A stretch of 64,000 nt of DNA, taken from the NCBI RefSeq assembly GCF_014931715.1, contig NZ_CP063164.1:496001-560000 (forward strand), written 5' to 3'. Position 1 is the first letter of the stretch. Each line of letters starts with the position of its first letter. Both the position numbers and the translations under genes were made by a program. Source of the stretch: Sulfurovum indicum (GTDB taxonomy: Bacteria; Campylobacterota; Campylobacteria; Campylobacterales; Sulfurovaceae). Below the pieces are notes generated by a model that saw nothing but the letters and a program-made list of their open reading frames with translations, was not told the DNA's origin and did no database searches. This document shows positions 1 through 64,000 of this stretch, piece after piece.

Positions 1-486
1 AGATTTTCCGTTTGGAGAAAGGTTGCTTATAATAGTATCTGTCAAGTCCAGGCTTGACCCCTGTGTTTTAATGTGGCTGATATCAGTACTGGGATGTTCT
101 ACATCGGCAAAGCCGCTCCATCCGGATTTTCTGTTTGTACTACTGACTATAGACTCAAAACTGTCTCCGTCATAACCGACCCATTGAATACCCTTATAGC
201 TGTCTCCTGTACCGGAAAGAGGCAGGTTGGTACTTTCGAGTGTATCATCGCTTTTGATACGGTAAATAGTATCGGGAATGGCGTATCGCAGCCGGTTTGC
301 TATCTGGAGGGATGCAAGCTCTGTTTTAAGTGATGCCCTGTGTTGTGCGCGCTGTATGATATAGCTTTCATATACATTTGCAATGATTTCCGCACCAATT
401 CCGGAGACAATCCCAAGTACAACTATGGCAAAAACAAGTTCGAGTAATGTATAGGCCGGTCTGTGTACAGATGGTTTTAAATACAT
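1..486 (-). CDS. Pseudopilin-like protein, 3' end beyond window
   Basis: The reading frame runs leftward off the window; 162 codons are visible. Residues 12-30 form a hydrophobic type IV prepilin-like helix (YTLLELVFAIVVLGI) with the conserved glutamate at mature position 5 if processing occurs between A11 and Y12. That site is A/Y rather than the usual G/F, so it would be an atypical prepilin-peptidase substrate. The start ATG overlaps the TAA stop of the preceding gene as TAATG, so the two are translationally coupled. It is the third gene of an operon with a second pseudopilin and a very large secreted protein. Role inferred: minor pilin or type II secretion-like pseudopilin of an envelope appendage. 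Confidence 0.75.
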   Translation of the reverse strand, partial: MYLKPSVHRPAYTLLELVFAIVVLGIVSGIGAEIIANVYESYIIQRAQHRASLKTELASLQIANRLRYAIPDTIYRIKSDDTLESTNLPLSGTGDSYKGIQWVGYDGDSFESIVSSTNRKSGWSGFADVEHPSTDISHIKTQGSSLDLTDTIISNLSPNGKS

Positions 487-1217
487 TAAAATGCCTTTTT
501 CTCAAGTTCGTATGCACCAATATTGCATACAAAAGCATGAAGAACAATGGACTTCTCAAATTCGCTTACATTGCTTGTACTTGTAAGTGTGACACTGATA
601 TGTTTTATATTAGTACTCCCGGCATTCGTATCTGTCAGATCATTGAACGAAATTCGTCTGTCTCCGCCTGTTGTATCGTATGGTCCTGTAGTACCGGAAG
701 GGGAATCAAGCGCATAACTGACAGAGGTGGCAACATTGATATTTTTATCAGCAACATCTGATGTGGTTACTCCTTCGTTTATCAGAGTATAGTCCCCTAT
801 AAAATCATCTACATCATCTTCAGGAGGCTCTCCTGCTTCCATTCCCAGTTTTGAAGGTGCAGTTGCAGCTATATTGCCTGTTCCGTCTTGACGTATGAAA
901 GATCTGGAACTCTCCTTTGGCGTACCTATGCGCCAACTGTTTTGTACTTTGTAGGAAAGATTTGTATCTCCAGTAGCAGAAACAGTAAGTATGGGGTCCA
1001 GATAACGCTCATCTGTTGTGTTTTCATCCCAGTGGTATCCCATGATCATATTGATGTGGGAGGCAGCTTCATTAATGGACTCCTGCTGCAATGCAACAAA
1101 GGAGCTCTTTGTAGCAGTGCTGATAAGCCTTGGTGCCGACATAAGCACAATCGCCATAATAAGCAGTGCAAAAATAAGCTCTATCATGGCAACAGCATCT
1201 CGTAACCTATAGCCCAT
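486..1217 (-). CDS. Pseudopilin-like protein
   Basis: This 243-residue protein begins with a short basic stretch and then a prepilin-like helix (VAMIELIFALLIMAIV, residues 9-24). Glu13 would be mature position 5 if the leader is cut after A8, which again is not the canonical glycine. The remainder is polar and threonine/aspartate-rich, as in exported minor pilins; no further domain is recognised. It starts immediately after the stop of the upstream 1235-residue gene and overlaps the next pseudopilin gene by TAATG. The trio looks like one operon assembling a large surface protein with a pilin-like complex. Alternative: a type II secretion pseudopilin. Confidence 0.72.
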   Translation of the reverse strand: MGYRLRDAVAMIELIFALLIMAIVLMSAPRLISTATKSSFVALQQESINEAASHINMIMGYHWDENTTDERYLDPILTVSATGDTNLSYKVQNSWRIGTPKESSRSFIRQDGTGNIAATAPSKLGMEAGEPPEDDVDDFIGDYTLINEGVTTSDVADKNINVATSVSYALDSPSGTTGPYDTTGGDRRISFNDLTDTNAGSTNIKHISVTLTSTSNVSEFEKSIVLHAFVCNIGAYELEKKAF

Positions 1218-4200
1218 TTACCATCCCAGTCTTCTGTTTACAGTGGAGCTGGCGTTTGTTTCCATGACGTTTCCGGTTTTGCCATAGCCTGCCCATTCTC
1301 CTGTTCCGATAAAGTGAACACGGTAGAACGGCGATGGAATGCTGTCGTCATTTTTATTATAGATAAGCCAGCTGCTTGTACTTGTATCAAAGTCAATATC
1401 TACGATATTGGGAGCTGTACCTGAAACAAAAATGCTGTTGTCTATACCGTTGTCGCCACTGTTGATAGAAACAGAAGCAGGGGCAATACTGCCGGTTGCA
1501 CTGCTGACTGTCAAAGTAATATTGCCGTCTCCGTTTGACATGTCGTGGGAAGTGGCAATCCACCATTCATACTCATTGGTCTGTCCATTCTCTGTATCCA
1601 CATCAGGACAGTTCGCAGCAGTACAATAGACCTGCACCATGATCGGTGTGTTGAAACTGGCAGTTGTGACATTGTCATAAAAATCTTTGGACGATTTGGC
1701 TCTTGCATACAGATAGCTGATATTATGATCGACTGTGTTGCCTGTGTCTCCGTTGAAAATATTGGTTGCACCGGCATTGTTCATCCACGATGTTGAAGTG
1801 TTGGCATCTGCTACACGCATAACAAGAGGGTTGATCGGAGTATTCATACTTCTGTCAATATTGAAATATACGGTTGCCTCACCTATTCCATTCCCAAAGA
1901 ATAAAGGACCTATCCACTCTTGTACATGGTTGTTGCCGGAAGTTAGATTTTGGGATTTGTTAGGTGTCCATATAGCACCTGATGCATTATCTTCGGTATA
2001 TAAAGAAATAGCTGTATCTCTTTGGCTGTCAAGTGTAAAGTCCAAAAAGAGGTCAAAAGTACTGTTGAGCTTCAGGTCGTTTACTCTCGGTGCATTGGCT
2101 TCATCTGTATCCGGGAAGCAGGTTTTTGTATAATTGCTAACGGTTTGTCCATTTTTATTTTTAGCAGTTATTTTAAATTTAAGATAGGCAGCCATTTGAG
2201 GGGTAGTAAACGTATTATTGGCATTTTTTACTTCATTGGAAATATAGAGCCAGTTTTGGCCGGTGGTAGTGCCGTATACCGCTTCGGTATCAAACTGGTA
2301 GGGAATGAAGAGTAAAATATTTGTTTTATCTACATGGCTTTCATCGTAGATCTCGCTTCCAGGTCTGATAAATCTTTGGGAATCATTGGTATCGTCAAGA
2401 TCAATACGGGCAAATTCGCTTCCGTTGATTTCCGAGACGGTGACAGTCAGGATACCCGTTTCCGAGAATTGGAGTGTGGCATTGACCTCGCCATCTGCAA
2501 AGTTTTCTCCACTCATACTGAAGGAACCGGCACTTGGGCAATAGGCAACCTTGCTGCGGTCTATATTGCTCGTACCATAGACATCAAAGTTCATCTGTTG
2601 GGTTTCCGCATCGGTAGGGACATAAAAAGATGAGCTTACCTGCAGGCTGCTGAGACTCTCATTGTAATCTGCAACTCCCTGTACATCATTGACAGTCCCG
2701 CTTGTTACGTTGAAGTTGTTCTCATCCACTGCTTTGATCGTAAGGTTGAACTCTTCACCTGCTCTTTTGTATTCATTTTTTCCAAAGACTCTGAAGGCAT
2801 AGGGTCTTATGGCAAACGCATCACTGCTGAAAAACTCTCTTAGACATGGGTCGTTGGAAGTGTTTTTGTCATTTGGTATACATGCAGTATTGTCACACTC
2901 GTCATATGGGTAGAGTGTATAGTCAGTACCGCTGTAGTCTGCACATACTTTAAAAACGACTTTAACATTTTTATGCGCATTGGATATATTGAAGCTCTGT
3001 TCTGTTGTTACAGATGATGAGGCATTGAAGTCGTACAAAGAAGAGATGTAGCGATTTGTATTGATGTCATAAAGAGCAAACTTGATATCTATATTGTTTT
3101 TTGTTTCTGTCGCGTTGTTGCTTTCATTGATACTGGCTATGGTAAGATTGAAAGCCTGTGCAGCAATTTTGGTTGAAATATTTCTGTCGTTTATGTCTCT
3201 AAACGTATCCCAGGCATCAAAAGGGCCTGTGGTATAGGTAGGCTCACTTGTTTCCAATGTAACGGTACATGGATCAAGCTGTACGTTGTAGTATCGTCCG
3301 GCATCGTCAACATACTGTCCGAAATAGATTAGTTGGCTGAAATCTCCAATACTCATTCCGAAGTTAATCTTTTTATGCATTTGATAATACTGCTCATCCG
3401 GTTCATAGGTAGGGTAGTCGTCTCCTGCATTATAGGTGATATAGCCATTTTGCAACCCTATACTGAAGTCCATAGGCAAGTCAAGATAGAGTTCACTGTT
3501 ATAGCCTGCACTGGTATCGGGGACTACATTGCCATCCTGATCAAGAACTTCGTAATTACTTCCCCAGCTAAATGAGGCAAGAGAACTTTGTGTTTCTATG
3601 ATTTTAACATCATCGAGTTCTGTTGATGAAGTATTACGCACAGGTACATACATATCGCATGGAGTAAAGGGAGTACAGAAGTTTAAGGCAAAGAAGTCTA
3701 TCCCGTTTGATCCGCGAGGCGGATCGTAACAGAGTTTACACTCGCCAAATCCGATGCTGTCTGCGGCATCATTATAGATGAAGTTAATATTCTCACCCTG
3801 AATATCAATAGCTCCTTCAACAACCAAACTGCCAAAGAAGTCAGCGGCATTTGCACTGTTTTGTATTACAGCATCTCCCTCTACATAAAGAAAAGTTCCG
3901 ATCCAGCTGTTCCCGCCGCCGTTACTTCCAAAGGTAGCATCTCCTCCTACATAAATAAAGAGTGAATCTTCAGGGTTTTCTGCATTGGCATGGTTGCCGT
4001 CATAAATAAGGTCACCTTCTATGAAGATACGTACGTCTCCTTCCACTTCAATGTCAATCTGGTTTCCCTGCATATCCCATGATTTGAAATAGTAGTCCCC
4101 TTCGCTAAATACCATTTTCTGATTGTTTCCGTCATTGACAATATCACCCAAAAGCATCACTTTTCTGTCGTTGTCTTTATATGTAGATTGAGGATCAAAA

Positions 4201-4925
4201 GTAATCGTCTGCCCATCACCAGCGTTACTGTTGTTTGTAAATGTATAACTGCCGTATTCCAGTTCGGTAAATGTAATGTCATCATCAGTTTCAGTAGTTG
4301 TATCTACTGTAGTAGAGATAAAGTCGTGCTCATAACGGTTTGTGGGTTCTGGAACAATGGTACAGGTATTGTCGTTACTGCAGTGTTCACCTGTACATTC
4401 ACAAAGAGTATTTCCCATATCTTCATAGCAGGTAACAGATGGAGCAGTTGCGCTCCCGACCACTTTTTCTTCAAAATTGTAGTCTTTAACTGAAACCTCA
4501 CAGGCATTGTAGACATCATTTTGAACCATATCTATACCTGTATAGGAGACCAGTACACTTCCAAAAACACCACAGGTATATTCGTTTTGGTACTCAGGAG
4601 CATCAGAATCATCATCATGCTCATCATCATGCTCGTCATCATCATGCTCGTCATCGTCATGCTCGTCATCATCATGCTCGTCATCGTCATGCTCTTCATC
4701 GTCATGCTCTTCATCGTCATGCTCATCATCGTCATGCTCATCTTGAGAGGTGACGGTTGCCGTTGGCTCTTCTCCTGTTACAGAAGTTTGACCCACAGGC
4801 GATCCCCAGCTGTTGTTTGAAATGATGAACAACCCTGCCAAGAGAAAAAGAAGGTCTTTTCTGTTTTTAAGAAATGACAATGGAAAGAGCAGCAGGTTGA
4901 AAAATTGTTTTATTAGATCTCCCAT
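1218..4925 (-). CDS. Very large secreted MshQ-like surface protein with His/Asp repeat
   Basis: This 1235-residue protein has an N-terminal export signal (hydrophobic residues about 24-36, ending near SWGS). Residues 63-106 are nine near-tandem EHDD(D/E) units, an acidic histidine-rich tract. A beta-rich region follows at about residues 220-390 that describes layers of G/N-rich strands (FIEGDLIYDG, IYVGGDATFG). Many cysteine pairs and asparagine/threonine-rich beta segments continue to the C-terminus. The general build and the adjacent pseudopilins resemble MSHA-type MshQ proteins and other large Campylobacterota surface proteins; this is recognition by composition and context, not by alignment. 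A cyclic-di-GMP riboswitch lies in its leader, so expression probably follows the surface-attachment decision. The His/Asp tract may bind divalent metal. Confidence 0.7.
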   Translation of the reverse strand: MGDLIKQFFNLLLFPLSFLKNRKDLLFLLAGLFIISNNSWGSPVGQTSVTGEEPTATVTSQDEHDDDEHDDEEHDDEEHDDDEHDDDEHDDDEHDDDEHDDEHDDDSDAPEYQNEYTCGVFGSVLVSYTGIDMVQNDVYNACEVSVKDYNFEEKVVGSATAPSVTCYEDMGNTLCECTGEHCSNDNTCTIVPEPTNRYEHDFISTTVDTTTETDDDITFTELEYGSYTFTNNSNAGDGQTITFDPQSTYKDNDRKVMLLGDIVNDGNNQKMVFSEGDYYFKSWDMQGNQIDIEVEGDVRIFIEGDLIYDGNHANAENPEDSLFIYVGGDATFGSNGGGNSWIGTFLYVEGDAVIQNSANAADFFGSLVVEGAIDIQGENINFIYNDAADSIGFGECKLCYDPPRGSNGIDFFALNFCTPFTPCDMYVPVRNTSSTELDDVKIIETQSSLASFSWGSNYEVLDQDGNVVPDTSAGYNSELYLDLPMDFSIGLQNGYITYNAGDDYPTYEPDEQYYQMHKKINFGMSIGDFSQLIYFGQYVDDAGRYYNVQLDPCTVTLETSEPTYTTGPFDAWDTFRDINDRNISTKIAAQAFNLTIASINESNNATETKNNIDIKFALYDINTNRYISSLYDFNASSSVTTEQSFNISNAHKNVKVVFKVCADYSGTDYTLYPYDECDNTACIPNDKNTSNDPCLREFFSSDAFAIRPYAFRVFGKNEYKRAGEEFNLTIKAVDENNFNVTSGTVNDVQGVADYNESLSSLQVSSSFYVPTDAETQQMNFDVYGTSNIDRSKVAYCPSAGSFSMSGENFADGEVNATLQFSETGILTVTVSEINGSEFARIDLDDTNDSQRFIRPGSEIYDESHVDKTNILLFIPYQFDTEAVYGTTTGQNWLYISNEVKNANNTFTTPQMAAYLKFKITAKNKNGQTVSNYTKTCFPDTDEANAPRVNDLKLNSTFDLFLDFTLDSQRDTAISLYTEDNASGAIWTPNKSQNLTSGNNHVQEWIGPLFFGNGIGEATVYFNIDRSMNTPINPLVMRVADANTSTSWMNNAGATNIFNGDTGNTVDHNISYLYARAKSSKDFYDNVTTASFNTPIMVQVYCTAANCPDVDTENGQTNEYEWWIATSHDMSNGDGNITLTVSSATGSIAPASVSINSGDNGIDNSIFVSGTAPNIVDIDFDTSTSSWLIYNKNDDSIPSPFYRVHFIGTGEWAGYGKTGNVMETNASSTVNRRLGW
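4606..4742 (-). repeat. In-frame 15-bp tandem repeat encoding EHDDD/EHDDE
   Basis: Degenerate 15-bp units (one of 12 bp) built from tcatcatcatgctcg-type sequence are repeated nine times within the large secreted protein gene. Every unit keeps the frame, so copy-number change would lengthen or shorten the acidic histidine tract (residues 63-106) without breaking the gene. Confidence 0.85.
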
Positions 4926-4941
4926 GATAACACCTTTATTA

Positions 4942-4961
4942 ACCCAATCTATTATTTGGGT
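4942..4961 (-). promoter_or_regulatory. Hairpin between riboswitch and start codon
   Basis: On the minus strand ACCCAA (complement of 4956-4961) pairs with TTGGGT (complement of 4942-4947) across an 8-nt loop. It sits between the riboswitch aptamer and the AAAGG ribosome-binding site of the 1235-residue gene. There is no U-tract, so it is more likely part of a translational expression platform than an intrinsic terminator. This is inference. Confidence 0.4.
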
Positions 4962-5009
4962 AAGACTTTATCAGTACATACAATGATGAGCCAAACATTA
5001 GCTATATGT

Positions 5010-5091
5010 CTATGGTTGGTAACCCGGCTGTCTGTGTCAGATCCGTGGCTTTCCGTCCCCGCTTCACAACGGGTTTGGCTTTCCATCATAG
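5010..5091 (-). ncRNA. Cyclic-di-GMP-I (GEMM) riboswitch
   Basis: Read on the minus strand, the segment carries the GEMM-I hallmarks in order: GCCAAACCCG, a GAAG loop closing CGGG, GGGGACGGAAAGCCACGG, a short hairpin TCTG-ACA-CAGA, and GCCGGGTTACC. The outer stem P1 closes as CTATG-A-TGG with CCA-AC-CATAG. By alignment to the Vibrio Vc2 aptamer, the ligand-contacting position 20 is G, consistent with c-di-GMP rather than cGAMP. Positions 21 and 46, normally G and C, are C and G here, a compensatory change that keeps the pair. It stands 85 bases upstream of the large surface-protein operon. GEMM riboswitches commonly control pili and adhesins, which fits the downstream genes. Confidence 0.9.
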
Positions 5092-5216
5092 GAGTACTTC
5101 ATACTCATAGGATAGCACAGGTTTTATAAAATGAATATAAAATAACTATTATTAATAGTTCAGGTTTTCAAAAATGTAAGAAGTAAGAAATGGGATCTTT
5201 TGCTGATATTGGAAAC

Positions 5217-5240
5217 AATTTGTCAAACAAATGACAAATT
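5217..5240. promoter_or_regulatory. Inverted repeat between divergent operons
   Basis: AATTTGTCA (5217-5225) and TGACAAATT (5232-5240) form a perfect 9-bp inverted repeat with a 6-base spacer. It lies in the 409-bp gap between the leftward riboswitch-controlled operon and rightward bamD. The form suits a dimeric regulator; no regulator is identified. Confidence 0.45.
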
Positions 5241-5301
5241 TTGTTATGTTGGCATCTCTGAAGGTATTACTAATACACTTTTTACATAGTTTGGGATATG
5301 A

Positions 5302-5307
5302 TATAAT
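5302..5307 (+). promoter_or_regulatory. bamD promoter -10
   Basis: TATAAT stands 28 bases before the bamD start codon, with GAGGTAAGG as ribosome-binding site at 5324-5332. No clear -35 is visible, which is usual in Campylobacterota. Confidence 0.6.
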
Positions 5308-5334
5308 CAATTATTACAAAAAATGAGGTAAGGT

Positions 5335-5982
5335 ATGCAGTTAAAAAAGAGTCTTTTGTTAGGACTGGCGATGGTCTTTGTATTGATGGGGTGCGGGAGT
5401 GATGAAGAGGTAACCGAGTTCAATAAGCCGGCACTCTACTGGTATAAGCGTATTGCAGACAGTATCAGCAGTCAGAATATGGACAAAGCTGACGAATACT
5501 ATATCTCGCTTAAGAGTGAGCATATGCGTTCACCGCTGATGCCGACAGCCATCATGATGCTTGCGCATGCACATATGCAGAATGAAGAGTATCTGTTGGC
5601 TAACTACTATTTTGATGAGTATAACAAGCGGTATGCCGATGAGGAGAGACGTGAATATATGGAATTTATGAAACTCAAGGCTTCATTTCTCGGTGTGAAA
5701 GATGTTTATAAAGACCAAAAACTGATCATGGATAGTATCAATACTGCAAAAAGATATCTGCTGCGATATCCGGGATCGGAATACAGACCGCTTGTTAACT
5801 CTCTGTTGGTAAGATTGCATATGGCACAGTATCTGCTGAATGAGAACATTGCAGCACTTTATGATCGTACAGACAAGCCTAAGGCTGCGAAAATCTACCG
5901 TGACAAGAATAAGAATTCCGTGGTCGAGATGGCCGACATCACCCCGCCTGAAAAAGGGATCATCGGGAAAATTTTCGATTAA
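5335..5982 (+). CDS. bamD: Outer-membrane assembly lipoprotein BamD
   Basis: The product is a 215-residue lipoprotein: signal peptide with lipobox LMGC, lipidated Cys20. It is followed by alpha-helical TPR-like repeats (ALYWYKRIADS, AHAHMQNEEYLLANYYFDEY, AKRYLLRYPGSEY) typical of BamD/YfiO. BamD is the essential lipoprotein partner of BamA in inserting beta-barrel proteins into the outer membrane. Residue ordering, length and the position directly before lon agree with the Campylobacterota arrangement. It has its own TATAAT promoter, and a 172-bp gap with a separate promoter precedes lon, so the two are probably expressed independently. Confidence 0.88.
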   Translation: MQLKKSLLLGLAMVFVLMGCGSDEEVTEFNKPALYWYKRIADSISSQNMDKADEYYISLKSEHMRSPLMPTAIMMLAHAHMQNEEYLLANYYFDEYNKRYADEERREYMEFMKLKASFLGVKDVYKDQKLIMDSINTAKRYLLRYPGSEYRPLVNSLLVRLHMAQYLLNENIAALYDRTDKPKAAKIYRDKNKNSVVEMADITPPEKGIIGKIFD

Positions 5983-6078
5983 AAGCGGAGATGCTTTTAA
6001 CCAAAATGAATAAGTAACAATGTTGGAATACGGTACAGTGGCCTTGCTTTTATTTAATTTTTCTTAACCTATCTCTGC

Positions 6079-6084
6079 TATACT
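6079..6084 (+). promoter_or_regulatory. lon promoter -10
   Basis: TATACT placed about 7 bases before a predicted start of transcription near 6091. The transcript would then begin with the leader that contains the GCACTTC palindrome. No strong -35 was seen. Confidence 0.5.
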
Positions 6085-6103
6085 CTCTTCAGAATTAATA
6101 AAA

Positions 6104-6120
6104 GCACTTCGCAGAAGTGC
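6104..6120 (+). promoter_or_regulatory. Palindrome in the lon leader
   Basis: GCACTTC (6104-6110) and GAAGTGC (6114-6120) are perfect 7-bp arms around GCA. The element lies just downstream of the predicted lon transcription start, so it could act as an operator in DNA or a short hairpin in the mRNA. It is not a CIRCE or HAIR site. Confidence 0.45.
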
Positions 6121-6154
6121 AAACCGTTATTATTAACAGTCCAAAGGATTTACC

Positions 6155-8575
6155 ATGCAACTCAGTGATTATGACGCATTTCCAAGCCAACTGCCTATTG
6201 TTGTAGAGGATGAACTTTTCCTCTATCCGTTTATGATCAGTCCGATCTTTCTGACCAATCAGAAAGATATCGATGCAGCTACCGATGCGATGGAGAACAA
6301 CTCTTTGCTTTTTGTAACCTCTTCTGTAGCCGGGAAAGAGGGAAGCCGTGATTTCGATGCGATGTACAAGGTTGGAGTGATCGGTTCTATTATGCGAAAA
6401 GTACATATTCCTGACGGAAGAGTAAAAATACTCTTCCAGGGATTGGCACGCGGTGAGATTATCGAACCGTTACCGGGGGAGATCAATAAAGCAGTTATTG
6501 ATGTAGTGAAACTGGAACCATATGATCAGCTCAGGACGGATGCTTTGATGGATGTACTGCGAGACAAGATCAAAAAGCTTTCAACGTTAAGTTCCCATGT
6601 CCCTGCCGATCTTGTTCGTACGATTGAAGAGAATGATGAGCCGCAGCGTATTGCCGATCTTGTCTCTTCGATGTTGAAACTTGATAAAGAAGTTGCTTAT
6701 GCACTCTATATCGAGCCAAATATCGAGAAGCGTCTTTTGGGGCTTATAGATGTGATCACTTCTGAGATTGAATCTGCTAAAGTACAGCGGGAGATACGAA
6801 GTAAGGTACACAGCAAGATTGAGCAGACCAACAAAGAGTATTTTCTAAAAGAACAGCTCAAAGAGATACAGCATGAACTGGGCATGGATACGCAGCGTGA
6901 AGAAGAGATCGCCAACTTTAGGGAGAAGATAGAGCAGCTTAAACCGGAAATGAGCGAGGATGCCTATAAAGAGATCAGTAAACAGCTTGACCGCTTTGCC
7001 CGTATGCACCCTGATTCTGCCGATGCGAATCTGCTTCAGAGTTATCTGGAGTGGGTATTGGAGCTGCCGTTTGGACAATTGAGTAAAAAGAACCTCTCTG
7101 TAGAAGATGTTTCCAGAGAACTGGACAAAGATCACTACTCTTTGGAGAAACCCAAAGAGCGTATAGTGGAATTCTTTTCGGTACGTGAATTGGCAATGTT
7201 GCGTGGTATCAAGCCCAAAGAGACCGGTGGAGCGATCTTATGTTTTGCAGGACCTCCCGGTGTGGGAAAAACTTCTTTGGCAAACTCTATTGCACATGCT
7301 CTTGCCAGACCCTTGGTGCGTATTGCACTGGGTGGACTGGAAGATGTGAATGAACTACGCGGACACAGACGTACCTATGTGGGTGCAATGCCGGGCCGTT
7401 TGGTACAGGGGCTTATAGAGGCCAAGAGTATGGATCCGGTCATTGTACTTGATGAGATCGATAAAGTAGGACGCAGCATGAGAGGGGATCCGACAGCGGC
7501 ACTGCTTGAGATACTTGATCCTGAACAGAACAGCAAATACAGAGACTACTATCTGAACTTCAACATAGATCTCAGTAAAGCGATCTTCATTGCAACGGCC
7601 AATGATGTCGGACGTATTCCTGCACCGTTGCGTGACCGTATGGAGTTCATCGGATTGAACTCCTATACACCAAAAGAGAAGTTTGAAATTGCCAAACGTT
7701 ATCTGATCCCGCAGGAGTTGAAAAAACATGCCCTCAAAGCCAGAGAGTTCCATATCTCCGATAAAGCACTGCGTATACTTATCGATGAGTATACCAGAGA
7801 GGCTGGAGTCCGTAATCTCAGACGTCGTATTGCAGGTTTGATGCGGAAAGCTGCACGTATGCTGTTGGAAGACAAAACAAGAGAACTGGTACAGGTCACA
7901 AGAAAGAATTTGGATAAATTTGTTGATAAAAAAGTCTTTGAGATCTCGCTCATCGATAAAAAACCGCAGATTGGTGTGGTTTCAGGACTTGCATGGACAG
8001 CAGTAGGCGGTGATGTTCTTACCATAGAAGCGATCAAGATCAAAGGAAAAGGCGGACTGCAGCTGACCGGCAGTCTGGGAGATGTTATGAAGGAATCTGT
8101 ACGTATTGCACATTCTGTTGTAAAAATACTTATTGATGAGAGAAAACTTAAGATCCCCTCTTCTGCTATCCCCCATACACTCAAAGAGCATGAAGAAAAT
8201 ATTCAGGTAGATGCGAGCGAGGTCTATAAGCGGTATGACCTGCATATTCATGTTCCTGAAGGTGCAACGCCAAAAGACGGCCCGAGTGCCGGTATTACCA
8301 TGGTAACAGCGATTGCTTCTATTTTGAGTAACCAGAAAGTAGACAATCGTGTGGCGATGACAGGAGAGGTTACACTGACAGGGAAAGTCTTACCGATCGG
8401 AGGCTTGAAAGAAAAGCTTATTGCTGCGTACAAGGCCGGGGTAAAAAAAGCATTGATCCCTGTGAAGAATTATGAGAGAGATCTCGATGATATTCCAGAA
8501 GAGGTAAAAGAGAACATCAAGATCATTGGGGTGTCGAATGTACAGGAAGTGCTTCGTGAAGCTTTGATTAAATAA
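6155..8575 (+). CDS. lon: ATP-dependent protease Lon
   Basis: The 806-residue product has the three Lon parts: an N-terminal substrate-binding LON domain (from about residue 10), a coiled helical region, and an AAA+ module with Walker A GPPGVGKT at about 366-373 and Walker B VIVLDEIDK. The C-terminal serine protease domain has catalytic Ser711 in PKDGPSAG and Lys754 in GGLKEK, 43 residues apart as in E. coli. It degrades misfolded and regulatory proteins in the cytoplasm. Length is normal for the family. The gene ends 51 bases before a 12-copy heptanucleotide repeat that separates it from a convergent response-regulator gene. Confidence 0.97.
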   Translation: MQLSDYDAFPSQLPIVVEDELFLYPFMISPIFLTNQKDIDAATDAMENNSLLFVTSSVAGKEGSRDFDAMYKVGVIGSIMRKVHIPDGRVKILFQGLARGEIIEPLPGEINKAVIDVVKLEPYDQLRTDALMDVLRDKIKKLSTLSSHVPADLVRTIEENDEPQRIADLVSSMLKLDKEVAYALYIEPNIEKRLLGLIDVITSEIESAKVQREIRSKVHSKIEQTNKEYFLKEQLKEIQHELGMDTQREEEIANFREKIEQLKPEMSEDAYKEISKQLDRFARMHPDSADANLLQSYLEWVLELPFGQLSKKNLSVEDVSRELDKDHYSLEKPKERIVEFFSVRELAMLRGIKPKETGGAILCFAGPPGVGKTSLANSIAHALARPLVRIALGGLEDVNELRGHRRTYVGAMPGRLVQGLIEAKSMDPVIVLDEIDKVGRSMRGDPTAALLEILDPEQNSKYRDYYLNFNIDLSKAIFIATANDVGRIPAPLRDRMEFIGLNSYTPKEKFEIAKRYLIPQELKKHALKAREFHISDKALRILIDEYTREAGVRNLRRRIAGLMRKAARMLLEDKTRELVQVTRKNLDKFVDKKVFEISLIDKKPQIGVVSGLAWTAVGGDVLTIEAIKIKGKGGLQLTGSLGDVMKESVRIAHSVVKILIDERKLKIPSSAIPHTLKEHEENIQVDASEVYKRYDLHIHVPEGATPKDGPSAGITMVTAIASILSNQKVDNRVAMTGEVTLTGKVLPIGGLKEKLIAAYKAGVKKALIPVKNYERDLDDIPEEVKENIKIIGVSNVQEVLREALIK

Positions 8576-8626
8576 AGGTCAAGCAGAAAGGGTTAAGGTT
8601 CAAGGAAGATTAAATATGAGATCTTT

Positions 8627-8710
8627 CTTAACTCTTAACTCTTAACTCTTAACTCTTAACTCTTAACTCTTAACTCTTAACTCTTAACTCTTAACTCTTA
8701 ACTCTTAACT
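8627..8710. repeat. 12-copy heptanucleotide repeat (CTTAACT)
   Basis: Twelve perfect head-to-tail copies of CTTAACT fill 84 bp between the convergent ends of lon and the receiver-domain gene, stopping 3 bases before the latter's stop codon. The same unit occurs seven times at 21315-21363. Confidence 0.97.
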
Positions 8711-8713
8711 CTC

Positions 8714-9082
8714 TTAGTCTGACCACTGGTCTATTTTGACAAAGAGAGCCTCCTCCTTGACAGGCTTTCTAATAAAGTCATTTGCCCCATTGTCGAAGAC
8801 CTCTGTTTTGCGAGTATCATCTGTCGAGAGAACTATGACAGGAATATGAGCGTTAGCCATATCTGCTCTGAATATCTTTAAGAACTCTATACCGTCAACG
8901 ATAGGCATCATGATGTCCAATAGTATAATATCGATACCCTGTTCCTGTTTCATCTTGTTCAAAGCATCCGAGCCGTTTTCTGCTTCAATGATCTCAGTGA
9001 CTTTTGTATTCTTTTTAAGCAGTGTCTTTAATAACATTCTGTTGATCATATCATCATCAACAACTAATACTTTTAGTCCCAT
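8714..9082 (-). CDS. Single-domain response regulator (CheY-like receiver)
   Basis: The 122-residue protein is a lone REC domain: acidic pair VVDDD at the N-terminus, phospho-acceptor Asp56 in LLDIMMP, the switch Ser/Thr in VLST and the conserved lysine in RKPVK. There is no output domain, so it must signal by protein contact or as a phosphate shuttle. It is the last gene of a leftward cluster (PAS protein, HPt protein, hybrid kinase), five bases after the kinase gene, and is a likely terminal or intermediate receiver of that relay. Its target cannot be read from the sequence. Confidence 0.88.
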   Translation of the reverse strand: MGLKVLVVDDDMINRMLLKTLLKKNTKVTEIIEAENGSDALNKMKQEQGIDIILLDIMMPIVDGIEFLKIFRADMANAHIPVIVLSTDDTRKTEVFDNGANDFIRKPVKEEALFVKIDQWSD

Positions 9083-9087
9083 ATTTA

Positions 9088-12000
9088 TTATCCTCTATGT
9101 GATTTTATAATAGTTTCAATTTCATTTTTTTCGTTACTCTCTGTAACGATAGTTATATCTTTATTATGAGCTTTTAGATTCTCTGTAATAAGCTCTGCAT
9201 CGCTAAAGAGTATGTCGTAGTCGCCGGTTGCCAGCTTGGCCTCCAGCTCATCCATATCTTCAACAATTTCGTAATCATACCCTAAGTTTTCAATAACTTT
9301 GGTAAGAATTCTTCTTTCCAGAAGGAATTTTTTGGCAATAAGTATCTTTTTGTTTTTGTTTGAATCATTGAGTATAAGTTCATCCAGAGAAACCTCTTCT
9401 ACACTGATCGGCTCATCTTCAGTTATTATCGGAATCTCTTCAATTTCAGGTTCAGGAGTAGAGATGCTTTCATCGGCTGATCTGTCCGCTGCCTCAGTGC
9501 TGTTTTTTGCTTTGTCTGAAAGAAATTTGTTTAATACATAAAGCAGTTCAGTGGTTTCGATCGGTTTGGTGATATACTCGTCCATTCCTTCAGCAAGGAA
9601 ACGTTCTCTGTCACCTTTAAGGGCATTGGCGGTCAGGGCAACAATAGGTATGTGTGGAACTTCTTCATCTTCTTCATAGTCAAGTATCTCATGGGTTGCT
9701 TCTATACCGTCCATTACCGGCATCTGTATATCCATAAAGAGCAGGTCATAGTTGTTGTTTCTTCGTTTTTCAAATGCTTCAAGTCCATTATTTGCAATAT
9801 CAACGGTAATACCATGATCTTCAAGGACACGCTTGATCAGCTTCTGGTTAATGATGTTGTCTTCGGTCACCAGGACTTTTGCATCAAACTGTGTTGCCTG
9901 TGATTGAAGCGCTTTTTCTACCAGCTCAGGTGTGGTCGCAGCTGTTCTGGTAAGAACTGCTTTAAGCTTTGTTAATGTAACCGGTTTAAAGATAACATTA
10001 TCCTGGCTTACACCCATCTCCTCAATTTTATTTCGGCTGGTGACATTGGCAATGATGATCAGTTTCGACTTGTCGACGTTGGCTACAGCATCAATGATAT
10101 TCTGTTTTGTCTTGTCGATATCGAGCCAGAATGTTTTACAGATACCCAGATCACTCAGTTCTTTGAGTTCACCTACTGACTCAAAGTGTTTGACTTCCGG
10201 ACCGAAATATTCGAAGTAGGAGGCAAGGTAGTTGTCAAGTACGGTCGGAATATCTTCCTGATATTTACAGATGGTCATGTCCGTAAAGGCCTGATTGTAG
10301 TTGGTACCTGTTGATGAAACTTCTTCAAGCGGGATAGAGAAGTAGAATGTTGTACCGTGGTCTTTTGCACTTTCAAGCTCAAGTTTTCCACCCATCAGTT
10401 CAACAAATTGGCTTGATATGGTAAGACCCAGGCCGGTACCGCCGTACTTTCTGGTAACTGAAACATCTGCCTGGGAGAAGGCATCAAAGATACGCTCCTG
10501 CTGATCTTTGGTCATACCGATACCATTGTCCTGAATTGAAAACTTGATCCTTGGATTTGTTGTTCCCTCATCCTCTTTTACTTTTTCTATTTTAAGATTA
10601 ATCGTTCCACCGTAACTGGTGAACTTGATCGCATTGCTCAGAAGGTTAATAATGATCTCTTTGATCTTGGTTGGGTCCCCTTTTAGTTTGGGGCTGATAG
10701 TAGGATCCATATAGAAATTGAGATCAATATTCTTTTCTGCAGCACCTACTGCATAGGTCTCAACGGCACTTTCAAACTCTTCAGCAGCGTCAAATACAAT
10801 GTTCTCTATTTCGATTTTGTTGCTTTCGATCTTGGAGAGGTCCAGAATATTGTTGATAATACTCAGCAGGTTTTCGGAACTTTTATCAATAATATTAAGG
10901 AATTCTCTCTGTTCCGCATCCAGGTCTGTACTTCGAAGGATTTCAGTAAATCCGACGATACCGTTAAGTGGAGTACGGATCTCATGGGACATGTTTGCAA
11001 GGAAAAGAGATTTGGCTTCATTCGCCTGAAGTGCAATCTGTTTGTCCTCCTTAGCTGTCTCCACCAGTGTTTCAAGGAACTTGTAGGCCTCTTTTGTCCC
11101 TTCATGGGTATCGAGTTCGATATTTTCAATATGCGCAGTATCTGCGGAGAGGTACTGGTCACTCTCTTTCATGTCCGCAACAGCTTTATTCAGTACATCT
11201 TCAAGTTCCTGAATGTTTCTTGTGATGTCGCGTGCTGTAGAGTATCCGAGATAAGCAAGGATTAAACTCAGAAGAAGGATCGCTGAGGCAATTGCAAGCA
11301 GGGAAAGCTGTTTCTGGAGGTACGTGTCAGCTTTATGCCATAGCGCATTTGAGACAATGAGCTCTGCTTTGCTGAAAAGAGATATTTTTTGTGTCTGGAG
11401 TGCAAACCAGTCAATAGCTTCTTCTGCATAGTCACCGTTGTCAACGTCTGTTTGGATCGCAGAAGAAGTTTCTGCCAGCTCTTGAAGAAGTTCTCTGGAT
11501 TTTTTGTTGTTTAGTACTTTTTCCAGTTCGGCGCGCAGTTGAGGATTTGTTACCTGCTTAATATCAAAGATGTTCGCCTTGGTTTTGAACTCATCCCAAA
11601 GTGCGATCTCATCAAATGCCATAGAGGCTTTTTTTGTCATATAGTAGGAAACAAAGCCTCTTTCAAGACCGGCATTCTCTTTGACAGTATAGAGCTGTGA
11701 GAGTGTTGAGACAAGAGAGGCAATCTCTGTGTCGAGTGCAAAATTGTTGAGCTGAAGGAGGTTTTGCATGATAGGTGTTGAGAGGGTTTTTGTATAGCCG
11801 TCAAAGAAAACCTTTTTAAAGTCGCTGTTTGGAGTATCGGCGATTTTTCTAATTTTGGAAAGCTTGCTGATATTATTTAACAGAAGTTGGTACTGTTGTT
11901 TGTTCAGATCGGTATTTTCCCCAAGCAGGTTGGGTAAAAAAGGAATAAGATTGCCTTTATCTGTTACGATCTTTGCACGCAGCTGTCTCATTGCATTGTC

Positions 12001-12255
12001 AGTAGATATACGCTGTTTTTCAACAAGGTCCTTGTATGTTATGCGGTCGCTGCCCATATATAGTGCAGTCAGTCCACGCTCTTTCCCTACCTCTGCAAGT
12101 GACTTGCTCAAATAGGCATTGTTGCTCAGTGCTGTCTTAAGCGCCTGGGCTTTCTCATAATTTATATATGAAGTTACGAAGAAGTAACTTGCCAGCAAGA
12201 GAAGAAGCAGAATTGGTACAAGTGCAATCAGTTTCAGTCTGTTACGTATGGTCAT
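9088..12255 (-). CDS. Hybrid sensor histidine kinase with NIT-type sensor domain
   Basis: This 1055-residue membrane kinase has a first membrane segment at about 10-28 and a periplasmic helical domain of the nitrate/nitrite-sensing (NIT) type (LAEVGKERGLTALYMGS). A second membrane segment lies at about 318-338. HisKA follows with phospho-accepting His424 in MSHEIRTPLNG, then HATPase_c (N-box LLSNAIKFT, DNGIGM, GGTGLGL) and a degenerate receiver-like region at about 650-765. A canonical receiver has Asp842 (FMDIQMPVMDG). An acidic linker and a partial receiver-like tail (about 980-1055) lack an obvious acceptor. The actual ligand is unknown; NIT domains are not proof of nitrate sensing. The His-to-Asp pathway probably continues through the adjacent HPt protein. 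Confidence 0.88.
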   Translation of the reverse strand: MTIRNRLKLIALVPILLLLLLASYFFVTSYINYEKAQALKTALSNNAYLSKSLAEVGKERGLTALYMGSDRITYKDLVEKQRISTDNAMRQLRAKIVTDKGNLIPFLPNLLGENTDLNKQQYQLLLNNISKLSKIRKIADTPNSDFKKVFFDGYTKTLSTPIMQNLLQLNNFALDTEIASLVSTLSQLYTVKENAGLERGFVSYYMTKKASMAFDEIALWDEFKTKANIFDIKQVTNPQLRAELEKVLNNKKSRELLQELAETSSAIQTDVDNGDYAEEAIDWFALQTQKISLFSKAELIVSNALWHKADTYLQKQLSLLAIASAILLLSLILAYLGYSTARDITRNIQELEDVLNKAVADMKESDQYLSADTAHIENIELDTHEGTKEAYKFLETLVETAKEDKQIALQANEAKSLFLANMSHEIRTPLNGIVGFTEILRSTDLDAEQREFLNIIDKSSENLLSIINNILDLSKIESNKIEIENIVFDAAEEFESAVETYAVGAAEKNIDLNFYMDPTISPKLKGDPTKIKEIIINLLSNAIKFTSYGGTINLKIEKVKEDEGTTNPRIKFSIQDNGIGMTKDQQERIFDAFSQADVSVTRKYGGTGLGLTISSQFVELMGGKLELESAKDHGTTFYFSIPLEEVSSTGTNYNQAFTDMTICKYQEDIPTVLDNYLASYFEYFGPEVKHFESVGELKELSDLGICKTFWLDIDKTKQNIIDAVANVDKSKLIIIANVTSRNKIEEMGVSQDNVIFKPVTLTKLKAVLTRTAATTPELVEKALQSQATQFDAKVLVTEDNIINQKLIKRVLEDHGITVDIANNGLEAFEKRRNNNYDLLFMDIQMPVMDGIEATHEILDYEEDEEVPHIPIVALTANALKGDRERFLAEGMDEYITKPIETTELLYVLNKFLSDKAKNSTEAADRSADESISTPEPEIEEIPIITEDEPISVEEVSLDELILNDSNKNKKILIAKKFLLERRILTKVIENLGYDYEIVEDMDELEAKLATGDYDILFSDAELITENLKAHNKDITIVTESNEKNEIETIIKSHRG

Positions 12256-12269
12256 TGTCTATTTCCTTT

Positions 12270-13625
12270 TTATTTGTTTGAGATAATTTTGATCTGGTTT
12301 TCCAAAGAGAGAAAATGTGCCCAGTAGTTTTTAATTAACTCCGGAACTCTTTCGATGTCCTCATTGAATTGGATCTCATAGAGTGTTTCCGAAAGCGGAT
12401 TGATGCGAAGGTTGCTGGAGGTTCCTTTAAGCAAGTGTCCGATCTTCTGAATTGTTTCCAAGTCCCCTTTTTCATAGGCTGCAAGCATTTTTTTTGTCTC
12501 TTCACGTGCCTGTACAATGAAATCGTTTACGAATTCTTCAATTAATTCAACAGGAAGACTCAGGTCTTTTGCTGCTTCTTCCAGCTGGAAGTCAAAGTAG
12601 ATAGGCTTGACATCACTAAGGTCAATAGGTTCTCTTTCCCCCTCTGCTGCCCGTTCTTCTGTATCGTCTGAAGAAGCTTTTTCTTCTTTGAAATGGGAAG
12701 TGGTCAACCTCCCCAAGGTTGCAAAGAAGGATTCGATTTTAGTGTTCACCTCCGTGAGTGATGCCTGTTTGATCTGCTCAATGATATCACCCACAAACGG
12801 TAGATGAAGGACATTTGAGAGATGCGAAAGTGTATTGAGCGCCTCCTCTTTCTCCTTTTCATTCTGGCTTTGAAGTGCTTTTTCCAGGGTTAGAGCAGTA
12901 TCGATGTACTCATTGAGAAAGAGGTTGTAGTCATCCGGTGAGATACCGATCTTCTCGCTAATACGTTCGATATCAATATAGATAGGCGCATTCTGGTCTG
13001 CAGGTATTTCCGCTGCGGTATTCTCTTTTTCAGTCGACTCTTCGACTGTACTGTCTATTTGTGCTATAGCATTCTCGGCATCTGAAGGAAGGAGAAGTTC
13101 GAAGAGTTCATTTTCCTCTTTTTCTTCTGTGAACACTTCAGCTTCCGGCTTTTCTTCTTCTGGTTCTTCTTTGAGTTCAAAAAGTGTTGTGTCATCAAGG
13201 GAGAAGGTCTCTTCTTCTGTTGATATATCAGCCTCTTCTTTCTCTGTTCCCTCCTTTGTGACCTCAAGCAGAGTTGTGTCATCAAAAGATATCTCTTCTT
13301 CTTTCTCTTCTTTGACCGGCGATTCATCCGGCACAGCAAAGTTTGAGAAAGTGTCATTGTTCGTAGATATTTTCTGTTCTCTACCTGCTTTGAGATAGAC
13401 CAGCTTTATATCTCCGAGTATACTGGCAAGCGGAGAGATTTTAGCTGTAAAGCTCTTCTTGTCTCCATCGACTGTGATACTTACTTCGTTTTCCTCTGTG
13501 TCGAATATGACTTCCCCAAGAGCTACTTTTTTGTAGAATTCATCAGCACTCTCTATCTTGATTTGAGATAGAAGCTGAGGATCGATCGCGAGGATCTGAT
13601 TGGCCTGGTTTATAATGTAGTACAT
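12270..13625 (-). CDS. HPt-domain phosphotransfer protein
   Basis: The 451-residue protein ends in a histidine phosphotransfer domain: four-helix pattern with His397 in IGHLLKGTSSNLRI, the classic H-x-L-K-G-s-s motif. A second, divergent HPt-like bundle sits at about residues 215-300 (ALNTLSHLSNVLHL), with a histidine but without the K-G motif. The N-terminal 90 residues are a small globular domain not recognised, joined by a strongly acidic glutamate-rich linker (about 100-200). It lies between the PAS gene and the hybrid kinase, 14 bases before the latter, and should pass phosphate from the kinase receiver to the single-domain regulator. That direction is inferred. Confidence 0.8.
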   Translation of the reverse strand: MYYIINQANQILAIDPQLLSQIKIESADEFYKKVALGEVIFDTEENEVSITVDGDKKSFTAKISPLASILGDIKLVYLKAGREQKISTNNDTFSNFAVPDESPVKEEKEEEISFDDTTLLEVTKEGTEKEEADISTEEETFSLDDTTLFELKEEPEEEKPEAEVFTEEKEENELFELLLPSDAENAIAQIDSTVEESTEKENTAAEIPADQNAPIYIDIERISEKIGISPDDYNLFLNEYIDTALTLEKALQSQNEKEKEEALNTLSHLSNVLHLPFVGDIIEQIKQASLTEVNTKIESFFATLGRLTTSHFKEEKASSDDTEERAAEGEREPIDLSDVKPIYFDFQLEEAAKDLSLPVELIEEFVNDFIVQAREETKKMLAAYEKGDLETIQKIGHLLKGTSSNLRINPLSETLYEIQFNEDIERVPELIKNYWAHFLSLENQIKIISNK

Positions 13626-13643
13626 GTTCTAAGTAACTCCTTT

Positions 13644-14060
13644 TTACTGGTTTTCTTGTTCAAGCATCTCTCTGTAAAGGGGAGTGCACTCACGGATCTC
13701 ATTTTCAGAGGCGGGTCTTCTGGCAGCCGTATAGCCTGTGACCTCTCCGGCATTGTTAAAGATCGGGCTGATATGGGAAAAAACCCAGTAGTACTTACCG
13801 TCTTTACGAAGGTTTTTTACAACTCCGGTCCACTCTTTTCCTGCCTGGATCGTGTCCCACAGCTCTTTGAAGGCTGCTTTTGGCATATCCGGATGTCGTA
13901 CAATATTATGGTTTTTCCCTGTAAGTTCAGACTTTGTATAGCCTGCTATTTCGCAGAATTTTCTGTTGGCATAAGTAATAATACCTTTCAGATCGGTTGA
14001 GCTGACGATCAAACCTTCCGAGAACTTAAACTCTTCATCTAAAGGATCAGGTCTTTTCAT
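13644..14060 (-). CDS. PAS-domain signalling protein, Aer/CetB type
   Basis: The 138-residue protein is a single PAS domain of the Aer class, with ITYANRKFCEIAGYTKSELTG, HNIVRHPDMP and the GKYYWVFSHISPI strand. In Aer and Campylobacter CetB this fold binds FAD and reports cellular redox or energy state. There is no transmitter domain, so it must act through a partner, plausibly the phosphorelay proteins encoded directly downstream (19-base gap). First gene of the cluster; a 126-bp gap separates it from the end of uvrC. FAD binding is inferred from family resemblance. Confidence 0.82.
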   Translation of the reverse strand: MKRPDPLDEEFKFSEGLIVSSTDLKGIITYANRKFCEIAGYTKSELTGKNHNIVRHPDMPKAAFKELWDTIQAGKEWTGVVKNLRKDGKYYWVFSHISPIFNNAGEVTGYTAARRPASENEIRECTPLYREMLEQENQ

Positions 14061-14186
14061 GGTCTTCCTCCCTTTTAAGAATCTCCGGTACCCTCTATCC
14101 GGAAATTATTTATATAAACTTTATAATAAGTTAACTAAAAAGAGAATGAATTGGGAGGGATATGCAGCAAAAATGAGAGGAATGTA

Positions 14187-15980
14187 TCAACCTTGATTAT
14201 GATTTTCCATAATATTTGCAATTTTTTTATTTGTCACTTTAGCTATTTCATCAAAAGAAGCGGCATATATGGCTTCAAATGTACCAAAATAGTTCAAGAG
14301 TTTCTGTACAGTAGCTTTACCGATCCCTTTTTGATCAAGCAGAGAGATTTGAGTATCTTCTTTTCGCTTGCGTTGTTGATGATAGGTGACAGCATACCGG
14401 TGCGCTTCATCTCTTTGCCGCTGTATCCAGTGCAGTCTGGTATCGTTTGGTTTTAGCTCTATAAGACCATGACTGGTGTAAAGAAGGTCTTTTGCAGCAC
14501 CTTTCGCACGATGTGCTTTTGCATCGAGTTTTTCTTTTGCGATTGCGATGACATCCAGGTTGACCTGTGCTTCATCAAGCAGTTTGTTGGCAAGGTTCAA
14601 ATTCGCCTTTCCTCCATCCAGGATCCAGAGGTCCGGAGGCGGGTTTTGTGAAAAGTCAGCGATACGCCGGCTGAGCATCTCCCGCATCTGTCCTGTCTCA
14701 TCATGTGCATGAAGCATGTAGCGTCTGTAGCTGTGTTTATCCCATTTACCTTCATCCCAGACGACCATGCCTCCTACAGTAGCAGCGCCCATCATGTGTG
14801 AATTGTCAAATGTTTCTATACGGTATGGGATACTTCCCAGGTCCAGCAGATCAGCAATTTTCTGTTCTATGAGTGAAACAGGCTTATGGCTGCGAAGAAG
14901 CTCTTGACAGTTTTGCAGTGCAAGTGATGTCAGTTTGGCTTTTGTACCGCGTTTGGGATGGATGATTTTTACCGTTTTTTCAAAACGGCTGGAGAGTGTC
15001 TGTGCGACTTGTTTGGCATCTTCAAAAGGGTGGGCTATGAGGATCTCTTTAGAGATTTGCGGTGTATCGATGGTATAGAATTCCAACAGAGCCTGTTTAT
15101 ATGCTTCATTTTCATCAAAAATATGTGTCTGCCTGAAGTAGCTGTGTGAAGAAGAGATGATTTTCCCGTTACGCATAAAGAGCTTGATGATGACACCTCG
15201 TTCATCTCCATTCAGAATGGCAAAGATATCGACATCGATACTGTTAGCGATATCTATTGTGGAAGAGATGCTCAATGCTTTGATCGCTTCAATATTGTCA
15301 CGCATGGCAGCTGCTTCTTCGAAACGTTCCTGTATGGCAAGTTGTTCCATACGTTTCTGCAGTTTTTCTGTAAGTGGTTTACGCTTAACCAGAGCCTCTT
15401 TGGCTTCATAAACAATCTTCCCGTAAGCTTCCGGTGTTACCTTCGACTCACAGGGAGCCAGACATTTGTTTATCTGATAGAAAAGGCAGGCTTTCCCCTC
15501 ACGAAGACACGATTTTTTCTGTACCAGAGGGTAGACTTCATAAAGAGCGTCCAGTAGTGCCCGACCTCCGGCAGGGAACGGACCGTAATAGGTGATCTGC
15601 CTGCCGCTGACTACTTTCCGTGTGATCTCAAAACGAGGATAAGGGACCGATTCATCAATATAGATATAGGGGTAGGTTTTGTCATCGCGAAGTAGAATAT
15701 TGTATTTTGGTTTGAGTTGTTTAATGAGCGAGTTCTCTAAAATAAGGGCATCTTCTTCATTCTCTACTATAATATAGTCAAGATGATCTGCTTCGGAAAG
15801 CATTTTTAGAATACGTGAACTTTGTGCCGGATTTGGATGAAGCGAGGGCGTAAAACGCCAATAGTTTTTGACACGCTTCTTCAGGTTTTTTGCTTTTCCT
15901 ACATAGAGTAGTTTTCTCTTTTTGTCAAAGTACTGATAGACTCCTGGAGTATCAGGAAGATTCTGGATTACTGATTGCAT
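14187..15980 (-). CDS. uvrC: UvrABC nuclease subunit C
   Basis: The 597-residue protein shows the UvrC order: GIY-YIG nuclease (TPGVYQYFDKKRKLLYVGKA) at the N-terminus, a cysteine-containing central part, the UVR motif that binds UvrB (IQERFEEAAAMRDNIEAI), an RNase H-like endonuclease domain (ETFDNSHMMG, WILDGGKANL), and a C-terminal helix-hairpin-helix (GIGKATVQKLLNYFG). It makes the dual incisions of nucleotide excision repair. The start codon overlaps the end of the DUF721 gene by 13 bp, so the two are coupled. Length is normal. Confidence 0.96.
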   Translation of the reverse strand: MQSVIQNLPDTPGVYQYFDKKRKLLYVGKAKNLKKRVKNYWRFTPSLHPNPAQSSRILKMLSEADHLDYIIVENEEDALILENSLIKQLKPKYNILLRDDKTYPYIYIDESVPYPRFEITRKVVSGRQITYYGPFPAGGRALLDALYEVYPLVQKKSCLREGKACLFYQINKCLAPCESKVTPEAYGKIVYEAKEALVKRKPLTEKLQKRMEQLAIQERFEEAAAMRDNIEAIKALSISSTIDIANSIDVDIFAILNGDERGVIIKLFMRNGKIISSSHSYFRQTHIFDENEAYKQALLEFYTIDTPQISKEILIAHPFEDAKQVAQTLSSRFEKTVKIIHPKRGTKAKLTSLALQNCQELLRSHKPVSLIEQKIADLLDLGSIPYRIETFDNSHMMGAATVGGMVVWDEGKWDKHSYRRYMLHAHDETGQMREMLSRRIADFSQNPPPDLWILDGGKANLNLANKLLDEAQVNLDVIAIAKEKLDAKAHRAKGAAKDLLYTSHGLIELKPNDTRLHWIQRQRDEAHRYAVTYHQQRKRKEDTQISLLDQKGIGKATVQKLLNYFGTFEAIYAASFDEIAKVTNKKIANIMENHNQG

Positions 15981-16414
15981 TTGATTGTCGTTTTGATCTT
16001 TTCAAATTGTGCTTTGATATCGGGATCTTTACTCTCTATGGTGAAATCACTGCTTGCAAGTTCACTATAGTAGGGAACACTCTTTTCCGCAGTACCTTCC
16101 TGAATGATGGAACGGTATTTGCTATGGAAGACCACTACCTTTTTTGCCTGTAACATTGTACAGTCAGTGTCCAGGGATGCAAGCTGTGTTAATACGCTTT
16201 TTAATAAATCTCTATTATAATTGAGTTCCATTTTAAAACCGGGATGCGTGACCGCAACAAAAAGGGTTTCGTTTTTGATGTAGACAAATGCGATCGCTTT
16301 TTTCCATTTGCTGCCAAGAAGTGAGATATATTTTTGGTAGCATGCCTGTTGTTTTAAATATTTGAATTGAGGCTGGTTGGTAAGATGAGACAAGATCATA
16401 GACACATTTTTCAT
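15968..16414 (-). CDS. DUF721 (DciA-like) protein
   Basis: The 148-residue protein has the DUF721 pattern of an N-terminal helix, WKKAIAFVYIKNETLFVAVTHP beta strands, and the ELNYNRDLLKSVL helix. The DciA branch of the family loads the replicative helicase; others are uncharacterised. An upstream in-frame extension to 16465 exists, but ATG 16414 is preferred. TATAAT ends only 8 bases before it (complement of 16423-16428), so the mRNA would be leaderless or nearly so. The gene is coupled to uvrC by a 13-bp overlap. Its first 30 bases overlap the opposite-strand lipoprotein gene. The final part after about residue 105 is lineage-specific. Confidence 0.65.
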   Translation of the reverse strand: MKNVSMILSHLTNQPQFKYLKQQACYQKYISLLGSKWKKAIAFVYIKNETLFVAVTHPGFKMELNYNRDLLKSVLTQLASLDTDCTMLQAKKVVVFHSKYRSIIQEGTAEKSVPYYSELASSDFTIESKDPDIKAQFEKIKTTIKCNQ

Positions 16415-16531
16415 AGGGTAATTATAGCATCTCTTTGCTGTATCGTATTTGCAGGATGCGGCCATAAGACAGATCCGGTCTATGTTCCTGATTCAGATAT
16501 TCCGAATCAGAAATTAAAAATTAAAAACTAA
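16385..16531 (+). CDS. Small LptM-like lipoprotein
   Basis: This 48-residue ORF starts MRQDHRHIFHR, continues with a hydrophobic VIIASLCCIVFAGC signal with lipobox FAG-Cys25, and then CGHKTDPVYVPDSD. The CG-K-P-Y pattern just after the lipidated cysteine is that of the tiny LptM/YifL lipoproteins, which associate with the LptD-LptE LPS translocon. It is too short for many gene finders. The first 30 bases overlap the start of the DUF721 gene on the other strand. It lies 80 bases before nadB. Family assignment is by motif only; no ribosome-binding site is strong. Confidence 0.6.
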   Translation: MRQDHRHIFHRVIIASLCCIVFAGCGHKTDPVYVPDSDIPNQKLKIKN

Positions 16532-16572
16532 AATGAAAAATGTTTGGTTTTGAGTAGTAATGTATATCAATT

Positions 16573-16593
16573 GCTCATTGCTCATTGCTCATT
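16573..16593. repeat. Three-copy heptanucleotide repeat (GCTCATT)
   Basis: Three perfect copies of GCTCATT sit just upstream of the nadB ribosome-binding site. It is a second 7-bp periodic repeat in this window, unlike CTTAACT in sequence. A looser ATTAAAA heptamer series is also seen at 16512-16535. Confidence 0.8.
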
Positions 16594-16611
16594 TTAAAAA
16601 AAGGAACTTTT

Positions 16612-18060
16612 TTGAGTAAGTATGATGTACTGATCATAGGGGCCGGGATTGCAGGGCTGTATGCTGCAATGAAACTGCCTGCAAGCAAAAAAGTATTGGT
16701 AGTATGTAAAGATATTCCATGGGAGTGTAATACTTTTTATGCCCAGGGGGGGATGGCAACGGCGTTAAATGAAGCGGATGTTCCGGTACACATTGAAGAT
16801 ACTATGGCAGCCGGTGCCTACCATAACGATCGTGAGGCTGTTGAAATACTCTCCACTACTTCTTTGAAAACTACTGCAGAGATGATCAAAGCAGGGATGG
16901 AATTCGATAAAGATGGTGAGGGCAATATTCTCTATACAAAAGAGGCAGCACATTCAGTAGAGCGTATTGTTCATGCAGGAGGAGATGCAACAGGACGCTA
17001 TATGCACTATTTTGCAATGGTACAGAACAAGCACCAGCTGCAGCGTAATACTTTGGTCTACGACCTTTTGATCCGCAATGGCCGTTGTTATGGTGTTAAG
17101 GCAACAGTCAATTATGAACCGACCACTATCTATGCGGATGATGTCATCATTGCGTCAGGAGGTATAGGCTCACTGTATGCCTACAATACAAATTCCAGGA
17201 CTGTATCTGCTGATATTCACGGGATCTGCGTAGAAAAAGGTATTGAGCTTGCTGATATGGAGTTTATGCAGTTCCACCCGACAGTCTTTGTTGATACTCC
17301 TTATGCAAGAAAGTTGCTTTTGACAGAAGCACTGCGCGGTGAGGGTGCACATGTGGTGGGAGAGAAGGGAAACCGTTTCCTTTTTGAGTATGATGAACGC
17401 GGAGAGCTTGCAAGTCGTGACATTGTGGCACGGGGTATCTTTGACTATAAACGTAGAACCGGTGAGAATGTCTATCTTGACTTCTCGATGTTTGAAGAGA
17501 AGTGGTTTCATGAACGTTTCCCGAATATCACGCATACATTTGAGGCGATAGGCTATCACTTCCCACAGGACCGTATTTCGGTCTCTCCGGCATTTCACTA
17601 TGCCAATGGGGGGATTAAATGTGATACCAACGGATGCATTCCAGGTATGGAAGGGCTCTATGTGATCGGAGAGGCAGCACGTACCGGAGTACATGGTGCC
17701 AACAGGCTTGCGTCGAACTCACTGCTTGAAGGAGTGGTCTTTGCACAGCGTGCAGTGGAACACCTTCTGGGGAAAGGACATCAGGCAGTGCAGACACCTA
17801 CTTTTGAGAAGGATTATGGTAATATTCTGCACAAAGAAAACGATAAGACCTATAAACAGAAACTACGTCAGGTGATGTGGGAGGATATAGGGATTATCAG
17901 GAGCACCAAAGGCCTGCATGAGGCAAAGAACCTGATCTATGATATGAAAAATCAGGAGATCGGACGACTGCTTCAGTTGCGTCTTAATACTGCTTCAGCT
18001 ATTGTTGAGGCAGCATTGGCACGTACAGAGTCTTTGGGCTCACACTACATAGAAAACTAA
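16612..18060 (+). CDS. nadB: L-aspartate oxidase
   Basis: The 482-residue flavoprotein has the N-terminal FAD-binding GAGIAGLYAA fold, the AQGGMATAL and MEFMQFHPT segments, and the substrate-site HxxxE/R elements of the NadB/SdhA family (LLTEALRGEGAHVV). The C-terminal SNSLLEGVVFAQRA region is also typical. It oxidises L-aspartate to iminoaspartate, the first step of NAD synthesis, in the cytoplasm. The TTG at 16612 is chosen because AAGGAA precedes it by a proper distance. The in-frame TTG at 16585 falls in the heptamer repeat and has no such site. nadA is not adjacent. Confidence 0.93.
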   Translation: MSKYDVLIIGAGIAGLYAAMKLPASKKVLVVCKDIPWECNTFYAQGGMATALNEADVPVHIEDTMAAGAYHNDREAVEILSTTSLKTTAEMIKAGMEFDKDGEGNILYTKEAAHSVERIVHAGGDATGRYMHYFAMVQNKHQLQRNTLVYDLLIRNGRCYGVKATVNYEPTTIYADDVIIASGGIGSLYAYNTNSRTVSADIHGICVEKGIELADMEFMQFHPTVFVDTPYARKLLLTEALRGEGAHVVGEKGNRFLFEYDERGELASRDIVARGIFDYKRRTGENVYLDFSMFEEKWFHERFPNITHTFEAIGYHFPQDRISVSPAFHYANGGIKCDTNGCIPGMEGLYVIGEAARTGVHGANRLASNSLLEGVVFAQRAVEHLLGKGHQAVQTPTFEKDYGNILHKENDKTYKQKLRQVMWEDIGIIRSTKGLHEAKNLIYDMKNQEIGRLLQLRLNTASAIVEAALARTESLGSHYIEN

Positions 18061-18084
18061 GGTAAGGAAAGAAGGGCTTCACTT

Positions 18085-18118
18085 CTCTCTTGCACGCTGC
18101 TGGTTTGTAGCTGGAGAG
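18085..18118 (+). promoter_or_regulatory. Structured leader before nhaD
   Basis: CTCTC (18085-18089) pairs with GAGAG (18114-18118), enclosing GCTGC-TGGTTT-GTAGC. A second stem, TTTAC with GTAAA, lies around TTTCCGGAAC just downstream. It fills the 101-bp nadB-nhaD gap. It may be a leader element or a nadB terminator without a U-tract; no known riboswitch class was matched. Confidence 0.35.
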
Positions 18119-18161
18119 GATTTAAGTTTTACTTTCCGGAACGTAAACAGTAAGGAATAAA

Positions 18162-19505
18162 ATGCACGACCAACTACACTTGACCACTACCTGGGTAGGA
18201 ATACTCTCTCTTATTATATTTATTGTAGGATATTACTTTATTGCAACAGAAGATAAATACCATATCAATAAAGCAAAACCGGCACTGATAACAGGTACCG
18301 GTATATTTATGCTTATAGGGCTCTATTTTTCTCTTAACGGAATGGACGGACATCATCTTGAAAAAGAGGTTGAGCATCTTATTGTAGAGATCGCGGGTAT
18401 CTTCTTCTTTCTCTATGTTGCTATGACCTACATTGAAGCGATGATCGATCGGGGGGTCTTTTCCGCACTTCGGTACAATCTCGTTTCAAAAGGCTACAGT
18501 TATAAAAAACTTTTTTGGATCACAGGTCTTTTGGCTTTCTTCATCTCTCCGGTAGCCGATAACCTGACGACGGCGCTGATCCTTTCTACGGTTCTGATAA
18601 CGATCGATAAAGAGAACAAGGAGTTCCTTGTACCTGGAGCCATCAATATTGTTGTAGCAGCAAATGCAGGTGGTGCATGGAGTCCATTTGGGGATATTAC
18701 GACACTTATGGTGTGGGTAGCAGGTAAAGGAGAGTTTGTTGACTTCCTCTATCTGTTTCCGGCATCTATTCTTGGATGGTATGTGACAGCATTTTTACTT
18801 TCCCGTTTTATTCCGGATGGTGAACCACCGTTTAATGCGGAAGAGAAAAGAGCAGAGATTCTTCCTGGCGGTAAACAGATCATGGGACTTTTTGCATTGA
18901 CCATCAGTATGGCGGTCATTTCCCACCAGGTATTGCACCTGCCTGCAATGTGGGGAATGATGTTCGGTCTGGCAATCCTGAAACTTTATACCTATTATCT
19001 TAATACAAAACTGAGTGTGGAAGTTGATACGGACGGTTTGGTTTGTCAGAAGCTGAACCCTTTTTCCTGGATTGCAAAGATCGAGAATGACACACTGCTT
19101 TTCTTCTTTGGTATTCTGGCAGCCGTAGGCGGGCTTCACTTTCTTGGATTCTTGGAGTATTTTACAGCATTGTATACCCAGTTCGGTGCAACAACGGTGA
19201 ATATCGGTGTAGGGTTTCTTTCCGCGATCGTAGATAATGTTCCGGTCATGTCTGCAGTACTTAAATCAAATCCTGATATGGGAGTAAGTACACATGCACA
19301 GTGGATGCTGGTCACGCTTACCGCCGGAGTAGGGGGAAGCCTTATATCCTTTGGTTCGGCTGCAGGTGTAGGGGTAATGGGTAAACTTCACGGTATCTAT
19401 ACCTTTGCTTCGCACATGAAGTATGCATGGACAGTTTTAGTCGGGTATCTTTTATCGGTAAGCATTTGGTATGTTCAGTTTATTATACTTGGTATCGGAG
19501 CTTAG
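18162..19505 (+). CDS. nhaD: Na+/H+ antiporter NhaD
   Basis: The 447-residue inner-membrane protein has about 12 hydrophobic segments. It carries the NhaD/ion-transporter-superfamily signatures SPVADNLTTALILS, NIVVAANAGGAWSPFGDITTLMVW and, in the second half, SAIVDNVPVMSA plus AGVGGSLISFGSAAGVG. The Asp-Asn pairs in the two half-helices form the cation site of this superfamily. It exchanges cytoplasmic Na+ or Li+ for protons, in keeping with a marine or saline habitat. It is monocistronic, with a hairpin right after its stop codon. Confidence 0.93.
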   Translation: MHDQLHLTTTWVGILSLIIFIVGYYFIATEDKYHINKAKPALITGTGIFMLIGLYFSLNGMDGHHLEKEVEHLIVEIAGIFFFLYVAMTYIEAMIDRGVFSALRYNLVSKGYSYKKLFWITGLLAFFISPVADNLTTALILSTVLITIDKENKEFLVPGAINIVVAANAGGAWSPFGDITTLMVWVAGKGEFVDFLYLFPASILGWYVTAFLLSRFIPDGEPPFNAEEKRAEILPGGKQIMGLFALTISMAVISHQVLHLPAMWGMMFGLAILKLYTYYLNTKLSVEVDTDGLVCQKLNPFSWIAKIENDTLLFFFGILAAVGGLHFLGFLEYFTALYTQFGATTVNIGVGFLSAIVDNVPVMSAVLKSNPDMGVSTHAQWMLVTLTAGVGGSLISFGSAAGVGVMGKLHGIYTFASHMKYAWTVLVGYLLSVSIWYVQFIILGIGA

Positions 19506-19508
19506 CCA

Positions 19509-19524
19509 GGCTGTTTCGGCAGCC
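19509..19524 (+). terminator. Hairpin after nhaD
   Basis: GGCTG-TTTCGG-CAGCC begins four bases after the nhaD stop codon and is followed by CTTTGATC rather than a long U-run. It is probably a weak intrinsic terminator. Confidence 0.5.
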
Positions 19525-19531
19525 CTTTGAT

Positions 19532-19611
19532 CACTCCTGCGTGTACGCAGAAATGAGTGTAGGAAAATTTGTATCAATCAGTTTTTTTCGTAAGATTGAT
19601 TTATACAAATA
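19532..19611 (+). promoter_or_regulatory. Two hairpins in the guaA leader
   Basis: CACTC-CTGCG-TGTA-CGCAG-AAAT-GAGTG (19532-19559) is a 10-bp stem with one four-base bulge. It is followed by TTTGTAT-CAATC paired with GATTG-ATACAAA around a T-rich loop. Both lie in the 120-bp gap upstream of guaA. No purine riboswitch consensus was found, so the function is unknown. Confidence 0.4.
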
Positions 19612-19625
19612 GAAGGAATATATTG

Positions 19626-21167
19626 ATGAAAAACGTACCTATTGTAGTCTTGGACTTCGGATCTCAGTATACGCAGCTTATTGCCAGAAAACTCAGAGAG
19701 TCCGGTGTCTACACAGAAGTCGTACCCTATCGTGAAAGTATTGAAGATATCAAAGCGAAGAAACCGCAGGGAATTATTCTCTCAGGAGGTCCGGCATCAG
19801 TTTATGCAGAGGATGCGTATAAACCGGATGATGCAATCTGGGATCTTGGGCTGCCGATACTAGGCATCTGTTACGGTATGCAGCTGATAACGCAGCATTT
19901 CGGTGGAGAAGTTATTCCTGCAGATCACCATGAGTACGGAAAGGCAAAGCTTCATATCGAAAATGAAAACTCTTTGATCTTCAAAGATGTGGAGCAGGAT
20001 TCAATCGTTTGGATGAGTCACGGGGACAGGGCAGAGAGACTTCCTGAAGGCTTTGAAGTGATCGGAACGAGTGAAAACTCTCCATATGCAGCTATTGCCA
20101 ATGAGACGGCACATATCTATGCTTTTCAGTTTCATCCGGAGGTTCATCACTCTGTGGAAGGAACCAGAATGCTCAAGAATTTCGCCAAGCATATCTGTGG
20201 ATGTGAAAGTACATGGAACATGGGAAGCTTTGCAAAAGAGAAGATAGCACAGATCCGTAAGCAGGTAGGGGATAAAAAAGTACTGTGTGGCGTAAGTGGC
20301 GGCGTAGACTCTTCAGTGGTTGCTGCTATGCTGAATGAAGCATTGCCCAAAGAACAGCTTATCTGTGTTTTTGTCGATCAGGGTTTGTTGCGTAAAGATG
20401 AAGCAGAACAGGTACAGGACATGTTTAAACTGCTTGACATTCCTCTTATTACCATTGATGCAAAAAAAGAGTTTATGGAAGTTCTTGCCGGAGTAACTGA
20501 TCCTGAGCAGAAACGTAAGGCGATCGGTGAGAAGTTCATAGAAGTGTTTGATAAAGAGGCGAGTAGACATACAGATGTCTCATTCCTGGCACAGGGAACA
20601 CTCTATACTGACGTTATTGAGTCAGTTTCAGTCAAAGGGCCTTCCAAAACAATCAAATCACACCACAATGTCGGAGGACTTCCGGACTGGATGACCTTTG
20701 AATTGGTTGAACCTCTACGTGAAATTTTTAAAGATGAGGTACGCAAACTCGGACTTGAACTGGGATTGCCAAAACATATGATCGGTCGTCATCCTTTCCC
20801 TGGACCGGGACTGGCTATTCGTGTGATGGGTGAGGTAAACGAAGAGGCACTCAGACTGCTTCGCGAATCTGATGCTATCATGCAAGAAGAGCTTAGAGCA
20901 ACAGGATATTACGATAAAGTATGGCAGGCATTTACAGTACTTCTCAATGTACAGTCAGTAGGTGTAATGGGTGACAATAGAACTTATGATAATACTGTCT
21001 GTGTACGTATGGTAGAATCAGTCGACGGTATGACGGCAACTTTTGCACATATTCCGCATGATGTTCTTGAAGGGATCAGCAGACGTATCATTAACGAGAT
21101 CGACGGGATCAACCGTGTGGTTTATGATATATCATCAAAACCGCCGGCAACTATCGAATGGGAGTAG
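19626..21167 (+). CDS. guaA: GMP synthase (glutamine-hydrolysing)
   Basis: The 513-residue protein has a class I glutamine amidotransferase domain (catalytic Cys in GICYGMQL, His in FQFHPEVHH) and the ATP-pyrophosphatase P-loop [13 protein letters not shown]. It ends in the GuaA dimerisation domain ([36 protein letters not shown]). It converts XMP to GMP. ATG 19626 is preferred over the longer frame from 19569. GuaA proteins begin with this [17 protein letters not shown] segment and AGAAGGAA stands just upstream. Confidence 0.97.
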
Positions 21168-21175
21168 AAGTGCTG

Positions 21176-21297
21176 CTTTAACTGTATCTTTGACTGAAGT
21201 TGCCTTTATGGTTACAGTCTATTCCGATCATTTGGTTTGGAAATACTTCATGCGTTTTGCGCATGATGTTGTGTAACACTTCTAAGTTCAGTTAAAG
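21176..21297 (+). other. Folded gap between guaA and lipoprotein gene
   Basis: CTTTAACTG (21176-21184) and CAGTTAAAG (21289-21297) are perfect 9-base complements enclosing about 105 bases that include the hairpin CATGCG-TTTTG-CGCATG (21249-21265). No ORF with a ribosome-binding site is seen. It could be a guaA 3' UTR structure or a small RNA. Confidence 0.35.
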
Positions 21298-21314
21298 TTT
21301 GAAGTGGCATCGTT

Positions 21315-21363
21315 CTTAACTCTTAACTCTTAACTCTTAACTCTTAACTCTTAACTCTTAACT
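21315..21363. repeat. 7-copy heptanucleotide repeat (CTTAACT)
   Basis: Seven perfect copies of the unit also found twelve times near 8.7 kb. The array ends 10 bases before the TATAAT (21374-21379) of the following lipoprotein gene, so the -35 region of that promoter is made of repeat units. Confidence 0.97.
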
Positions 21364-21373
21364 CTTCTTCTGC

Positions 21374-21379
21374 TATAAT
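21374..21379 (+). promoter_or_regulatory. Lipoprotein gene promoter -10
   Basis: TATAAT stands 34 bases before the ATG at 21414. The -35 position falls within the CTTAACT array. Confidence 0.6.
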
Positions 21380-21413
21380 CTTTCATGTCTGAATTTAAAA
21401 AAGGATGGAAGCA

Positions 21414-21734
21414 ATGAAGAAAATGATGATCATGGCAACAGTTGGAGTAGCGGGTATGTTTACATTGTCAGGCTGTGGACAATCAGTACCGGAACGTTTT
21501 TTGGCAACGGAGGATGAGTGTACAACATTGGAAAAAAAACTGATACAGACCAATCAGTTTATTGAGAAAGTATCATCGATGAATCCTGCGCATGTCGATG
21601 AAATGATGTTAGCTGTACCTAAAACAGAGATCACAACAGCTACCAGCAAGTCAAAGATTCTGAAAGATGCATACAAAAGAAAAGCAAGACTTGAAACAGA
21701 TATACAAAGCGCAGGTTGTGCCAAAGCAGAATAA
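21414..21734 (+). CDS. Small lipoprotein of unknown function
   Basis: The 106-residue product starts with MKKMMIMATVGVAGMFTLSGC, a typical lipoprotein signal with lipobox LSGC. The mature part is helical and charged, with two cysteines (DECTTLEKK near the start and SAGCAKAE at the end) that could form a disulphide. ATG 21414 is chosen over ATG 21405 because GGATGG lies at ribosome-binding distance only for the later codon. No family is recognised. Its promoter -35 region is composed of the heptamer repeat, so expression may vary with repeat changes. Confidence 0.65.
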   Translation: MKKMMIMATVGVAGMFTLSGCGQSVPERFLATEDECTTLEKKLIQTNQFIEKVSSMNPAHVDEMMLAVPKTEITTATSKSKILKDAYKRKARLETDIQSAGCAKAE

Positions 21735-21954
21735 AATACTGAAGGCTGGGTTGCTGCCCGGCAACATCTGTTAAAGAACAACCGGAAACAATTTTCCAAA
21801 TATTTGCAATTGTCAGATCTGTCAAATACTTTACAGTAGTGAGCTTCTGAAACCCTTATCACTTTGCTGCGCTTTTGTTTTAATATTCATATCGGTTCTA
21901 CCAGTACCAGGTTATGTTCTGTATGATAAAAGAAACCAACCTGATTTTTATAAG
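21735..21954. other. Gap before htpG control region
   Basis: No coding frame is supported. A hairpin GTTGC-TGCCCG-GCAAC lies at about 21750-21765, shortly after the lipoprotein gene, and could end its transcript. The rest is AT-rich without recognised elements. Confidence 0.4.
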
Positions 21955-21973
21955 TTTAGTCAATGAGACTAAA
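21955..21973. promoter_or_regulatory. HAIR-like operator of htpG
   Basis: TTTAGT-N7-ACTAAA lies 17 bases before the -35 of htpG. The same half-sites and spacing occur upstream of grpE, and a close relative upstream of dnaK. The HspR operator HAIR is CTTGAGT-N7-ACTCAAG, so spacing and inner AGT/ACT agree. HspR control is inferred; hspR is not in the window. Confidence 0.65.
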
Positions 21974-21990
21974 TATTCTTTCTAAAAAAC

Positions 21991-22019
21991 TTGAAATATT
22001 TTTAAAAATATACTATAAT
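21991..22019 (+). promoter_or_regulatory. htpG promoter
   Basis: TTGAAA (21991-21996) and TATAAT (22014-22019) are separated by 17 bases, a full sigma-70 arrangement. The HAIR-like operator is immediately upstream. Confidence 0.8.
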
Positions 22020-22051
22020 CTCCAAAAATTCACTGACAGAGGAGAAACAGT

Positions 22052-23914
22052 ATGGGAAAACATCAGTTTCAAACAGAAATAGGACAGCTCTTAAAGCTTA
22101 TGACACACTCTTTGTATTCGAATAAAGAGATCTTTTTAAGAGAGTTGGTCTCAAATGCAAGTGATGCAATCGACAAGTTCAACTACCTAAGATTGACAGA
22201 GGAGCAGTTTAAAGAAGAAGAGTGGTCAGGAAAAATTTTTATCAAGCTTGATAAAGAGGATAATTCGTTGACTATCGGTGACAACGGTATTGGGATGAAT
22301 GAAGAGGATCTGATGGAGAACCTTGGAACAATTGCCAAGTCCGGTACCAAAGCTTTCATGGAAAATCTTACAGGAGATGCGAAAAAAGATTCAAATCTGA
22401 TCGGCCAGTTCGGGGTAGGATTTTACTCTGTCTTCATGGTAGCGGAGCATGTGGATGTTATCTCCAAAAAAGCTGGGGAGGAACAGGCTTATAAATTCAG
22501 TACTGATGGTACCGGTGAGTATGAAGTAACACCAGTAACCAAAGAGTCCCATGGTACGGTTATTTACATGAAGCTCAAAGATGATGAAAAAGAGTTTCTT
22601 GATAAATGGCGTGTCGAAGAGGTTGTCAAAAAATATTCCAACCATATTGCCTATCCGATTGTTCTCAACTACTCTGATGTGGAGTATGAGGGTGAAGGAG
22701 ATGAGAGAAAAGAGAAGAGAGTACAGAAATCCGAACAGATCAACGAAGCGACAGCACTTTGGACTCTGCCGAAATCAGAGTTGAAAAAAGAGGATTATGT
22801 AGAGTTTTACAAAACGATCTCCCATGACAGTGAAGAACCACTGTTGTATCTACATAATAAAGTAGAGGGTGCCAATGAGTTCACGACACTCTTCTACATT
22901 CCGAGAACGGCGCCTATGGATATGTACAGGGCGGACTACCAGCCGGGTGTCAAACTGTATGTAAAGCGTGTATTTATTACCGATGATGAAAAAGAGCTGT
23001 TACCGCCGTATTTGAGATTTGTCCGCGGTATTATCGATTCGGAGGATCTGCCGCTGAATGTCAGCCGTGAGATCTTGCAGGAAAACAGAATTTTGGCGAA
23101 CATTAAACAGACTTCAGTCAAGAGAATCCTGAATGCGGTCAAAAAGCTTGAGGGAGAGGACTTTGACCGTTTTGTTTCTCAGTACAACAGAGTGATCAAA
23201 GAGGGGATCTATACGGATTATACGAATAAAGAGACACTGCTTGAGATTGTACGCTACAAGAGTTCAAGCCAGGAGGGACTGGTATCGTTTGAAGACTATA
23301 TATCCCGCGGAGACAGTGAGAAGAAAGAGATCTATTATATCATCGGTGAGGATGAAAAAGTGTTGAGAAACTCTCCGCTGCTTGAAGCATATAAAAAAGC
23401 CAATATTGAAGTGCTCATTATGGATGATCAGGAGGTGGACAGTATTGTTACACCAATGATCGGTACCTACAAAGAGTGGACACTGAAAGATATTACGACA
23501 ATAGAGGCGCCTGACTCCAAGACCGAAGAGGAAAAAAAGGAGATAGAAGAGGAGTTCAAGCCGCTTGTAGAGAAGATTAAAAAGACTCTGGGTGATGAGA
23601 TCAAAGAGGTAAAGATCTCTACCCGTTTGACAGAAAGCCCATCCTGTGTACTCAAAGACGCTTCCGATCCTATGGCGGGTATGGCTGCCATGTTCGCACA
23701 GATGGGACAGGAGATGCCAGAGATACCGCTTATCCTTGAGATCAATCCTGACCATGAAATGATCAAAAAACTTGAAAAAGTGGAAGATAATACACTCTTT
23801 GACGATATGGCATGGCTGTTGCTTGATACAGCAAAACTCTCAGAAGGTATCGAACCTAAAGATAAAACAGCTTTTGCACACCGTATTGCAAAGCTGGCTA
23901 CCAAAGCGATCTGA
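22052..23914 (+). CDS. htpG: Hsp90-family chaperone HtpG
   Basis: The 620-residue cytoplasmic chaperone has an N-terminal GHKL ATPase domain (LVSNASDAIDK, GDNGIGM, GTIAKSGT, GQFGVGFYSVFMV) and the middle domain (GIIDSEDLPLNVSREILQENRIL). The C-terminal dimerisation domain has the SPSCVL segment. Length is typical of bacterial HtpG. It is expressed alone from a TTGAAA-N17-TATAAT promoter next to a HAIR-like operator and ends at a GC-rich hairpin, so it is a heat-inducible single gene by inference. Confidence 0.97.
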   Translation: MGKHQFQTEIGQLLKLMTHSLYSNKEIFLRELVSNASDAIDKFNYLRLTEEQFKEEEWSGKIFIKLDKEDNSLTIGDNGIGMNEEDLMENLGTIAKSGTKAFMENLTGDAKKDSNLIGQFGVGFYSVFMVAEHVDVISKKAGEEQAYKFSTDGTGEYEVTPVTKESHGTVIYMKLKDDEKEFLDKWRVEEVVKKYSNHIAYPIVLNYSDVEYEGEGDERKEKRVQKSEQINEATALWTLPKSELKKEDYVEFYKTISHDSEEPLLYLHNKVEGANEFTTLFYIPRTAPMDMYRADYQPGVKLYVKRVFITDDEKELLPPYLRFVRGIIDSEDLPLNVSREILQENRILANIKQTSVKRILNAVKKLEGEDFDRFVSQYNRVIKEGIYTDYTNKETLLEIVRYKSSSQEGLVSFEDYISRGDSEKKEIYYIIGEDEKVLRNSPLLEAYKKANIEVLIMDDQEVDSIVTPMIGTYKEWTLKDITTIEAPDSKTEEEKKEIEEEFKPLVEKIKKTLGDEIKEVKISTRLTESPSCVLKDASDPMAGMAAMFAQMGQEMPEIPLILEINPDHEMIKKLEKVEDNTLFDDMAWLLLDTAKLSEGIEPKDKTAFAHRIAKLATKAI

Positions 23915-23923
23915 TACTGTCTC

Positions 23924-23952
23924 GGGGAATGATCTTCCTCCTCCCCGGGCAT
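23924..23952 (+). terminator. htpG terminator
   Basis: CGGGGA and TCCCCG pair across a 13-base pyrimidine-rich loop just after the stop codon, followed by GGGCATTTTA. It is a GC-rich intrinsic-terminator-like hairpin. Confidence 0.6.
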
Positions 23953-23982
23953 TTTAGGGGGTACCCTTTAATTTTCCCGTGT

Positions 23983-23988
23983 TATAAT
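23983..23988 (+). promoter_or_regulatory. CDF/hemD promoter -10
   Basis: TATAAT, 26 bases before the TTG start of the cation-efflux gene. Confidence 0.6.
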
Positions 23989-24013
23989 CACTTTTATTTA
24001 AGAGGATTTATCT

Positions 24014-24955
24014 TTGAACACAACACCTATGTCTTCACAAAAAAAAGCTACTGTTATTTCTACTTCGGTAGCGACTCTGCTCGTTTTTATTAAATTGGCT
24101 ATTGGGATTGCCAGCGGTTCAGTAGCAGTGCTGGCTTCTGCTATTGATTCACTGCTTGATATGGCAGTCTCTATTTTCAACTTCTTTGCAATCAAAAAAT
24201 CTGAAGAAGAGCCAAATGAATTCTATCATTACGGTAAAGGAAAGATCCAGGCGATTGCCGGAGTGATCGAAGGAACGATTATTACGATGTCGGGAATCTA
24301 CATTATTTATGTAGCCATCGAGAAATTGCGTAAGGGTACTGAGACAACATTGCTGACGCCTTCTATTATTGCTATGGCAATATCGATTACCGTGACGTAT
24401 ATTCTGGTGAACTATCTACTGAAAGTTGCCAAAGAGACTGACAGTATCGTGATCAAAGCAGATGCTTTGCACTATAAGACAGACCTTTGGAGCAATGCGG
24501 CGGTACTGGCAGCTCTTGGACTGGTCTATATAACAGGATATGACAGTATTGATGCAGTTTTCGGTCTTGGAATCGGTCTCTATATTATCTATTCTGCCTA
24601 TGGGATCATTGTAGAGGGGGTGGAGATACTGCTTGATAAAGCGTTGGACGGAAAGATGGTGGCAAAGATCGGAGAGATTATCTCCCGGCATCCTGAAGTG
24701 ACTAGTTACCACTGGTTGAAAACACGTACGGACGGAAGTACGAATTTTGTGGAGTTTCATATGGTGCTCCGTCCCAACATGTTGCTCCTGGAAGCCCATC
24801 GTATCGCTGATGAGGTGGAAGACAAGATCATGGCGTTAGACAGGAACAAAAAATGGGTGATCACTCCGCATTTTGACCCCTATGATGATGAAGAGGTCAA
24901 TATCGCAATGTTGCACGGCAAACCATTGGTTGATCTGAAACAAAGCATAGATTGA
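24014..24955 (+). CDS. Cation diffusion facilitator (FieF-like)
   Basis: The 313-residue inner-membrane protein has six hydrophobic segments and the CDF metal sites: ASAIDSLLDMAVS in TM2 (two Asp, site A) and KADALHYKTDLWSN in TM5 (Asp and His-x-x-x-Asp). A cytoplasmic C-terminal domain (HPEVTSYHWLKTRTDG, HMVLRPNMLLLEAH) follows. It exports Zn2+, Fe2+ or related ions in exchange for protons; the metal is not decided by sequence, although the D-x3-D/H-x3-D arrangement is FieF-like. Translation starts at TTG with AGAGGA upstream. Its stop overlaps the hemD start as TGATG. Confidence 0.9.
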   Translation: MNTTPMSSQKKATVISTSVATLLVFIKLAIGIASGSVAVLASAIDSLLDMAVSIFNFFAIKKSEEEPNEFYHYGKGKIQAIAGVIEGTIITMSGIYIIYVAIEKLRKGTETTLLTPSIIAMAISITVTYILVNYLLKVAKETDSIVIKADALHYKTDLWSNAAVLAALGLVYITGYDSIDAVFGLGIGLYIIYSAYGIIVEGVEILLDKALDGKMVAKIGEIISRHPEVTSYHWLKTRTDGSTNFVEFHMVLRPNMLLLEAHRIADEVEDKIMALDRNKKWVITPHFDPYDDEEVNIAMLHGKPLVDLKQSID

Positions 24956-25614
24956 TGCCCAAAAGAATGATCTACCTGTTATCACCGGTACAAAGGGAGG
25001 GTACTGTTTTTCTACCGATGATCGGGTTCACTACTGTGGCAGAAACAATTGATTTTTCCGGTATTGACACCCTGATGTTTACTTCAAAACAGGCAGTAAA
25101 AGTAGCAGATCAGATTGATCAAAAATGGAAAGAATACCCCTCTATTGCCATTGGCAATGCAACCAAAAAACAGATCGAGGATCTTGGCGGCGAAGTGATC
25201 TATCAGCCTCAGCATTTTTATGGTGAGGTGTTGAGTCAGGATATCGCTATGTTTTTCAGGGAGCGGAAAATACTCTATCTCCGCCCCAATGAGGTCTCTT
25301 TTGATGCTAAAACATTTTTGGCAAAGCAGGGGATTAGACTATTTGAACAGATTATTTATGAGACGACATGTGTCAAGTATGATAAAGAAGATATGCCGCA
25401 AAAAGATGCAGTCATTATCTTTACTTCACCTTCGACGATCCATTGTTTTTTCAGGAATTTTTCCTGGGACCCAAGTTATACGGCTGTGGTAATAGGAGAG
25501 GCGACAAAAGTTCATTTACCCAAAGGTGCACGTTATGCAGTGGCCAAGGAGCCGCTTATTGCCTCCTGTATTGAAAAAGCAGAGGAGATTTTACTCTCTT
25601 CTAACTCCAAATAG
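24955..25614 (+). CDS. hemD: Uroporphyrinogen-III synthase
   Basis: The 219-residue product matches HemD in two-lobed organisation and motifs: YLLSPVQREG at the N-terminus, LMFTSKQAV, AIGNATKKQIEDLGGEVIYQP, FTSPSTIHCFF and VVIGEATKVHLPKGARYAVAKEP. It closes hydroxymethylbilane into uroporphyrinogen III in haem, sirohaem and cobalamin synthesis. HemD sequences diverge strongly, so identification rests on these spaced motifs. ATG 24955 overlaps the CDF gene stop by one base (TGATG). The following TATAAT of a candidate 6S RNA starts three bases after its stop. Confidence 0.88.
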   Translation: MPKRMIYLLSPVQREGTVFLPMIGFTTVAETIDFSGIDTLMFTSKQAVKVADQIDQKWKEYPSIAIGNATKKQIEDLGGEVIYQPQHFYGEVLSQDIAMFFRERKILYLRPNEVSFDAKTFLAKQGIRLFEQIIYETTCVKYDKEDMPQKDAVIIFTSPSTIHCFFRNFSWDPSYTAVVIGEATKVHLPKGARYAVAKEPLIASCIEKAEEILLSSNSK

Positions 25615-25616
25615 GC

Positions 25617-25622
25617 TATAAT
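25617..25622 (+). promoter_or_regulatory. Promoter -10 of candidate 6S RNA
   Basis: TATAAT begins two bases after the hemD stop codon and predicts a transcript start at about 25629, the same place where the closing stem of the RNA begins. Confidence 0.65.
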
Positions 25623-25628
25623 TAACGT

Positions 25629-25816
25629 ACCTGGATGGTTCGACCAACTGTAATATGGGGTCCAACATTTAGTATTTGCGGGACATGTAGCAAGTATGGT
25701 GTGCGGATATTTCCGTTTGAGCCTTGTTCAAGGCGAGGATCTGTCCCCTAAAGTGCTTCTCTCTCCTGCACCGTTGGCTTTTTAGGGCCGACTTTGTACA
25801 GAACGGCCATCTGGGG
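25629..25816 (+). ncRNA. ssrS: Candidate 6S RNA
   Basis: The 355-bp hemD-purD gap has no coding frame but is rich in paired segments. CCTGGATGG (25630-25638), right at the predicted transcript start, pairs with CCATCTGGG (25807-25815, two wobbles) to close an RNA of about 188 nt. GTTC/GAAC can extend this stem. Inside are GGTG/CACC, the hairpins CGGA-TATT-TCCG and GCCTTG-TT-CAAGGC, and large unpaired flanks. A long closing stem, central bubble and irregular terminal stem at about 185 nt are the 6S RNA plan. A place before a purine gene is also common for 6S RNA. No covariance search was possible, so the class remains inferred. Confidence 0.5.
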
Positions 25817-25969
25817 TTCATTGGTCATTGTCATTGCACGCAAGAGCTTCCGAAAAAATTACGGCTACTTCTGTGTAGGATTTTAATTTTTTCGAAACCT
25901 CTTACGCACAAGCACAACGACTACTGAAACATTCATATACTACAAAAAAATTGATTTCCGGAGAAAAAC

Positions 25970-27238
25970 ATGGATATATTGATCATAGGCAGCGGGGGAC
26001 GTGAGTATTCTATCGGTTTGGCATTGAAAAAAGATGAGAATGTAGAGAAGATATACTTCGCACCGGGCAACGGTGCGACAGATGAGTTGGGAGAGAACCT
26101 TTCGATTACTGATTTTAATGCTTTGGCGGATTTTGTTGAAGAAAATGATATTGATCTGACCATTGTTGGACCGGAAGCACCTTTGGTCGAAGGGATCGTC
26201 GATGTCTTTAAATCCAGAGGATTGACTATTTTCGGACCTACAGCCAAAGCAGCACAGCTTGAGGGTTCAAAAATATTTATGAAGAATTTTCTGGCACGTC
26301 ACAATGTACCTACTGCACGTTATATTGAAACCTCGTCTTTGGAAGAGGCATACAGGTTCATCAATACGCTTGAAGCTCCAATCGTTGTCAAAGCTGACGG
26401 ACTGTGTGGCGGTAAAGGGGTTATTATTGCCAAAAGTCATGATGAAGCAAAAAAAGCAGCCGGTGAGATGCTTTCTGGAAATTCATTTGGTGAGGCAGGA
26501 ACGTCGATCGTTGTAGAAGAGTTTCTGGACGGATATGAACTCTCTGTTTTTGCTATTTGTGATGGGAAGGATTATGTGGTCCTTCCTGCGGCACAGGACC
26601 ATAAAAGACTGTTGGATAATGATGAAGGACCAAATACCGGCGGAATGGGTGCTTATGCACCGACACCGTTAGTAAATGAAGAACTGTACCGTAAACTTGA
26701 TGAACGTGTTATCAAGCCGACTCTGAAAGGGATGGAAGAGGAAGGTATGCCTTTTACCGGTGTACTTTTTATCGGAGTGATGGTGGTTAATGGAGACCCT
26801 GTTATTCTTGAATACAATGTACGTTTTGGTGACCCTGAATGTGAAGAGTTGATGCCTTTGCTCAAGTCTCCTGCTTCAGAGCTTTTCTATAAGGCAGCAA
26901 CAGGTGATCTAAAAAATATCAAGATCGAATTTCTTGACAAGTATGCTGTTGGTGTGGTAATGGCGAGCAAAGATTACCCATATAAAAGTTCTCCTGCAGC
27001 TGAGATCATCATCGATGATATTCACCATGAGGAAGTTCAGGAGAATACCCATATCTCATATGCCGGAGTAAGCCGTGGAGAAGATGGAAAACTCTATGCG
27101 ACCGGTGGCCGTGTGTTGGTATGTGTAGGGCTTGGCGACAGTATAAAAGAGGCAAGAGACCGCGCCTATATGCTGGTGGGTCAGGTACATTTTGCCGGTA
27201 AGCAGTGTCGTACAGATATTGCCTATCAGGCACTGTAA
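25970..27238 (+). CDS. purD: Phosphoribosylamine-glycine ligase
   Basis: The 422-residue ATP-grasp enzyme starts [19 protein letters not shown] (N-domain), followed by [10 protein letters not shown], the ATP-grasp segment [18 protein letters not shown], the SVFAICDGK strand, [12 protein letters not shown], and the metal-binding [16 protein letters not shown]. It makes glycinamide ribonucleotide in purine synthesis. Full length. It lies downstream of the candidate 6S RNA and nine bases before an RDD-family gene, beginning a rightward gene series that runs through lptD to pnp. Confidence 0.97.
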
Positions 27239-27246
27239 GGGACAGT

Positions 27247-27699
27247 ATGAACGAGACTTCATTGCAGGTAGCTTCAAACGTAAAACGGATCTGGTCATTC
27301 ATGATCGATGATATGGTGATCAATCTTCTTTTAATGATCATTTTCTCTTCCCAGTTGTCGGCGTTGATGTCCGGAATCACCGAAGTGAATGAAGCTTCCG
27401 TCATGATGATCAATCAGTTCATTATGGATAACATTGTTATTGTTCTTGCGATCAAAGTGCTGTATCATACGATATTGGTCTGGCAAAGCGGCATGACGGT
27501 CGGAAAGTATCTGCTTAAGATCAGAGTAGTTGAAATGAATAGTGGAATGAGACCGAGTTTTACGCAGGCTTTTTGGCGTGCATCGGTACGTTTGATCAGT
27601 GAAATGTTTTTTTATATCGGGTTTGTGTTCGCATTCTTCTCTCCGCTCCATCAGACACTGCATGACAAACTCTCCAACTGTGTAGTGACAAATGCTTAG
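27247..27699 (+). CDS. RDD-family membrane protein
   Basis: The 150-residue protein has three to four membrane segments and the RDD hallmark: an Arg-...-Asp-Asp pattern (VKRIWSFMIDDMVINLLL) in the first helix and LVWQSGMTVGKYLLKIRVVEM between helices. RDD proteins are small inner-membrane proteins, some acting as ion exchangers under salt stress; most have unknown roles. The start is set at ATG 27247, nine bases after purD. Its end overlaps the lptD start by 8 bases, so the genes are coupled. Confidence 0.82.
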   Translation: MNETSLQVASNVKRIWSFMIDDMVINLLLMIIFSSQLSALMSGITEVNEASVMMINQFIMDNIVIVLAIKVLYHTILVWQSGMTVGKYLLKIRVVEMNSGMRPSFTQAFWRASVRLISEMFFYIGFVFAFFSPLHQTLHDKLSNCVVTNA

Positions 27700-29809
27700 A
27701 TTTCTCTTTTCTGCTTTTTTTGTACTGATCCCTATAGAGACCCTTTATGGTGCAGAAGAGAGAATGAATATAGAGGTTACAGCAAAACATGTAGAGGGGA
27801 CGAAAACAACCTTGCATGCTCAAGATGGTGTGGTCATCTACTATCAGGACTCGGTGATCCGTGCAGATGAAGCCCATTATAATAAAGTAACACATCGTTT
27901 GGTTGTTGACGGTAATGTGGAGATGATCGGTTATCAGGGTACAAAAGAACACACTTCGCACCTGGAGATCGATACCGAGACGAATCATGTTCTATTCAAA
28001 GAACTCTTTTTTACCAATGAAAATGATATCTGGTTGTTGACCAGTGAGGCGAACCGTACGGATGGAAACTATACTTTTGGTACCAGCATGCTTTCCAGCT
28101 GTGAGGTCGAGGATCCATTATGGAAAATGTTTTTTTCCCGTTCCAGTTATGACAGTGATGCCAAATATATGAAGATTTATGATGCCAGAGTCTATTTTGG
28201 AGAGGTACCGGTTTTTTATACGCCGTATCTGGCATTCTCTACAGATAATCGGCGTTCATCCGGACTGCTTTTCCCACTGCTGGGATATACAGAAAATGAG
28301 GGATTGATTTATGAGCAGCCTCTCTTTTGGGCGATAAGTGACAGCATGGATCTGGAGTTTAACCCTCAGATACGGACAAAGCGTAGTTTCGGGATGTATG
28401 CAACTTACCGTTTTGTTGACTCTCCCTACTCATCAGGAATACTGCGTATGGGATATTTCAAAGATAAATCCTCTTATGTAGAGGAAAACAACCTGCCTGA
28501 AGACAAACACTATGGTTTGGAGTTTCTTTACGACTCCTCCAGAGTATTCACTCCGTATCTTTCAAATGACTATACTGACGGTCTTTATGCCAATATCACT
28601 TTATTGAATGATATTGATTATCTCAACCTTCAAAAAACAAGCATAGAACATTTTGGCCAGCTTCCTTTACAGGAATCGAGAGTAAACTATTTCCTTTATA
28701 ATGATGACTGGTATGGAGGAGTATATGCAAAATATTTTATCGATACGCGTTTGGAGCATAATGATAAGACACTTCAGACACTGCCGGCATTGCAGTTTCA
28801 CAAATATCTGAAAAGTCTTTTCTGGGACAACCTGACCTATTCGCTTGATATACAGACCAGGCATCTGGATAGAAGAGACGGTCCTACGCTTAACCAGGCA
28901 GAGCTTCATGTTCCTATTGAGTTTACGATGTCATTTTTTGATGATTTTATTTCTCTCTCTTTAGGAGAATCACTCTACTATGGGCGTTTCTTTTTTGGTA
29001 ATGACAATACATTGGTATATGATTATTTTCAATATAACAGCAATGTGCATACAGTAAAGCTTTTTACTGATCTGGTCAAGCAGTACAATGGGTTCATTCA
29101 TGTACTTCAGCCGTCATTGGAATATATAAAACCAGGATCAGAGAGTCAAAGGCCTGTAGATTTTGATGAAGTGATCCAAGACTCTTCAGGGCAGATAAAT
29201 GATGGATTAAGAGATCTTTTTTCTGTCGGATTACCTGAAGAACAGGCAGTTTTTTCACTTAACCAGTATTTTTATGATGAAACTATGAAACTTGTTTTTT
29301 TTCAGCGCCTGTCTCAAAGTTACTATACTGATAGAGTGTATGAACTGTCAGAAATCAACAATGAGATGCAGTATAACTGGAAAAACTGGCAGTTTTATAA
29401 CAATATCTATTATTCATATGAGTTCAACAAGATCAGTGAGTCTTCAACCAGGATCACGCTAAATGAGAGCGGCTATTATGTCAGTGTAGGACATACTTTC
29501 AAAAAACAGTTGATCGAACCAGGGCAGCCTGTTACTTCAAATGATATCAATTTCAATTTCCGATATGATTACAATGAACAGGTTACATTCAACGGAGGAG
29601 TGACGTATAACCTGGAAGAGGCAAGCAGTAAACTGTGGCGTTTTGGGACAGCCTATAAACAGGACTGCTGGAGTGTTATGGCACAGATACAAGCAGATGT
29701 TCTGCCAAGACCTACTATTTCCGATGGGAGTGCCTATACCCAGGAGTACAGTTTTACCTTTCAGCTCAACTTTATTCCATTTGCCAGTATCGGAACAGGA
29801 AACAGATAA
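27692..29809 (+). CDS. lptD: LPS-assembly protein LptD
   Basis: The 705-residue outer-membrane protein has a signal peptide (about 1-20, ending LYGAEE) and an OstA-type N-terminal beta-jellyroll (VEGTKTTLHAQDGVVIYYQDSVIRADEAHYN). It is followed by the LptD barrel domain (PVFYTPYLAFSTDNRRSSGLLFP onward) with many aromatic-ended strands. It inserts lipopolysaccharide into the outer leaflet. The gene overlaps RDD upstream, and its stop TAA overlaps the next start (TAATG). A second Lpt-related candidate, the small LptM-like lipoprotein, lies 11 kb upstream. Confidence 0.92.
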   Translation: MLRFLFSAFFVLIPIETLYGAEERMNIEVTAKHVEGTKTTLHAQDGVVIYYQDSVIRADEAHYNKVTHRLVVDGNVEMIGYQGTKEHTSHLEIDTETNHVLFKELFFTNENDIWLLTSEANRTDGNYTFGTSMLSSCEVEDPLWKMFFSRSSYDSDAKYMKIYDARVYFGEVPVFYTPYLAFSTDNRRSSGLLFPLLGYTENEGLIYEQPLFWAISDSMDLEFNPQIRTKRSFGMYATYRFVDSPYSSGILRMGYFKDKSSYVEENNLPEDKHYGLEFLYDSSRVFTPYLSNDYTDGLYANITLLNDIDYLNLQKTSIEHFGQLPLQESRVNYFLYNDDWYGGVYAKYFIDTRLEHNDKTLQTLPALQFHKYLKSLFWDNLTYSLDIQTRHLDRRDGPTLNQAELHVPIEFTMSFFDDFISLSLGESLYYGRFFFGNDNTLVYDYFQYNSNVHTVKLFTDLVKQYNGFIHVLQPSLEYIKPGSESQRPVDFDEVIQDSSGQINDGLRDLFSVGLPEEQAVFSLNQYFYDETMKLVFFQRLSQSYYTDRVYELSEINNEMQYNWKNWQFYNNIYYSYEFNKISESSTRITLNESGYYVSVGHTFKKQLIEPGQPVTSNDINFNFRYDYNEQVTFNGGVTYNLEEASSKLWRFGTAYKQDCWSVMAQIQADVLPRPTISDGSAYTQEYSFTFQLNFIPFASIGTGNR

Positions 29810-30078
29810 TGAATAACCTTGTTGAGACTATTGAAGAGGCACTGGATATTTTGGAGCTTCCTAAACTTATTACGAAAGAGGATATAAAAAAGCAGTATCG
29901 GTTCCTTGCAAAGAAGAATCATCCCGATATCGGAGGAGATGCCCAGAAGATGGAACAACTGAACCGTGCCTATAAACTTTTGATGCAGTATATAGAGGAG
30001 TTTCGTTATACTTTTGATGAAGAAGAGATAAACAGACAATTTCCAGGAGTTGAGCATGACCGGCGATTCAGACCATAG
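29809..30078 (+). CDS. Short J-domain protein
   Basis: The 89-residue protein is essentially one J domain: KEDIKKQYRFLAKKNHPDIGGDAQKMEQLNRAYKLL, including the HPD tripeptide needed to stimulate the Hsp70 ATPase. It lacks the Gly/Phe, zinc and C-terminal substrate domains found in the full DnaJ encoded at 38-39 kb, so it would recruit DnaK to a specific client. It is coupled to lptD by TAATG and overlaps the following phosphoribosyltransferase gene by 23 bases. The client is unknown. Confidence 0.85.
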   Translation: MNNLVETIEEALDILELPKLITKEDIKKQYRFLAKKNHPDIGGDAQKMEQLNRAYKLLMQYIEEFRYTFDEEEINRQFPGVEHDRRFRP

Positions 30079-30742
30079 TCACTACTTTGAAGATCGTGAA
30101 GATGCTGCCAGACAACTGATAGAAACACTGCCGCTTGAATTGTTGCGTGAAAATGAAACTGTTGTAATAGGTGTAAGTGAAGGGGGTGTTTATTTTGCAG
30201 ACAAGATAGCAAAATCACTGGATGCACAGATGGATATACTACTCACTGAGCCGGTTTTGGCTCCTAATAATCCTGAAGTAGCAATAGCAATGGTTTCTGA
30301 GACTGAAGAGGTTGTTCTTCATAAAGTACTGGTAGATGCTTTTGATATCAATGAGGATTTTGTTTACAATGAAGCACAGCGAAAATATGATGAAGAGGTG
30401 CTTGGATATGTCTATAAATATCGGAAAGGAAAGGATATTCTCTCTTTGAAAGGAAAGTATGTAATACTTGCCGATGAATGTATAGAGACAGGACTTACGA
30501 TGATGGTGGCTCTTAAGTCCGTCATCGCCAGAGAGGCAAAGAATATATATATTGCGACCCCGGTTCTGGACAGAGCTGTCTATGAGAACCTTATAGCTGT
30601 ATGTGACGGTGTTTTCTGCCCTCATAAGATACAAGACTATATTTCGATAGAATACTATTATAAAAATTTCAGACATTTGGATTTTGATGAGATACTGCGG
30701 ATTGTTGAATCATACGAGAAGTTTAAAAAACAAACAGAATAA
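30056..30742 (+). CDS. Phosphoribosyltransferase-family protein
   Basis: The 228-residue protein has a type I phosphoribosyltransferase fold: GVSEGGVYFADKIAKSL (phosphate-contacting loop) and VILADECIETGLTMMVAL. The latter holds the PRPP-binding position, though it departs from the usual VDDxxxTG (A-D-E-C-I-E-T-G). It resembles the broad-specificity PRTase-like proteins often found near stress genes; substrate unknown. ATG 30056 is chosen over TTG 30050 because of GGAG at proper distance. It overlaps the J-domain gene, implying coupled translation, and pnp follows after 16 bases. Confidence 0.75.
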   Translation: MTGDSDHSHYFEDREDAARQLIETLPLELLRENETVVIGVSEGGVYFADKIAKSLDAQMDILLTEPVLAPNNPEVAIAMVSETEEVVLHKVLVDAFDINEDFVYNEAQRKYDEEVLGYVYKYRKGKDILSLKGKYVILADECIETGLTMMVALKSVIAREAKNIYIATPVLDRAVYENLIAVCDGVFCPHKIQDYISIEYYYKNFRHLDFDEILRIVESYEKFKKQTE

Positions 30743-30758
30743 AAGGAAACGGATAACC

Positions 30759-32948
30759 ATGAGAGAAGAGATCATAAAGGTCAATGTCAATCATCTTGAC
30801 GAAATCTATGAGTGTAATAAAGTTGCCAAACAGGCAAGCGGTGCAGTAATGTACCGTCAGGGGAAAGCAGTGTTGATCGCTGCAGTAGCTATTGATGAGA
30901 AACCGGTTGAAGAAGATTTCCTCCCTTTAACAGTACAATACATCGAAAAGGCATATGCCGCGGCAAAAATTCCGGGAGGTTTCATTAAGCGTGAAACAAA
31001 GCCCGGCGATTTTGAGACATTAACATCACGTATTGTTGACCGCTCCCTGAGACCACTATTTCCTTCAGGCTTTCACTACCCTGTAACGATTTCGGTCATG
31101 GTAGTAAGCAGTGACAATGAAGTCGATATGCAGGTCGCTGCACTGCATGCAGCTTCAGCCGCACTTTTTGTGTCTGATATACCGGTTACACAGAGTATTG
31201 CAGCAGTACGTATAGGAAAGATAGATGATGCATTGGTTGTGAACCCGACACTTTCCCAGCAGGATGAAAGTGTTCTTGATCTGCTTGTCGTCGGTTCTGG
31301 AAAAGATATACTTATGATTGAAATGCGTACGATGGCTTCAGAGGTTATTGATGATATAGAAGTTGATACGATTGATCCGATGATGGGAGCTACACCATTA
31401 ATAATGGAGCATCAGGAGAGCAATGAGATTGATGAAGATGCTTTGGTTGAAGCGATCGCTTTGGCACAGGATGCAATAGAGAAGGCCAGCGAAGTGTACA
31501 GTACAGCATTGGGCCCGATAGTAAGAGAAAGCCTTCAGCTTGAATTGGCAGATGAGAAGATTGATGAGTCACTTTACAGCTTTATAGAGAATAATTATGC
31601 TCAGGCGGTGGAAGCAGCCATATCACATATGGCAAAATCTGAACGTTCTACAGAGTTGAAAAAAGTACGTGCCCAGATCATGGAGGCGCTTGACTCAGAA
31701 GGTAAAGAGGCTGACAAAGGGCTTGTAACCAAAGTACTTGAGCGCTATAAAAAAACAGTAGTCCGAAGTATGATCCTTGAGAAAGGTGTCCGTGCAGACG
31801 GACGTGCACTGGATGAAGTCAGACCGATCAGTATTGAAACGAACATACTCCCTTCTGTGCATGGTTCCTGCCTCTTCACCCGTGGCCAGACACAGGTTTT
31901 GGTAACGGCGACATTGGGGGATAAAAAAGATGCACAGATGTTTGAACTTATTACCCATAAAGGCACACAGACAGAAAACTTTATGGTCCATTACAACTTT
32001 CCAGGTTACTCTGTAGGTGAAGCCTCTTTTATAGGTGCACCCGGAAGAAGAGAACTGGGGCATGGAAATCTTGCCAAAAGAGCATTGGAACCTGCTATAC
32101 CATTAAACTATGACGGTACTATCCGTTTGGTTTCTGAAGTGCTGGAGAGTAATGGTTCCTCTTCTATGGCAACGATCTGTGGCGGATCGCTGGCCCTGCG
32201 TTCCGCAGATGTTGATATGCTCAATCTTGTTGCAGGTATTGCGATGGGGCTTGTCAGTGATGGTAAACGTCATGCAGTACTTTCGGATATTATGGGACTT
32301 GAAGACCATGACGGAGATATGGATTTCAAGATCGCAGGAACTAAAAACGGTATTACAGCACTGCAGATGGATATCAAGCTGGGAGGTATAGATCTTGCAG
32401 TACTTAAGGAAGCACTTATCCAGGCAAACAGAGGCAAGAACCATATTCTGGAGATCATGGAAGAGGCTGAAAAGAATATTGTTGAGAGTGAAGCGCTGCC
32501 GAGTACGGAACACTTTACGATCAATCCAAGTAAGATTGGTGACATCATAGGGAAAGCAGGAGCAACTATCCGTGATATTATTGAGAAGTTCGAAGTAAGT
32601 ATTGACCTTGACCGGGATGCAGGAGGGGTGAAAGTCTCCGGGGATGACAAGGAGAAAGTTGCTGCAGCAAAAGAACACATTAAAAAGATCGCAGATGCAC
32701 CGGTACGCAAACAGATGAGCTATGAAGTAGGCAAAACGTATCGAGGCAAGGTTAAAAAAGTAGTTGACTTTGGTGTTTTTGTTGAGATGCCTGACGGTTT
32801 TGATGCATTGCTGCATATTTCAAAAGTTGCCAAAGAGCGTGTAGATAATCTTGATGAACGCTACAGTGAGGGTGACGGGATAGATGTGGTGGTAATGGAG
32901 CAGAGAGGCAAAAAGGTCGAGCTTGCCACACCGGAATATTTAGCATAA
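30759..32948 (+). CDS. pnp: Polynucleotide phosphorylase
   Basis: The 729-residue protein has two RNase PH-like domains (FIKRETKPGDFETLTSRIVDRSLRPLFP in the first; RADGRALDEVRPISIET and GQTQVLVTATLG in the second), an alpha-helical linker, then KH (PSKIGDIIGKAGATIRDI) and S1 (GKTYRGKVKKVVDFGVFVEM) RNA-binding domains. It degrades RNA 3' to 5' using phosphate. The earlier in-frame start at 30684 lies in the preceding gene; ATG 30759 follows AAAAGGAAAC and gives the normal N-terminus. It ends the purD-to-pnp gene series. Confidence 0.97.
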   Translation: MREEIIKVNVNHLDEIYECNKVAKQASGAVMYRQGKAVLIAAVAIDEKPVEEDFLPLTVQYIEKAYAAAKIPGGFIKRETKPGDFETLTSRIVDRSLRPLFPSGFHYPVTISVMVVSSDNEVDMQVAALHAASAALFVSDIPVTQSIAAVRIGKIDDALVVNPTLSQQDESVLDLLVVGSGKDILMIEMRTMASEVIDDIEVDTIDPMMGATPLIMEHQESNEIDEDALVEAIALAQDAIEKASEVYSTALGPIVRESLQLELADEKIDESLYSFIENNYAQAVEAAISHMAKSERSTELKKVRAQIMEALDSEGKEADKGLVTKVLERYKKTVVRSMILEKGVRADGRALDEVRPISIETNILPSVHGSCLFTRGQTQVLVTATLGDKKDAQMFELITHKGTQTENFMVHYNFPGYSVGEASFIGAPGRRELGHGNLAKRALEPAIPLNYDGTIRLVSEVLESNGSSSMATICGGSLALRSADVDMLNLVAGIAMGLVSDGKRHAVLSDIMGLEDHDGDMDFKIAGTKNGITALQMDIKLGGIDLAVLKEALIQANRGKNHILEIMEEAEKNIVESEALPSTEHFTINPSKIGDIIGKAGATIRDIIEKFEVSIDLDRDAGGVKVSGDDKEKVAAAKEHIKKIADAPVRKQMSYEVGKTYRGKVKKVVDFGVFVEMPDGFDALLHISKVAKERVDNLDERYSEGDGIDVVVMEQRGKKVELATPEYLA

Positions 32949-32966
32949 GTTAAAATATGTTTGGAT

Positions 32967-33113
32967 ATAATTCCACCGTTTGTACGAAGTGATAAGTAGG
33001 GAAATCTATGCATTTATGTATAGGTTGGCAGTGTTGTCACTGTTTACGCAATCCGAACGGACTTTGAAAAACAGTCGAAGAGACTTAAACTCTACTAAAT
33101 ATAAGGATATAAA
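32967..33113 (+). promoter_or_regulatory. atpE promoter and long leader
   Basis: TATAAT at 32967-32972 (in ggaTATAATtcc) predicts a leader of about 135 bases before atpE. The leader contains hairpins CAGTG-TTGT-CACTG and TCCG-AA-CGGA and an AAGGA-type site close to the start codon. Long leaders are common for atpE, which must be made in excess; no known element was identified. Confidence 0.5.
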
Positions 33114-33419
33114 ATGAAAAAGTTTTTCTTACTTTTCTTGGCACTTGGTGCTGTTGCATTCGCTGGTGAAGGTGAATCTATGATCAAAGCTTACTCAGTA
33201 GTTGCTGCAGGTGTTGGTCTTGGTCTTGCTGCACTTGGTGGTGCAATCGGTATGGGACACACTGCTGCTGCTACAATTGCAGGTACAGCTAGAAACCCTG
33301 GTCTTGGCGGTAAGCTGATGACTACAATGTTCATTGCTCTTGCGATGATCGAAGCACAGGTTATCTATACATTGGTAATCGCGCTTATTGCTCTTTACGC
33401 TAACCCATTCATCGGTTAA
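33114..33419 (+). CDS. atpE: F0F1 ATP synthase subunit c
   Basis: The 101-residue proteolipid has an N-terminal signal-like helix (residues 4-17, then AFAGEGES) and two membrane hairpin helices joined by the polar loop ARNPGLGGKL. Glu80 is the ion-carrying carboxylate. The residue after Glu80 is Ala and no Gln stands in the first helix, so proton rather than sodium coupling is expected. Campylobacterota keep atpE apart from the main atp operon, as here. Confidence 0.95.
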   Translation: MKKFFLLFLALGAVAFAGEGESMIKAYSVVAAGVGLGLAALGGAIGMGHTAAATIAGTARNPGLGGKLMTTMFIALAMIEAQVIYTLVIALIALYANPFIG

Positions 33420-33516
33420 TATAAAGAGACTTTAAGGTTGTGGCGGTATACTTCCGCTACAACTTTTTGTTAACCCTCATTTTTAAAATGATAGTTTCTA
33501 ACTATCAGCTTCAAAT

Positions 33517-33601
33517 GCGTCAGTGGTGGAACGGTAGACACGCTACCTTGAGGGGGTAGTGCCCTAGTGGTGTGGAGGTTCAAATCCTCTCTGACGCACC
33601 A
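33517..33601 (+). tRNA. tRNA-Leu (anticodon GAG)
   Basis: The 85-nt cloverleaf has acceptor arm GCGTCAG/CTGACGC, anticodon arm CTACC-TTGAGGG-GGTAG (anticodon GAG), a long class II variable arm (TGCCCTAGTGGTGT region), the T arm GAGG-TTCAAAT-CCTC and an encoded CCA end. It reads CUC/CUU leucine codons. Confidence 0.96.
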
Positions 33602-33830
33602 TTCTTATCAAATCTCCTTATTTTTATAAAGCCCAACAAAGAAAGAAATACTTATTTCACAATTTATTTTCTATAAGGCCTTATTGCTTCATTGTTTAAA
33701 TTGGCAGGTCAGATATTCTTGACGTAATAAAAGAAGCATTTTTTAAATATTTTTTACTAAAACTACCTTAAAGTGCCTTATTTAGGGCCTATTTACTGTT
33801 ATTTTAGGATTTTTTAAGAACAAAGTGTGC
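33602..33830. other. AT-rich gap between tRNA-Leu and HU gene
   Basis: About 230 bases with no supported coding frame. AT-rich, with the repeated words CCTTATT and CTTAAAGTGCCTTATTTAGGGCC upstream of the HU promoter. No terminator with a U-run is clear after the tRNA. Confidence 0.5.
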
Positions 33831-33836
33831 TATAAT
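33831..33836 (+). promoter_or_regulatory. HU gene promoter -10
   Basis: TATAAT, 30 bases before the ATG at 33866; AAAGGAAG is the ribosome-binding site. Confidence 0.7.
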
Positions 33837-33865
33837 AGTTGCATCTTAATATTAAAGGAAGAAGA

Positions 33866-34147
33866 ATGACAAAAGCAGAATTTGTTGAGTTAGTGCAAAA
33901 GAATGGTGAATTTGAGAGTAAAGCAGCAGCAGAGAGAGCAGTAAAAGCATTCATTGATTCTGTAACTGAAGCATTGACTAAAAAAGAGTCGGTTTCTCTT
34001 GTAGGTTTTGGAACTTTCTCAACAGCTGAAGTGGCAGAGAAGAGCGGTACTGTACCTGGTACAGATAAAACGTATACCAAGCCGGCACATACAGCACCAA
34101 AGTTCAAGTTTGGTAAAACGCTCAAAGACGCAGTTGCCGGTAACTAG
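33866..34147 (+). CDS. hup: HU-family DNA-binding protein
   Basis: The 93-residue histone-like protein begins MTKAEFVELVQKNGEF and has the HU/IHF signature VSLVGFGTFSTAEVAEKSGTVPGT, including the beta-arm region that inserts in the minor groove. It bends and compacts DNA and supports recombination, replication and transcription. ATG 33866 is supported by AAAGGAAG; the longer frame from 33839 starts too close to the -10. An 8-bp hairpin follows the gene. Confidence 0.93.
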   Translation: MTKAEFVELVQKNGEFESKAAAERAVKAFIDSVTEALTKKESVSLVGFGTFSTAEVAEKSGTVPGTDKTYTKPAHTAPKFKFGKTLKDAVAGN

Positions 34148-34156
34148 TTCTTTTAC

Positions 34157-34182
34157 AATCAGATTGCTTTTGTGATCTGGTT
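34157..34182 (+). terminator. Hairpin after HU gene
   Basis: AATCAGAT (34157-34164) pairs with ATCTGGTT (34175-34182), one wobble, followed by TACTTCGGTATT. It is a plausible intrinsic terminator with a weak U-tract. Confidence 0.5.
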
Positions 34183-34199
34183 TACTTCGGTATTATTCT

Positions 34200-34391
34200 T
34201 TAAACAATTATTCTTTGTATTTCAGTTTTTTTCTCTATACTGTAACATACCTTTCTGGCTTTTTTTGCACTTGAACAGTTTGCAACCTGATTGGTAACAT
34301 AGACTACGGTCCCCAACATAAAAATTAGCATGACACTGATAAACAGTGTCACGAAGATGATATTTTTATTCTCTTTTTTCTTGTCTGCCAT
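34200..34391 (-). CDS. Small single-span membrane protein
   Basis: The 63-residue ORF encodes a highly basic start (MADKKKENKN), one membrane helix (IIFVTLFISVMLIFMLGTVVYV, about 11-32) and a basic tail with two cysteines (NCSSAKKARKVC). AGAGAT stands upstream of the ATG and TATAGT further up (complement of about 34421-34426), so it looks expressed. It is convergent with hup and divergent from the DUF5718 gene. No family is recognised. Confidence 0.5.
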   Translation of the reverse strand: MADKKKENKNIIFVTLFISVMLIFMLGTVVYVTNQVANCSSAKKARKVCYSIEKKTEIQRIIV

Positions 34392-34484
34392 TATTATCTC
34401 TATTATTTGATTTTTATTTACTATAAAGTAAGAGTGTGTATTTACTGTGTATTTTTTGTTATAATGCCAGAAAAAAGAGTATAC

Positions 34485-35285
34485 ATGGACTTGAAAAGTG
34501 TCATCGGCTTAGGTGTAGCAGGGAATTTTGCACACCATTTGGAGCAGGCAGGGGAATTGAAAGATTTTGAAAATGTAGTTACGGTTGAACCGGATGCACC
34601 AAAGGGTATATTCCCTTTCTATCTTCCCAAAACGGATACATTTTTGGGAGTTTACTCCATAGGAACAGACACACTTACTCTTCCAGCCTATGAAGCAAAT
34701 GCGCAGGTTGAGCCGGAGATAGCAGTACTTTTTGATATCATTTATGATAAAGATAAAAATGTGATAGACCTGGTCGCACAAAAATTTACTACTTTCAATG
34801 ATTGTACGATTCGTAAAGAGGGTGCAAAAAAGATCTCAGAGAAAAAGTCTTGGGGGATCAACTCTAAAGGCATAGGTGACAAATGGATAGCTATAGACAA
34901 GTTTGAGGAGGGTGGGGTCATGGACAGTTATCATCTCTGCTCGTTTGTCAAGCGTGACGGGCTTATACATCCATACGGAGTAGATGCACCGCTTCTGGGA
35001 TACAGTTATTTCTATACCAAGCTTAAAACCTGGCTGATAGATAAGATGAATACACAAGAGGATTTTGGACCATTGGAAAATATATCTGAGCATCTCAAAG
35101 CATGTAATTATCCTAAACAGGCACTTATCTCCATTGGGGCTACTGCCTATACAGAGTTTGGTGAAAACAATTATTTACAAAGCGGTGATGAAGTTTATGT
35201 TGTCGCGTATGATAAAAATGTAGATGACACCAGTTTTGAAACATCTGCGACTAAAATAATACTACATCAAACAGTGTACTCTTAG
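34485..35285 (+). CDS. DUF5718-type protein with FAH-like fold
   Basis: The 266-residue protein begins MDLKSVIGLGVAGNFAHHLEQAGE and contains PKGIFPFYLPKTDTFLG, VEPEIAVLFDI and WGINSKGIGDKW. The E-P-E-I-A-V strand recalls the fumarylacetoacetate hydrolase fold. It appears to be a member of the uncharacterised DUF5718 group common in Campylobacterota. ATG 34485 is chosen because the TATAAT at 34460-34465 overlaps the earlier ATG 34464 and AAAAAAGAG precedes 34485. Before an IS256 insertion its stop codon overlapped the stop of the convergent rubrerythrin gene. Confidence 0.7.
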   Translation: MDLKSVIGLGVAGNFAHHLEQAGELKDFENVVTVEPDAPKGIFPFYLPKTDTFLGVYSIGTDTLTLPAYEANAQVEPEIAVLFDIIYDKDKNVIDLVAQKFTTFNDCTIRKEGAKKISEKKSWGINSKGIGDKWIAIDKFEEGGVMDSYHLCSFVKRDGLIHPYGVDAPLLGYSYFYTKLKTWLIDKMNTQEDFGPLENISEHLKACNYPKQALISIGATAYTEFGENNYLQSGDEVYVVAYDKNVDDTSFETSATKIILHQTVYS

Positions 35286-35286
35286 C

Positions 35287-35294
35287 CGCGACTT
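35287..35294. repeat. Target-site duplication, left copy
   Basis: CGCGACTT flanks the IS256 element on the left and recurs at 36600-36607. With the base before it the duplication can be read as 9 bp, CCGCGACTT, depending on where the element's last C is assigned. Confidence 0.88.
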
Positions 35295-36599
35295 GAGACC
35301 GTTCAGACTTTTGTGTCACCCGATAGTTGAGTGAATTATATCACAACTCCAGAGCCTTATCCAATCTTCCCTCAAAGAAGATAGCCAACTGGGAGATGGT
35401 GAGGCTCCAATTTCTCATAGGCATCGTCCATTTCTTCTGGGCGTTTTGAATCCCCATATATAACAGTTTCAGCAGTGAGTTTTCATTAGGAAACGCTCCT
35501 TTGGTCTTGGTCAGTTTTCTGAACTGTCTATGAACCGATTCGATGATATTGGTCGTATAGATAATACGCCTGATATCTTCCGGATATTTGAAGTAGTAAG
35601 AGAGGTTCTCCCACTTGTTCCTCCAAGAATTGATGACAATAGGATACTTGTCTCCCCACTTCTCTTCGAGCCTGTCAAGTTCAAGTTCCGCTGCCTCTTT
35701 AGAAATTGCCTGATAGACCCGTTTGAGATCTTTCATGAACTCCTTCTGGTTTTTAGAAGCGACATATTTGAGAGAATTCCGTATCTGATGTACGATGCAC
35801 AGTTGGACTTCTGTTTGTGGGAAAGTGGTATTAATGGCTTCAGGAAAGCCCTTTAATCCATCTACGGAGGCAATGAGGATATCTTCTATGCCTCTGTTGC
35901 TCAAATCGGTTAGAACCTGCAGCCAGAAGTTGGCTCCTTCATTCTCTGACAGATATAAGCCCAGTATCTCTTTTCTGCCTGAGAGATTCACGCCAAGAAT
36001 TGTATAGATGGCTTTAGAGACATATTTTCCGTTCTCTTTTATTTTGTAGTGTATGGCATCAAGCCATACGAAGGGATAGACCTTCTCCAATGGTCTTTGC
36101 TGCCACTCTTTGAGCAAGGGAATCACTTTATCTGTTACGGCACTGATGGTGGCTTTGGAAAAATGTACGCCATAGAAGTCTTCAATATGTTCACTGATCT
36201 GTGCATAAGAATTACCAAGAGCATAGAGTGCCAGTATCTTCTGCTCTATCTGATCTGACATATGGGTTTGGTGTTTTTTAACAAATTGGGGCTCGAAAGT
36301 TCCGTTACGGTCTCTGGGCACTTCAAGATCGAACTCGCCTACAGAACTTTTCATTGTTTTGGAGGATCTGCCATTCTTACGGTTGCGGATCTCATTACTC
36401 AGATGTGTTTCAAGCTCTGCCTCCAGAGCTGCTTCTGTCAACTGTTTGATGAGCGGAGCAAGTACTCCGTCTTTACCGTCTATGGGTGTGCCTGCCTTGA
36501 TCGCCTCAATGGCTTCATTGATATCGAACTCCTCGTTCATGTGTCCTTCCTTTAGAATATAGTATTCTATCGGATTGACACAAAATTTCTAACAGTCCC
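35295..36599. mobile_element. IS256-family insertion sequence
   Basis: This complete element of about 1.3 kb has imperfect terminal inverted repeats of roughly 30 bp (left begins GAGACCGTTCAGAC, right end reads GGGACTGTTAGAAA in complement; both continue TTTTGTGTCA and CCGATAG). It carries one transposase gene and an 8-9 bp direct repeat of the target, all as expected for IS256. Both ends and the duplication are intact, so insertion is recent. It sits exactly at the tail-to-tail junction of the DUF5718 and rubrerythrin genes. Confidence 0.93.
35341..36540 (-). CDS. IS256-family (mutator) transposase
   Basis: The 399-residue DDE transposase has the N-terminal basic segment KNGRSSKTMKSSVGEFDLEVPRDR and QIEQKILALYALGNSYAQIS. 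The catalytic Asp residues are in FVWLDAIHYKIKENG and ASVDGLKGFPEAI (with the neighbouring CIVHQIRNS), and the catalytic Glu is in TTNIIESVHRQFRK. Full length for the family with no frameshift, so the element is probably active. It is transcribed toward the DUF5718 gene end. Confidence 0.96.
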   Translation of the reverse strand: MNEEFDINEAIEAIKAGTPIDGKDGVLAPLIKQLTEAALEAELETHLSNEIRNRKNGRSSKTMKSSVGEFDLEVPRDRNGTFEPQFVKKHQTHMSDQIEQKILALYALGNSYAQISEHIEDFYGVHFSKATISAVTDKVIPLLKEWQQRPLEKVYPFVWLDAIHYKIKENGKYVSKAIYTILGVNLSGRKEILGLYLSENEGANFWLQVLTDLSNRGIEDILIASVDGLKGFPEAINTTFPQTEVQLCIVHQIRNSLKYVASKNQKEFMKDLKRVYQAISKEAAELELDRLEEKWGDKYPIVINSWRNKWENLSYYFKYPEDIRRIIYTTNIIESVHRQFRKLTKTKGAFPNENSLLKLLYMGIQNAQKKWTMPMRNWSLTISQLAIFFEGRLDKALEL

Positions 36600-37254
36600 C
36601 GCGACTTGAGTCTTGGCATTTCTTTTTAAAGTACTCTTTGTCTGCTTTACATAACGGACATTTCTCGGGTGGTTTTTTCCCTCTGTGAACATGCCCGCAC
36701 ACTTCGCAGATCCACTCTTCATTGTTTACGCTTTCAAAGAAACCCTCTGCTTCAAGGATACGTTTCAGTTCTAAATATTCTGCTTCATGTTCCACTTCTA
36801 CTTTACTGATAGCTCTAAATAGCCTGGCAATCTCATTGAGGCCTTCTTCTTTGGCAATGGCAGCAAAGTTCGGATACATCTCTTCATGCTCGTAGCGCTC
36901 ACCATCAGCCGCATACATAAGATTTTTTTGTGTAGTATCGAGTTCTATATCTTTTACCAGCTTGTTATAGGCTTTGTATTCTGCCATTGCATGGTATTTT
37001 TCATTGTCCGCAGCTTCCTGAAAATGTTTTGCGATACGATGCAGACCTTCTTCATAGGCAACTTTAGCAAAGAATTCATATTTGTTCCTTGCCTGACTTT
37101 CACCGGCAAAAGCTTTCATCAGGTTGACAGCTGTAAGGTTGGAGGTAATGCACTCCATCTCTTCACCACAGCAGACAAGAGTGCCGCCTCCGACTTTCTG
37201 TACTTCTACTTCGTTACCACACTTATTGCATCTGTATGTTTCGTATTGTCTCAT
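36589..37254 (-). CDS. Desulforubrerythrin (three-domain rubrerythrin)
   Basis: The 221-residue protein has three iron domains. An N-terminal desulforedoxin-like Fe(Cys)4 site uses Cys9, Cys12, Cys28 and Cys29. The central four-helix di-iron rubrerythrin domain carries [28 protein letters not shown] and [12 protein letters not shown] Glu/His ligands. The C-terminal rubredoxin site is CEVCGH...CPLCKA. This is the architecture described as desulforubrerythrin in Campylobacter jejuni, an NADH-linked peroxide reductase. The IS256 element replaced the original stop: the native end Ser-Ser-Arg-Gly-stop now reads Ser-Ser-Arg-Gly-Asp-Cys-stop, a two-residue change. It lies 14 bases after the ferritin-like gene. 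Confidence 0.92.
36600..36607. repeat. Target-site duplication, right copy
   Basis: CGCGACTT, identical to 35287-35294, directly after the right end of the IS256 element and inside the last codons of the rubrerythrin gene. Confidence 0.88.
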
Positions 37255-37268
37255 TCTGGTTCCCTTGT

Positions 37269-37784
37269 TTAGTTTATCTTTTTCTTGATATCAGTGATAA
37301 ACTCAGTAATATCATCATGTAAGGCTTGTAAATCCTCTTCGTGCTCTACTTCATCAGCAAGTATCTGACTTACGATGTCATAAGTAACGATATCTTTATC
37401 TTTGGTCATTTCTGCCAGTTGGGAATAGATGGAAATAGCACATTGCTCACCTTTGATAGAGTCTTCCAGTATACTTACTACATCAAAATCTTTAGGTTCT
37501 TCATAGCCGCAGTTTGCATGTATAAACCACTCTTTGGGGCTCAGTAATGGTGTTCCTCCCAGTTGGAGAATACGATCCGCTATCATATTGGCGTGCCGCA
37601 GTTCATCTGCTGCATGCTGTGTAAGCTCAGCTATGGCAGCATCTTTCATAATGCCTCTTATTACTTTTGCTTCAATAAAGTATTGATAGTAAGCAAGCCA
37701 CTCATCTGCATAGGCTTTATTGAGTACCGTAATGATCTCATCAAGCTCAATTCCTTTAATGATCGAATTTCCTCTTTTTCCCAT
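37269..37784 (-). CDS. Ferritin-like di-iron protein (DPS-like)
   Basis: The 171-residue four-helix protein has ferritin-type ligands in [39 protein letters not shown] and [12 protein letters not shown]. Two cysteines (HANCGYEEP and GEQCAIS) sit near the second iron-binding pair, the pattern reported for DPS-like (thioferritin) proteins that use peroxide to oxidise iron. It probably stores iron and removes peroxide in the cytoplasm. It is transcribed together with the desulforubrerythrin gene, a sensible peroxide-defence pair. Palindromic AATAATTATT words in the leader suggest PerR or Fur control. Confidence 0.82.
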
Positions 37785-37810
37785 GATAATTCCTTTTTAT
37801 TATTGATCAA

Positions 37811-37868
37811 AATAATTATTTTTATATATCAACTATAGCCTCTTTGAGCTTAATAGAAAATAATTATC
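37811..37868 (-). promoter_or_regulatory. Possible PerR/Fur sites before ferritin-like gene
   Basis: AATAATTATT (37811-37820) is a perfect 10-bp palindrome and AATAATTATC (37859-37868) a near copy, on either side of a minus-strand -10-like TATAGT/TATATA. Fur-family boxes are built from such ATAATTAT words. Which regulator binds is not shown. Confidence 0.4.
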
Positions 37869-38010
37869 CTTTGTATCTACTAAAGACTATGCTTATTACT
37901 AGTATAGGGTAAAAAAGTCAATGAGAATATTAAGAGAATAATTGATGATGGGGGAGGGAAGTACAGGGGGAGTATGTATGGACTCATGTCCATACATACA
38001 GAAAAGAAGC

Positions 38011-39144
38011 CTAATTCTTGAACCAGCTTTTGATACGGTCAAAAGCAGACTCAAAAGTACTTTTATGTGGGTGGCTCTCTACACCGTAGCTCTCCTGAAG
38101 TTTTTCAAGCAGCTCTTTTTGCTCCTCGTTGATCTTTTTAGGCAAGATCATTTTGATCTGAGCAATGAGTCGTCCTTTGCGTCCGCTGTGTACATCAGGA
38201 ATTCCCTCATTATCAAAGATGAACTGTTCTTTGTCCTTGGTTCCTTGCTTAAGTTCGAGTTCAAGTTCTCCCTGGAGTGCAGGAATGGTAATAGTCGCAC
38301 CTAGAATCGCCTGTGTGAAGAATACCGGTACCTCGATATAGACATCATTGCCGTTTCGGATGAAGTGTTCATCCTCTTCTACATAGAAGGTCAGGTAAAG
38401 GTCGCCTCTTTGTCCGTTTCTGGCTTCATTTCCGTATCCTTGCACACGCAGTCTATTCCCACTGTCAACACCGGCAGGGACTTTGATGGTTACAGTATCT
38501 TCTTTGTTCTCATAGCCTTTGCCTTTACAGGTAGGACATTTCTGTTCTATCTTTTTCCCGACACCATGACATTTGGGACACTCCTGTGCAAAGGTCATGA
38601 AGCCTTGGCGCATGACGACCTGGCCCTGTCCGCCGCAGTAGTCACATGTACTGAGTTTGGCATCCTTTGCTCCGGTTCCTTCACAGTCACGACAGTAGGT
38701 TTTGTAAGTGATGTCTATCTTCTTTTCGCATCCGAAAACCGCTTCATTGAACTGCAGGGGCAACTCAATCTCAAAATCCAGTGCATATTTCTGACCTGGA
38801 TCCCGTCTGCTTCGACCGAAACCGCCGCCAAAGCCTCCGGAACCGCCAAACATTGAGTTAAAGATATCCATAATGTCATCCATGTTCGCACTGCCAAAAC
38901 CGCCACCCATTCCCTGGCCTTCCAGACCGGCTTTTCCATAACGGTCATAGACTGCACGCTTTTCATCATCACTAAGTATCTGGTAGGCTTCGTTAATGAT
39001 CTTGAATTTTTCTTCAGCCTCTTTGTCATCCGGATTTCTGTCCGGGTGGTATTTAAGTGCCAGTTTTCTATAGGCCTTTTTCAGCTCTGCACCGGTACAG
39101 TCTCTGCTGACCTCAAGCACTTCATAATAATCCATTTCGGTCAT
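38011..39144 (-). CDS. dnaJ: Chaperone protein DnaJ
   Basis: The 377-residue co-chaperone has an N-terminal J domain ([20 protein letters not shown] with HPD), a Gly/Phe-rich linker ([11 protein letters not shown]...[11 protein letters not shown]), and a zinc domain with four CxxCxGxG-type repeats ([40 protein letters not shown]). The C-terminal substrate domains follow. It delivers unfolded clients to DnaK. It is separate from grpE-dnaK (4 kb away) and no HAIR-like site was seen in its upstream region. Confidence 0.96.
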
Positions 39145-39231
39145 TACAGTATCTCCTCAATTCGGGAATAGTTTTGGCGAATTCTACCATAATTTGGTTA
39201 TAATGCGGGATAAATATTCTGGAGTAAAGCT

Positions 39232-39525
39232 ATGGTAGTACACATTGTGATGTTTAAGTTCAAAGAAAAGAACAGAGAGCCGAATATGATCCGGGCAAAG
39301 CAGATACTGGAGGGGCTTGTCGGTACAGTACCGACACTGCGAAGTATGGATGTCGGATTGAATTTTTCTGAAGAAGAGAGGGCAATGGACCTGAGTATTA
39401 TTACTACATTTGAGACTAAAGAGGGACTGGAAGCGTATGCCGTACATCCTGAACATCTAAAGGCAGTCGAGTTTATCAAGCAGGTAGTAGAATACTCAAA
39501 AGTCGTGGATTATGAAAACACATAA
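39232..39525 (+). CDS. Dabb-domain (stress-responsive A/B barrel) protein
   Basis: The 97-residue protein is one dimeric ferredoxin-like alpha/beta barrel domain: MVVHIVMFKFKEKN at the N-terminus, GLVGTVPTLRSMDVGLNF, and the histidine in YAVHPEHLKAVEFI. Dabb proteins bind small ligands; most bacterial members have no assigned role. It overlaps recR by 14 bases, so the two are cotranslated, and a TATAAT stands upstream at 39200-39205. It diverges from dnaJ. Confidence 0.82.
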   Translation: MVVHIVMFKFKEKNREPNMIRAKQILEGLVGTVPTLRSMDVGLNFSEEERAMDLSIITTFETKEGLEAYAVHPEHLKAVEFIKQVVEYSKVVDYENT

Positions 39526-40081
39526 AATAGAAGCGTTTGAAAATCTGGTAGAAGCATTTGGTGCTTTACCCTCTATAGGGAAAAAGACGGCGATCCGTCT
39601 GGCGTATCATGCAGTTATGGAAGATGGATTTGCCGCACTTAAACTTGCCCATGCACTTGAAGATGCTGTAGGCAGTATCCAAAAGTGCAGCAAATGCCAC
39701 AATATGAGTGAAGATGAACTCTGTTCCATCTGTTCTGATCCCTATCGTGATACGACTAAACTCTGTATTGTCCAGAGTGCCAAAGATATTTTGACTATTG
39801 AAGAGAGCTGCCACTTTGACGGTATATACTATGTCATATCGGAAGTATGTGATCTTGATGAAGACCATCTTTTTTATGCAGTTAACGGTGTTAAGGAGAT
39901 CATCTTTGCCTTTCCTCCTAGCATTGCTACCGATACGATGATCCTTTATATAGAAGATAAACTTACAGGACTTAATATACAATTCTCAAAGATTGCACAG
40001 GGCGTCCCTACCGGGGTAGAGTTGGAGAATATTGATATGATGTCACTTTCTCGTGCACTTGAAGCGAGAGTAAAGATTTAG
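39512..40081 (+). CDS. recR: Recombination mediator RecR
   Basis: The 189-residue protein has the helix-hairpin-helix FGALPSIGKKTAIRLAYH, the four-cysteine zinc site CSKCHNMSEDELCSIC, and a Toprim domain (LCIVQSAKDILTIEES, FAFPPSIATDTMILYIEDKL). The C-terminal ARGVPTG-like loop appears as AQGVPTGVELENID. It acts with RecO (and RecF) to load RecA on gapped DNA. It is slightly shorter than E. coli RecR, as in other Campylobacterota. Confidence 0.93.
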   Translation: MKTHKIEAFENLVEAFGALPSIGKKTAIRLAYHAVMEDGFAALKLAHALEDAVGSIQKCSKCHNMSEDELCSICSDPYRDTTKLCIVQSAKDILTIEESCHFDGIYYVISEVCDLDEDHLFYAVNGVKEIIFAFPPSIATDTMILYIEDKLTGLNIQFSKIAQGVPTGVELENIDMMSLSRALEARVKI

Positions 40082-40120
40082 TATATCAATATTCCGGATC
40101 AGGGTCGGAATGATGATATA

Positions 40121-41173
40121 TTATTTATCGGTGCTCTTTTCATTTATATATTCCTGAACGAACTTACGGACATCACTGTATACGAAAGAATCCTTGTAAC
40201 CTTCTATTTTCCCGCCGCTTGCATTAGGGTGCCCGCCGCCATTACCTATTTCTGCAGCCATAGCAGATACATCAAGTTTATTGTTGCTGCGCAGTGAAAA
40301 GTGTCCTCTGAAGTTAATATCCATATAGAAGTCATAGTCAGGATTGTTGATGAGGAAAGTATTTCCAATAATGGAAGTATTGCCGACGTTGTAGCCTAAA
40401 ATACCTTTATAGTCTTTATAGTAAATGGTAAGGCGCTGTTTCTCTTTGGTCAGCAGGTCTGTGACATAGAATGCAACGAGATTGTCTTTAGTACTGTTCT
40501 CATGCTGCCTGAAAAAGGCCTTTTTGATCTGGTGCAGGTCATCATCGAGCCGGATAGGTGCTTCATGCATACCGATACGCTCTTTGGCCGCTTCGATCAT
40601 AGCGAGTTTAAAAGCTCTATCTTCATCAGGAAAGAGAATACGGTTTATCTCCCTTGCACCGGAGATCATGCCAAGCATCACTTTTCCGTATTCGAAAAGT
40701 TCATCTTCGTTCTTCCAGATATCGATGGCATTTATCGCTTTGACGATAGTAGCATACTCATTTTCAGGGTCAAAACCATAGTGCTGCTGAAGCCAGTCGT
40801 AAGTGATGAGGGTAGCACAGCGTGTAGTATCAAGGATATACCAGGCAAAACGTTCTGCGGCATTGGCTCCTGTGGCATGGTGATCAAGAAGTTGCAGTTT
40901 TGCTCCAATACGTATAGCCTCTCTTTCGATCCAGTTTCCTTCTTTTGTAGTCAGGTTAAGATCGGTTATAAGAATAAGACGTTCGATCTCGGTTCCCTGA
41001 ACGAATTTGTCCTGTTCGATTTTCTTGACGATCTCTTCAAGTCGTGCTGTGACTTCCGGCCCATAGTTGGCATTGAAGGAGTCTATATTTTTAAAACACT
41101 TGTTTGTCAGATACTGGCATCCGTACCCGTCAAGATCAATGTGGGAAAGGTGATAAACATGTTGTTGGTGCAT
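40121..41173 (-). CDS. DHH/DHHA1 phosphoesterase
   Basis: The 350-residue protein has DHH-superfamily metal motifs HLSHIDLDGYG, LILITDLNL and LQLLDHHATG, and a DHHA1 nucleic-acid-binding end with GNGGGHPNASGG. Relatives cleave short oligonucleotides or cyclic dinucleotides (NrnA, GdpP) or 5' ends (RecJ). The specific substrate here is not evident. ATG follows directly on the stop codon of the Rrf2 regulator gene, so the two form an operon. In Campylobacterota this type is sometimes annotated as a 3',5'-cyclic-nucleotide phosphohydrolase-like protein; I keep it general. Confidence 0.85.
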   Translation of the reverse strand: MHQQHVYHLSHIDLDGYGCQYLTNKCFKNIDSFNANYGPEVTARLEEIVKKIEQDKFVQGTEIERLILITDLNLTTKEGNWIEREAIRIGAKLQLLDHHATGANAAERFAWYILDTTRCATLITYDWLQQHYGFDPENEYATIVKAINAIDIWKNEDELFEYGKVMLGMISGAREINRILFPDEDRAFKLAMIEAAKERIGMHEAPIRLDDDLHQIKKAFFRQHENSTKDNLVAFYVTDLLTKEKQRLTIYYKDYKGILGYNVGNTSIIGNTFLINNPDYDFYMDINFRGHFSLRSNNKLDVSAMAAEIGNGGGHPNASGGKIEGYKDSFVYSDVRKFVQEYINEKSTDK

Positions 41174-41572
41174 TTATATGATGTCTCCGAGTGTAAGTCC
41201 ATGAAGAAAATCATCGATTCTGGTCTGAAAATTGGCAAGGAACGGAGAGATTGCACAGCTTCCTATCGCACCGTTAGGACAAGTTTGTGAGTAGCTCGTA
41301 CAGTCAAAGACTGCCGGTGCCTTTCCTTCTGCAGCAAGAATGATGCTGTGAACAGTGATCTCATTTACATCCTGTGCCAGAACAAAACCTCCATGAGCAC
41401 CTTTTCGAGACTCTAAAATACCTTCTTTTGCCAAACTTTGCAGTATCTTGGCAAGAAAACTTTTAGGGATACTGAGTTCATTGGCCAGTTGTTCTGCACC
41501 GATAGGTCTGTCTGATTTGCGAATTGTGTCCAAGGATAGGAGGGCATATTCGCTTGCACGTGTTAATAACAT
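41174..41572 (-). CDS. Rrf2-family regulator with three cysteines
   Basis: The 132-residue protein has an N-terminal winged helix (MLLTRASEYALLSLDTI, IPKSFLAKILQSLAKEGILES, KGAHGGFVLA) typical of Rrf2. Three cysteines spaced C-x7-C-x7-C follow (CTSYSQTC...GSC), the position of the Fe-S ligands in IscR and NsrR. It is therefore probably an iron-sulphur or redox/NO-sensing repressor. Targets are unknown; it is divergent from rpsO and cotranscribed with the DHH gene. Confidence 0.88.
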   Translation of the reverse strand: MLLTRASEYALLSLDTIRKSDRPIGAEQLANELSIPKSFLAKILQSLAKEGILESRKGAHGGFVLAQDVNEITVHSIILAAEGKAPAVFDCTSYSQTCPNGAIGSCAISPFLANFQTRIDDFLHGLTLGDII

Positions 41573-41627
41573 TATTATGTACCTTCATTTCAATTAGGAC
41601 CATTTTACTCTACTTTACATTATAGTT

Positions 41628-41721
41628 TGATTGGTATTGTGTTCTAAGTTGTAGACAAGGTTATTATGCTACTATTTCGGACTCAAATTTTTTGAGAATT
41701 CAATTTATACCAATCAGGAGG
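41628..41721 (+). promoter_or_regulatory. Folded rpsO leader that can cover the Shine-Dalgarno
   Basis: GATTGGTAT (41629-41637) is complementary to ATACCAATC (41707-41715). Wobble extension on both sides brings part of AGGAGG (41716-41721), the rpsO ribosome-binding site, into the stem. Between them lies hairpin CTCAAA-TTT-TTTGAG. Ribosomal protein S15 represses its own mRNA by binding structured leaders in several bacteria. The caveat is that TATAGT at 41621 used as -10 would start transcription inside the left arm. Confidence 0.4.
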
Positions 41722-41726
41722 TCATT

Positions 41727-41996
41727 ATGGCTTTAGATCAGGCGAAAAAAGCAGAAATTATTGCTAAATACGCAAGAGGCGAAAACGATACAGGTTCAAC
41801 AGAAGTACAGGTTGCACTTTTAACAGAGAGAATCAAATACTTGACAGAACATCTTAAAACAAATAAAAAAGACCACTCTTCAAGACTTGGTCTTCTTAAA
41901 CTTGTAGGTCAGCGAAGAAGACTTATGAGATACCTTAAGAAGGTTGATCTTGAAAGATGGCATAAAATCAAAGATGAGCTTGGCATCCGTAACTAG
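41727..41996 (+). CDS. rpsO: 30S ribosomal protein S15
   Basis: The 89-residue protein matches S15 along its full length: the [50 protein letters not shown] signature region and a C-terminal KDELGIRN. It binds the central domain of 16S rRNA and starts platform assembly. A strong AGGAGG precedes the ATG. A hairpin ACCGC-TTA-GCGGT follows at about 42028. Confidence 0.97.
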
Positions 41997-42027
41997 GTTT
42001 TCTTCTTTAATTGAACGTTAAGCGTCA

Positions 42028-42252
42028 ACCGCTTAGCGGTCAGAATGCAATAAATTTTTAATAATCTCTTTTTACTCCCAATATTTTTTATTTAAATCCA
42101 AAACTTTCTACTTTGTATGATTCTAAAGTTTTTTGAACCGATACAGGCTTGTATTTTCGTTCATTAGACAAATCAGGCTGTGAGAATGTTGTTCCTGTTG
42201 TTTTTTAATTGGACAATGACAAAATAAGCAGAAGGTTCAGGAGCCAATTTTA
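42028..42252. other. rpsO-grpE gap, upstream part
   Basis: This begins with hairpin ACCGC-TTA-GCGGT, a possible rpsO terminator without a U-run. The remaining 210 bases are AT-rich with no supported coding frame or recognised element before the grpE operator. Confidence 0.45.
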
Positions 42253-42279
42253 AAAGTTTAGTCATATTAACTAAACTTT
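42253..42279. promoter_or_regulatory. HAIR-like operator of grpE
   Basis: AAAGTTTAGT (42253-42262) and ACTAAACTTT (42270-42279) are perfect 10-bp arms with a 7-base spacer, 26 bases before the -35. The core TTTAGT-N7-ACTAAA is identical to the htpG operator. Confidence 0.7.
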
Positions 42280-42305
42280 ATTACAATAATATACTTAATA
42301 TATAC

Positions 42306-42335
42306 TTGACAAACAGGCACTCAATGTTGTATAAT
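42306..42335 (+). promoter_or_regulatory. grpE promoter
   Basis: TTGACA (42306-42311) and TATAAT (42330-42335) with an 18-base spacer, a near-consensus vegetative promoter that would be strong unless repressed. Confidence 0.85.
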
Positions 42336-42388
42336 GCTTTCAAGCATTTATAAACAGGTGCAAGTTTTTAGGAAAAAGGAGGTCTGAT

Positions 42389-42946
42389 ATGAGTCAAGAG
42401 GCAGAAAAAGATCTGGAACAGACTCAGAATGAAGAGCAGGTTGAAGAGACTGAAGCTTCGAATGATGAGAAGAGTCAGGAGACAGATCCGCTTGAAGCAG
42501 CTCAGGCGGAAGCGGCTGAGTATAAAGATAAATATATTAGAGCACATGCAGATTTTGAGAATGCAAAGAAACGTTTGGAAAAGGATAAAGCAAATGCTGT
42601 AGCTTATGCAAACGAGAGTTTTGCTAAAGATATCCTGGCAGTAATTGACTCTTTTGAAAATGCCCTTGCTTCAATTGAAGGAGCAGATGAATCCAACAGT
42701 ACAGAAGTACTCGAAAGGATGAAAGAGGGAGTGAAGTTGACATATGAGCAGCTCAAAAAGATTTTGGAAAAGAACTCTATTAAAGAGATTCCGTGTGAAG
42801 GAGAGTTTAATCCAGAGGTACATCAGGCTATTATGCAGGTTGAGAGTGATGCGCATCAGCCTGGAGAGGTTGTACAGGTAATGCAAAAAGGGTACACTAT
42901 AAAAGACAGAGTACTCCGCCCGGCAATGGTCTCTACGTGCAAATAG
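42389..42946 (+). CDS. grpE: Nucleotide exchange factor GrpE
   Basis: The 185-residue protein has an acidic disordered N-terminus, a long coiled coil (YKDKYIRAHADFENAKKRLEKDK), and the C-terminal beta wing (EIPCEGEFNPEVHQAIMQVE ... GYTIKDRVLRPAMVSTCK). It accelerates ADP release from DnaK. AAAGGAGGTC precedes the ATG. The usual hrcA gene is not in front of it; instead a HAIR-like operator and consensus promoter are present. Confidence 0.95.
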   Translation: MSQEAEKDLEQTQNEEQVEETEASNDEKSQETDPLEAAQAEAAEYKDKYIRAHADFENAKKRLEKDKANAVAYANESFAKDILAVIDSFENALASIEGADESNSTEVLERMKEGVKLTYEQLKKILEKNSIKEIPCEGEFNPEVHQAIMQVESDAHQPGEVVQVMQKGYTIKDRVLRPAMVSTCK

Positions 42947-43036
42947 AAAGTGAAGCGGGGATCTTATACCACTTTGGCATATATGGTTACACGTTCAGAG
43001 TCAAGAAGATGAGAAGTCTTTAAATGACTTGAAGCA

Positions 43037-43058
43037 TTTTTGCAAGATCTTGCAAAAA
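43037..43058. repeat. 22-bp perfect palindrome between grpE and dnaK
   Basis: Each half reads TTTTTGCAAGA/TCTTGCAAAAA with no spacer, flanked by further partial symmetry (GC on each side). It could be a grpE transcript-end hairpin or a second operator next to the dnaK HAIR-like site, which starts 12 bases downstream. Confidence 0.6.
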
Positions 43059-43069
43059 GCATTGATAAA

Positions 43070-43090
43070 CTTGAGTGAATGCAACTAAAG
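43070..43090. promoter_or_regulatory. HAIR-type operator of dnaK
   Basis: CTTGAGT-N7-ACTAAAG differs from the published HspR operator CTTGAGT-N7-ACTCAAG at one base. The segment also overlaps hairpin GCAAC-TAAA-GTTGC. TATACT (about 43112-43117) follows as the probable -10. Confidence 0.72.
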
Positions 43091-43171
43091 TTGCATCCTC
43101 AAATGAAAAAAAAGTGTATACTGACATTAGAAATAAAAAGAAATTAACTTCAATCAAAAAAAGGATGAGCA

Positions 43172-45058
43172 ATGGCAAAAGTATTAGGAATTGACTTAGG
43201 AACAACAAACTCTGCAATGGCAGTGTATGTCAATGGAGAAGCAGCGATCATCGCGAATAAAGAAGGGAAAAACACTACACCTTCTATCGTGGCATTCACC
43301 GACAAGGGTGAAATTCTGGTAGGGGATTCTGCAAAAAGACAGGCAGTGACCAACCCTGAAAAGACGATCTATTCGATCAAAAGAATTATGGGACTGATGT
43401 GTGAAGAGGAGAAGGCTGCAGAAGCAAAAGAGAGACTGCCCTATCAAATCGTAGATAGAAATGGTGCATGTGCAATTGAAGTATCGGGTAAAACCTATAC
43501 ACCACAGGAGATCTCTGCAAAAGTACTGATGAAGATGAAAGAGGATGCGGAAGCATATCTGGGTGAGACAGTGACTGATGCTGTTATTACTGTGCCTGCA
43601 TATTTTAATGATGCACAGAGAAAGGCGACAAAAGAGGCTGGTACGATTGCAGGTCTAAATGTGCTTCGTATTATCAATGAGCCTACATCAGCGGCATTGG
43701 CATATGGTCTTGACAAAAAAGATGCTGAGCAGATTGTTGTTTATGACCTTGGTGGTGGTACATTTGATGTTACTGCACTTGAAACAGGTGACGGTGTTGT
43801 TGAAGTATTGGCAACAGGCGGTGATGCATTCCTTGGCGGGGATGATTTCGATAACCGTATTATCGACTTTGTAGCAAATGAGTTTAAAGCCGAGACAGGT
43901 ATTGATATTAAATCAGATGTTATGGCACTTCAAAGGGTGAAGGATGCAGCAGAAGCAGCAAAAAAAGAGCTTTCATCCGCAACAGAAACTGAGATAAACC
44001 TACCGTTTATTACTGCAGACGCAAGTGGACCGAAACACCTTGTAACCAAAATTACAAGAGCGAAGTTCGAGTCACTGATTGCTGATCTTGTAGAAAAGAC
44101 GATTTCAACGATTGAGTCTGTACTCAAAGATGCAGGATTGACCAAGAATGATGTCAAAGAAATTGTTATGGTCGGTGGTTCTACCCGTGTACCATTGGTA
44201 CAGGAGAAAGTAAAAGCATACTTTGGAAAAGAGCTGAACAAGTCAGTGAATCCGGATGAGGTTGTTGCGATCGGTGCAGCGATCCAGGGTGGTGTCCTTG
44301 CAGGTGATGTGAAAGATGTACTTCTTCTTGATGTTACACCATTAAGCCTCGGTATCGAGACATTGGGTGGTGTGACGACTAAAGTCATCGAGAAGGGTAC
44401 AACGATCCCTGCGAAGAAGTCACAGATCTTCTCTACCGCGGAAGACAATCAGCCGGCAGTAAGCATTCATGTACTCCAGGGTGAGCGTGAGTTTGCCAAA
44501 GACAATAAATCTCTTGGAATGTTCGAGCTTAGAGATATCCCGGCCGCACCAAGAGGAGTACCACAGATCGAAGTAACATTCGATATTGATGCCAACGGTA
44601 TTCTGACAGTATCTGCGGTAGATAAAGGTACAGGAAAGTCTCAAGAGATCAAGATCACCGGTTCGTCAGGACTCTCAGATGAAGAGATCGAAAAAATGGT
44701 TCAGGATGCAGAAGCACATAAAGCCGAAGATGAAAAACGTAAAGCGGTTGTTGAAGCGAAGAACCAGGCAGATGCATTGATCCATCAGACAAGAAAGTCG
44801 CTTGCTGATCTGGGAGATAATTTCGATGCAAGTGAAAAAGCGAACATCGAAGCAGCAATAGCTGACCTTGAGACGGTTCTTAAAGATGAGAATGCGACCA
44901 AAGAACAGATCGATGAGAAGGTTAAAGCACTGACCGAGAAGTCTCACAAGCTTGCTGAAGCGGTTTACGCCAAAGAGCAGGGTGGTCAGGCAGCCGGTGG
45001 TGCCGATGCAGGCAAGAAAGCAGATGATGACGATGTCATCGATGCAGAAGTCGAGTAA
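43172..45058 (+). CDS. dnaK: Chaperone DnaK (Hsp70)
   Basis: The 628-residue chaperone has the Hsp70 signatures [24 protein letters not shown] and [17 protein letters not shown] in the ATPase domain, the linker [13 protein letters not shown], a substrate-binding beta sandwich, a helical lid and the acidic end [10 protein letters not shown]. It folds nascent and stress-denatured proteins with DnaJ and GrpE. It has its own HAIR-type operator and a probable promoter in the 225-bp gap after grpE. A strong terminator follows. Confidence 0.98.
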
Positions 45059-45108
45059 GACTGCTGTATAAAACTATAGTCTTATTTGGTTTATATTACT
45101 TCCTCCAA

Positions 45109-45152
45109 AGAAAAAGCCCGATTTCCCAAAAGGGAGTCGGGCTTTTTTTATA
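45109..45152 (+). terminator. dnaK intrinsic terminator
   Basis: AAAAAGCCCGA and TCGGGCTTTTTTT form a GC-rich stem around a loop with internal CCC/GGG pairing, ending in a T-run. The A-run on the other side makes it bidirectional in form. Confidence 0.93.
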
Positions 45153-45302
45153 TCATGAATACTACAGTGTGTCTATTTCCGCAGACATACAGCCAATCAT
45201 CTGTTTTTATTGCTAGAGCTTAGAGCTTAGGGGTCAGTTACCACCTTAAAAATCCCTAAAAAAACATAACAATTCTACCAGTTTTTACCAAAAGAATGTA
45301 TT

Positions 45303-46304
45303 CTATGCTTTTAGCTGTACTCCTGTGCTTATTTTGTAGCGGTTTTTATTATACACTTCGCCACTTTTATATAAAGAGTGTGCCACGACAATAAGTTTTC
45401 TTATCACTGCAATTTGTGCTTGTGTTGTGTGTTTACCATTGGCTTTAAGTCGCTCATAAAATGCTTTCATTTTTTCATTGTGCTTGGTTGAAGCCATCGC
45501 AGCCATAAAGAGTGTCCCACGATAGAGCCTGTTGCCTGCTTTTGAGATACGCGTTTGTCCTTTGATTGAAGTACCTGATTCTCTCATCACTGGGTCAAGT
45601 CCTGCAAGGGAGACAATTTGTCTTTGGTTGGCATGAGGATATTTGATAAACAGATGAAGCATCACAATACCTCCTATTTTACCTATACCGTCTATGGAGG
45701 TAATGGCATTATATTTTTCTTTGAGGTTTTTGCTTTTTTCTATGATGGCATAGACTTGTTCTATTATTTTGTCTTCACTTTTCTTTAGTGCTTTTATCTC
45801 TGCTTTGATAGTACGACAGAGTGTCTTACTTCCTTCTTTGGTACTAAGCGATTCCAAATGATTTGAAAGCTGTGTGCGCTGTTTGACCTTAAGTCTGTAA
45901 TAAACCATAAACTCTTTTATCTCTTCAACCAAGGGATCTATGGTCGGTACTTTTATCTCATTTTCTTTTGCAACTACAATGGCTTCTGAAAGCACCCTTG
46001 CATCTATCTTGTCACTTTTGTTTCTCTGTGCAATAGCTTTGGCAAAGTTTCTGGCTTGTTTTGGGTTTGGCATATAAGCCATAATGCCTTTTTGGGCACA
46101 GAAACGGTACAGTAAAGCAGAGTAGCTTCCAGTGGATTCGAAGACAAACACCACCTTCTCTATCTCTTTTTTATAAAGTTTTTTAAGTTTGGAGTAGAGT
46201 GATTTGAATGCTTTGTCTGTATTTGCTATTTCTAAATCCAACTTTCCCAGCGGTACATACACATTGACGCTTGACTTGGAGATATCTAATCCGATAGAAT
46301 ACAT
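45303..46304 (-). CDS. IS110-family DEDD recombinase
   Basis: The 333-residue enzyme has an N-terminal RuvC-like DEDD domain: Asp in MYSIGLDISKSSV, Glu in VVFVFESTGSYS, and the D-x2-D pair in KSDKIDARVLS. A C-terminal Tnp_20 domain follows (ITSIDGIGKIGGIVMLH, IVSLAGLDPVMRESGTSIKG, RISKAGNRLYRGTLFMAA) containing the serine nucleophile region. IS110 recombinases are guided by a bridge RNA made from the element's noncoding end. ATG 46304 is chosen because family members begin MYSIGLDIS; the frame extends 26 codons upstream. Identical to the protein at 47318-48319. Confidence 0.93.
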   Translation of the reverse strand: MYSIGLDISKSSVNVYVPLGKLDLEIANTDKAFKSLYSKLKKLYKKEIEKVVFVFESTGSYSALLYRFCAQKGIMAYMPNPKQARNFAKAIAQRNKSDKIDARVLSEAIVVAKENEIKVPTIDPLVEEIKEFMVYYRLKVKQRTQLSNHLESLSTKEGSKTLCRTIKAEIKALKKSEDKIIEQVYAIIEKSKNLKEKYNAITSIDGIGKIGGIVMLHLFIKYPHANQRQIVSLAGLDPVMRESGTSIKGQTRISKAGNRLYRGTLFMAAMASTKHNEKMKAFYERLKANGKHTTQAQIAVIRKLIVVAHSLYKSGEVYNKNRYKISTGVQLKA

Positions 46305-46618
46305 TTGAGAGCCTTTAAAGTAATTTAGAGAGCTCGTTAGCACAGAGGACAACCTCTGTGTGAAAACTGTAGCATCAGCCACACATAACTTGACCTCGTA
46401 AAATACAATCTAGCATTTGCCAATTTTCTAAAGAAATGTTTAACTTTATAAAACTGCATTTACTGATTTTGTTACCACTCAAGCTTATAGTGCAACTATC
46501 TAACTGACCCTCAAGCTAGTTATGATTTATACGCATAACCGCTTCGGTGACATCCGATGTATTACACCCAACAAACTCTCATTTGTATGGTAGCTAAAAT
46601 GCTACATTTTTATTATAC
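46305..46618 (-). ncRNA. Candidate bridge RNA region, left copy
   Basis: Mirror image of 47005-47317. It is noncoding DNA upstream of the recombinase gene with a TATAAT near the element's inner end. See the right-hand copy for the end-matching segments and hairpins. Confidence 0.45.
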
Positions 46619-46634
46619 GAGGTGACAATGACAA

Positions 46635-46987
46635 CTTAATCAAGCCTACGCTATACTCCAACCAAGCCGTAAACATGGCAAGAAGAGCGCGCATAGAACT
46701 TATCATGTTATCAACAGAGGCATAGAAGCCTTTTTAACGCATCCTGTAATAGTATACAACTCCAAGAACTCAAAACAGTATCTTCATTGGTAGGAACATC
46801 CAATAGTGACAATAAACCTAATATGGAAAACTAGAGAATATGTTTGGAAATATTATTGAAATAAAAGAGAGAAACAAGCAGATGGTCAAAGCTTACAAAC
46901 AAGGGTATTCTCAGCATATGATTGCTAAAGTATTGGGTATATCACAACAGGCTGTGGGTGGTGTGGTGAAGAGGAGCAGGAAATGAA
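46635..46987 (+). pseudogene. Remnant of a REP-associated (Y1) transposase gene
   Basis: Between the two IS110 copies, MARRARIEL is encoded from ATG 46675. A shift of frame then gives YHVINRGIEAFL at about 46701-46735, together resembling the N-terminus of Y1/REP transposases (MARxxRIE...YHVINRG). After a missing middle, 46840-46986 encodes a 48-residue helix-turn-helix tail (KAYKQGYSQHMIAKVLGISQQAVGGVVKR) typical of their C-termini. The catalytic HUH and tyrosine motifs are absent. The frame is interrupted by several stops, so it is dead. The right IS110 copy begins one base after its stop codon. Confidence 0.65.
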
Positions 46988-47004
46988 TTGTCATTGTCAC
47001 CTCG

Positions 47005-47317
47005 TATAATAAAAATGTAGCATTTTAGCTACCATACAAATGAGAGTTTGTTGGGTGTAATACATCGGATGTCACCGAAGCGGTTATGCGTATAAATCAT
47101 AACTAGCTTGAGGGTCAGTTAGATAGTTGCACTATAAGCTTGAGTGGTAACAAAATCAGTAAATGCAGTTTTATAAAGTTAAACATTTCTTTAGAAAATT
47201 GGCAAATGCTAGATTGTATTTTACGAGGTCAAGTTATGTGTGGCTGATGCTACAGTTTTCACACAGAGGTTGTCCTCTGTGCTAACGAGCTCTCTAAATT
47301 ACTTTAAAGGCTCTCAA
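47005..47317 (+). ncRNA. Candidate bridge RNA region, right copy
   Basis: TATAAT at 47005-47010 lies 17 bases inside the element. Downstream come hairpin GTAGC-ATTTTA-GCTAC (47017-47032) and a segment GGATGTCACCGAAG that shares TGTCACC with the inner end. The motif GGGTCAGTTA - hairpin ATAGT-TGC-ACTAT - GTGGTAAC follows (about 47112-47152). The outer end of the element contains GTGGTAACTGACCC, so one segment equals, and the other is complementary to, the same end sequence. Paired guide segments around a hairpin are what a bridge RNA loop requires. The assignment is inference from established IS110 biology. Confidence 0.5.
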
Positions 47318-48319
47318 ATGTATTCTATCGGATTAGATATCTCCAAGTCAAGCGTCAATGTGTATGTACCGCTGGGAAAGTTGGATTTAGAAATAGCAAA
47401 TACAGACAAAGCATTCAAATCACTCTACTCCAAACTTAAAAAACTTTATAAAAAAGAGATAGAGAAGGTGGTGTTTGTCTTCGAATCCACTGGAAGCTAC
47501 TCTGCTTTACTGTACCGTTTCTGTGCCCAAAAAGGCATTATGGCTTATATGCCAAACCCAAAACAAGCCAGAAACTTTGCCAAAGCTATTGCACAGAGAA
47601 ACAAAAGTGACAAGATAGATGCAAGGGTGCTTTCAGAAGCCATTGTAGTTGCAAAAGAAAATGAGATAAAAGTACCGACCATAGATCCCTTGGTTGAAGA
47701 GATAAAAGAGTTTATGGTTTATTACAGACTTAAGGTCAAACAGCGCACACAGCTTTCAAATCATTTGGAATCGCTTAGTACCAAAGAAGGAAGTAAGACA
47801 CTCTGTCGTACTATCAAAGCAGAGATAAAAGCACTAAAGAAAAGTGAAGACAAAATAATAGAACAAGTCTATGCCATCATAGAAAAAAGCAAAAACCTCA
47901 AAGAAAAATATAATGCCATTACCTCCATAGACGGTATAGGTAAAATAGGAGGTATTGTGATGCTTCATCTGTTTATCAAATATCCTCATGCCAACCAAAG
48001 ACAAATTGTCTCCCTTGCAGGACTTGACCCAGTGATGAGAGAATCAGGTACTTCAATCAAAGGACAAACGCGTATCTCAAAAGCAGGCAACAGGCTCTAT
48101 CGTGGGACACTCTTTATGGCTGCGATGGCTTCAACCAAGCACAATGAAAAAATGAAAGCATTTTATGAGCGACTTAAAGCCAATGGTAAACACACAACAC
48201 AAGCACAAATTGCAGTGATAAGAAAACTTATTGTCGTGGCACACTCTTTATATAAAAGTGGCGAAGTGTATAATAAAAACCGCTACAAAATAAGCACAGG
48301 AGTACAGCTAAAAGCATAG
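47318..48319 (+). CDS. IS110-family DEDD recombinase (second copy)
   Basis: The 333-residue protein is identical to that at 45303-46304, with the same DEDD residues (GLDISK, FESTG, DKIDA) and C-terminal serine domain. Both copies are intact, so either may be active. The two genes diverge, each with its noncoding leader facing the 353-bp centre. Start ATG 47318 is chosen as for the other copy. Confidence 0.93.
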   Translation: MYSIGLDISKSSVNVYVPLGKLDLEIANTDKAFKSLYSKLKKLYKKEIEKVVFVFESTGSYSALLYRFCAQKGIMAYMPNPKQARNFAKAIAQRNKSDKIDARVLSEAIVVAKENEIKVPTIDPLVEEIKEFMVYYRLKVKQRTQLSNHLESLSTKEGSKTLCRTIKAEIKALKKSEDKIIEQVYAIIEKSKNLKEKYNAITSIDGIGKIGGIVMLHLFIKYPHANQRQIVSLAGLDPVMRESGTSIKGQTRISKAGNRLYRGTLFMAAMASTKHNEKMKAFYERLKANGKHTTQAQIAVIRKLIVVAHSLYKSGEVYNKNRYKISTGVQLKA

Positions 48320-48402
48320 AATACATTCTTTTGGTAAAAACTGGTAGAATTGTTATGTTTTTTTAGGGATTTTTAAGGTGGTAACTGACCCCTATATTCG
48401 GA

Positions 48403-49743
48403 TTAAAAATCAAATGGCTGGAAGACCATCAACCAGATATTTGTACCTTCTTCGCTATAGGCAATATCGATGCGGACTGGTACCTGTACGGCCATGGCCC
48501 GCAGACTGATACCTGCATCAAGTTTCATATTTTGGAAAAGAGAGCTATTATAGTGGTCATTGACCCTGCCGACTTCTACAAAACCTACAAGCTGTAACCA
48601 GTCAACAGCTACCGGGATATATTTGTTTTTTTTAAAGGGGTTCCAGTTAAGAGTGGCTCTATATTCAGCTGTGCCATAGAGTACTGTTTTGTCAGAGAAG
48701 CGGTCGGTACTGTATCCTCGCATACGGAACATACCTCCCAGTTTTGCACCTTCCCATGGAGGCGGACGGTGATCTGCAATTTCCGGTCTGAATTCACTGT
48801 TTCTGTCCCAGGAGAAAGAGTAGCCTGTCCAGAGGCTCATAGCAAAGACATTTTGTTGTGTGGATGAGAGGGGTGGCAGATTTATATAGTGGTTGTATTT
48901 GAACTCCATGAAATCCCAACTTTGTTGAGAATCACCCCAGCCAAAATCTTTGGAGTATTGCAGTTTGAACTGATAACCTCTTGAAGGATTCAGATCATAA
49001 TCTGTATTGTCATGCTCCATAAAAAAACGAAGACCATTGGTATCCCACTTCTGCAAACCGATTGATGACCTGGGAGAGTCTGGCAGATAGTTCTCAAATG
49101 TATGATGTTCATAAAAACCGCTCATTCCCACCGAAGTTCTTCCTGTTATAAAGGGTTTGCCTCCACCGTATCCTTGTCGACCAACGGCAAAACCATTTTT
49201 TAACGTATACTCTCCATCAGGGTTGTCCTCTCCCTCTCCTATAGGAAGAACGTATTTAAGCGAAGCGTAGATAAAGTCTTCATCCCCGGATGTCTCTACA
49301 TAACTCTCTTTATCAGAATTGTTCGAATGGTCGTATAGATAGTAATGTGCTTTTGGTAAATGGCTTTTCATACCCATAACGGAGAAAAGAAGACGATCAG
49401 TACCGGGGATGAGATAATCAAAAATGGCTGCAAAGCCACCGGAAAAGTTTGCAGTATCAGGCTGACTGTTTGTAATGATATCTTGTTCCGTACCGTAGAA
49501 AAGCGTAGCGATAGCTGTAGTTTCCGGCTGTAAAAGACCTTTCTTGATAACCCCTGCCCCACCTGCAAAACCTGTAGAATCTGAAGAGAAGAGATAAGGA
49601 AGATAGATTATATCTTTTCTGTCTGCTTCTTCCGGCTCTGTGGTGGTATGTGTATGTAAGATATCTGTACCGGCATTAAGTGACTGAGCTGCAAGAATCG
49701 ATATGATGATTCTTGGAATGAGTAATTTTCTTGTTGGCTGCAT
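48403..49743 (-). CDS. Omp85-family outer-membrane barrel (D15-like, no POTRA)
   Basis: The 446-residue protein has a signal peptide (LLIPRIIISILAAQSLNA) and then beta-strand-rich sequence throughout, ending in FQPFDF with a C-terminal aromatic as in outer-membrane barrels. GMFRMRGYSTDRFSDKTVLYGTAEYR is the Omp85 loop-6 motif (R-G-Y/F) with the following strand. At this length there is no room for POTRA domains, so it is a short surface-antigen-D15 protein rather than BamA or TamA. Possible patatin-like or lipid-handling partners are not encoded nearby. It ends 9 bases from the IS110 right end. Confidence 0.82.
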   Translation of the reverse strand: MQPTRKLLIPRIIISILAAQSLNAGTDILHTHTTTEPEEADRKDIIYLPYLFSSDSTGFAGGAGVIKKGLLQPETTAIATLFYGTEQDIITNSQPDTANFSGGFAAIFDYLIPGTDRLLFSVMGMKSHLPKAHYYLYDHSNNSDKESYVETSGDEDFIYASLKYVLPIGEGEDNPDGEYTLKNGFAVGRQGYGGGKPFITGRTSVGMSGFYEHHTFENYLPDSPRSSIGLQKWDTNGLRFFMEHDNTDYDLNPSRGYQFKLQYSKDFGWGDSQQSWDFMEFKYNHYINLPPLSSTQQNVFAMSLWTGYSFSWDRNSEFRPEIADHRPPPWEGAKLGGMFRMRGYSTDRFSDKTVLYGTAEYRATLNWNPFKKNKYIPVAVDWLQLVGFVEVGRVNDHYNSSLFQNMKLDAGISLRAMAVQVPVRIDIAYSEEGTNIWLMVFQPFDF

Positions 49744-49825
49744 GTAAAAATTATAGCCAAAACATATTAGAGTTTTTAGGATATAATATTCACAACTAAA
49801 TGAATAATTATATGAGGATCATAGA

Positions 49826-50125
49826 ATGAAAACAGAAAAATGCAATACCCTTGCAGAAGCGAGAAAGAAGATTGATGAAGTGGATGAAGAGATCGTGAAA
49901 CTGATCGCAAAACGCAATAACTATATTAAACAGATTGCCCATTTCAAAACAAGTGTAACTGAAGTAAAAGCTGAAGAGAGAATTGAAGATGTTATTTCCA
50001 GAGTACGTCAACAGGCTATTGATCTGGATCTCTCTCCAAACCTTATTAATGACCTTTATGTACGTATGATCGATGCGATGGTTGAGAGTGAGATCGAAGA
50101 GTTCAATAATGCAAAGAGTTTTTAA
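49826..50125 (+). CDS. Chorismate mutase-fold protein (AroQ type)
   Basis: The 99-residue all-helical protein has the AroQ pattern: ARKKIDEVDEEIVKLIAKRNNYIKQIAHFK, then VKAEERIEDVISRVRQQAIDLDLSPNLINDLYVRMIDAMVESE. The Arg/Lys residues of the active site (R in KKIDEVD-context, K in QIAHFK, R in EERIEDVI) are in place. Isolated domains of this type act as chorismate mutase or isochorismate-pyruvate lyase, so the reaction is not fixed. A TATAAT lies upstream (about 49783), and the gene stands alone. Confidence 0.8.
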   Translation: MKTEKCNTLAEARKKIDEVDEEIVKLIAKRNNYIKQIAHFKTSVTEVKAEERIEDVISRVRQQAIDLDLSPNLINDLYVRMIDAMVESEIEEFNNAKSF

Positions 50126-50131
50126 AAAACT

Positions 50132-50240
50132 GACTGAAATAAGATCAGTCGCATAGGCTCACCGCCGAAGGGGTCTCAGTGGCAATACAGTAGAAAGGAC
50201 GCTGTTTATACATGTTTTCATAACAATAGCGACCTTTTTT
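50132..50240 (+). ncRNA. Unassigned structured element with terminator-like end
   Basis: The element holds hairpin GACTGA-N7-TCAGTC, then the GC-rich run CACCGCCGAAGGGGTCTCAG, then AAAGGACGCT pairing with AGCGACCTTT (50194-50237) just before a T-run. The words CCGAAGGGG, CTCAG and AAAGGAC, in that order, recall a glycine aptamer core, but the supporting GAG stem is missing. It may be the 3' UTR of the chorismate-mutase gene, a small RNA or a riboswitch for the response-regulator gene 190 bases on. Confidence 0.4.
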
Positions 50241-50426
50241 ACCACAAGTTCAATAGATTTATAAAAATAAAATTTATTATATATTACTTTTTTTATGCCA
50301 AAGTACACTCTTTCTCTATGTGTACTCTTTTGCACAGAGCTATGCTACAATGATATTGGAGCTTTTTGCATAATCCGCTGAGAGCATTGGGGTTATTCAG
50401 ATGGTTTATGATAAAAAGGAGTATTT
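50241..50426. other. AT-rich upstream region of two-component genes
   Basis: No coding frame supported. TACAAT at about 50346-50351 is a possible -10 for the response regulator, with AAAAAGGAG before its TTG start. Confidence 0.45.
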
Positions 50427-51080
50427 TTGAAAATATTATTGCTTGAAGATGATGTGATCTTGCAGGAGATCATTGAAGAGTTTCTTATTGAAAACGGTTA
50501 TGAGGTCAACTCTTTTTATGATGGAGAAAAGGCACTCGATGCGATTGGGAACAGCCATTATGATCTATTGTTGCTTGATGTGAATGTTCCGAGTATAAAC
50601 GGCTTTGAGATACTCTCTTACCTTCGTGATATCGGTAATACCACCCCAGCTATTTATATTACTTCACTTGCTGGGATCAATGACCTCAAAAAAGGCTTTG
50701 AGTTGGGTGCGGATGATTATCTGAAAAAGCCTTTTGATCTTGAAGAACTGCAGGTACGTATCGAACATATAGCAAAAGCAAATTATCTTCAGGATGAGAT
50801 AGAGTTTAACGGTATGCGGTTTATTCCCAAGGCACATCAGATATATATTGGGGAGAAGGTGATTGAGATGCGCCAGAAAGAGGCACAGGTATTGGAATAC
50901 TTTGTACAAAATCAGGGAAAGATTATCTCTTGTGACGAGATCATCGAAAATGTATGGGAGGATGAAAATGTCCCTACCCATGCGACCATCCGTACCTATA
51001 TCAAAAACCTGAGAAAGATGTTTGATAAAGAGTATTTTGACAACATCAAAGGAGAGGGTTATCGTTTTAACATCATATGA
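50427..51080 (+). CDS. OmpR/PhoB-type response regulator
   Basis: The 217-residue regulator has a receiver domain (LLLEDDVILQEIIEEF, phospho-acceptor Asp in LLLDVNVPSINGFE, Thr/Ser in YITS, Lys in LKKPFDLEEL). A winged-helix DNA-binding domain follows (EMRQKEAQVLEYFVQNQGKIISCDEIIENVW, RTYIKNLRKMF, IKGEGYRF). It starts with TTG behind a strong AAAAAGGAG. It pairs with the overlapping downstream kinase. The stimulus and target genes cannot be told from sequence. Confidence 0.92.
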   Translation: MKILLLEDDVILQEIIEEFLIENGYEVNSFYDGEKALDAIGNSHYDLLLLDVNVPSINGFEILSYLRDIGNTTPAIYITSLAGINDLKKGFELGADDYLKKPFDLEELQVRIEHIAKANYLQDEIEFNGMRFIPKAHQIYIGEKVIEMRQKEAQVLEYFVQNQGKIISCDEIIENVWEDENVPTHATIRTYIKNLRKMFDKEYFDNIKGEGYRFNII

Positions 51081-52236
51081 ACGCAGGTCACTCTCCCGTT
51101 TTCTAACTCTTTATCTGATTTCAGTCTTTGTTTTGTTGGCAATCATCGGGTATCTTTTTTTCGAAAATAACCGTGCGTCGATGAAGAGTGCGATGAAGTT
51201 TGAGATGATGTACCAGGGGCGTATGCTCTCTTCCATGATCGTGATGGAGGCAATGAAAGGAAAAGAGATGGATGAAGCTGACAAGCTTAATTTTTTGGCC
51301 TCTCTGAAACACTGCCGTTTTGATGTAGGCTATTATGATAAAGAACAAGATGCTATCTATTCAGAGATCGATGAGGTTGATAGATTTGATAAAGATTTCT
51401 ATGTCAAAGATAATAGCTGTTATACGGTAATAGAGGATAAGAGCGATCATATGGGTGTGCACTATATTGTTCTTAAAGAGAATGAGTTAGTTGGCAGTTT
51501 TCAGCAGCTGCGTATTAAAATTATAAGCTATCTATTGTTCTCTTTTTTGCTGATGGGGGTGGTCGGGTATTTTCTGGGACGTCTATTCCTGCGTCCGGTA
51601 CGTGAGCAGATAGAAGCGTTCGATCGGTTTATCTCCGATACTACTCATGAGCTCAACACTCCGATATCAGCTATTTTGATGACCATCCAATCACTTAAAG
51701 GGATAGATGAGAAAAAGAAGAAGCGCTTGGAGGCAAGTGCAAAACGTCTCAATATGATGTATAGCTCGCTAACCTACAGGTTAGAGGGGAAAGAGGAGAA
51801 AGCAGAACCCTTTTGTTTTGCCAAAGTGATCGAAGAGAGGGTAGGGTATATCAGGGAACTTATTGAGGCAAAGCATCTTCATGTTTCAGTCGACCTGGAG
51901 CCTACAGAGGTGAGGATGTCACACTCTTCTGCCGAACGCCTGATTGACAATCTGCTTTCCAATGCGATCAAGTATAGTGATGTGGGAGACAGTATTACTG
52001 TAACACTCAGGAATAGAGTACTGAAAGTATCTGATACCGGTATCGGTATTGATAAAACGGTACAGGAAGATATTTTCAAGCGTTATACACGTGCCAATAA
52101 TGAGCGCGGCGGTTTTGGTATAGGTCTCAATATTGTACTGGGTATCTGTAAACAGTATAAGATCAAAATTGATCTAAAGTCTGAAAAAGGGGTGGGAAGT
52201 ACCTTTATTTTGACTTTTCCACTCATGAAACAGTAG
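51037..52236 (+). CDS. Sensor histidine kinase
   Basis: Two membrane segments (about residues 21-41 and 160-180) enclose a periplasmic domain of about 115 residues with two cysteines (HCRFDVGYYD, DNSCYTVIED). HisKA has its histidine in ISDTTHELNTPISAIL, then HATPase_c (LIDNLLSNAIKYS, VSDTGIGID, RGGFGIGLNIV). Start is uncertain: TTG 51037 has AAAGAG upstream, TTG 51022 is also possible, and both lie inside the response-regulator gene. The product is about 399 residues from 51037. It is cognate to the regulator just upstream. Confidence 0.88.
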   Translation: MTTSKERVIVLTSYERRSLSRFLTLYLISVFVLLAIIGYLFFENNRASMKSAMKFEMMYQGRMLSSMIVMEAMKGKEMDEADKLNFLASLKHCRFDVGYYDKEQDAIYSEIDEVDRFDKDFYVKDNSCYTVIEDKSDHMGVHYIVLKENELVGSFQQLRIKIISYLLFSFLLMGVVGYFLGRLFLRPVREQIEAFDRFISDTTHELNTPISAILMTIQSLKGIDEKKKKRLEASAKRLNMMYSSLTYRLEGKEEKAEPFCFAKVIEERVGYIRELIEAKHLHVSVDLEPTEVRMSHSSAERLIDNLLSNAIKYSDVGDSITVTLRNRVLKVSDTGIGIDKTVQEDIFKRYTRANNERGGFGIGLNIVLGICKQYKIKIDLKSEKGVGSTFILTFPLMKQ

Positions 52237-52262
52237 ATTCAAAACTGTATTTTCCCTGACAA

Positions 52263-52655
52263 TTATTCGACACTATCCATCAAGATACCGATAATATCGG
52301 TCATGGTCAAGATACCCAGAAGTTCATTGTTGTCTATAACCAGAAGACGTTTAATGGAGCTTGTAACCATCATTTTGGCTGCGTACTTGATGTCAAGTTC
52401 GGCGGAAACGGAAAAAGCTGGTGTAGTAGCAATGTCATAGACATTAAGCAGGTCAATGTCACCGTCTTCAGCAACGATACTTTGCAGGATATTTTTAAAC
52501 GTTACCAGACCATAGGCACCCGAAGGTGAGGTCTTTTCTACAATGACAGAGCGGACTTTATGATTCCTCATTAATTTAAGAGCTTCTCTTACGGTTGCCA
52601 TAGGGGATACACTTATCAGTTTTTCTTTTGGGGTCATTACCTTTTTTACCAACAT
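52263..52655 (-). CDS. CBS-domain pair protein
   Basis: The 130-residue protein consists of two CBS motifs: VKKVMTPKEKLISVSPMATVREALKLMRNHKVRSVIVE and IATTPAFSVSAELDIKYAAKMMVTSSIKRLLVIDNNELLGILTMTDII. Bateman modules bind adenine nucleotides or related ligands and regulate partner proteins. It is the third gene of an operon with a DUF1538 membrane protein and a PII-like protein (11-base gap), so it may sense energy state for that transporter. This link is inferred. Confidence 0.85.
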   Translation of the reverse strand: MLVKKVMTPKEKLISVSPMATVREALKLMRNHKVRSVIVEKTSPSGAYGLVTFKNILQSIVAEDGDIDLLNVYDIATTPAFSVSAELDIKYAAKMMVTSSIKRLLVIDNNELLGILTMTDIIGILMDSVE

Positions 52656-52666
52656 TTCATTCTCCT

Positions 52667-53017
52667 TTATATCATGCTTTTGATATCATCTTCAAACTTA
52701 TGGAGTTCTTCTGTGTCCAATCCAGTTACATGACTGAGAGGGAAGGTAAAGGTAAACCCGTTATTCTCATGGTTGTCCAGATCGAACTCCTGGCGTAAAG
52801 CACGCATCACTTTCATCGTAAGTTTGCGTGGCAGGACAAAAAGCAGGGCAGAGACATTCTCTTCAAGTGTGAGACCAAAAAAGACTTTTTTTTCTTTGAG
52901 TCCTATGGTCTTGCCATGCAGTATGGTCACTGATCCGGCACCGGCCTCTTTGGCAATTTCTATGGCAGCCTCTTCGTCTTTGTCCTGAATGACGGCAACA
53001 AGTGCGGTGAACTTCAT
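52667..53017 (-). CDS. PII-like regulatory protein
   Basis: The 116-residue protein has the ferredoxin-like PII pattern: [35 protein letters not shown] at the N-terminus, a T-loop-like stretch ([28 protein letters not shown]) and [13 protein letters not shown]. The canonical GlnB T-loop tyrosine motif is absent, so it belongs to the broader PII-like group that binds nucleotides or small ligands and controls membrane transporters. It overlaps the DUF1538 gene by 4 bases, strongly suggesting it regulates that protein. Confidence 0.75.
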
Positions 53018-54534
53018 GGCAATTCCTCCTGTTTTAGTTGTTTGTTTTTATAGTATTCTGCATGTATCCCATAACCCATTACTGTCAGCATGGGGAAGAG
53101 AGAGGCAAAAGCGATGAGCCCGAAACCGTCAATGAGCGGGTTTCTCCCATCGATATTCTCAGCCAATCCGAGCCCTAATGCTGCAACCAAAGGTACTGTA
53201 ACAGTGGAGGTTGTTACTCCGCCGCTGTCATAAGCAATAGGGATGATATAACTGGGTGCCAGATAGGTAAAGAAGATCACGAAAATATAGCCTACAATGA
53301 TGTAGTAGTGGATAGGATCTCCTGCAACAATACGGTAGGCCCCCAGGCCTATACCGATGGCAACACCAAATGCTACTACTATTCTAAGGATATTCTGCTT
53401 GATGTTTCCTTCACTGATCTCTTCTGCTTTGATGGCAATGGCAAGCAGTGCGGGTTCTGCCATGGTTGTAGAGAAGCCGATAAGAAAAGCAAATAGGTAG
53501 ATCAGCAGGTTGTTTTTCATATCGGTCAATTGGTAGGCGATCGTCTCTCCAATAGGGAATAGTCCCATTTCAAGACCGACAATGAAAGCGTAAAGTCCCA
53601 GGATCACCATGATGATACCCACAGTGATCTTGTGTAAGTGTGCCACAGGTTTTTTGATGATGATATACTGAAAAAAGAATATCACTATGAGTATGGGTGC
53701 GACATCTTTGATAACACCAATGAGTTCCATAAAGGTATCCATCGCAGAAAAAGTATATACAGTAGCAACGGCTTTGGTATTTTCTACCACTTCTGTAACA
53801 ACAGGTATCAGAGTACTGCTGTCTCCTAAGTTATAGACGATGATGCCATAGATTTGAACAAATATCATAGGGGTAAGTGAAGCAAAAGCGATGAGTCCAA
53901 AGCCATCGATAGCAGGGTTTCGTCCTTTGATGCTTGAGGCAAGACCTATCCCCAATGCGGCTACGAGTGGAACGGTTACGGTAGAAGTGGTTACCCCACC
54001 ACTGTCATAGGCCAGTCCAATGATTTCAGCCGGAGCGAAAAAGGTAATGAGAACGACCGTGATATATCCGCCAATGATATAATAGGCGATAGGGTGTCCC
54101 AGAAGAATACGAAGTGTCCCCAGGGCAATAGCAAAGCCAACGGAGAGTGCTACGGTCATACGCAGCCAGAATGCATCGATAAGTCCATGGGAGATCACAG
54201 CTGCCTTGTTGGCAATGGCAATCAGTGCAGGTTCTGCTACTGTTGTAGCAAAGCCAACAGTAAAGGCAAAGGTTAAGAGCCAGAAGACCGATCCTTTGCG
54301 GGCAAAGTCTACAGCCAGTCCTTCACCGACAGGAAAGATACCCAGTTCAAGTCCACGAATGAAGAGAGCCAGTCCTATAGCAACAATAGTCAGCCCTATT
54401 ACAATCGAGAGCAGGTTGTCCGGTACAGCACGGATGATCACTCCCTGGAACAGTGCTACAACAATAATGATGGGAAGCAGGTCCATAAAGGAGCTTTTCA
54501 GATCCCCGGAAAATATCTTTAGACTTTCTTTCAT
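53014..54534 (-). CDS. DUF1538 multispan membrane protein
   Basis: This inner-membrane protein of about 506 residues is an internal duplication. Each half has a short G-LE-G-FP-GE motif, a T-T-AEPAL-AIA-KA helix and [20 protein letters not shown], followed by [16 protein letters not shown]. Repeated SGG and TTST motifs in re-entrant-like segments suggest an ion or small-solute transporter with pseudo-twofold symmetry; the substrate is unknown. ATG 54534 is preferred to TTG 54552. TATAAT lies about 7 bases ahead, which makes the message almost leaderless. It is operonic with PII-like and CBS genes. Confidence 0.82.
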
Positions 54535-54591
54535 GGCTAGAATTATAGCCAAGAGAACTTCCAGTTAGAAGAGGAGGCAGTGGGATAAGTT

Positions 54592-54741
54592 CTATTTTAT
54601 TCTTTCATAAAAAAACTTTTTTATTTTATCACGTTCTTTAAGGAGATGGCGGACAACTACTTTTGAGGGGCTATGTTCATTGGCAATCTGATTTATATTT
54701 TGTTTAAACAAGGTTCTTTTTCTATGTTGTGAACCAATCAA
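54592..54741 (-). CDS. Possible 49-residue protein
   Basis: A TTG-initiated frame encodes a basic, helix-prone peptide (NQIANEHSPSKVVVRHLLKERD, then KIKKFFYERIK) that reads like protein rather than random translation. No clear ribosome-binding site precedes the TTG and an in-frame stop lies two codons before it. It may be a small DNA-binding protein or the tail of a decayed gene. It lies in the 447-bp gap upstream of the Fur-controlled porin. Confidence 0.25.
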   Translation of the reverse strand: MIGSQHRKRTLFKQNINQIANEHSPSKVVVRHLLKERDKIKKFFYERIK

Positions 54742-54876
54742 TAATTATGTGTATCAAACTGTTTTAAGTTGGTATTGTCATTGAGAAGAGTAGGTAAAGA
54801 AGAAAAATGTATCTGATTATTCTATATGCAATCAGCATTTATACCAAAAGAGTAAATATTAGAAATACCATATTTT

Positions 54877-54960
54877 AATAATTATTATCATTTTAATTTT
54901 TATTTAAGAAAAAGAATGATAAAGTTTGCACACTAAATTACGATTTAGATAATAATTATC
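54877..54960 (+). promoter_or_regulatory. Fur boxes upstream of porin operon
   Basis: GATAAT-A-ATTATC (54948-54960) is a perfect Fur-type palindrome ending 21 bases before the porin ATG. AATAATTATTATCA (54877-54890) is a second, weaker site about 70 bases upstream. The paired arrangement is common at iron-repressed promoters. Fur binding is inferred from the consensus. Confidence 0.75.
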
Positions 54961-54981
54961 AAATTAATAAAGGGAAATATC

Positions 54982-56217
54982 ATGAAAAGAACAATGAGTA
55001 CATTGAACATAGCGGCTATTTTGGTAACTGGAGCAAATGCAGTGACACTGGAAGAGAGAGTAGCTGTACTTGAAGAGAAGAATAAAACGCTGACCGAAGA
55101 GGTACTTGCCACTCAGACAGAAGGCTTTACACTGGTAGATACCCAAAAAACCTATAACGGTATGGGACCGGCAGCTTCTAAAGTCTATTTTTCTAAAAAT
55201 CCTCTCTCTATCGGCGGTTATGGCGAAATGTACTATGCTAATCCGGAAGGGAAAGATGACTATGCGGATGTTTATAGGTTTATTACCTATTTTGGATACA
55301 AATTCAGTGACAATGTGATCTTGAATGCTGAAATTGAATTTGAACATGGTGCGAATGCAGAAGATGGAGGTGAAGTCGTTTTGGAGTTCATGTATCTGGA
55401 TTTTCTCTGGAAAGAGGAGGTTAATTTCAGACTGGGGCATGTGCTTGTACCTATGGGACTGATCAACCTCAGACATGAACCTGTATTGTTCAATACGGTA
55501 CAGAGACCAGAAGTAGAGAAATATCTGCTGCCAAGTACCTGGCATGAGAATGGTGCTTTGGTTTATGGAAGATTTGGAGATAGCGGGTTGGAGTATACGG
55601 CTGGTGTCGTTAATGCACTCAATCTGAACAATGACAACACGATCAGTGCAGATAAAAGTTGGATCAGGGATGGCAGACAGGGGTCTCATGCCAAAGCACC
55701 GTTCGATCCGGCATTTGTCGGCAGAGTTGATTATACCGGTATCAATGGTTTGCTTTTGGGGGCTTCGGTCTATTATGGGGAGGCATCGAATCTGAAAGAT
55801 GATGCCAGTGATATTTCCGGTTTGACAACAACGATGTTTGATGTACATGCAAACTATGAAAACGGACCGTTCAGAGTATATGGCCTATATACGCAGACAA
55901 ACCTTGACAATGCTGAAAAGCTTGGCAGCGGTGCAGCAGAGAAGGGAAGCGGTTATTATGTGAACCTCTCATATGATGCAGGTTCCGTAACAGAGATTGG
56001 ATATAAAATGCCTTTCTTTATACAGTATGAAGAGTTCAATCCGGTCGAATCAAGTGTGGATGGACTGAATGAAGACAAGTATAAGACAAAAACAACTACA
56101 ATCGGTATGAATTTCTTCCCGGTAGATCAGGCTGTACTGAAAGTTGACTATGCCATGAAGGAAGTAAATAATGAGAGCCAGGATCTCTTTTCTATTGGAT
56201 TGGGATTTGTCTTCTAG
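54982..56217 (+). CDS. Outer-membrane porin (O/P-type), Fur-controlled
   Basis: The 411-residue protein has a short signal peptide (to about ANA) and a coiled-coil segment (LEERVAVLEEKNKTLTEEVL) that may trimerise it. A beta-barrel follows with NPLSIGGYGEMYYANPEG, DNVILNAEIEFEHG and RLGHVLVPMGLINLRHEPVLF, closing with GLGFVF at the C-terminal aromatic. It resembles phosphate/anion-selective-type porins. A perfect Fur box sits next to the start, so it is probably made in iron shortage. It is followed after 12 bases by the FMN-binding protein gene. It could admit iron chelates or other solutes; specificity unknown. Confidence 0.82.
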   Translation: MKRTMSTLNIAAILVTGANAVTLEERVAVLEEKNKTLTEEVLATQTEGFTLVDTQKTYNGMGPAASKVYFSKNPLSIGGYGEMYYANPEGKDDYADVYRFITYFGYKFSDNVILNAEIEFEHGANAEDGGEVVLEFMYLDFLWKEEVNFRLGHVLVPMGLINLRHEPVLFNTVQRPEVEKYLLPSTWHENGALVYGRFGDSGLEYTAGVVNALNLNNDNTISADKSWIRDGRQGSHAKAPFDPAFVGRVDYTGINGLLLGASVYYGEASNLKDDASDISGLTTTMFDVHANYENGPFRVYGLYTQTNLDNAEKLGSGAAEKGSGYYVNLSYDAGSVTEIGYKMPFFIQYEEFNPVESSVDGLNEDKYKTKTTTIGMNFFPVDQAVLKVDYAMKEVNNESQDLFSIGLGFVF

Positions 56218-56229
56218 GAGCGGAGTATT

Positions 56230-56754
56230 ATGAAAAGAACTATCATCACCTTTTTGCTGCTGGGAGTTTTCCTGCAGCTTTCTGCCAAGGTCAACACAAA
56301 AGTAGAAGAGGCTGTCAAGGGCAGCTTTCCCAAGGTGGATCTCATAGAACCCAAACAGCTTATACTCGATAAAACGATCTTTAAAAAGATACAGCAGGAG
56401 GCAAGGGCGAAGGTTGAGACAAAGATCTACCGCTACTACAGTCTGCTAAGAGGGAACAAGACGGTAGGATATGGCATACTGATCGCCCGCAAGGTAAGAA
56501 CGAAGAAAGCGACCGTACTCTATGCCTTCGATAATACAGGCAAATTGAAGTTTGCCGAGATTATGGGTTTCAAGGAACCGCCTGAATTCATTCCCAACAA
56601 TACCTGGATGGGACAGTTCAAAGAGAAGCCGGGCTCAGCACCTCTGCAGATGGGAAAGGATATTCCAACGATCAGTGGAGCAACACTCTCTGCACGAAAC
56701 ATTTCTGACGGTGCGCGTATTGCCCGTGCCATTTTCAAGTATGCGATCAAGTAG
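56230..56754 (+). CDS. Periplasmic FMN-binding domain protein
   Basis: The 174-residue protein has a signal peptide (IITFLLLGVFLQLSAK) and an FMN_bind domain: VGYGILIARKVRTKKATVLYAFDNTGKL, then DIPTISGATLSARNISDGARI. In this family the Thr of the SGAT motif receives FMN through a phosphoester bond made by ApbE, and an apbE gene lies convergently 0.8 kb downstream. The protein therefore most likely carries covalent FMN in the periplasm. It is in an operon between the porin and two membrane proteins, which it may accept electrons from. Confidence 0.87.
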   Translation: MKRTIITFLLLGVFLQLSAKVNTKVEEAVKGSFPKVDLIEPKQLILDKTIFKKIQQEARAKVETKIYRYYSLLRGNKTVGYGILIARKVRTKKATVLYAFDNTGKLKFAEIMGFKEPPEFIPNNTWMGQFKEKPGSAPLQMGKDIPTISGATLSARNISDGARIARAIFKYAIK

Positions 56755-56760
56755 TAAGCT

Positions 56761-57234
56761 ATGAAATTCCTAGTCTCGAAAGATTCTGCTTCCTCAACAC
56801 TGCTGCATACACTGATGTCGGCAGTGGTCATAGCCTTACTGTTCTATTTGGGCCTTGACCTTGTTTTGCATGCTTTTGTGGTTGGACTGGATATGGAAAC
56901 GGTTTCTCATACCCTCTATGGCTATGCGGAGAGTTTTGAAGAACCTATCTTACTGGAGACACTGCTGCTTCAGGTGCATATAGATCTCTTTATAACGCTT
57001 TTTGTACTGATGATACTTACTTCTATCTACATCAGGCTCTTTTCCAAAGAGACCAGACCAAAGCGTATTGTACGAAGCTTGTTTATTGCGGGGATGTTCG
57101 CACCTTTGCTGCTCCTGGCTGCCTATTTTTGGGGTGAATTCCTGATCTACGGATGGCTGGGTGCATTTGTATTGTGGCACCTCCAGGCTGCCTATGTGGC
57201 GGTGATGATCTTAAAAAAGCTATTTTTTAAATGA
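56761..57234 (+). CDS. Four-helix membrane protein, probable haem-binding
   Basis: The 157-residue protein has four predicted membrane helices (about 14-40, 66-93, 104-125, 131-152). Histidines His16 and His37 bracket helix 1, His73 is in helix 2 and His140 is in helix 4 (FVLWHLQAAY). Positions within or at the ends of helices suit bis-histidine b-haem ligation, as in small cytochrome b-type reductases, but no family is recognised with certainty. It starts 6 bases after the FMN-binding gene and overlaps the next gene by 4 bases (ATGA). Inferred role: passing electrons through the membrane to the flavoprotein. Confidence 0.6.
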   Translation: MKFLVSKDSASSTLLHTLMSAVVIALLFYLGLDLVLHAFVVGLDMETVSHTLYGYAESFEEPILLETLLLQVHIDLFITLFVLMILTSIYIRLFSKETRPKRIVRSLFIAGMFAPLLLLAAYFWGEFLIYGWLGAFVLWHLQAAYVAVMILKKLFFK

Positions 57235-57674
57235 AAAAGTATCCATTGTATCGTCTGCCCATCGGCTATATGCTGCTCTATACCCTTTTGATCCTCGCTA
57301 GCGGAGTATGGCTCTTTCTGCTTGGGCAGGGGCTTGGTGAGAACGGCAGTATTGTACAGACACTGAACAGTCTCGTCTCAGCACCTGTACAAAAGAGTCT
57401 GTATCAGTTTGTCGAGATCGCCACACCCCATCTTTTTGCGATGGGTACGTTGATCTTTGTAACGGCACACTTTATGCTTTTTAGCACGAAGATCTCCCAA
57501 AAGTTTTCTTTGAAAGTTGCTATGCTTCTTTTTACTGCTGCACTGCTTGATATCGCTGCCTACCTGCTCATATCGACCGGGCTTGTGGTATCGGGGTGGG
57601 TCAAGATTGTTGCTTTGGTGCTGTTTGTCTTTTTGTTTCTACTGCTGCTTGGCATGGTTGCCTTCTCTTTGTAA
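57231..57674 (+). CDS. Four-helix membrane protein, second subunit
   Basis: The 147-residue protein has four predicted membrane helices. His67 and His80 lie in the second helix (TPHLFAMGTLIFVTAHF), 13 residues apart. This spacing lets two ligands on one helix serve haems near opposite membrane faces, as in b-type cytochromes. No family assignment is certain. Its start overlaps the preceding membrane protein gene by 4 bases, so the two are probably subunits of one complex. Its last 115 bases overlap the end of apbE on the other strand. Confidence 0.6.
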   Translation: MKKYPLYRLPIGYMLLYTLLILASGVWLFLLGQGLGENGSIVQTLNSLVSAPVQKSLYQFVEIATPHLFAMGTLIFVTAHFMLFSTKISQKFSLKVAMLLFTAALLDIAAYLLISTGLVVSGWVKIVALVLFVFLFLLLLGMVAFSL

Positions 57675-58606
57675 GAGAGCCATTTGACTTCAAGCAGTCC
57701 TTTTAGGTTTCCGTAATATATCCTTCCTTCACTATCAATGACAATGAAACCTATCTCTTTATGTGTTTTTAAAAAATCCAGGGCTTTTTGCTTTGGCATG
57801 ACAGATACGGCTGTGGCGTAAGCATCTATTTTGGCATTGTGCGCTCTGGTAAAGAGGGAGACGGAGATGAAGGCCTTCCCCTGCGAAGCTGTTTTGGGAT
57901 TGATAAGGTGATGTTCGCTTTTTTTGGCTGCATAGCGTCGGTAGGTACCACTGGTTGAGACGGAGAGGTCAGATACTTTGGATCTGACAAGGGCAAATGC
58001 CTGCTCGGAAAAAGGGGATTGCAAAGCGATTTCGCAGCTTCCAAGACAGCGGATGTCCCCGCTGAGTGCGATGATGCCCCGGGTGACATTGTGTTCAAGC
58101 AGATATACGGCTGCCTTATCTGCGCTAAACCCTTTTCCTATACCGCCAAGGTCTATAACAATCCCCTCATCACTGCGCAGTTCCTCTTTACCAATGTGAA
58201 TACCCTTTATGTTGCGCAGGGCCTTCTGCAATTGTGCAGAAGAGGGTGAGTAGGTCTTCTGTTCGCCGAAGTGATAAAGTCCTTTGGTGACCGAGCCGAT
58301 GGTGACATCGAAGTAGCCTCCAGTTTCAGCATAGTACTGTTTTGAGAGCCTGAGAGCTTCTGCAAGATGGGCATCGTATGGTACTTTGTGATGCTGATTA
58401 AGATTGTAGAGCACAGCGTCAGCATCGTAGGTCGAGAGGGAGTGTTCTATCTGTGCAATGTGTTCAAATATTGAGGAGATGAACGTGGTTTTGGATGCAG
58501 GCAGGGTTACCGTTACGTAGGTGCCCATCAGCATACGGATACGCTGCTGCATCTCCTCTGCTTTTAGCAAAGAGAGCATAAAGAGGAGAAGAAGCGTTTT
58601 TTTCAT
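57560..58606 (-). CDS. apbE: FAD:protein FMN transferase ApbE
   Basis: The 348-residue protein has a signal peptide (LLLLFMLSLLKAEE) and ApbE motifs in order: MLMGTYVTVTL, GYFDVTIGSV, GIVIDLGGIGKGFSADKA, IALSGDIR, VSTSGTYRRYA, HHLINPKTA and the metal-site KIDAYATAVSVM. It transfers FMN from FAD to Thr/Ser of FMN_bind domains outside the cytoplasm; the FMN-binding protein at 56230 is the obvious substrate. The C-terminal 38 residues, rich in Ser/Thr/Lys, are antisense to the membrane-protein gene and are not part of the conserved fold. The gene abuts the YyaL-type gene upstream. Confidence 0.92.
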   Translation of the reverse strand: MKKTLLLLFMLSLLKAEEMQQRIRMLMGTYVTVTLPASKTTFISSIFEHIAQIEHSLSTYDADAVLYNLNQHHKVPYDAHLAEALRLSKQYYAETGGYFDVTIGSVTKGLYHFGEQKTYSPSSAQLQKALRNIKGIHIGKEELRSDEGIVIDLGGIGKGFSADKAAVYLLEHNVTRGIIALSGDIRCLGSCEIALQSPFSEQAFALVRSKVSDLSVSTSGTYRRYAAKKSEHHLINPKTASQGKAFISVSLFTRAHNAKIDAYATAVSVMPKQKALDFLKTHKEIGFIVIDSEGRIYYGNLKGLLEVKWLSYKEKATMPSSSRNKKTNSTKATILTHPDTTSPVDMSR

Positions 58607-60574
58607 CTACTTTTGCTGTCTCCGTTCCAAAACATCTATGATACCTTTAAGGTCTTTCTCATGTCCGAAACAGGCAGAAGAGTTGCAGAGCATGAAGCCA
58701 TCGTTGTTATCGTTCTTGAAAAAGGCAAAAGGATAGGGAAGCTTGTCAAGCTCTCTGATATGGTTTTTGAGTTTTTCTTCTTTTGCTTTGATGATGATAT
58801 CATCATAGAGATATCGAATGACCATCTTGCTCATTTTGGGTGTAGATATGGGTTGACGCATGACATCGTAGGAGTGTATCTCCAGAGACTTGAAGACGAA
58901 CTTTTTGTAAACTGTATCGATGAGAGACGAGATGGAATGCAGTACACCAACCATAGTTGCAAGAGAAGAAGGATAGGAGCTGTCATAAATATCAGCATCG
59001 GTCTCGAACTCTCCTCTTGAGAACTTCCATTGACCCTGTGCATAGTATTTTTCAATGGCAGCATTGACAAGTTTTTGTGCCAAAATGAGATAAGTTTCAT
59101 CAAGTGTGCTCTCATATGCTTCAATAAGCGCTTCTCCAAGACAGGCATAATCTTCCAAAAAAGCATGAATCTTAGGTTTTTTCCCAATGAGAGTGGAGTG
59201 GAAAAGCTGGGAATTTATATACATACTTTCAAGCAGTTTTTCCAGTGACTTCATTGCTGGTTTGAGGTATTTTGCATCGACACGGGCTGCTTTGAAAAGA
59301 GAGGTGATCATCATGGCATTCCATGAAACAATCACTTTTTTGTCAATGAAGGGATAGACCCGTTTCTCTTCTCTATGTTTTCTGAGTGCTTCTATCGCCT
59401 CTTTGTAATAAGGAATTTCGTCAGTTTTGGTAGGATCATCCACCCGTATGATATTCTTACCCTCAAAGTTTCCTTCCGGGGTGATATGCAGTGCTTTTGC
59501 CAATACTTCATGCATTTTGGAGGGAATACCTGCTTTGGCAAAGGATTTCAGTGCTTTTTCGTAGGTATAGACAAAGTATTTTCCCTCTTCGCCTTCCGTG
59601 TCTGCATCACTGGCAGAGTAGAAGAGGTGTTTCTCCTGCATCTTCTCAAGCATGAAGTCTATTGTCTCAAATGCCACTTCTCTGTAAAAGTTGTTCTGTG
59701 TAACATGATAGGCTTTCAGGTAGACGGCACTAAGCTGTGCATTGTCATAGGTCATCTTTTCAAAATGCGGGACCAGCCACTCGTTATCGGTAGAATAACG
59801 GCAGAACCCGCCATCGACAAGATCACGAAGTCCGCCTCTTGCCATAGAGGAGAGAGAAAATAGTGCCATATTGAGTGCATCTTTGTCGTTTGTAAGTCTG
59901 TAGAGGTCCAAAAGCAGGTCAAGGGTCGAGGCTTGTGGGAATTTGGGAGCCTTGTTGAATCCGCCTTCTGTATGATCAAAGAGCTGTCCTGCCTGATCGA
60001 TAATTCTGCCTACGATACTGTGGTCAAGCTTGGTCGCCTGTATTTTGTCTTTATTCGGATTAAGGTGTTTGAGTATCTTTTCCGCTTCTTCGACCAGAGT
60101 GTTCCGGTCATTTTTATATTTGTCAGCGATGACTTCGAGCAAGGAGGAGAAACTCATCATACCGTATTTCGGCTCGTCGGGGATGTAGGTAGCCGAGTAG
60201 AAAGGTTTGAGATCTTCTGTCAGAAAAATGGATGTTGGCCAGCCGCCAGGTCTTCCATTCATCAGCTGATAGACTTCCTGAAAGTGTTTGTCTATGTCGG
60301 GACGCTCTTCACGGTCGACCTTGATGGAGACGAAATATTTGTTGAGGATCTTGGCAGTATTTTCATTTTCAAATGATTCGTGTTCCATCACATGGCACCA
60401 GTGACATGAGCTGTAGCCAATGCTTAGAAAAATGGGTTTGTGCTCTTTTTGTGCCTTTTTAAATGCCTCTTCACCCCATGGGTACCAGTTGACAGGATTG
60501 TCAGCATGTTGCTGCAGATAGGGAGAGTGTTCGTTCTTGAGATGATTTTGCAAGTTCGGATTCCTTTCAGTCAT
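58607..60574 (-). CDS. YyaL-type thioredoxin-domain protein (DUF255)
   Basis: The 655-residue protein starts with the DUF255 thioredoxin-like domain ([27 protein letters not shown], then [18 protein letters not shown] with a CHWC pair and DREERPDID). A long (alpha/alpha) barrel resembling glycosidase or epimerase folds follows ([45 protein letters not shown]). The family is widespread (SSP411-like in animals) and its reaction is unknown. No signal peptide, so cytoplasmic. It lies next to apbE with no gap, and diverges from dsbD. Confidence 0.9.
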
Positions 60575-60692
60575 ACCATTTTAGTTTTTCTCTTCAATTA
60601 TGAAATGATTAATTCATTTTTGGTAAGATTACACAGCTTATACACGAATAGTATAATAGAATACACTAAAAGTTTAACACAAAAGAGTAAAA

Positions 60693-62471
60693 ATGCAGAA
60701 TATGGTAAAAAAGTTACTTATTGTAAGTCTACTTTTTAACAGTTTGGTTTTTGGAGGTTTCACAAGCGCATTAAAGACGCAGAAGTTTCTACAGCCTGAA
60801 GAGGCGTTTCAGATCAGCGCAGTGCAAAAAGATGATGTAATCGAGACAAAGGTGACATTGGCGGACAAGATACATATCTATAAAGATGATTTGAAGTACC
60901 GTATTATTGCTCCACGGAAAGTGGAACTCAAACCGGTACTGCCGCCGGCACATGAATTTGACGGTGACATGGTGTACGAGAAAGAGCTTATAGTGAAGAT
61001 CCCTGTAAAAGAGATCACCTCAAAAGTCAAAGGAGACTATACACTTGAGATCGAAGTCGTGGGGTGTTCGGATAAAGGTATCTGTTATCAGCCGTTCAGG
61101 AAATCATTTAAATTCAAGGGAGCTGAACAGGGGATATTTGACAAGATCTCCTCTTTGACACAGGAAGGGAATACAGCTAAAATTGCTGATGTCCTGGGAA
61201 GTGAAAGCTCGCTTTTCATTATCCTGCTTTTTTTCATTTTCGGTCTGTTGCTGGCACTTACACCATGTGTGTTCCCTATGATCCCTATTCTCTCTTCGAT
61301 TATTGTTTCGCAGTCGGGTGATCAAAAACCAAGCGTTGCCAAAGCCTTTTTTACTTCGCTTGTTTATGTGGTTGCTATGGCACTGACCTATACTGTAGTA
61401 GGTGTTGTTGCCGGTCTTGTCGGTGCAGATATCCAGACAGCGATGCAGAACCCCTGGGTGCTTACTGTCTTTGCTGCAATGTTTGTGGCTTTGGCCTTCT
61501 CACTCTTTGGTTACTATGAACTGGGACTTCCGGCTTCATGGCAGAGTAAGCTCAGTCGTGTCAGCGATGAAGCTGGACAAAAAGGCGGTTTTGTCGGTAC
61601 GGCTGTGATGGGTGTGCTCTCTGCACTGATTGTTGGACCATGTGTGGCACCACCGCTTGGAGGTGCAGTCCTTTTTATCTCTCATACAGGAGACGCCATA
61701 CTGGGCGGTGTGGCTCTTTTTGTGATGAGTATAGGTATGGGTATGCCACTGCTTCTCGTGGGTATCGGGGCAGGGAAGTTCATGCCGAAACCTGGCGGTT
61801 GGATGACAGTGATTTCGCAGGTCTTCGGTGTGATGATGCTCGGCCTTGCCATCTTTATGCTTGGCCGTATACTGCCTGACAGTATTACTCTGATACTTTG
61901 GGCACTGCTTTTCATGGGATCAGCACTCTATATGGGTCTCTTTGATGACAGTGACAAAAAGAAGGGAGCCAAAAAGCTTTTCCAGCTCTTTGCAGTCGTA
62001 TTGATGCTCTATGGGGCTTCTCTCTTTATTGGTGCATTGAGCGGTGCAAGTTCGATGCTCAGGCCGTTTGAGCGTTTCACCTCTTCTAAAGGCAGTGCGG
62101 TTACCGTAGCAGAAGAGAAGAACAGCCACCGTGGTTACAGTATCGACCGTCTGCTTAAGGAGGTTGCATCTTCGGATAAACCGGTGGTCGTTGACTTTGG
62201 TAAAGAGAGTTGTACTGCATGTACCGAGCTTGAAGAGATTACTTTCCCGGACCCGAAGGTTCAGGAGCAGCTCAAGAAGTTCACTTTCATTAAAGTGGAT
62301 GTCACAGATAATACAGATGAAGAGAAAGCACTCTTGAAGAAATTTGAACTTTTTGGGACACCGAATATCATCTTCTTTGACAAAGATAATAACTTCCTTC
62401 CACAGAAGAGTCTGACCGGATTCATCAAACCACAGGATTTCGCCGACCATCTTGAAGAGGTTGCAAAATAG
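60693..62471 (+). CDS. dsbD: Thiol:disulphide interchange protein DsbD
   Basis: The 592-residue protein has a signal peptide and an N-terminal alpha domain with the cysteine pair in EVVGCSDKGICYQPF. Eight membrane helices hold the transmembrane cysteines in LALTPCVFPMIPIL and LIVGPCVAPPLGG. A C-terminal thioredoxin domain has CTAC (GKESCTACTELEEITFPD). It carries reducing power from cytoplasmic thioredoxin to periplasmic thiol proteins, for example those in cytochrome c maturation. Full length, standard architecture. An alternative ATG nine bases downstream is possible. Confidence 0.95.
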   Translation: MQNMVKKLLIVSLLFNSLVFGGFTSALKTQKFLQPEEAFQISAVQKDDVIETKVTLADKIHIYKDDLKYRIIAPRKVELKPVLPPAHEFDGDMVYEKELIVKIPVKEITSKVKGDYTLEIEVVGCSDKGICYQPFRKSFKFKGAEQGIFDKISSLTQEGNTAKIADVLGSESSLFIILLFFIFGLLLALTPCVFPMIPILSSIIVSQSGDQKPSVAKAFFTSLVYVVAMALTYTVVGVVAGLVGADIQTAMQNPWVLTVFAAMFVALAFSLFGYYELGLPASWQSKLSRVSDEAGQKGGFVGTAVMGVLSALIVGPCVAPPLGGAVLFISHTGDAILGGVALFVMSIGMGMPLLLVGIGAGKFMPKPGGWMTVISQVFGVMMLGLAIFMLGRILPDSITLILWALLFMGSALYMGLFDDSDKKKGAKKLFQLFAVVLMLYGASLFIGALSGASSMLRPFERFTSSKGSAVTVAEEKNSHRGYSIDRLLKEVASSDKPVVVDFGKESCTACTELEEITFPDPKVQEQLKKFTFIKVDVTDNTDEEKALLKKFELFGTPNIIFFDKDNNFLPQKSLTGFIKPQDFADHLEEVAK

Positions 62472-62556
62472 CTTTTGCACCTCCTGAGAATTACGCTATA
62501 ATTTTCTAACCAGATCGTGAGAAGATCACGAAACAACTTTAAGAACGGAATAACCC

Positions 62557-63426
62557 ATGAAAGAAACAAAAACCCAAAATGCAACTATTAAAATAGGCGA
62601 GATCAATACCCTTAAAGTAGAGCGGGATACCGACTACGGATACTATCTGAGTGCCAAAGACTATGAAGAGGTACTGCTTCCCAATGTTTACATCATGGAG
62701 GATAAGATGCCTATGGGATCTCTTCTGGATGTCTTTGTCTATACCGACAGTGAGGATCGCCCGGTAGCTACGACCAAAATGCCGTATGCGAAGCTGGGGG
62801 AGTATGGATATTTTACAGTGGTGGACTATAAAAGCTACGGGGCATTCGTCAACTGGGGACTACCCAAAGACCTCTTTGTACCGCTCTCACAGCAGAAAGA
62901 GTATTTTAATATCGGGAAAAAATACATTTTGCGTGTCTGTCTCGATGAGAAGACGGGAAGACTTTACGGTACGCAGAAGATAGGGAAATACTTTAACCGT
63001 GATCTTAAAGGGCTGCACCCCAACAAGCAGCTTGAGATGCTGGTGCTTGCCAAAACACCGCTTGGGTACAAAGTGATCGCCGATAACAAGTATGAAGGAA
63101 TGCTCTTTTCCAACGAGGTTTTTGAGGAGATCCGTGTGGGAGACAGAAAAAAGGGTTATGTCAAAGCCGTACGGAAAGACGGAAAGCTTGATATGTCCTT
63201 GCAGCCTATTGGAAAACAGGCCAAGCTGACACAAGCAGAGGAGAGAGTGTTAAAGCTTCTCAAAGAGGCAGACGGCAGATTGTACTTTACTTATAAAAGT
63301 GATGCTGAAGCAATACAGAAAAGCTTTGGTTTGAGCAAGAAAAACTTCAAACGGACACTGACTGCATTGATTGAAGCCGGTAAGATCGAGCTGCTCGAAG
63401 ATATGATCAGGTTAATAGAGGAGTGA
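62557..63426 (+). CDS. CvfB-like S1 RNA-binding protein
   Basis: The 289-residue protein has tandem S1-like OB folds (IGEINTLKVERDTDYGYYLSA, YFTVVDYKSYGAFVNWGLPKDLFVP, GYKVIADNKYEGMLFSNEVFEEIRVGDRKKGYVKAVRKDGKLDMSL). A C-terminal winged helix follows (AEAIQKSFGLSKKNFKRTLTALIEAGKIEL). This order is that of the CvfB/YitL family of RNA-binding regulators. The RNA targets are unknown in this lineage. It is followed within two bases by the cytochrome-thioredoxin gene. Confidence 0.88.
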   Translation: MKETKTQNATIKIGEINTLKVERDTDYGYYLSAKDYEEVLLPNVYIMEDKMPMGSLLDVFVYTDSEDRPVATTKMPYAKLGEYGYFTVVDYKSYGAFVNWGLPKDLFVPLSQQKEYFNIGKKYILRVCLDEKTGRLYGTQKIGKYFNRDLKGLHPNKQLEMLVLAKTPLGYKVIADNKYEGMLFSNEVFEEIRVGDRKKGYVKAVRKDGKLDMSLQPIGKQAKLTQAEERVLKLLKEADGRLYFTYKSDAEAIQKSFGLSKKNFKRTLTALIEAGKIELLEDMIRLIEE

Positions 63427-63428
63427 AC

Positions 63429-64000
63429 GTGAAAACAAAAGTGGTGATTTTAACAATTCTATTGTTCAATACGATACTTTTTGCGATCTCAGGTGAGGAG
63501 GTATTCGAGAATAAATGTGCTTCCTGTCATACGTACTATATTCCACAAAAAAAACTGAATCAAAACTATGAACAGAACAACACGGTCCTGAAACTCAAAG
63601 CGCCAACACTCACAGAGCTCTCTTTCAGACTCAAAGACCAGGTAGGAGACCGAACGACCGATGCAGAGGGACAGAAGTTCGAGATAGAAGAGTTTTTGGC
63701 CGACTATCTGAAATACCCTTCTAAAGAAAAAAGTGTACAGCGAAAAGAGATACGGCACATTTTCCCGCAAATGCCACCGGTGAATGTTGATGAGGATGAA
63801 ACGGAAGCATTGGCTGACTTTATGTACGAGTATGCTGAAAAGATGATGGTTGAGCACGGTGTGAAACGATACAGCTACGATGAGGCCTTGCGTATTGCTG
63901 AAAAAGAGAAAAAGATCATTTTGATCGAAGGTTTTATTCCTTTCTGTAGAGGATGTATCTGGATGGATCGTAATGTGATGGTTGAACCGGAAGTGAAAGC
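63429..64000 (+). CDS. Cytochrome c-thioredoxin fusion protein, 3' end beyond window
   Basis: A GTG-initiated frame runs off the window; 190 codons are visible. A signal peptide (VVILTILLFNTILFAIS) is followed by a haem c motif C30-A-S-C-H34 and, 80 residues later, FPQMPP whose Met115 is a likely axial ligand (class I cytochrome c). A thioredoxin-like domain then begins (DEALRIAEKEKKIILIEGF) with Cys173 and Cys176 in FCRGC. Such a periplasmic protein could link haem electron flow to disulphide reduction or act in thiosulphate/sulphur chemistry like SoxW-type thioredoxins. Start GTG 63429 is two bases after the previous stop. Confidence 0.8.
   Translation, partial: MKTKVVILTILLFNTILFAISGEEVFENKCASCHTYYIPQKKLNQNYEQNNTVLKLKAPTLTELSFRLKDQVGDRTTDAEGQKFEIEEFLADYLKYPSKEKSVQRKEIRHIFPQMPPVNVDEDETEALADFMYEYAEKMMVEHGVKRYSYDEALRIAEKEKKIILIEGFIPFCRGCIWMDRNVMVEPEVK

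Follow-up and report, generated by a model that had tools for sequence, protein, structure and literature searches.

In Sulfurovum indicum, the genes for a porin, an FMN_bind protein and two small membrane proteins, here termed M1 and M2, together with a neighbouring apbE gene, make up what is well supported as a conserved functional unit of sulfur-metabolising Campylobacterota. On sequence grounds the module is read, with a probability of roughly 0.58, as an iron-starvation-induced system in which electrons would pass from quinol through M1/M2 to FMN for assimilatory ferric reduction. The window analysed is a stretch of 64,000 nucleotides (bases 496001-560000) of a genome that is a single contig of 2.21 Mb, 99.98% complete, and the closest named relatives of this locus are Sulfurovum genomes of the phylum Campylobacterota.

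The first open reading frame of the unit (window positions 54982-56217, forward strand) encodes an outer-membrane porin whose N-terminal part is a coiled coil. It is followed on the same strand by the gene for an exported, RnfG-related FMN_bind protein (56230-56754), then by the genes for the four-helix membrane protein M1 (56761-57234) and its four-helix paralogue M2 (57231-57674), which share an ATGA overlap. The apbE gene, for FAD:protein FMN transferase, lies on the reverse strand (57560-58606), convergent with M2, with which it shares 115 bp at its 3' end. The five genes and the arrangement described in a first-pass annotation of this DNA are thus real, as these coordinates confirm, and the interpretation given there stands in its outline (a conserved unit, iron-type control, a flavinylation pair, and membrane proteins of no known family), with its counts of histidines and promoter boxes corrected as described below.

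Scanning the FMN_bind alignment pattern over a collection of 84,980 species gave 132 related loci, and the 80 of these that were taken carry only Campylobacterota names, bar one titled 'bacterium'; the genera among them are Sulfurovum, Sulfurimonas, Hydrogenimonas and Sulfuricurvum, plus names of higher rank. Gene order was surveyed in 92 non-redundant Campylobacterales loci. M1 comes directly after the FMN_bind gene in 85 of the 88 loci in which the next gene is visible, the gap in related loci being mostly -4 to +4 bases, and the porin gene is immediately upstream of the FMN_bind gene in 77 of 89; apbE is found no more than 5 kb away in 69 of 92 loci, on the opposite strand in 68. Among 397 Campylobacterota genomes, the FMN_bind protein occurs in 38 and M1 in 38, and these are the identical 38 genomes, so that the cluster conservation on which the first-pass annotation had staked its reading beforehand is borne out. 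When 200 genomes of the order were searched with the M1 sequence, 22 proved to have relatives. The distribution of the cluster is patchy, even inside the genus, and therefore suggests loss or horizontal transfer. Conservation of the cluster, of four histidines in M1 and M2, and of the promoter boxes is far beyond chance.

The best supported biochemical element is the flavinylation pair predicted for ApbE and the FMN_bind protein. The latter is the only FMN_bind protein in the genome; it scores 23.2 bits against a Pfam cut-off of 22, and a PDB search with the profile of its alignment finds RnfG (E = 3.2e-7); the NCBIfam rnfG score of 14.1 is far below the cut-off of 102. It contains DIPTISGATLSA, in which T152 of the SGAT motif (codon at 56683-56685, forward strand) is the predicted FMN attachment site, and an [ST]GAT motif is present in 90 of 92 FMN_bind relatives. 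ApbE matches its Pfam family with E = 5.6e-57 and has a signal-like N terminus, and its active-site motifs (DxGGxxKG and the HxxNP type) are intact in 70 of 70 relatives. Both halves of the earlier proposal, an SGAT threonine and an ApbE to modify it, are accordingly in place. No Rnf or Nqr membrane subunits were found beside the FMN_bind gene, and its conserved neighbours are the porin, M1, M2 and ApbE.

Iron-type control was evaluated from the promoter region. A box of the form GATAAT-A-ATTATC near the porin start had been noticed earlier and is present, as the Fur-type box AGATAATAATTATCA at 54947-54961, but it had been taken as a single site; a second Fur-type box, TAATAATTATTATCA, with one mismatch to TGATAATNATTATCA, lies at 54876-54890. 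The two are 71 bp apart, both before the porin gene, and a promoter-like site that is a consensus match only (TTTGCA-17-GATAAT, 54925-54953, forward strand) places the predicted -10 hexamer GATAAT inside the downstream box. The two porin-promoter boxes account for two of the only three sites in the whole genome that differ from TGATAATNATTATCA by no more than one base; with at most two mismatches, three sites are found in the window compared with 0.59 in shuffled sequence. When the 250 bases before the operon were scored with a threshold of at least 12 of 14 matches, using other promoters from the same loci as controls, the box recurred in 71 of 82 related loci as against 4 of 167 control promoters (Fisher p about 5e-45, a value that overstates independence because the related genomes share ancestry, as do the control promoters). 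The feoB gene of this genome has a similar intergenic box 35 bp upstream (at most two mismatches). Several further genome sites at this mismatch level are located inside genes and are probably due to chance.

Because the operon box is conserved and feoB has one as well, the operon is likely under Fur control. Iron-type control is well supported for the porin operon and was rejected for apbE in most loci: only 5 of 66 apbE promoters reach 12 of 14 matches, and since apbE mostly lacks a separate Fur-type box, iron control is not credited to it. The promoters of ribBA, a frequent neighbour, are likewise mostly without a box. A Fur box and a PerR box are indistinguishable by sequence here, and PerR may instead be the regulator, since the genome has two FUR-family proteins and another intergenic site (at most two mismatches) preceding a peroxiredoxin gene that adjoins a FUR-family gene.

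The PerR-like gene and the box-bearing peroxiredoxin gene would fit a PerR-controlled role in defence against peroxide or in mending oxidised proteins of the periplasm, with electrons passing from quinol to the flavin protein and on to a MauG/CCP-type peroxidase or other substrate. Gene neighbourhoods bear on this as well. In 8 loci the cluster or the FMN gene is joined to imelysins, a DHOR di-haem protein, a fatty-acid hydroxylase and a related porin, and these imelysin/DHOR operons often include a MauG/CCP protein. The peroxidase genes adjoin the cluster only in a minority of loci, and there in the company of imelysins, which point to iron: imelysins have been implicated in iron uptake (PMC3143127), and the promoter of the first imelysin gene has a box in all five cases examined. 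As feoB also carries the same type of box, a peroxide function is regarded as quite improbable. Imelysin is absent from the S. indicum genome, and neither an imelysin/DHOR operon nor ribBA, a pentahaem cytochrome gene or an MntP-type gene, all of which recur at other loci, is next to the window cluster.

M1 and M2 are placed in no known family by the sequence and structure searches, in agreement with the earlier remark that they match none that could be named. Neither window protein has a Pfam or NCBIfam family above cut-off; among 83 M1 and 81 M2 proteins searched against Pfam and NCBIfam, likewise without a family being assigned, there was no match to PepSY_TM (PF03929), to PF01794 (MsrQ/ferric-reductase-like) or to PF14358 (DUF4405); their sequence profiles found no family match in the PDB; and Foldseek searches of both models against the PDB, and of M2 against BFVD, returned no related fold. 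MAPEG-like and designed-bundle fold matches (E about 1) were dismissed as generic helix bundles. DUF2871 matches 3 of 81 M2 members weakly (best E = 0.01), and kinship to DUF4405 was rejected on hhalign probabilities of 0.1 to 7.2 against DUF4405 profiles from the same phylum.

M1 and M2 are distant paralogues of each other. Comparison of the two profiles gives an hhalign probability of 97.6 over 148 columns, and the M1 profile also matches the adjacent M2 in 13 genomes, with E down to 5.7e-12; no natural M1-M2 fusion was seen. Both are confidently modelled as four-helix bundles (pLDDT 91.1 for M1 and 89.1 for M2), with all termini placed inside by charge distribution. Alignments of the 83 M1 and 81 M2 proteins show that M1 H73 (56977-56979) is conserved in 83 of 83 and M1 H140 (57178-57180) in 79 of 83, asparagine replacing it in the other 4, and that M2 H67 (57429-57431) and H80 (57468-57470) are conserved in 81 of 81. 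All four are within helices of the models. M1 H16, in contrast, is unique to the window protein (1 of 83) and M1 H37 occurs in 22 of 83, and a ligand role for all six histidines was rejected on these counts. Thus the six in-helix histidines listed in the first-pass annotation are all present, and their conservation, which it had named as a means of refuting its own reading, was found for four.

M2 H67 and H80 lie on a single helix with a distance of 13 residues, a spacing typical of haem-ligating pairs in membrane proteins; the spacing of 14 in DUF4405 proteins is of the same class. M1/M2 most likely bind b-type haem. In the models, H73 and H67 sit about equally deep, towards the periplasm, H80 is near the cytoplasmic side and H140 is about mid-helix, a layout that would fit one haem across the M1/M2 interface and perhaps a second toward the cytoplasm; the second may not be general, because 4 of 83 proteins have asparagine in place of H140. 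That M1/M2 represent new heterodimeric membrane cytochromes b, derived by gene duplication, with an inter-subunit haem, and serving a hitherto undescribed, porin-linked flavin ferric reductase in Campylobacterota, is put at even odds.

Small paralogous proteins with conserved histidines inside helices, whose genes adjoin that of a porin and share its iron-type box, could instead form a transporter, for example a two-subunit ferrous-iron permease in which the histidines bind metal and the electrons for FMN come from elsewhere, such as a periplasmic cytochrome c. A gene for a cytochrome with five CxxCH motifs (pentahaem) does occur with the cluster at 12 loci, either following M2 or opposite the porin, and homologues of it are found elsewhere in the S. 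indicum genome. Such a transporter would leave the flavin protein without a membrane donor in most loci and would add to a genome that already has FeoB with its own box, and the M2 histidine spacing is typical of haem ligands; it is considered unlikely.

The electron-transfer reading may be set out as follows. When iron is plentiful, Fur would occupy the two porin-promoter boxes and the operon would be repressed. In the periplasm, ApbE would attach FMN to T152 of the FMN_bind protein, as the motifs of both proteins predict. M1 and M2 would assemble in the inner membrane as a heterodimer, most likely with b-type haem; M1 H73 and M2 H67, both close to the periplasm, could jointly hold one haem between the subunits, and M2 H80 with M1 H140 could ligate a second. 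Electrons would then flow from quinol through M1/M2 to the FMN_bind protein, which would reduce ferric iron or ferric chelates that had entered via the porin, and the ferrous product would be imported by FeoB, whose gene has a similar box. Confidence falls from FMN attachment through Fur repression, haem binding, quinol-haem-FMN flow, the ferric acceptor and porin entry to FeoB import. Ferric reduction is supported by the cluster order and co-occurrence, the boxes including that of feoB, the imelysin and ribBA neighbours, the histidines, paralogy and models of M1/M2, and the ApbE and SGAT motifs; it is weakened by the lack of a fold or family match to a known cytochrome, the variation at H140, the finding of no CxxCH motif or donor-binding domain in M1/M2, the possibility of a PerR box, and the box-poor apbE and ribBA promoters.

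The porin and some of its neighbours bear on the identity of the acceptor. The window porin has no Pfam or NCBIfam family above cut-off; Porin_O_P matches, weak to moderate, were found in 13 of 19 aligned relatives, and one relative weakly matches MtrB_PioB (E = 0.0054). Together with an MntP-type manganese exporter gene at the cluster in 7 loci, this last match could suggest another substrate (copper, manganese oxide or an extracellular electron acceptor), the porin being part of an outward conduit, and PepSY_TM proteins can serve copper (PMC13038864). The promoter box is nevertheless of iron type and conserved, most loci have no multihaem cytochrome, and no copper genes are among the identified recurrent neighbours, so this role is viewed as very doubtful.

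The overall logic proposed for ferric reduction, in which a flavinylated extracytosolic protein receives its electrons from an inner-membrane protein bearing histidines, with iron control in several cases, is known, and it is the membrane component that differs. PepSY-like systems of the FoxB type (PepSY_TM with DUF2271, DUF4198 and ApbE) likewise combine ApbE, a flavinylated periplasmic protein and a histidine-bearing inner-membrane protein, and Fur repression of PepSY-like flavinylation systems has been reported in Shewanella and Caulobacter (PMC8238504). In the present cluster, where flavinylation is predicted, the flavin protein is FMN_bind rather than DUF2271, two small four-helix paralogues that do not match PepSY make up the membrane part, and a porin replaces the TonB receptor of some PepSY clusters. 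DUF4405 and FezC proteins are membrane cytochromes that are tied to flavinylation or to iron and carry four central histidines, and FezC is proposed to form its haem sites by homodimerisation (PMC10979944, PMC11334425); M1/M2, with their presumed haem, have no detectable sequence relation to them and are two different subunits. The FMN subunits RnfG and NqrC belong to the same fold family as the FMN_bind protein and have the same SGAT flavinylation site, whereas the conserved cluster has neither NqrB/RnfD nor other Rnf subunits.

Periplasmic ferric reduction followed by ferrous import via Feo, as proposed for S. indicum, is described for FsrB-FeoAB of Bradyrhizobium japonicum (PMC10760861); the reductase there is different, and the window locus has no siderophore receptor. 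Iron uptake by a porin and Feo is reported in Escherichia coli (PMC7315122). An FMN-binding protein is also tied to iron uptake in P19/FTR1 clusters with FMN-binding or thioredoxin-like proteins (PMC8238504), whereas neither P19 nor FTR1 is among the identified neighbours of this cluster. A literature search, in which subscription journals were thinly covered, found no earlier description of the cluster.

Many apbE-bearing genomes have no recognised membrane donor for their flavinylated proteins (PMC8238504, PMC10979944/PMC11334425), and M1/M2 offer a candidate for that missing donor in the form of a two-subunit family that has no Pfam model and that conserved Fur-type boxes link to iron. The gene set is small enough for expression and testing. 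In 27 loci ribBA is found beyond apbE or nearby, which brings ribBA, apbE and iron-type control together in environmental relatives of Campylobacter jejuni and Helicobacter pylori, where the link between riboflavin and iron uptake is a long-standing theme (PMC6041382).

The FMN_bind gene is found without neighbouring M1 and M2, the paralogous four-helix membrane proteins of the cluster, at three related loci (L092, L112 and L124). Isolate OB5, which has the L092 gene, carries the full cluster at another place (L127), as does isolate NORP77, which has the L124 gene and a full cluster at L067, and thus two flavin proteins may depend on a single M1/M2 pair.

A smaller share of the genomes have, adjoining the FMN_bind gene, an operon encoding imelysin, DHOR, a second imelysin, a fatty-acid hydroxylase, a porin and MauG (L029, L092, L107, L108, L110, L124 and L138); its porin/MauG part is also present at L113. 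This operon has a Fur-type box (a Fur or PerR operator-like sequence) of its own, and at L138 a FUR-family gene adjoins it. A cytochrome gene with five CxxCH motifs lies near the cluster at 12 loci, including L032 (positions 6943-8046) and L060 (5068-6198), being 3' of M2 mostly in Sulfurimonas and divergent from the porin gene in Sulfurovum; its product is a possible electron partner of the cluster.

Divergent from the porin gene in the window (52263-54552) are genes for a DUF1538 two-repeat membrane protein, a small P-II-like protein and a CBS-domain-like protein. At L025 and L026 the intergenic region common to the DUF1538 and porin genes places a Fur-type site in front of DUF1538 as well. 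Behind apbE, and on its strand, is a thioredoxin-fold DUF255 (Thioredox_DsbH) gene, followed on the opposite strand by a DsbD-like gene (window 58607-62471), a gene order conserved from apbE onward in about 12 Sulfurovum-type loci.

Elsewhere in the S. indicum genome, a 270-residue DUF4405 protein (L195, C1:1236469-1236669), unlinked to the cluster, has two histidines spaced 14 residues apart. A Fur/PerR-type site (L154, C1:1548102-1548116) is located 13 bp upstream of a peroxiredoxin gene that is likely a PerR target; the peroxiredoxin gene adjoins a FUR-family gene.
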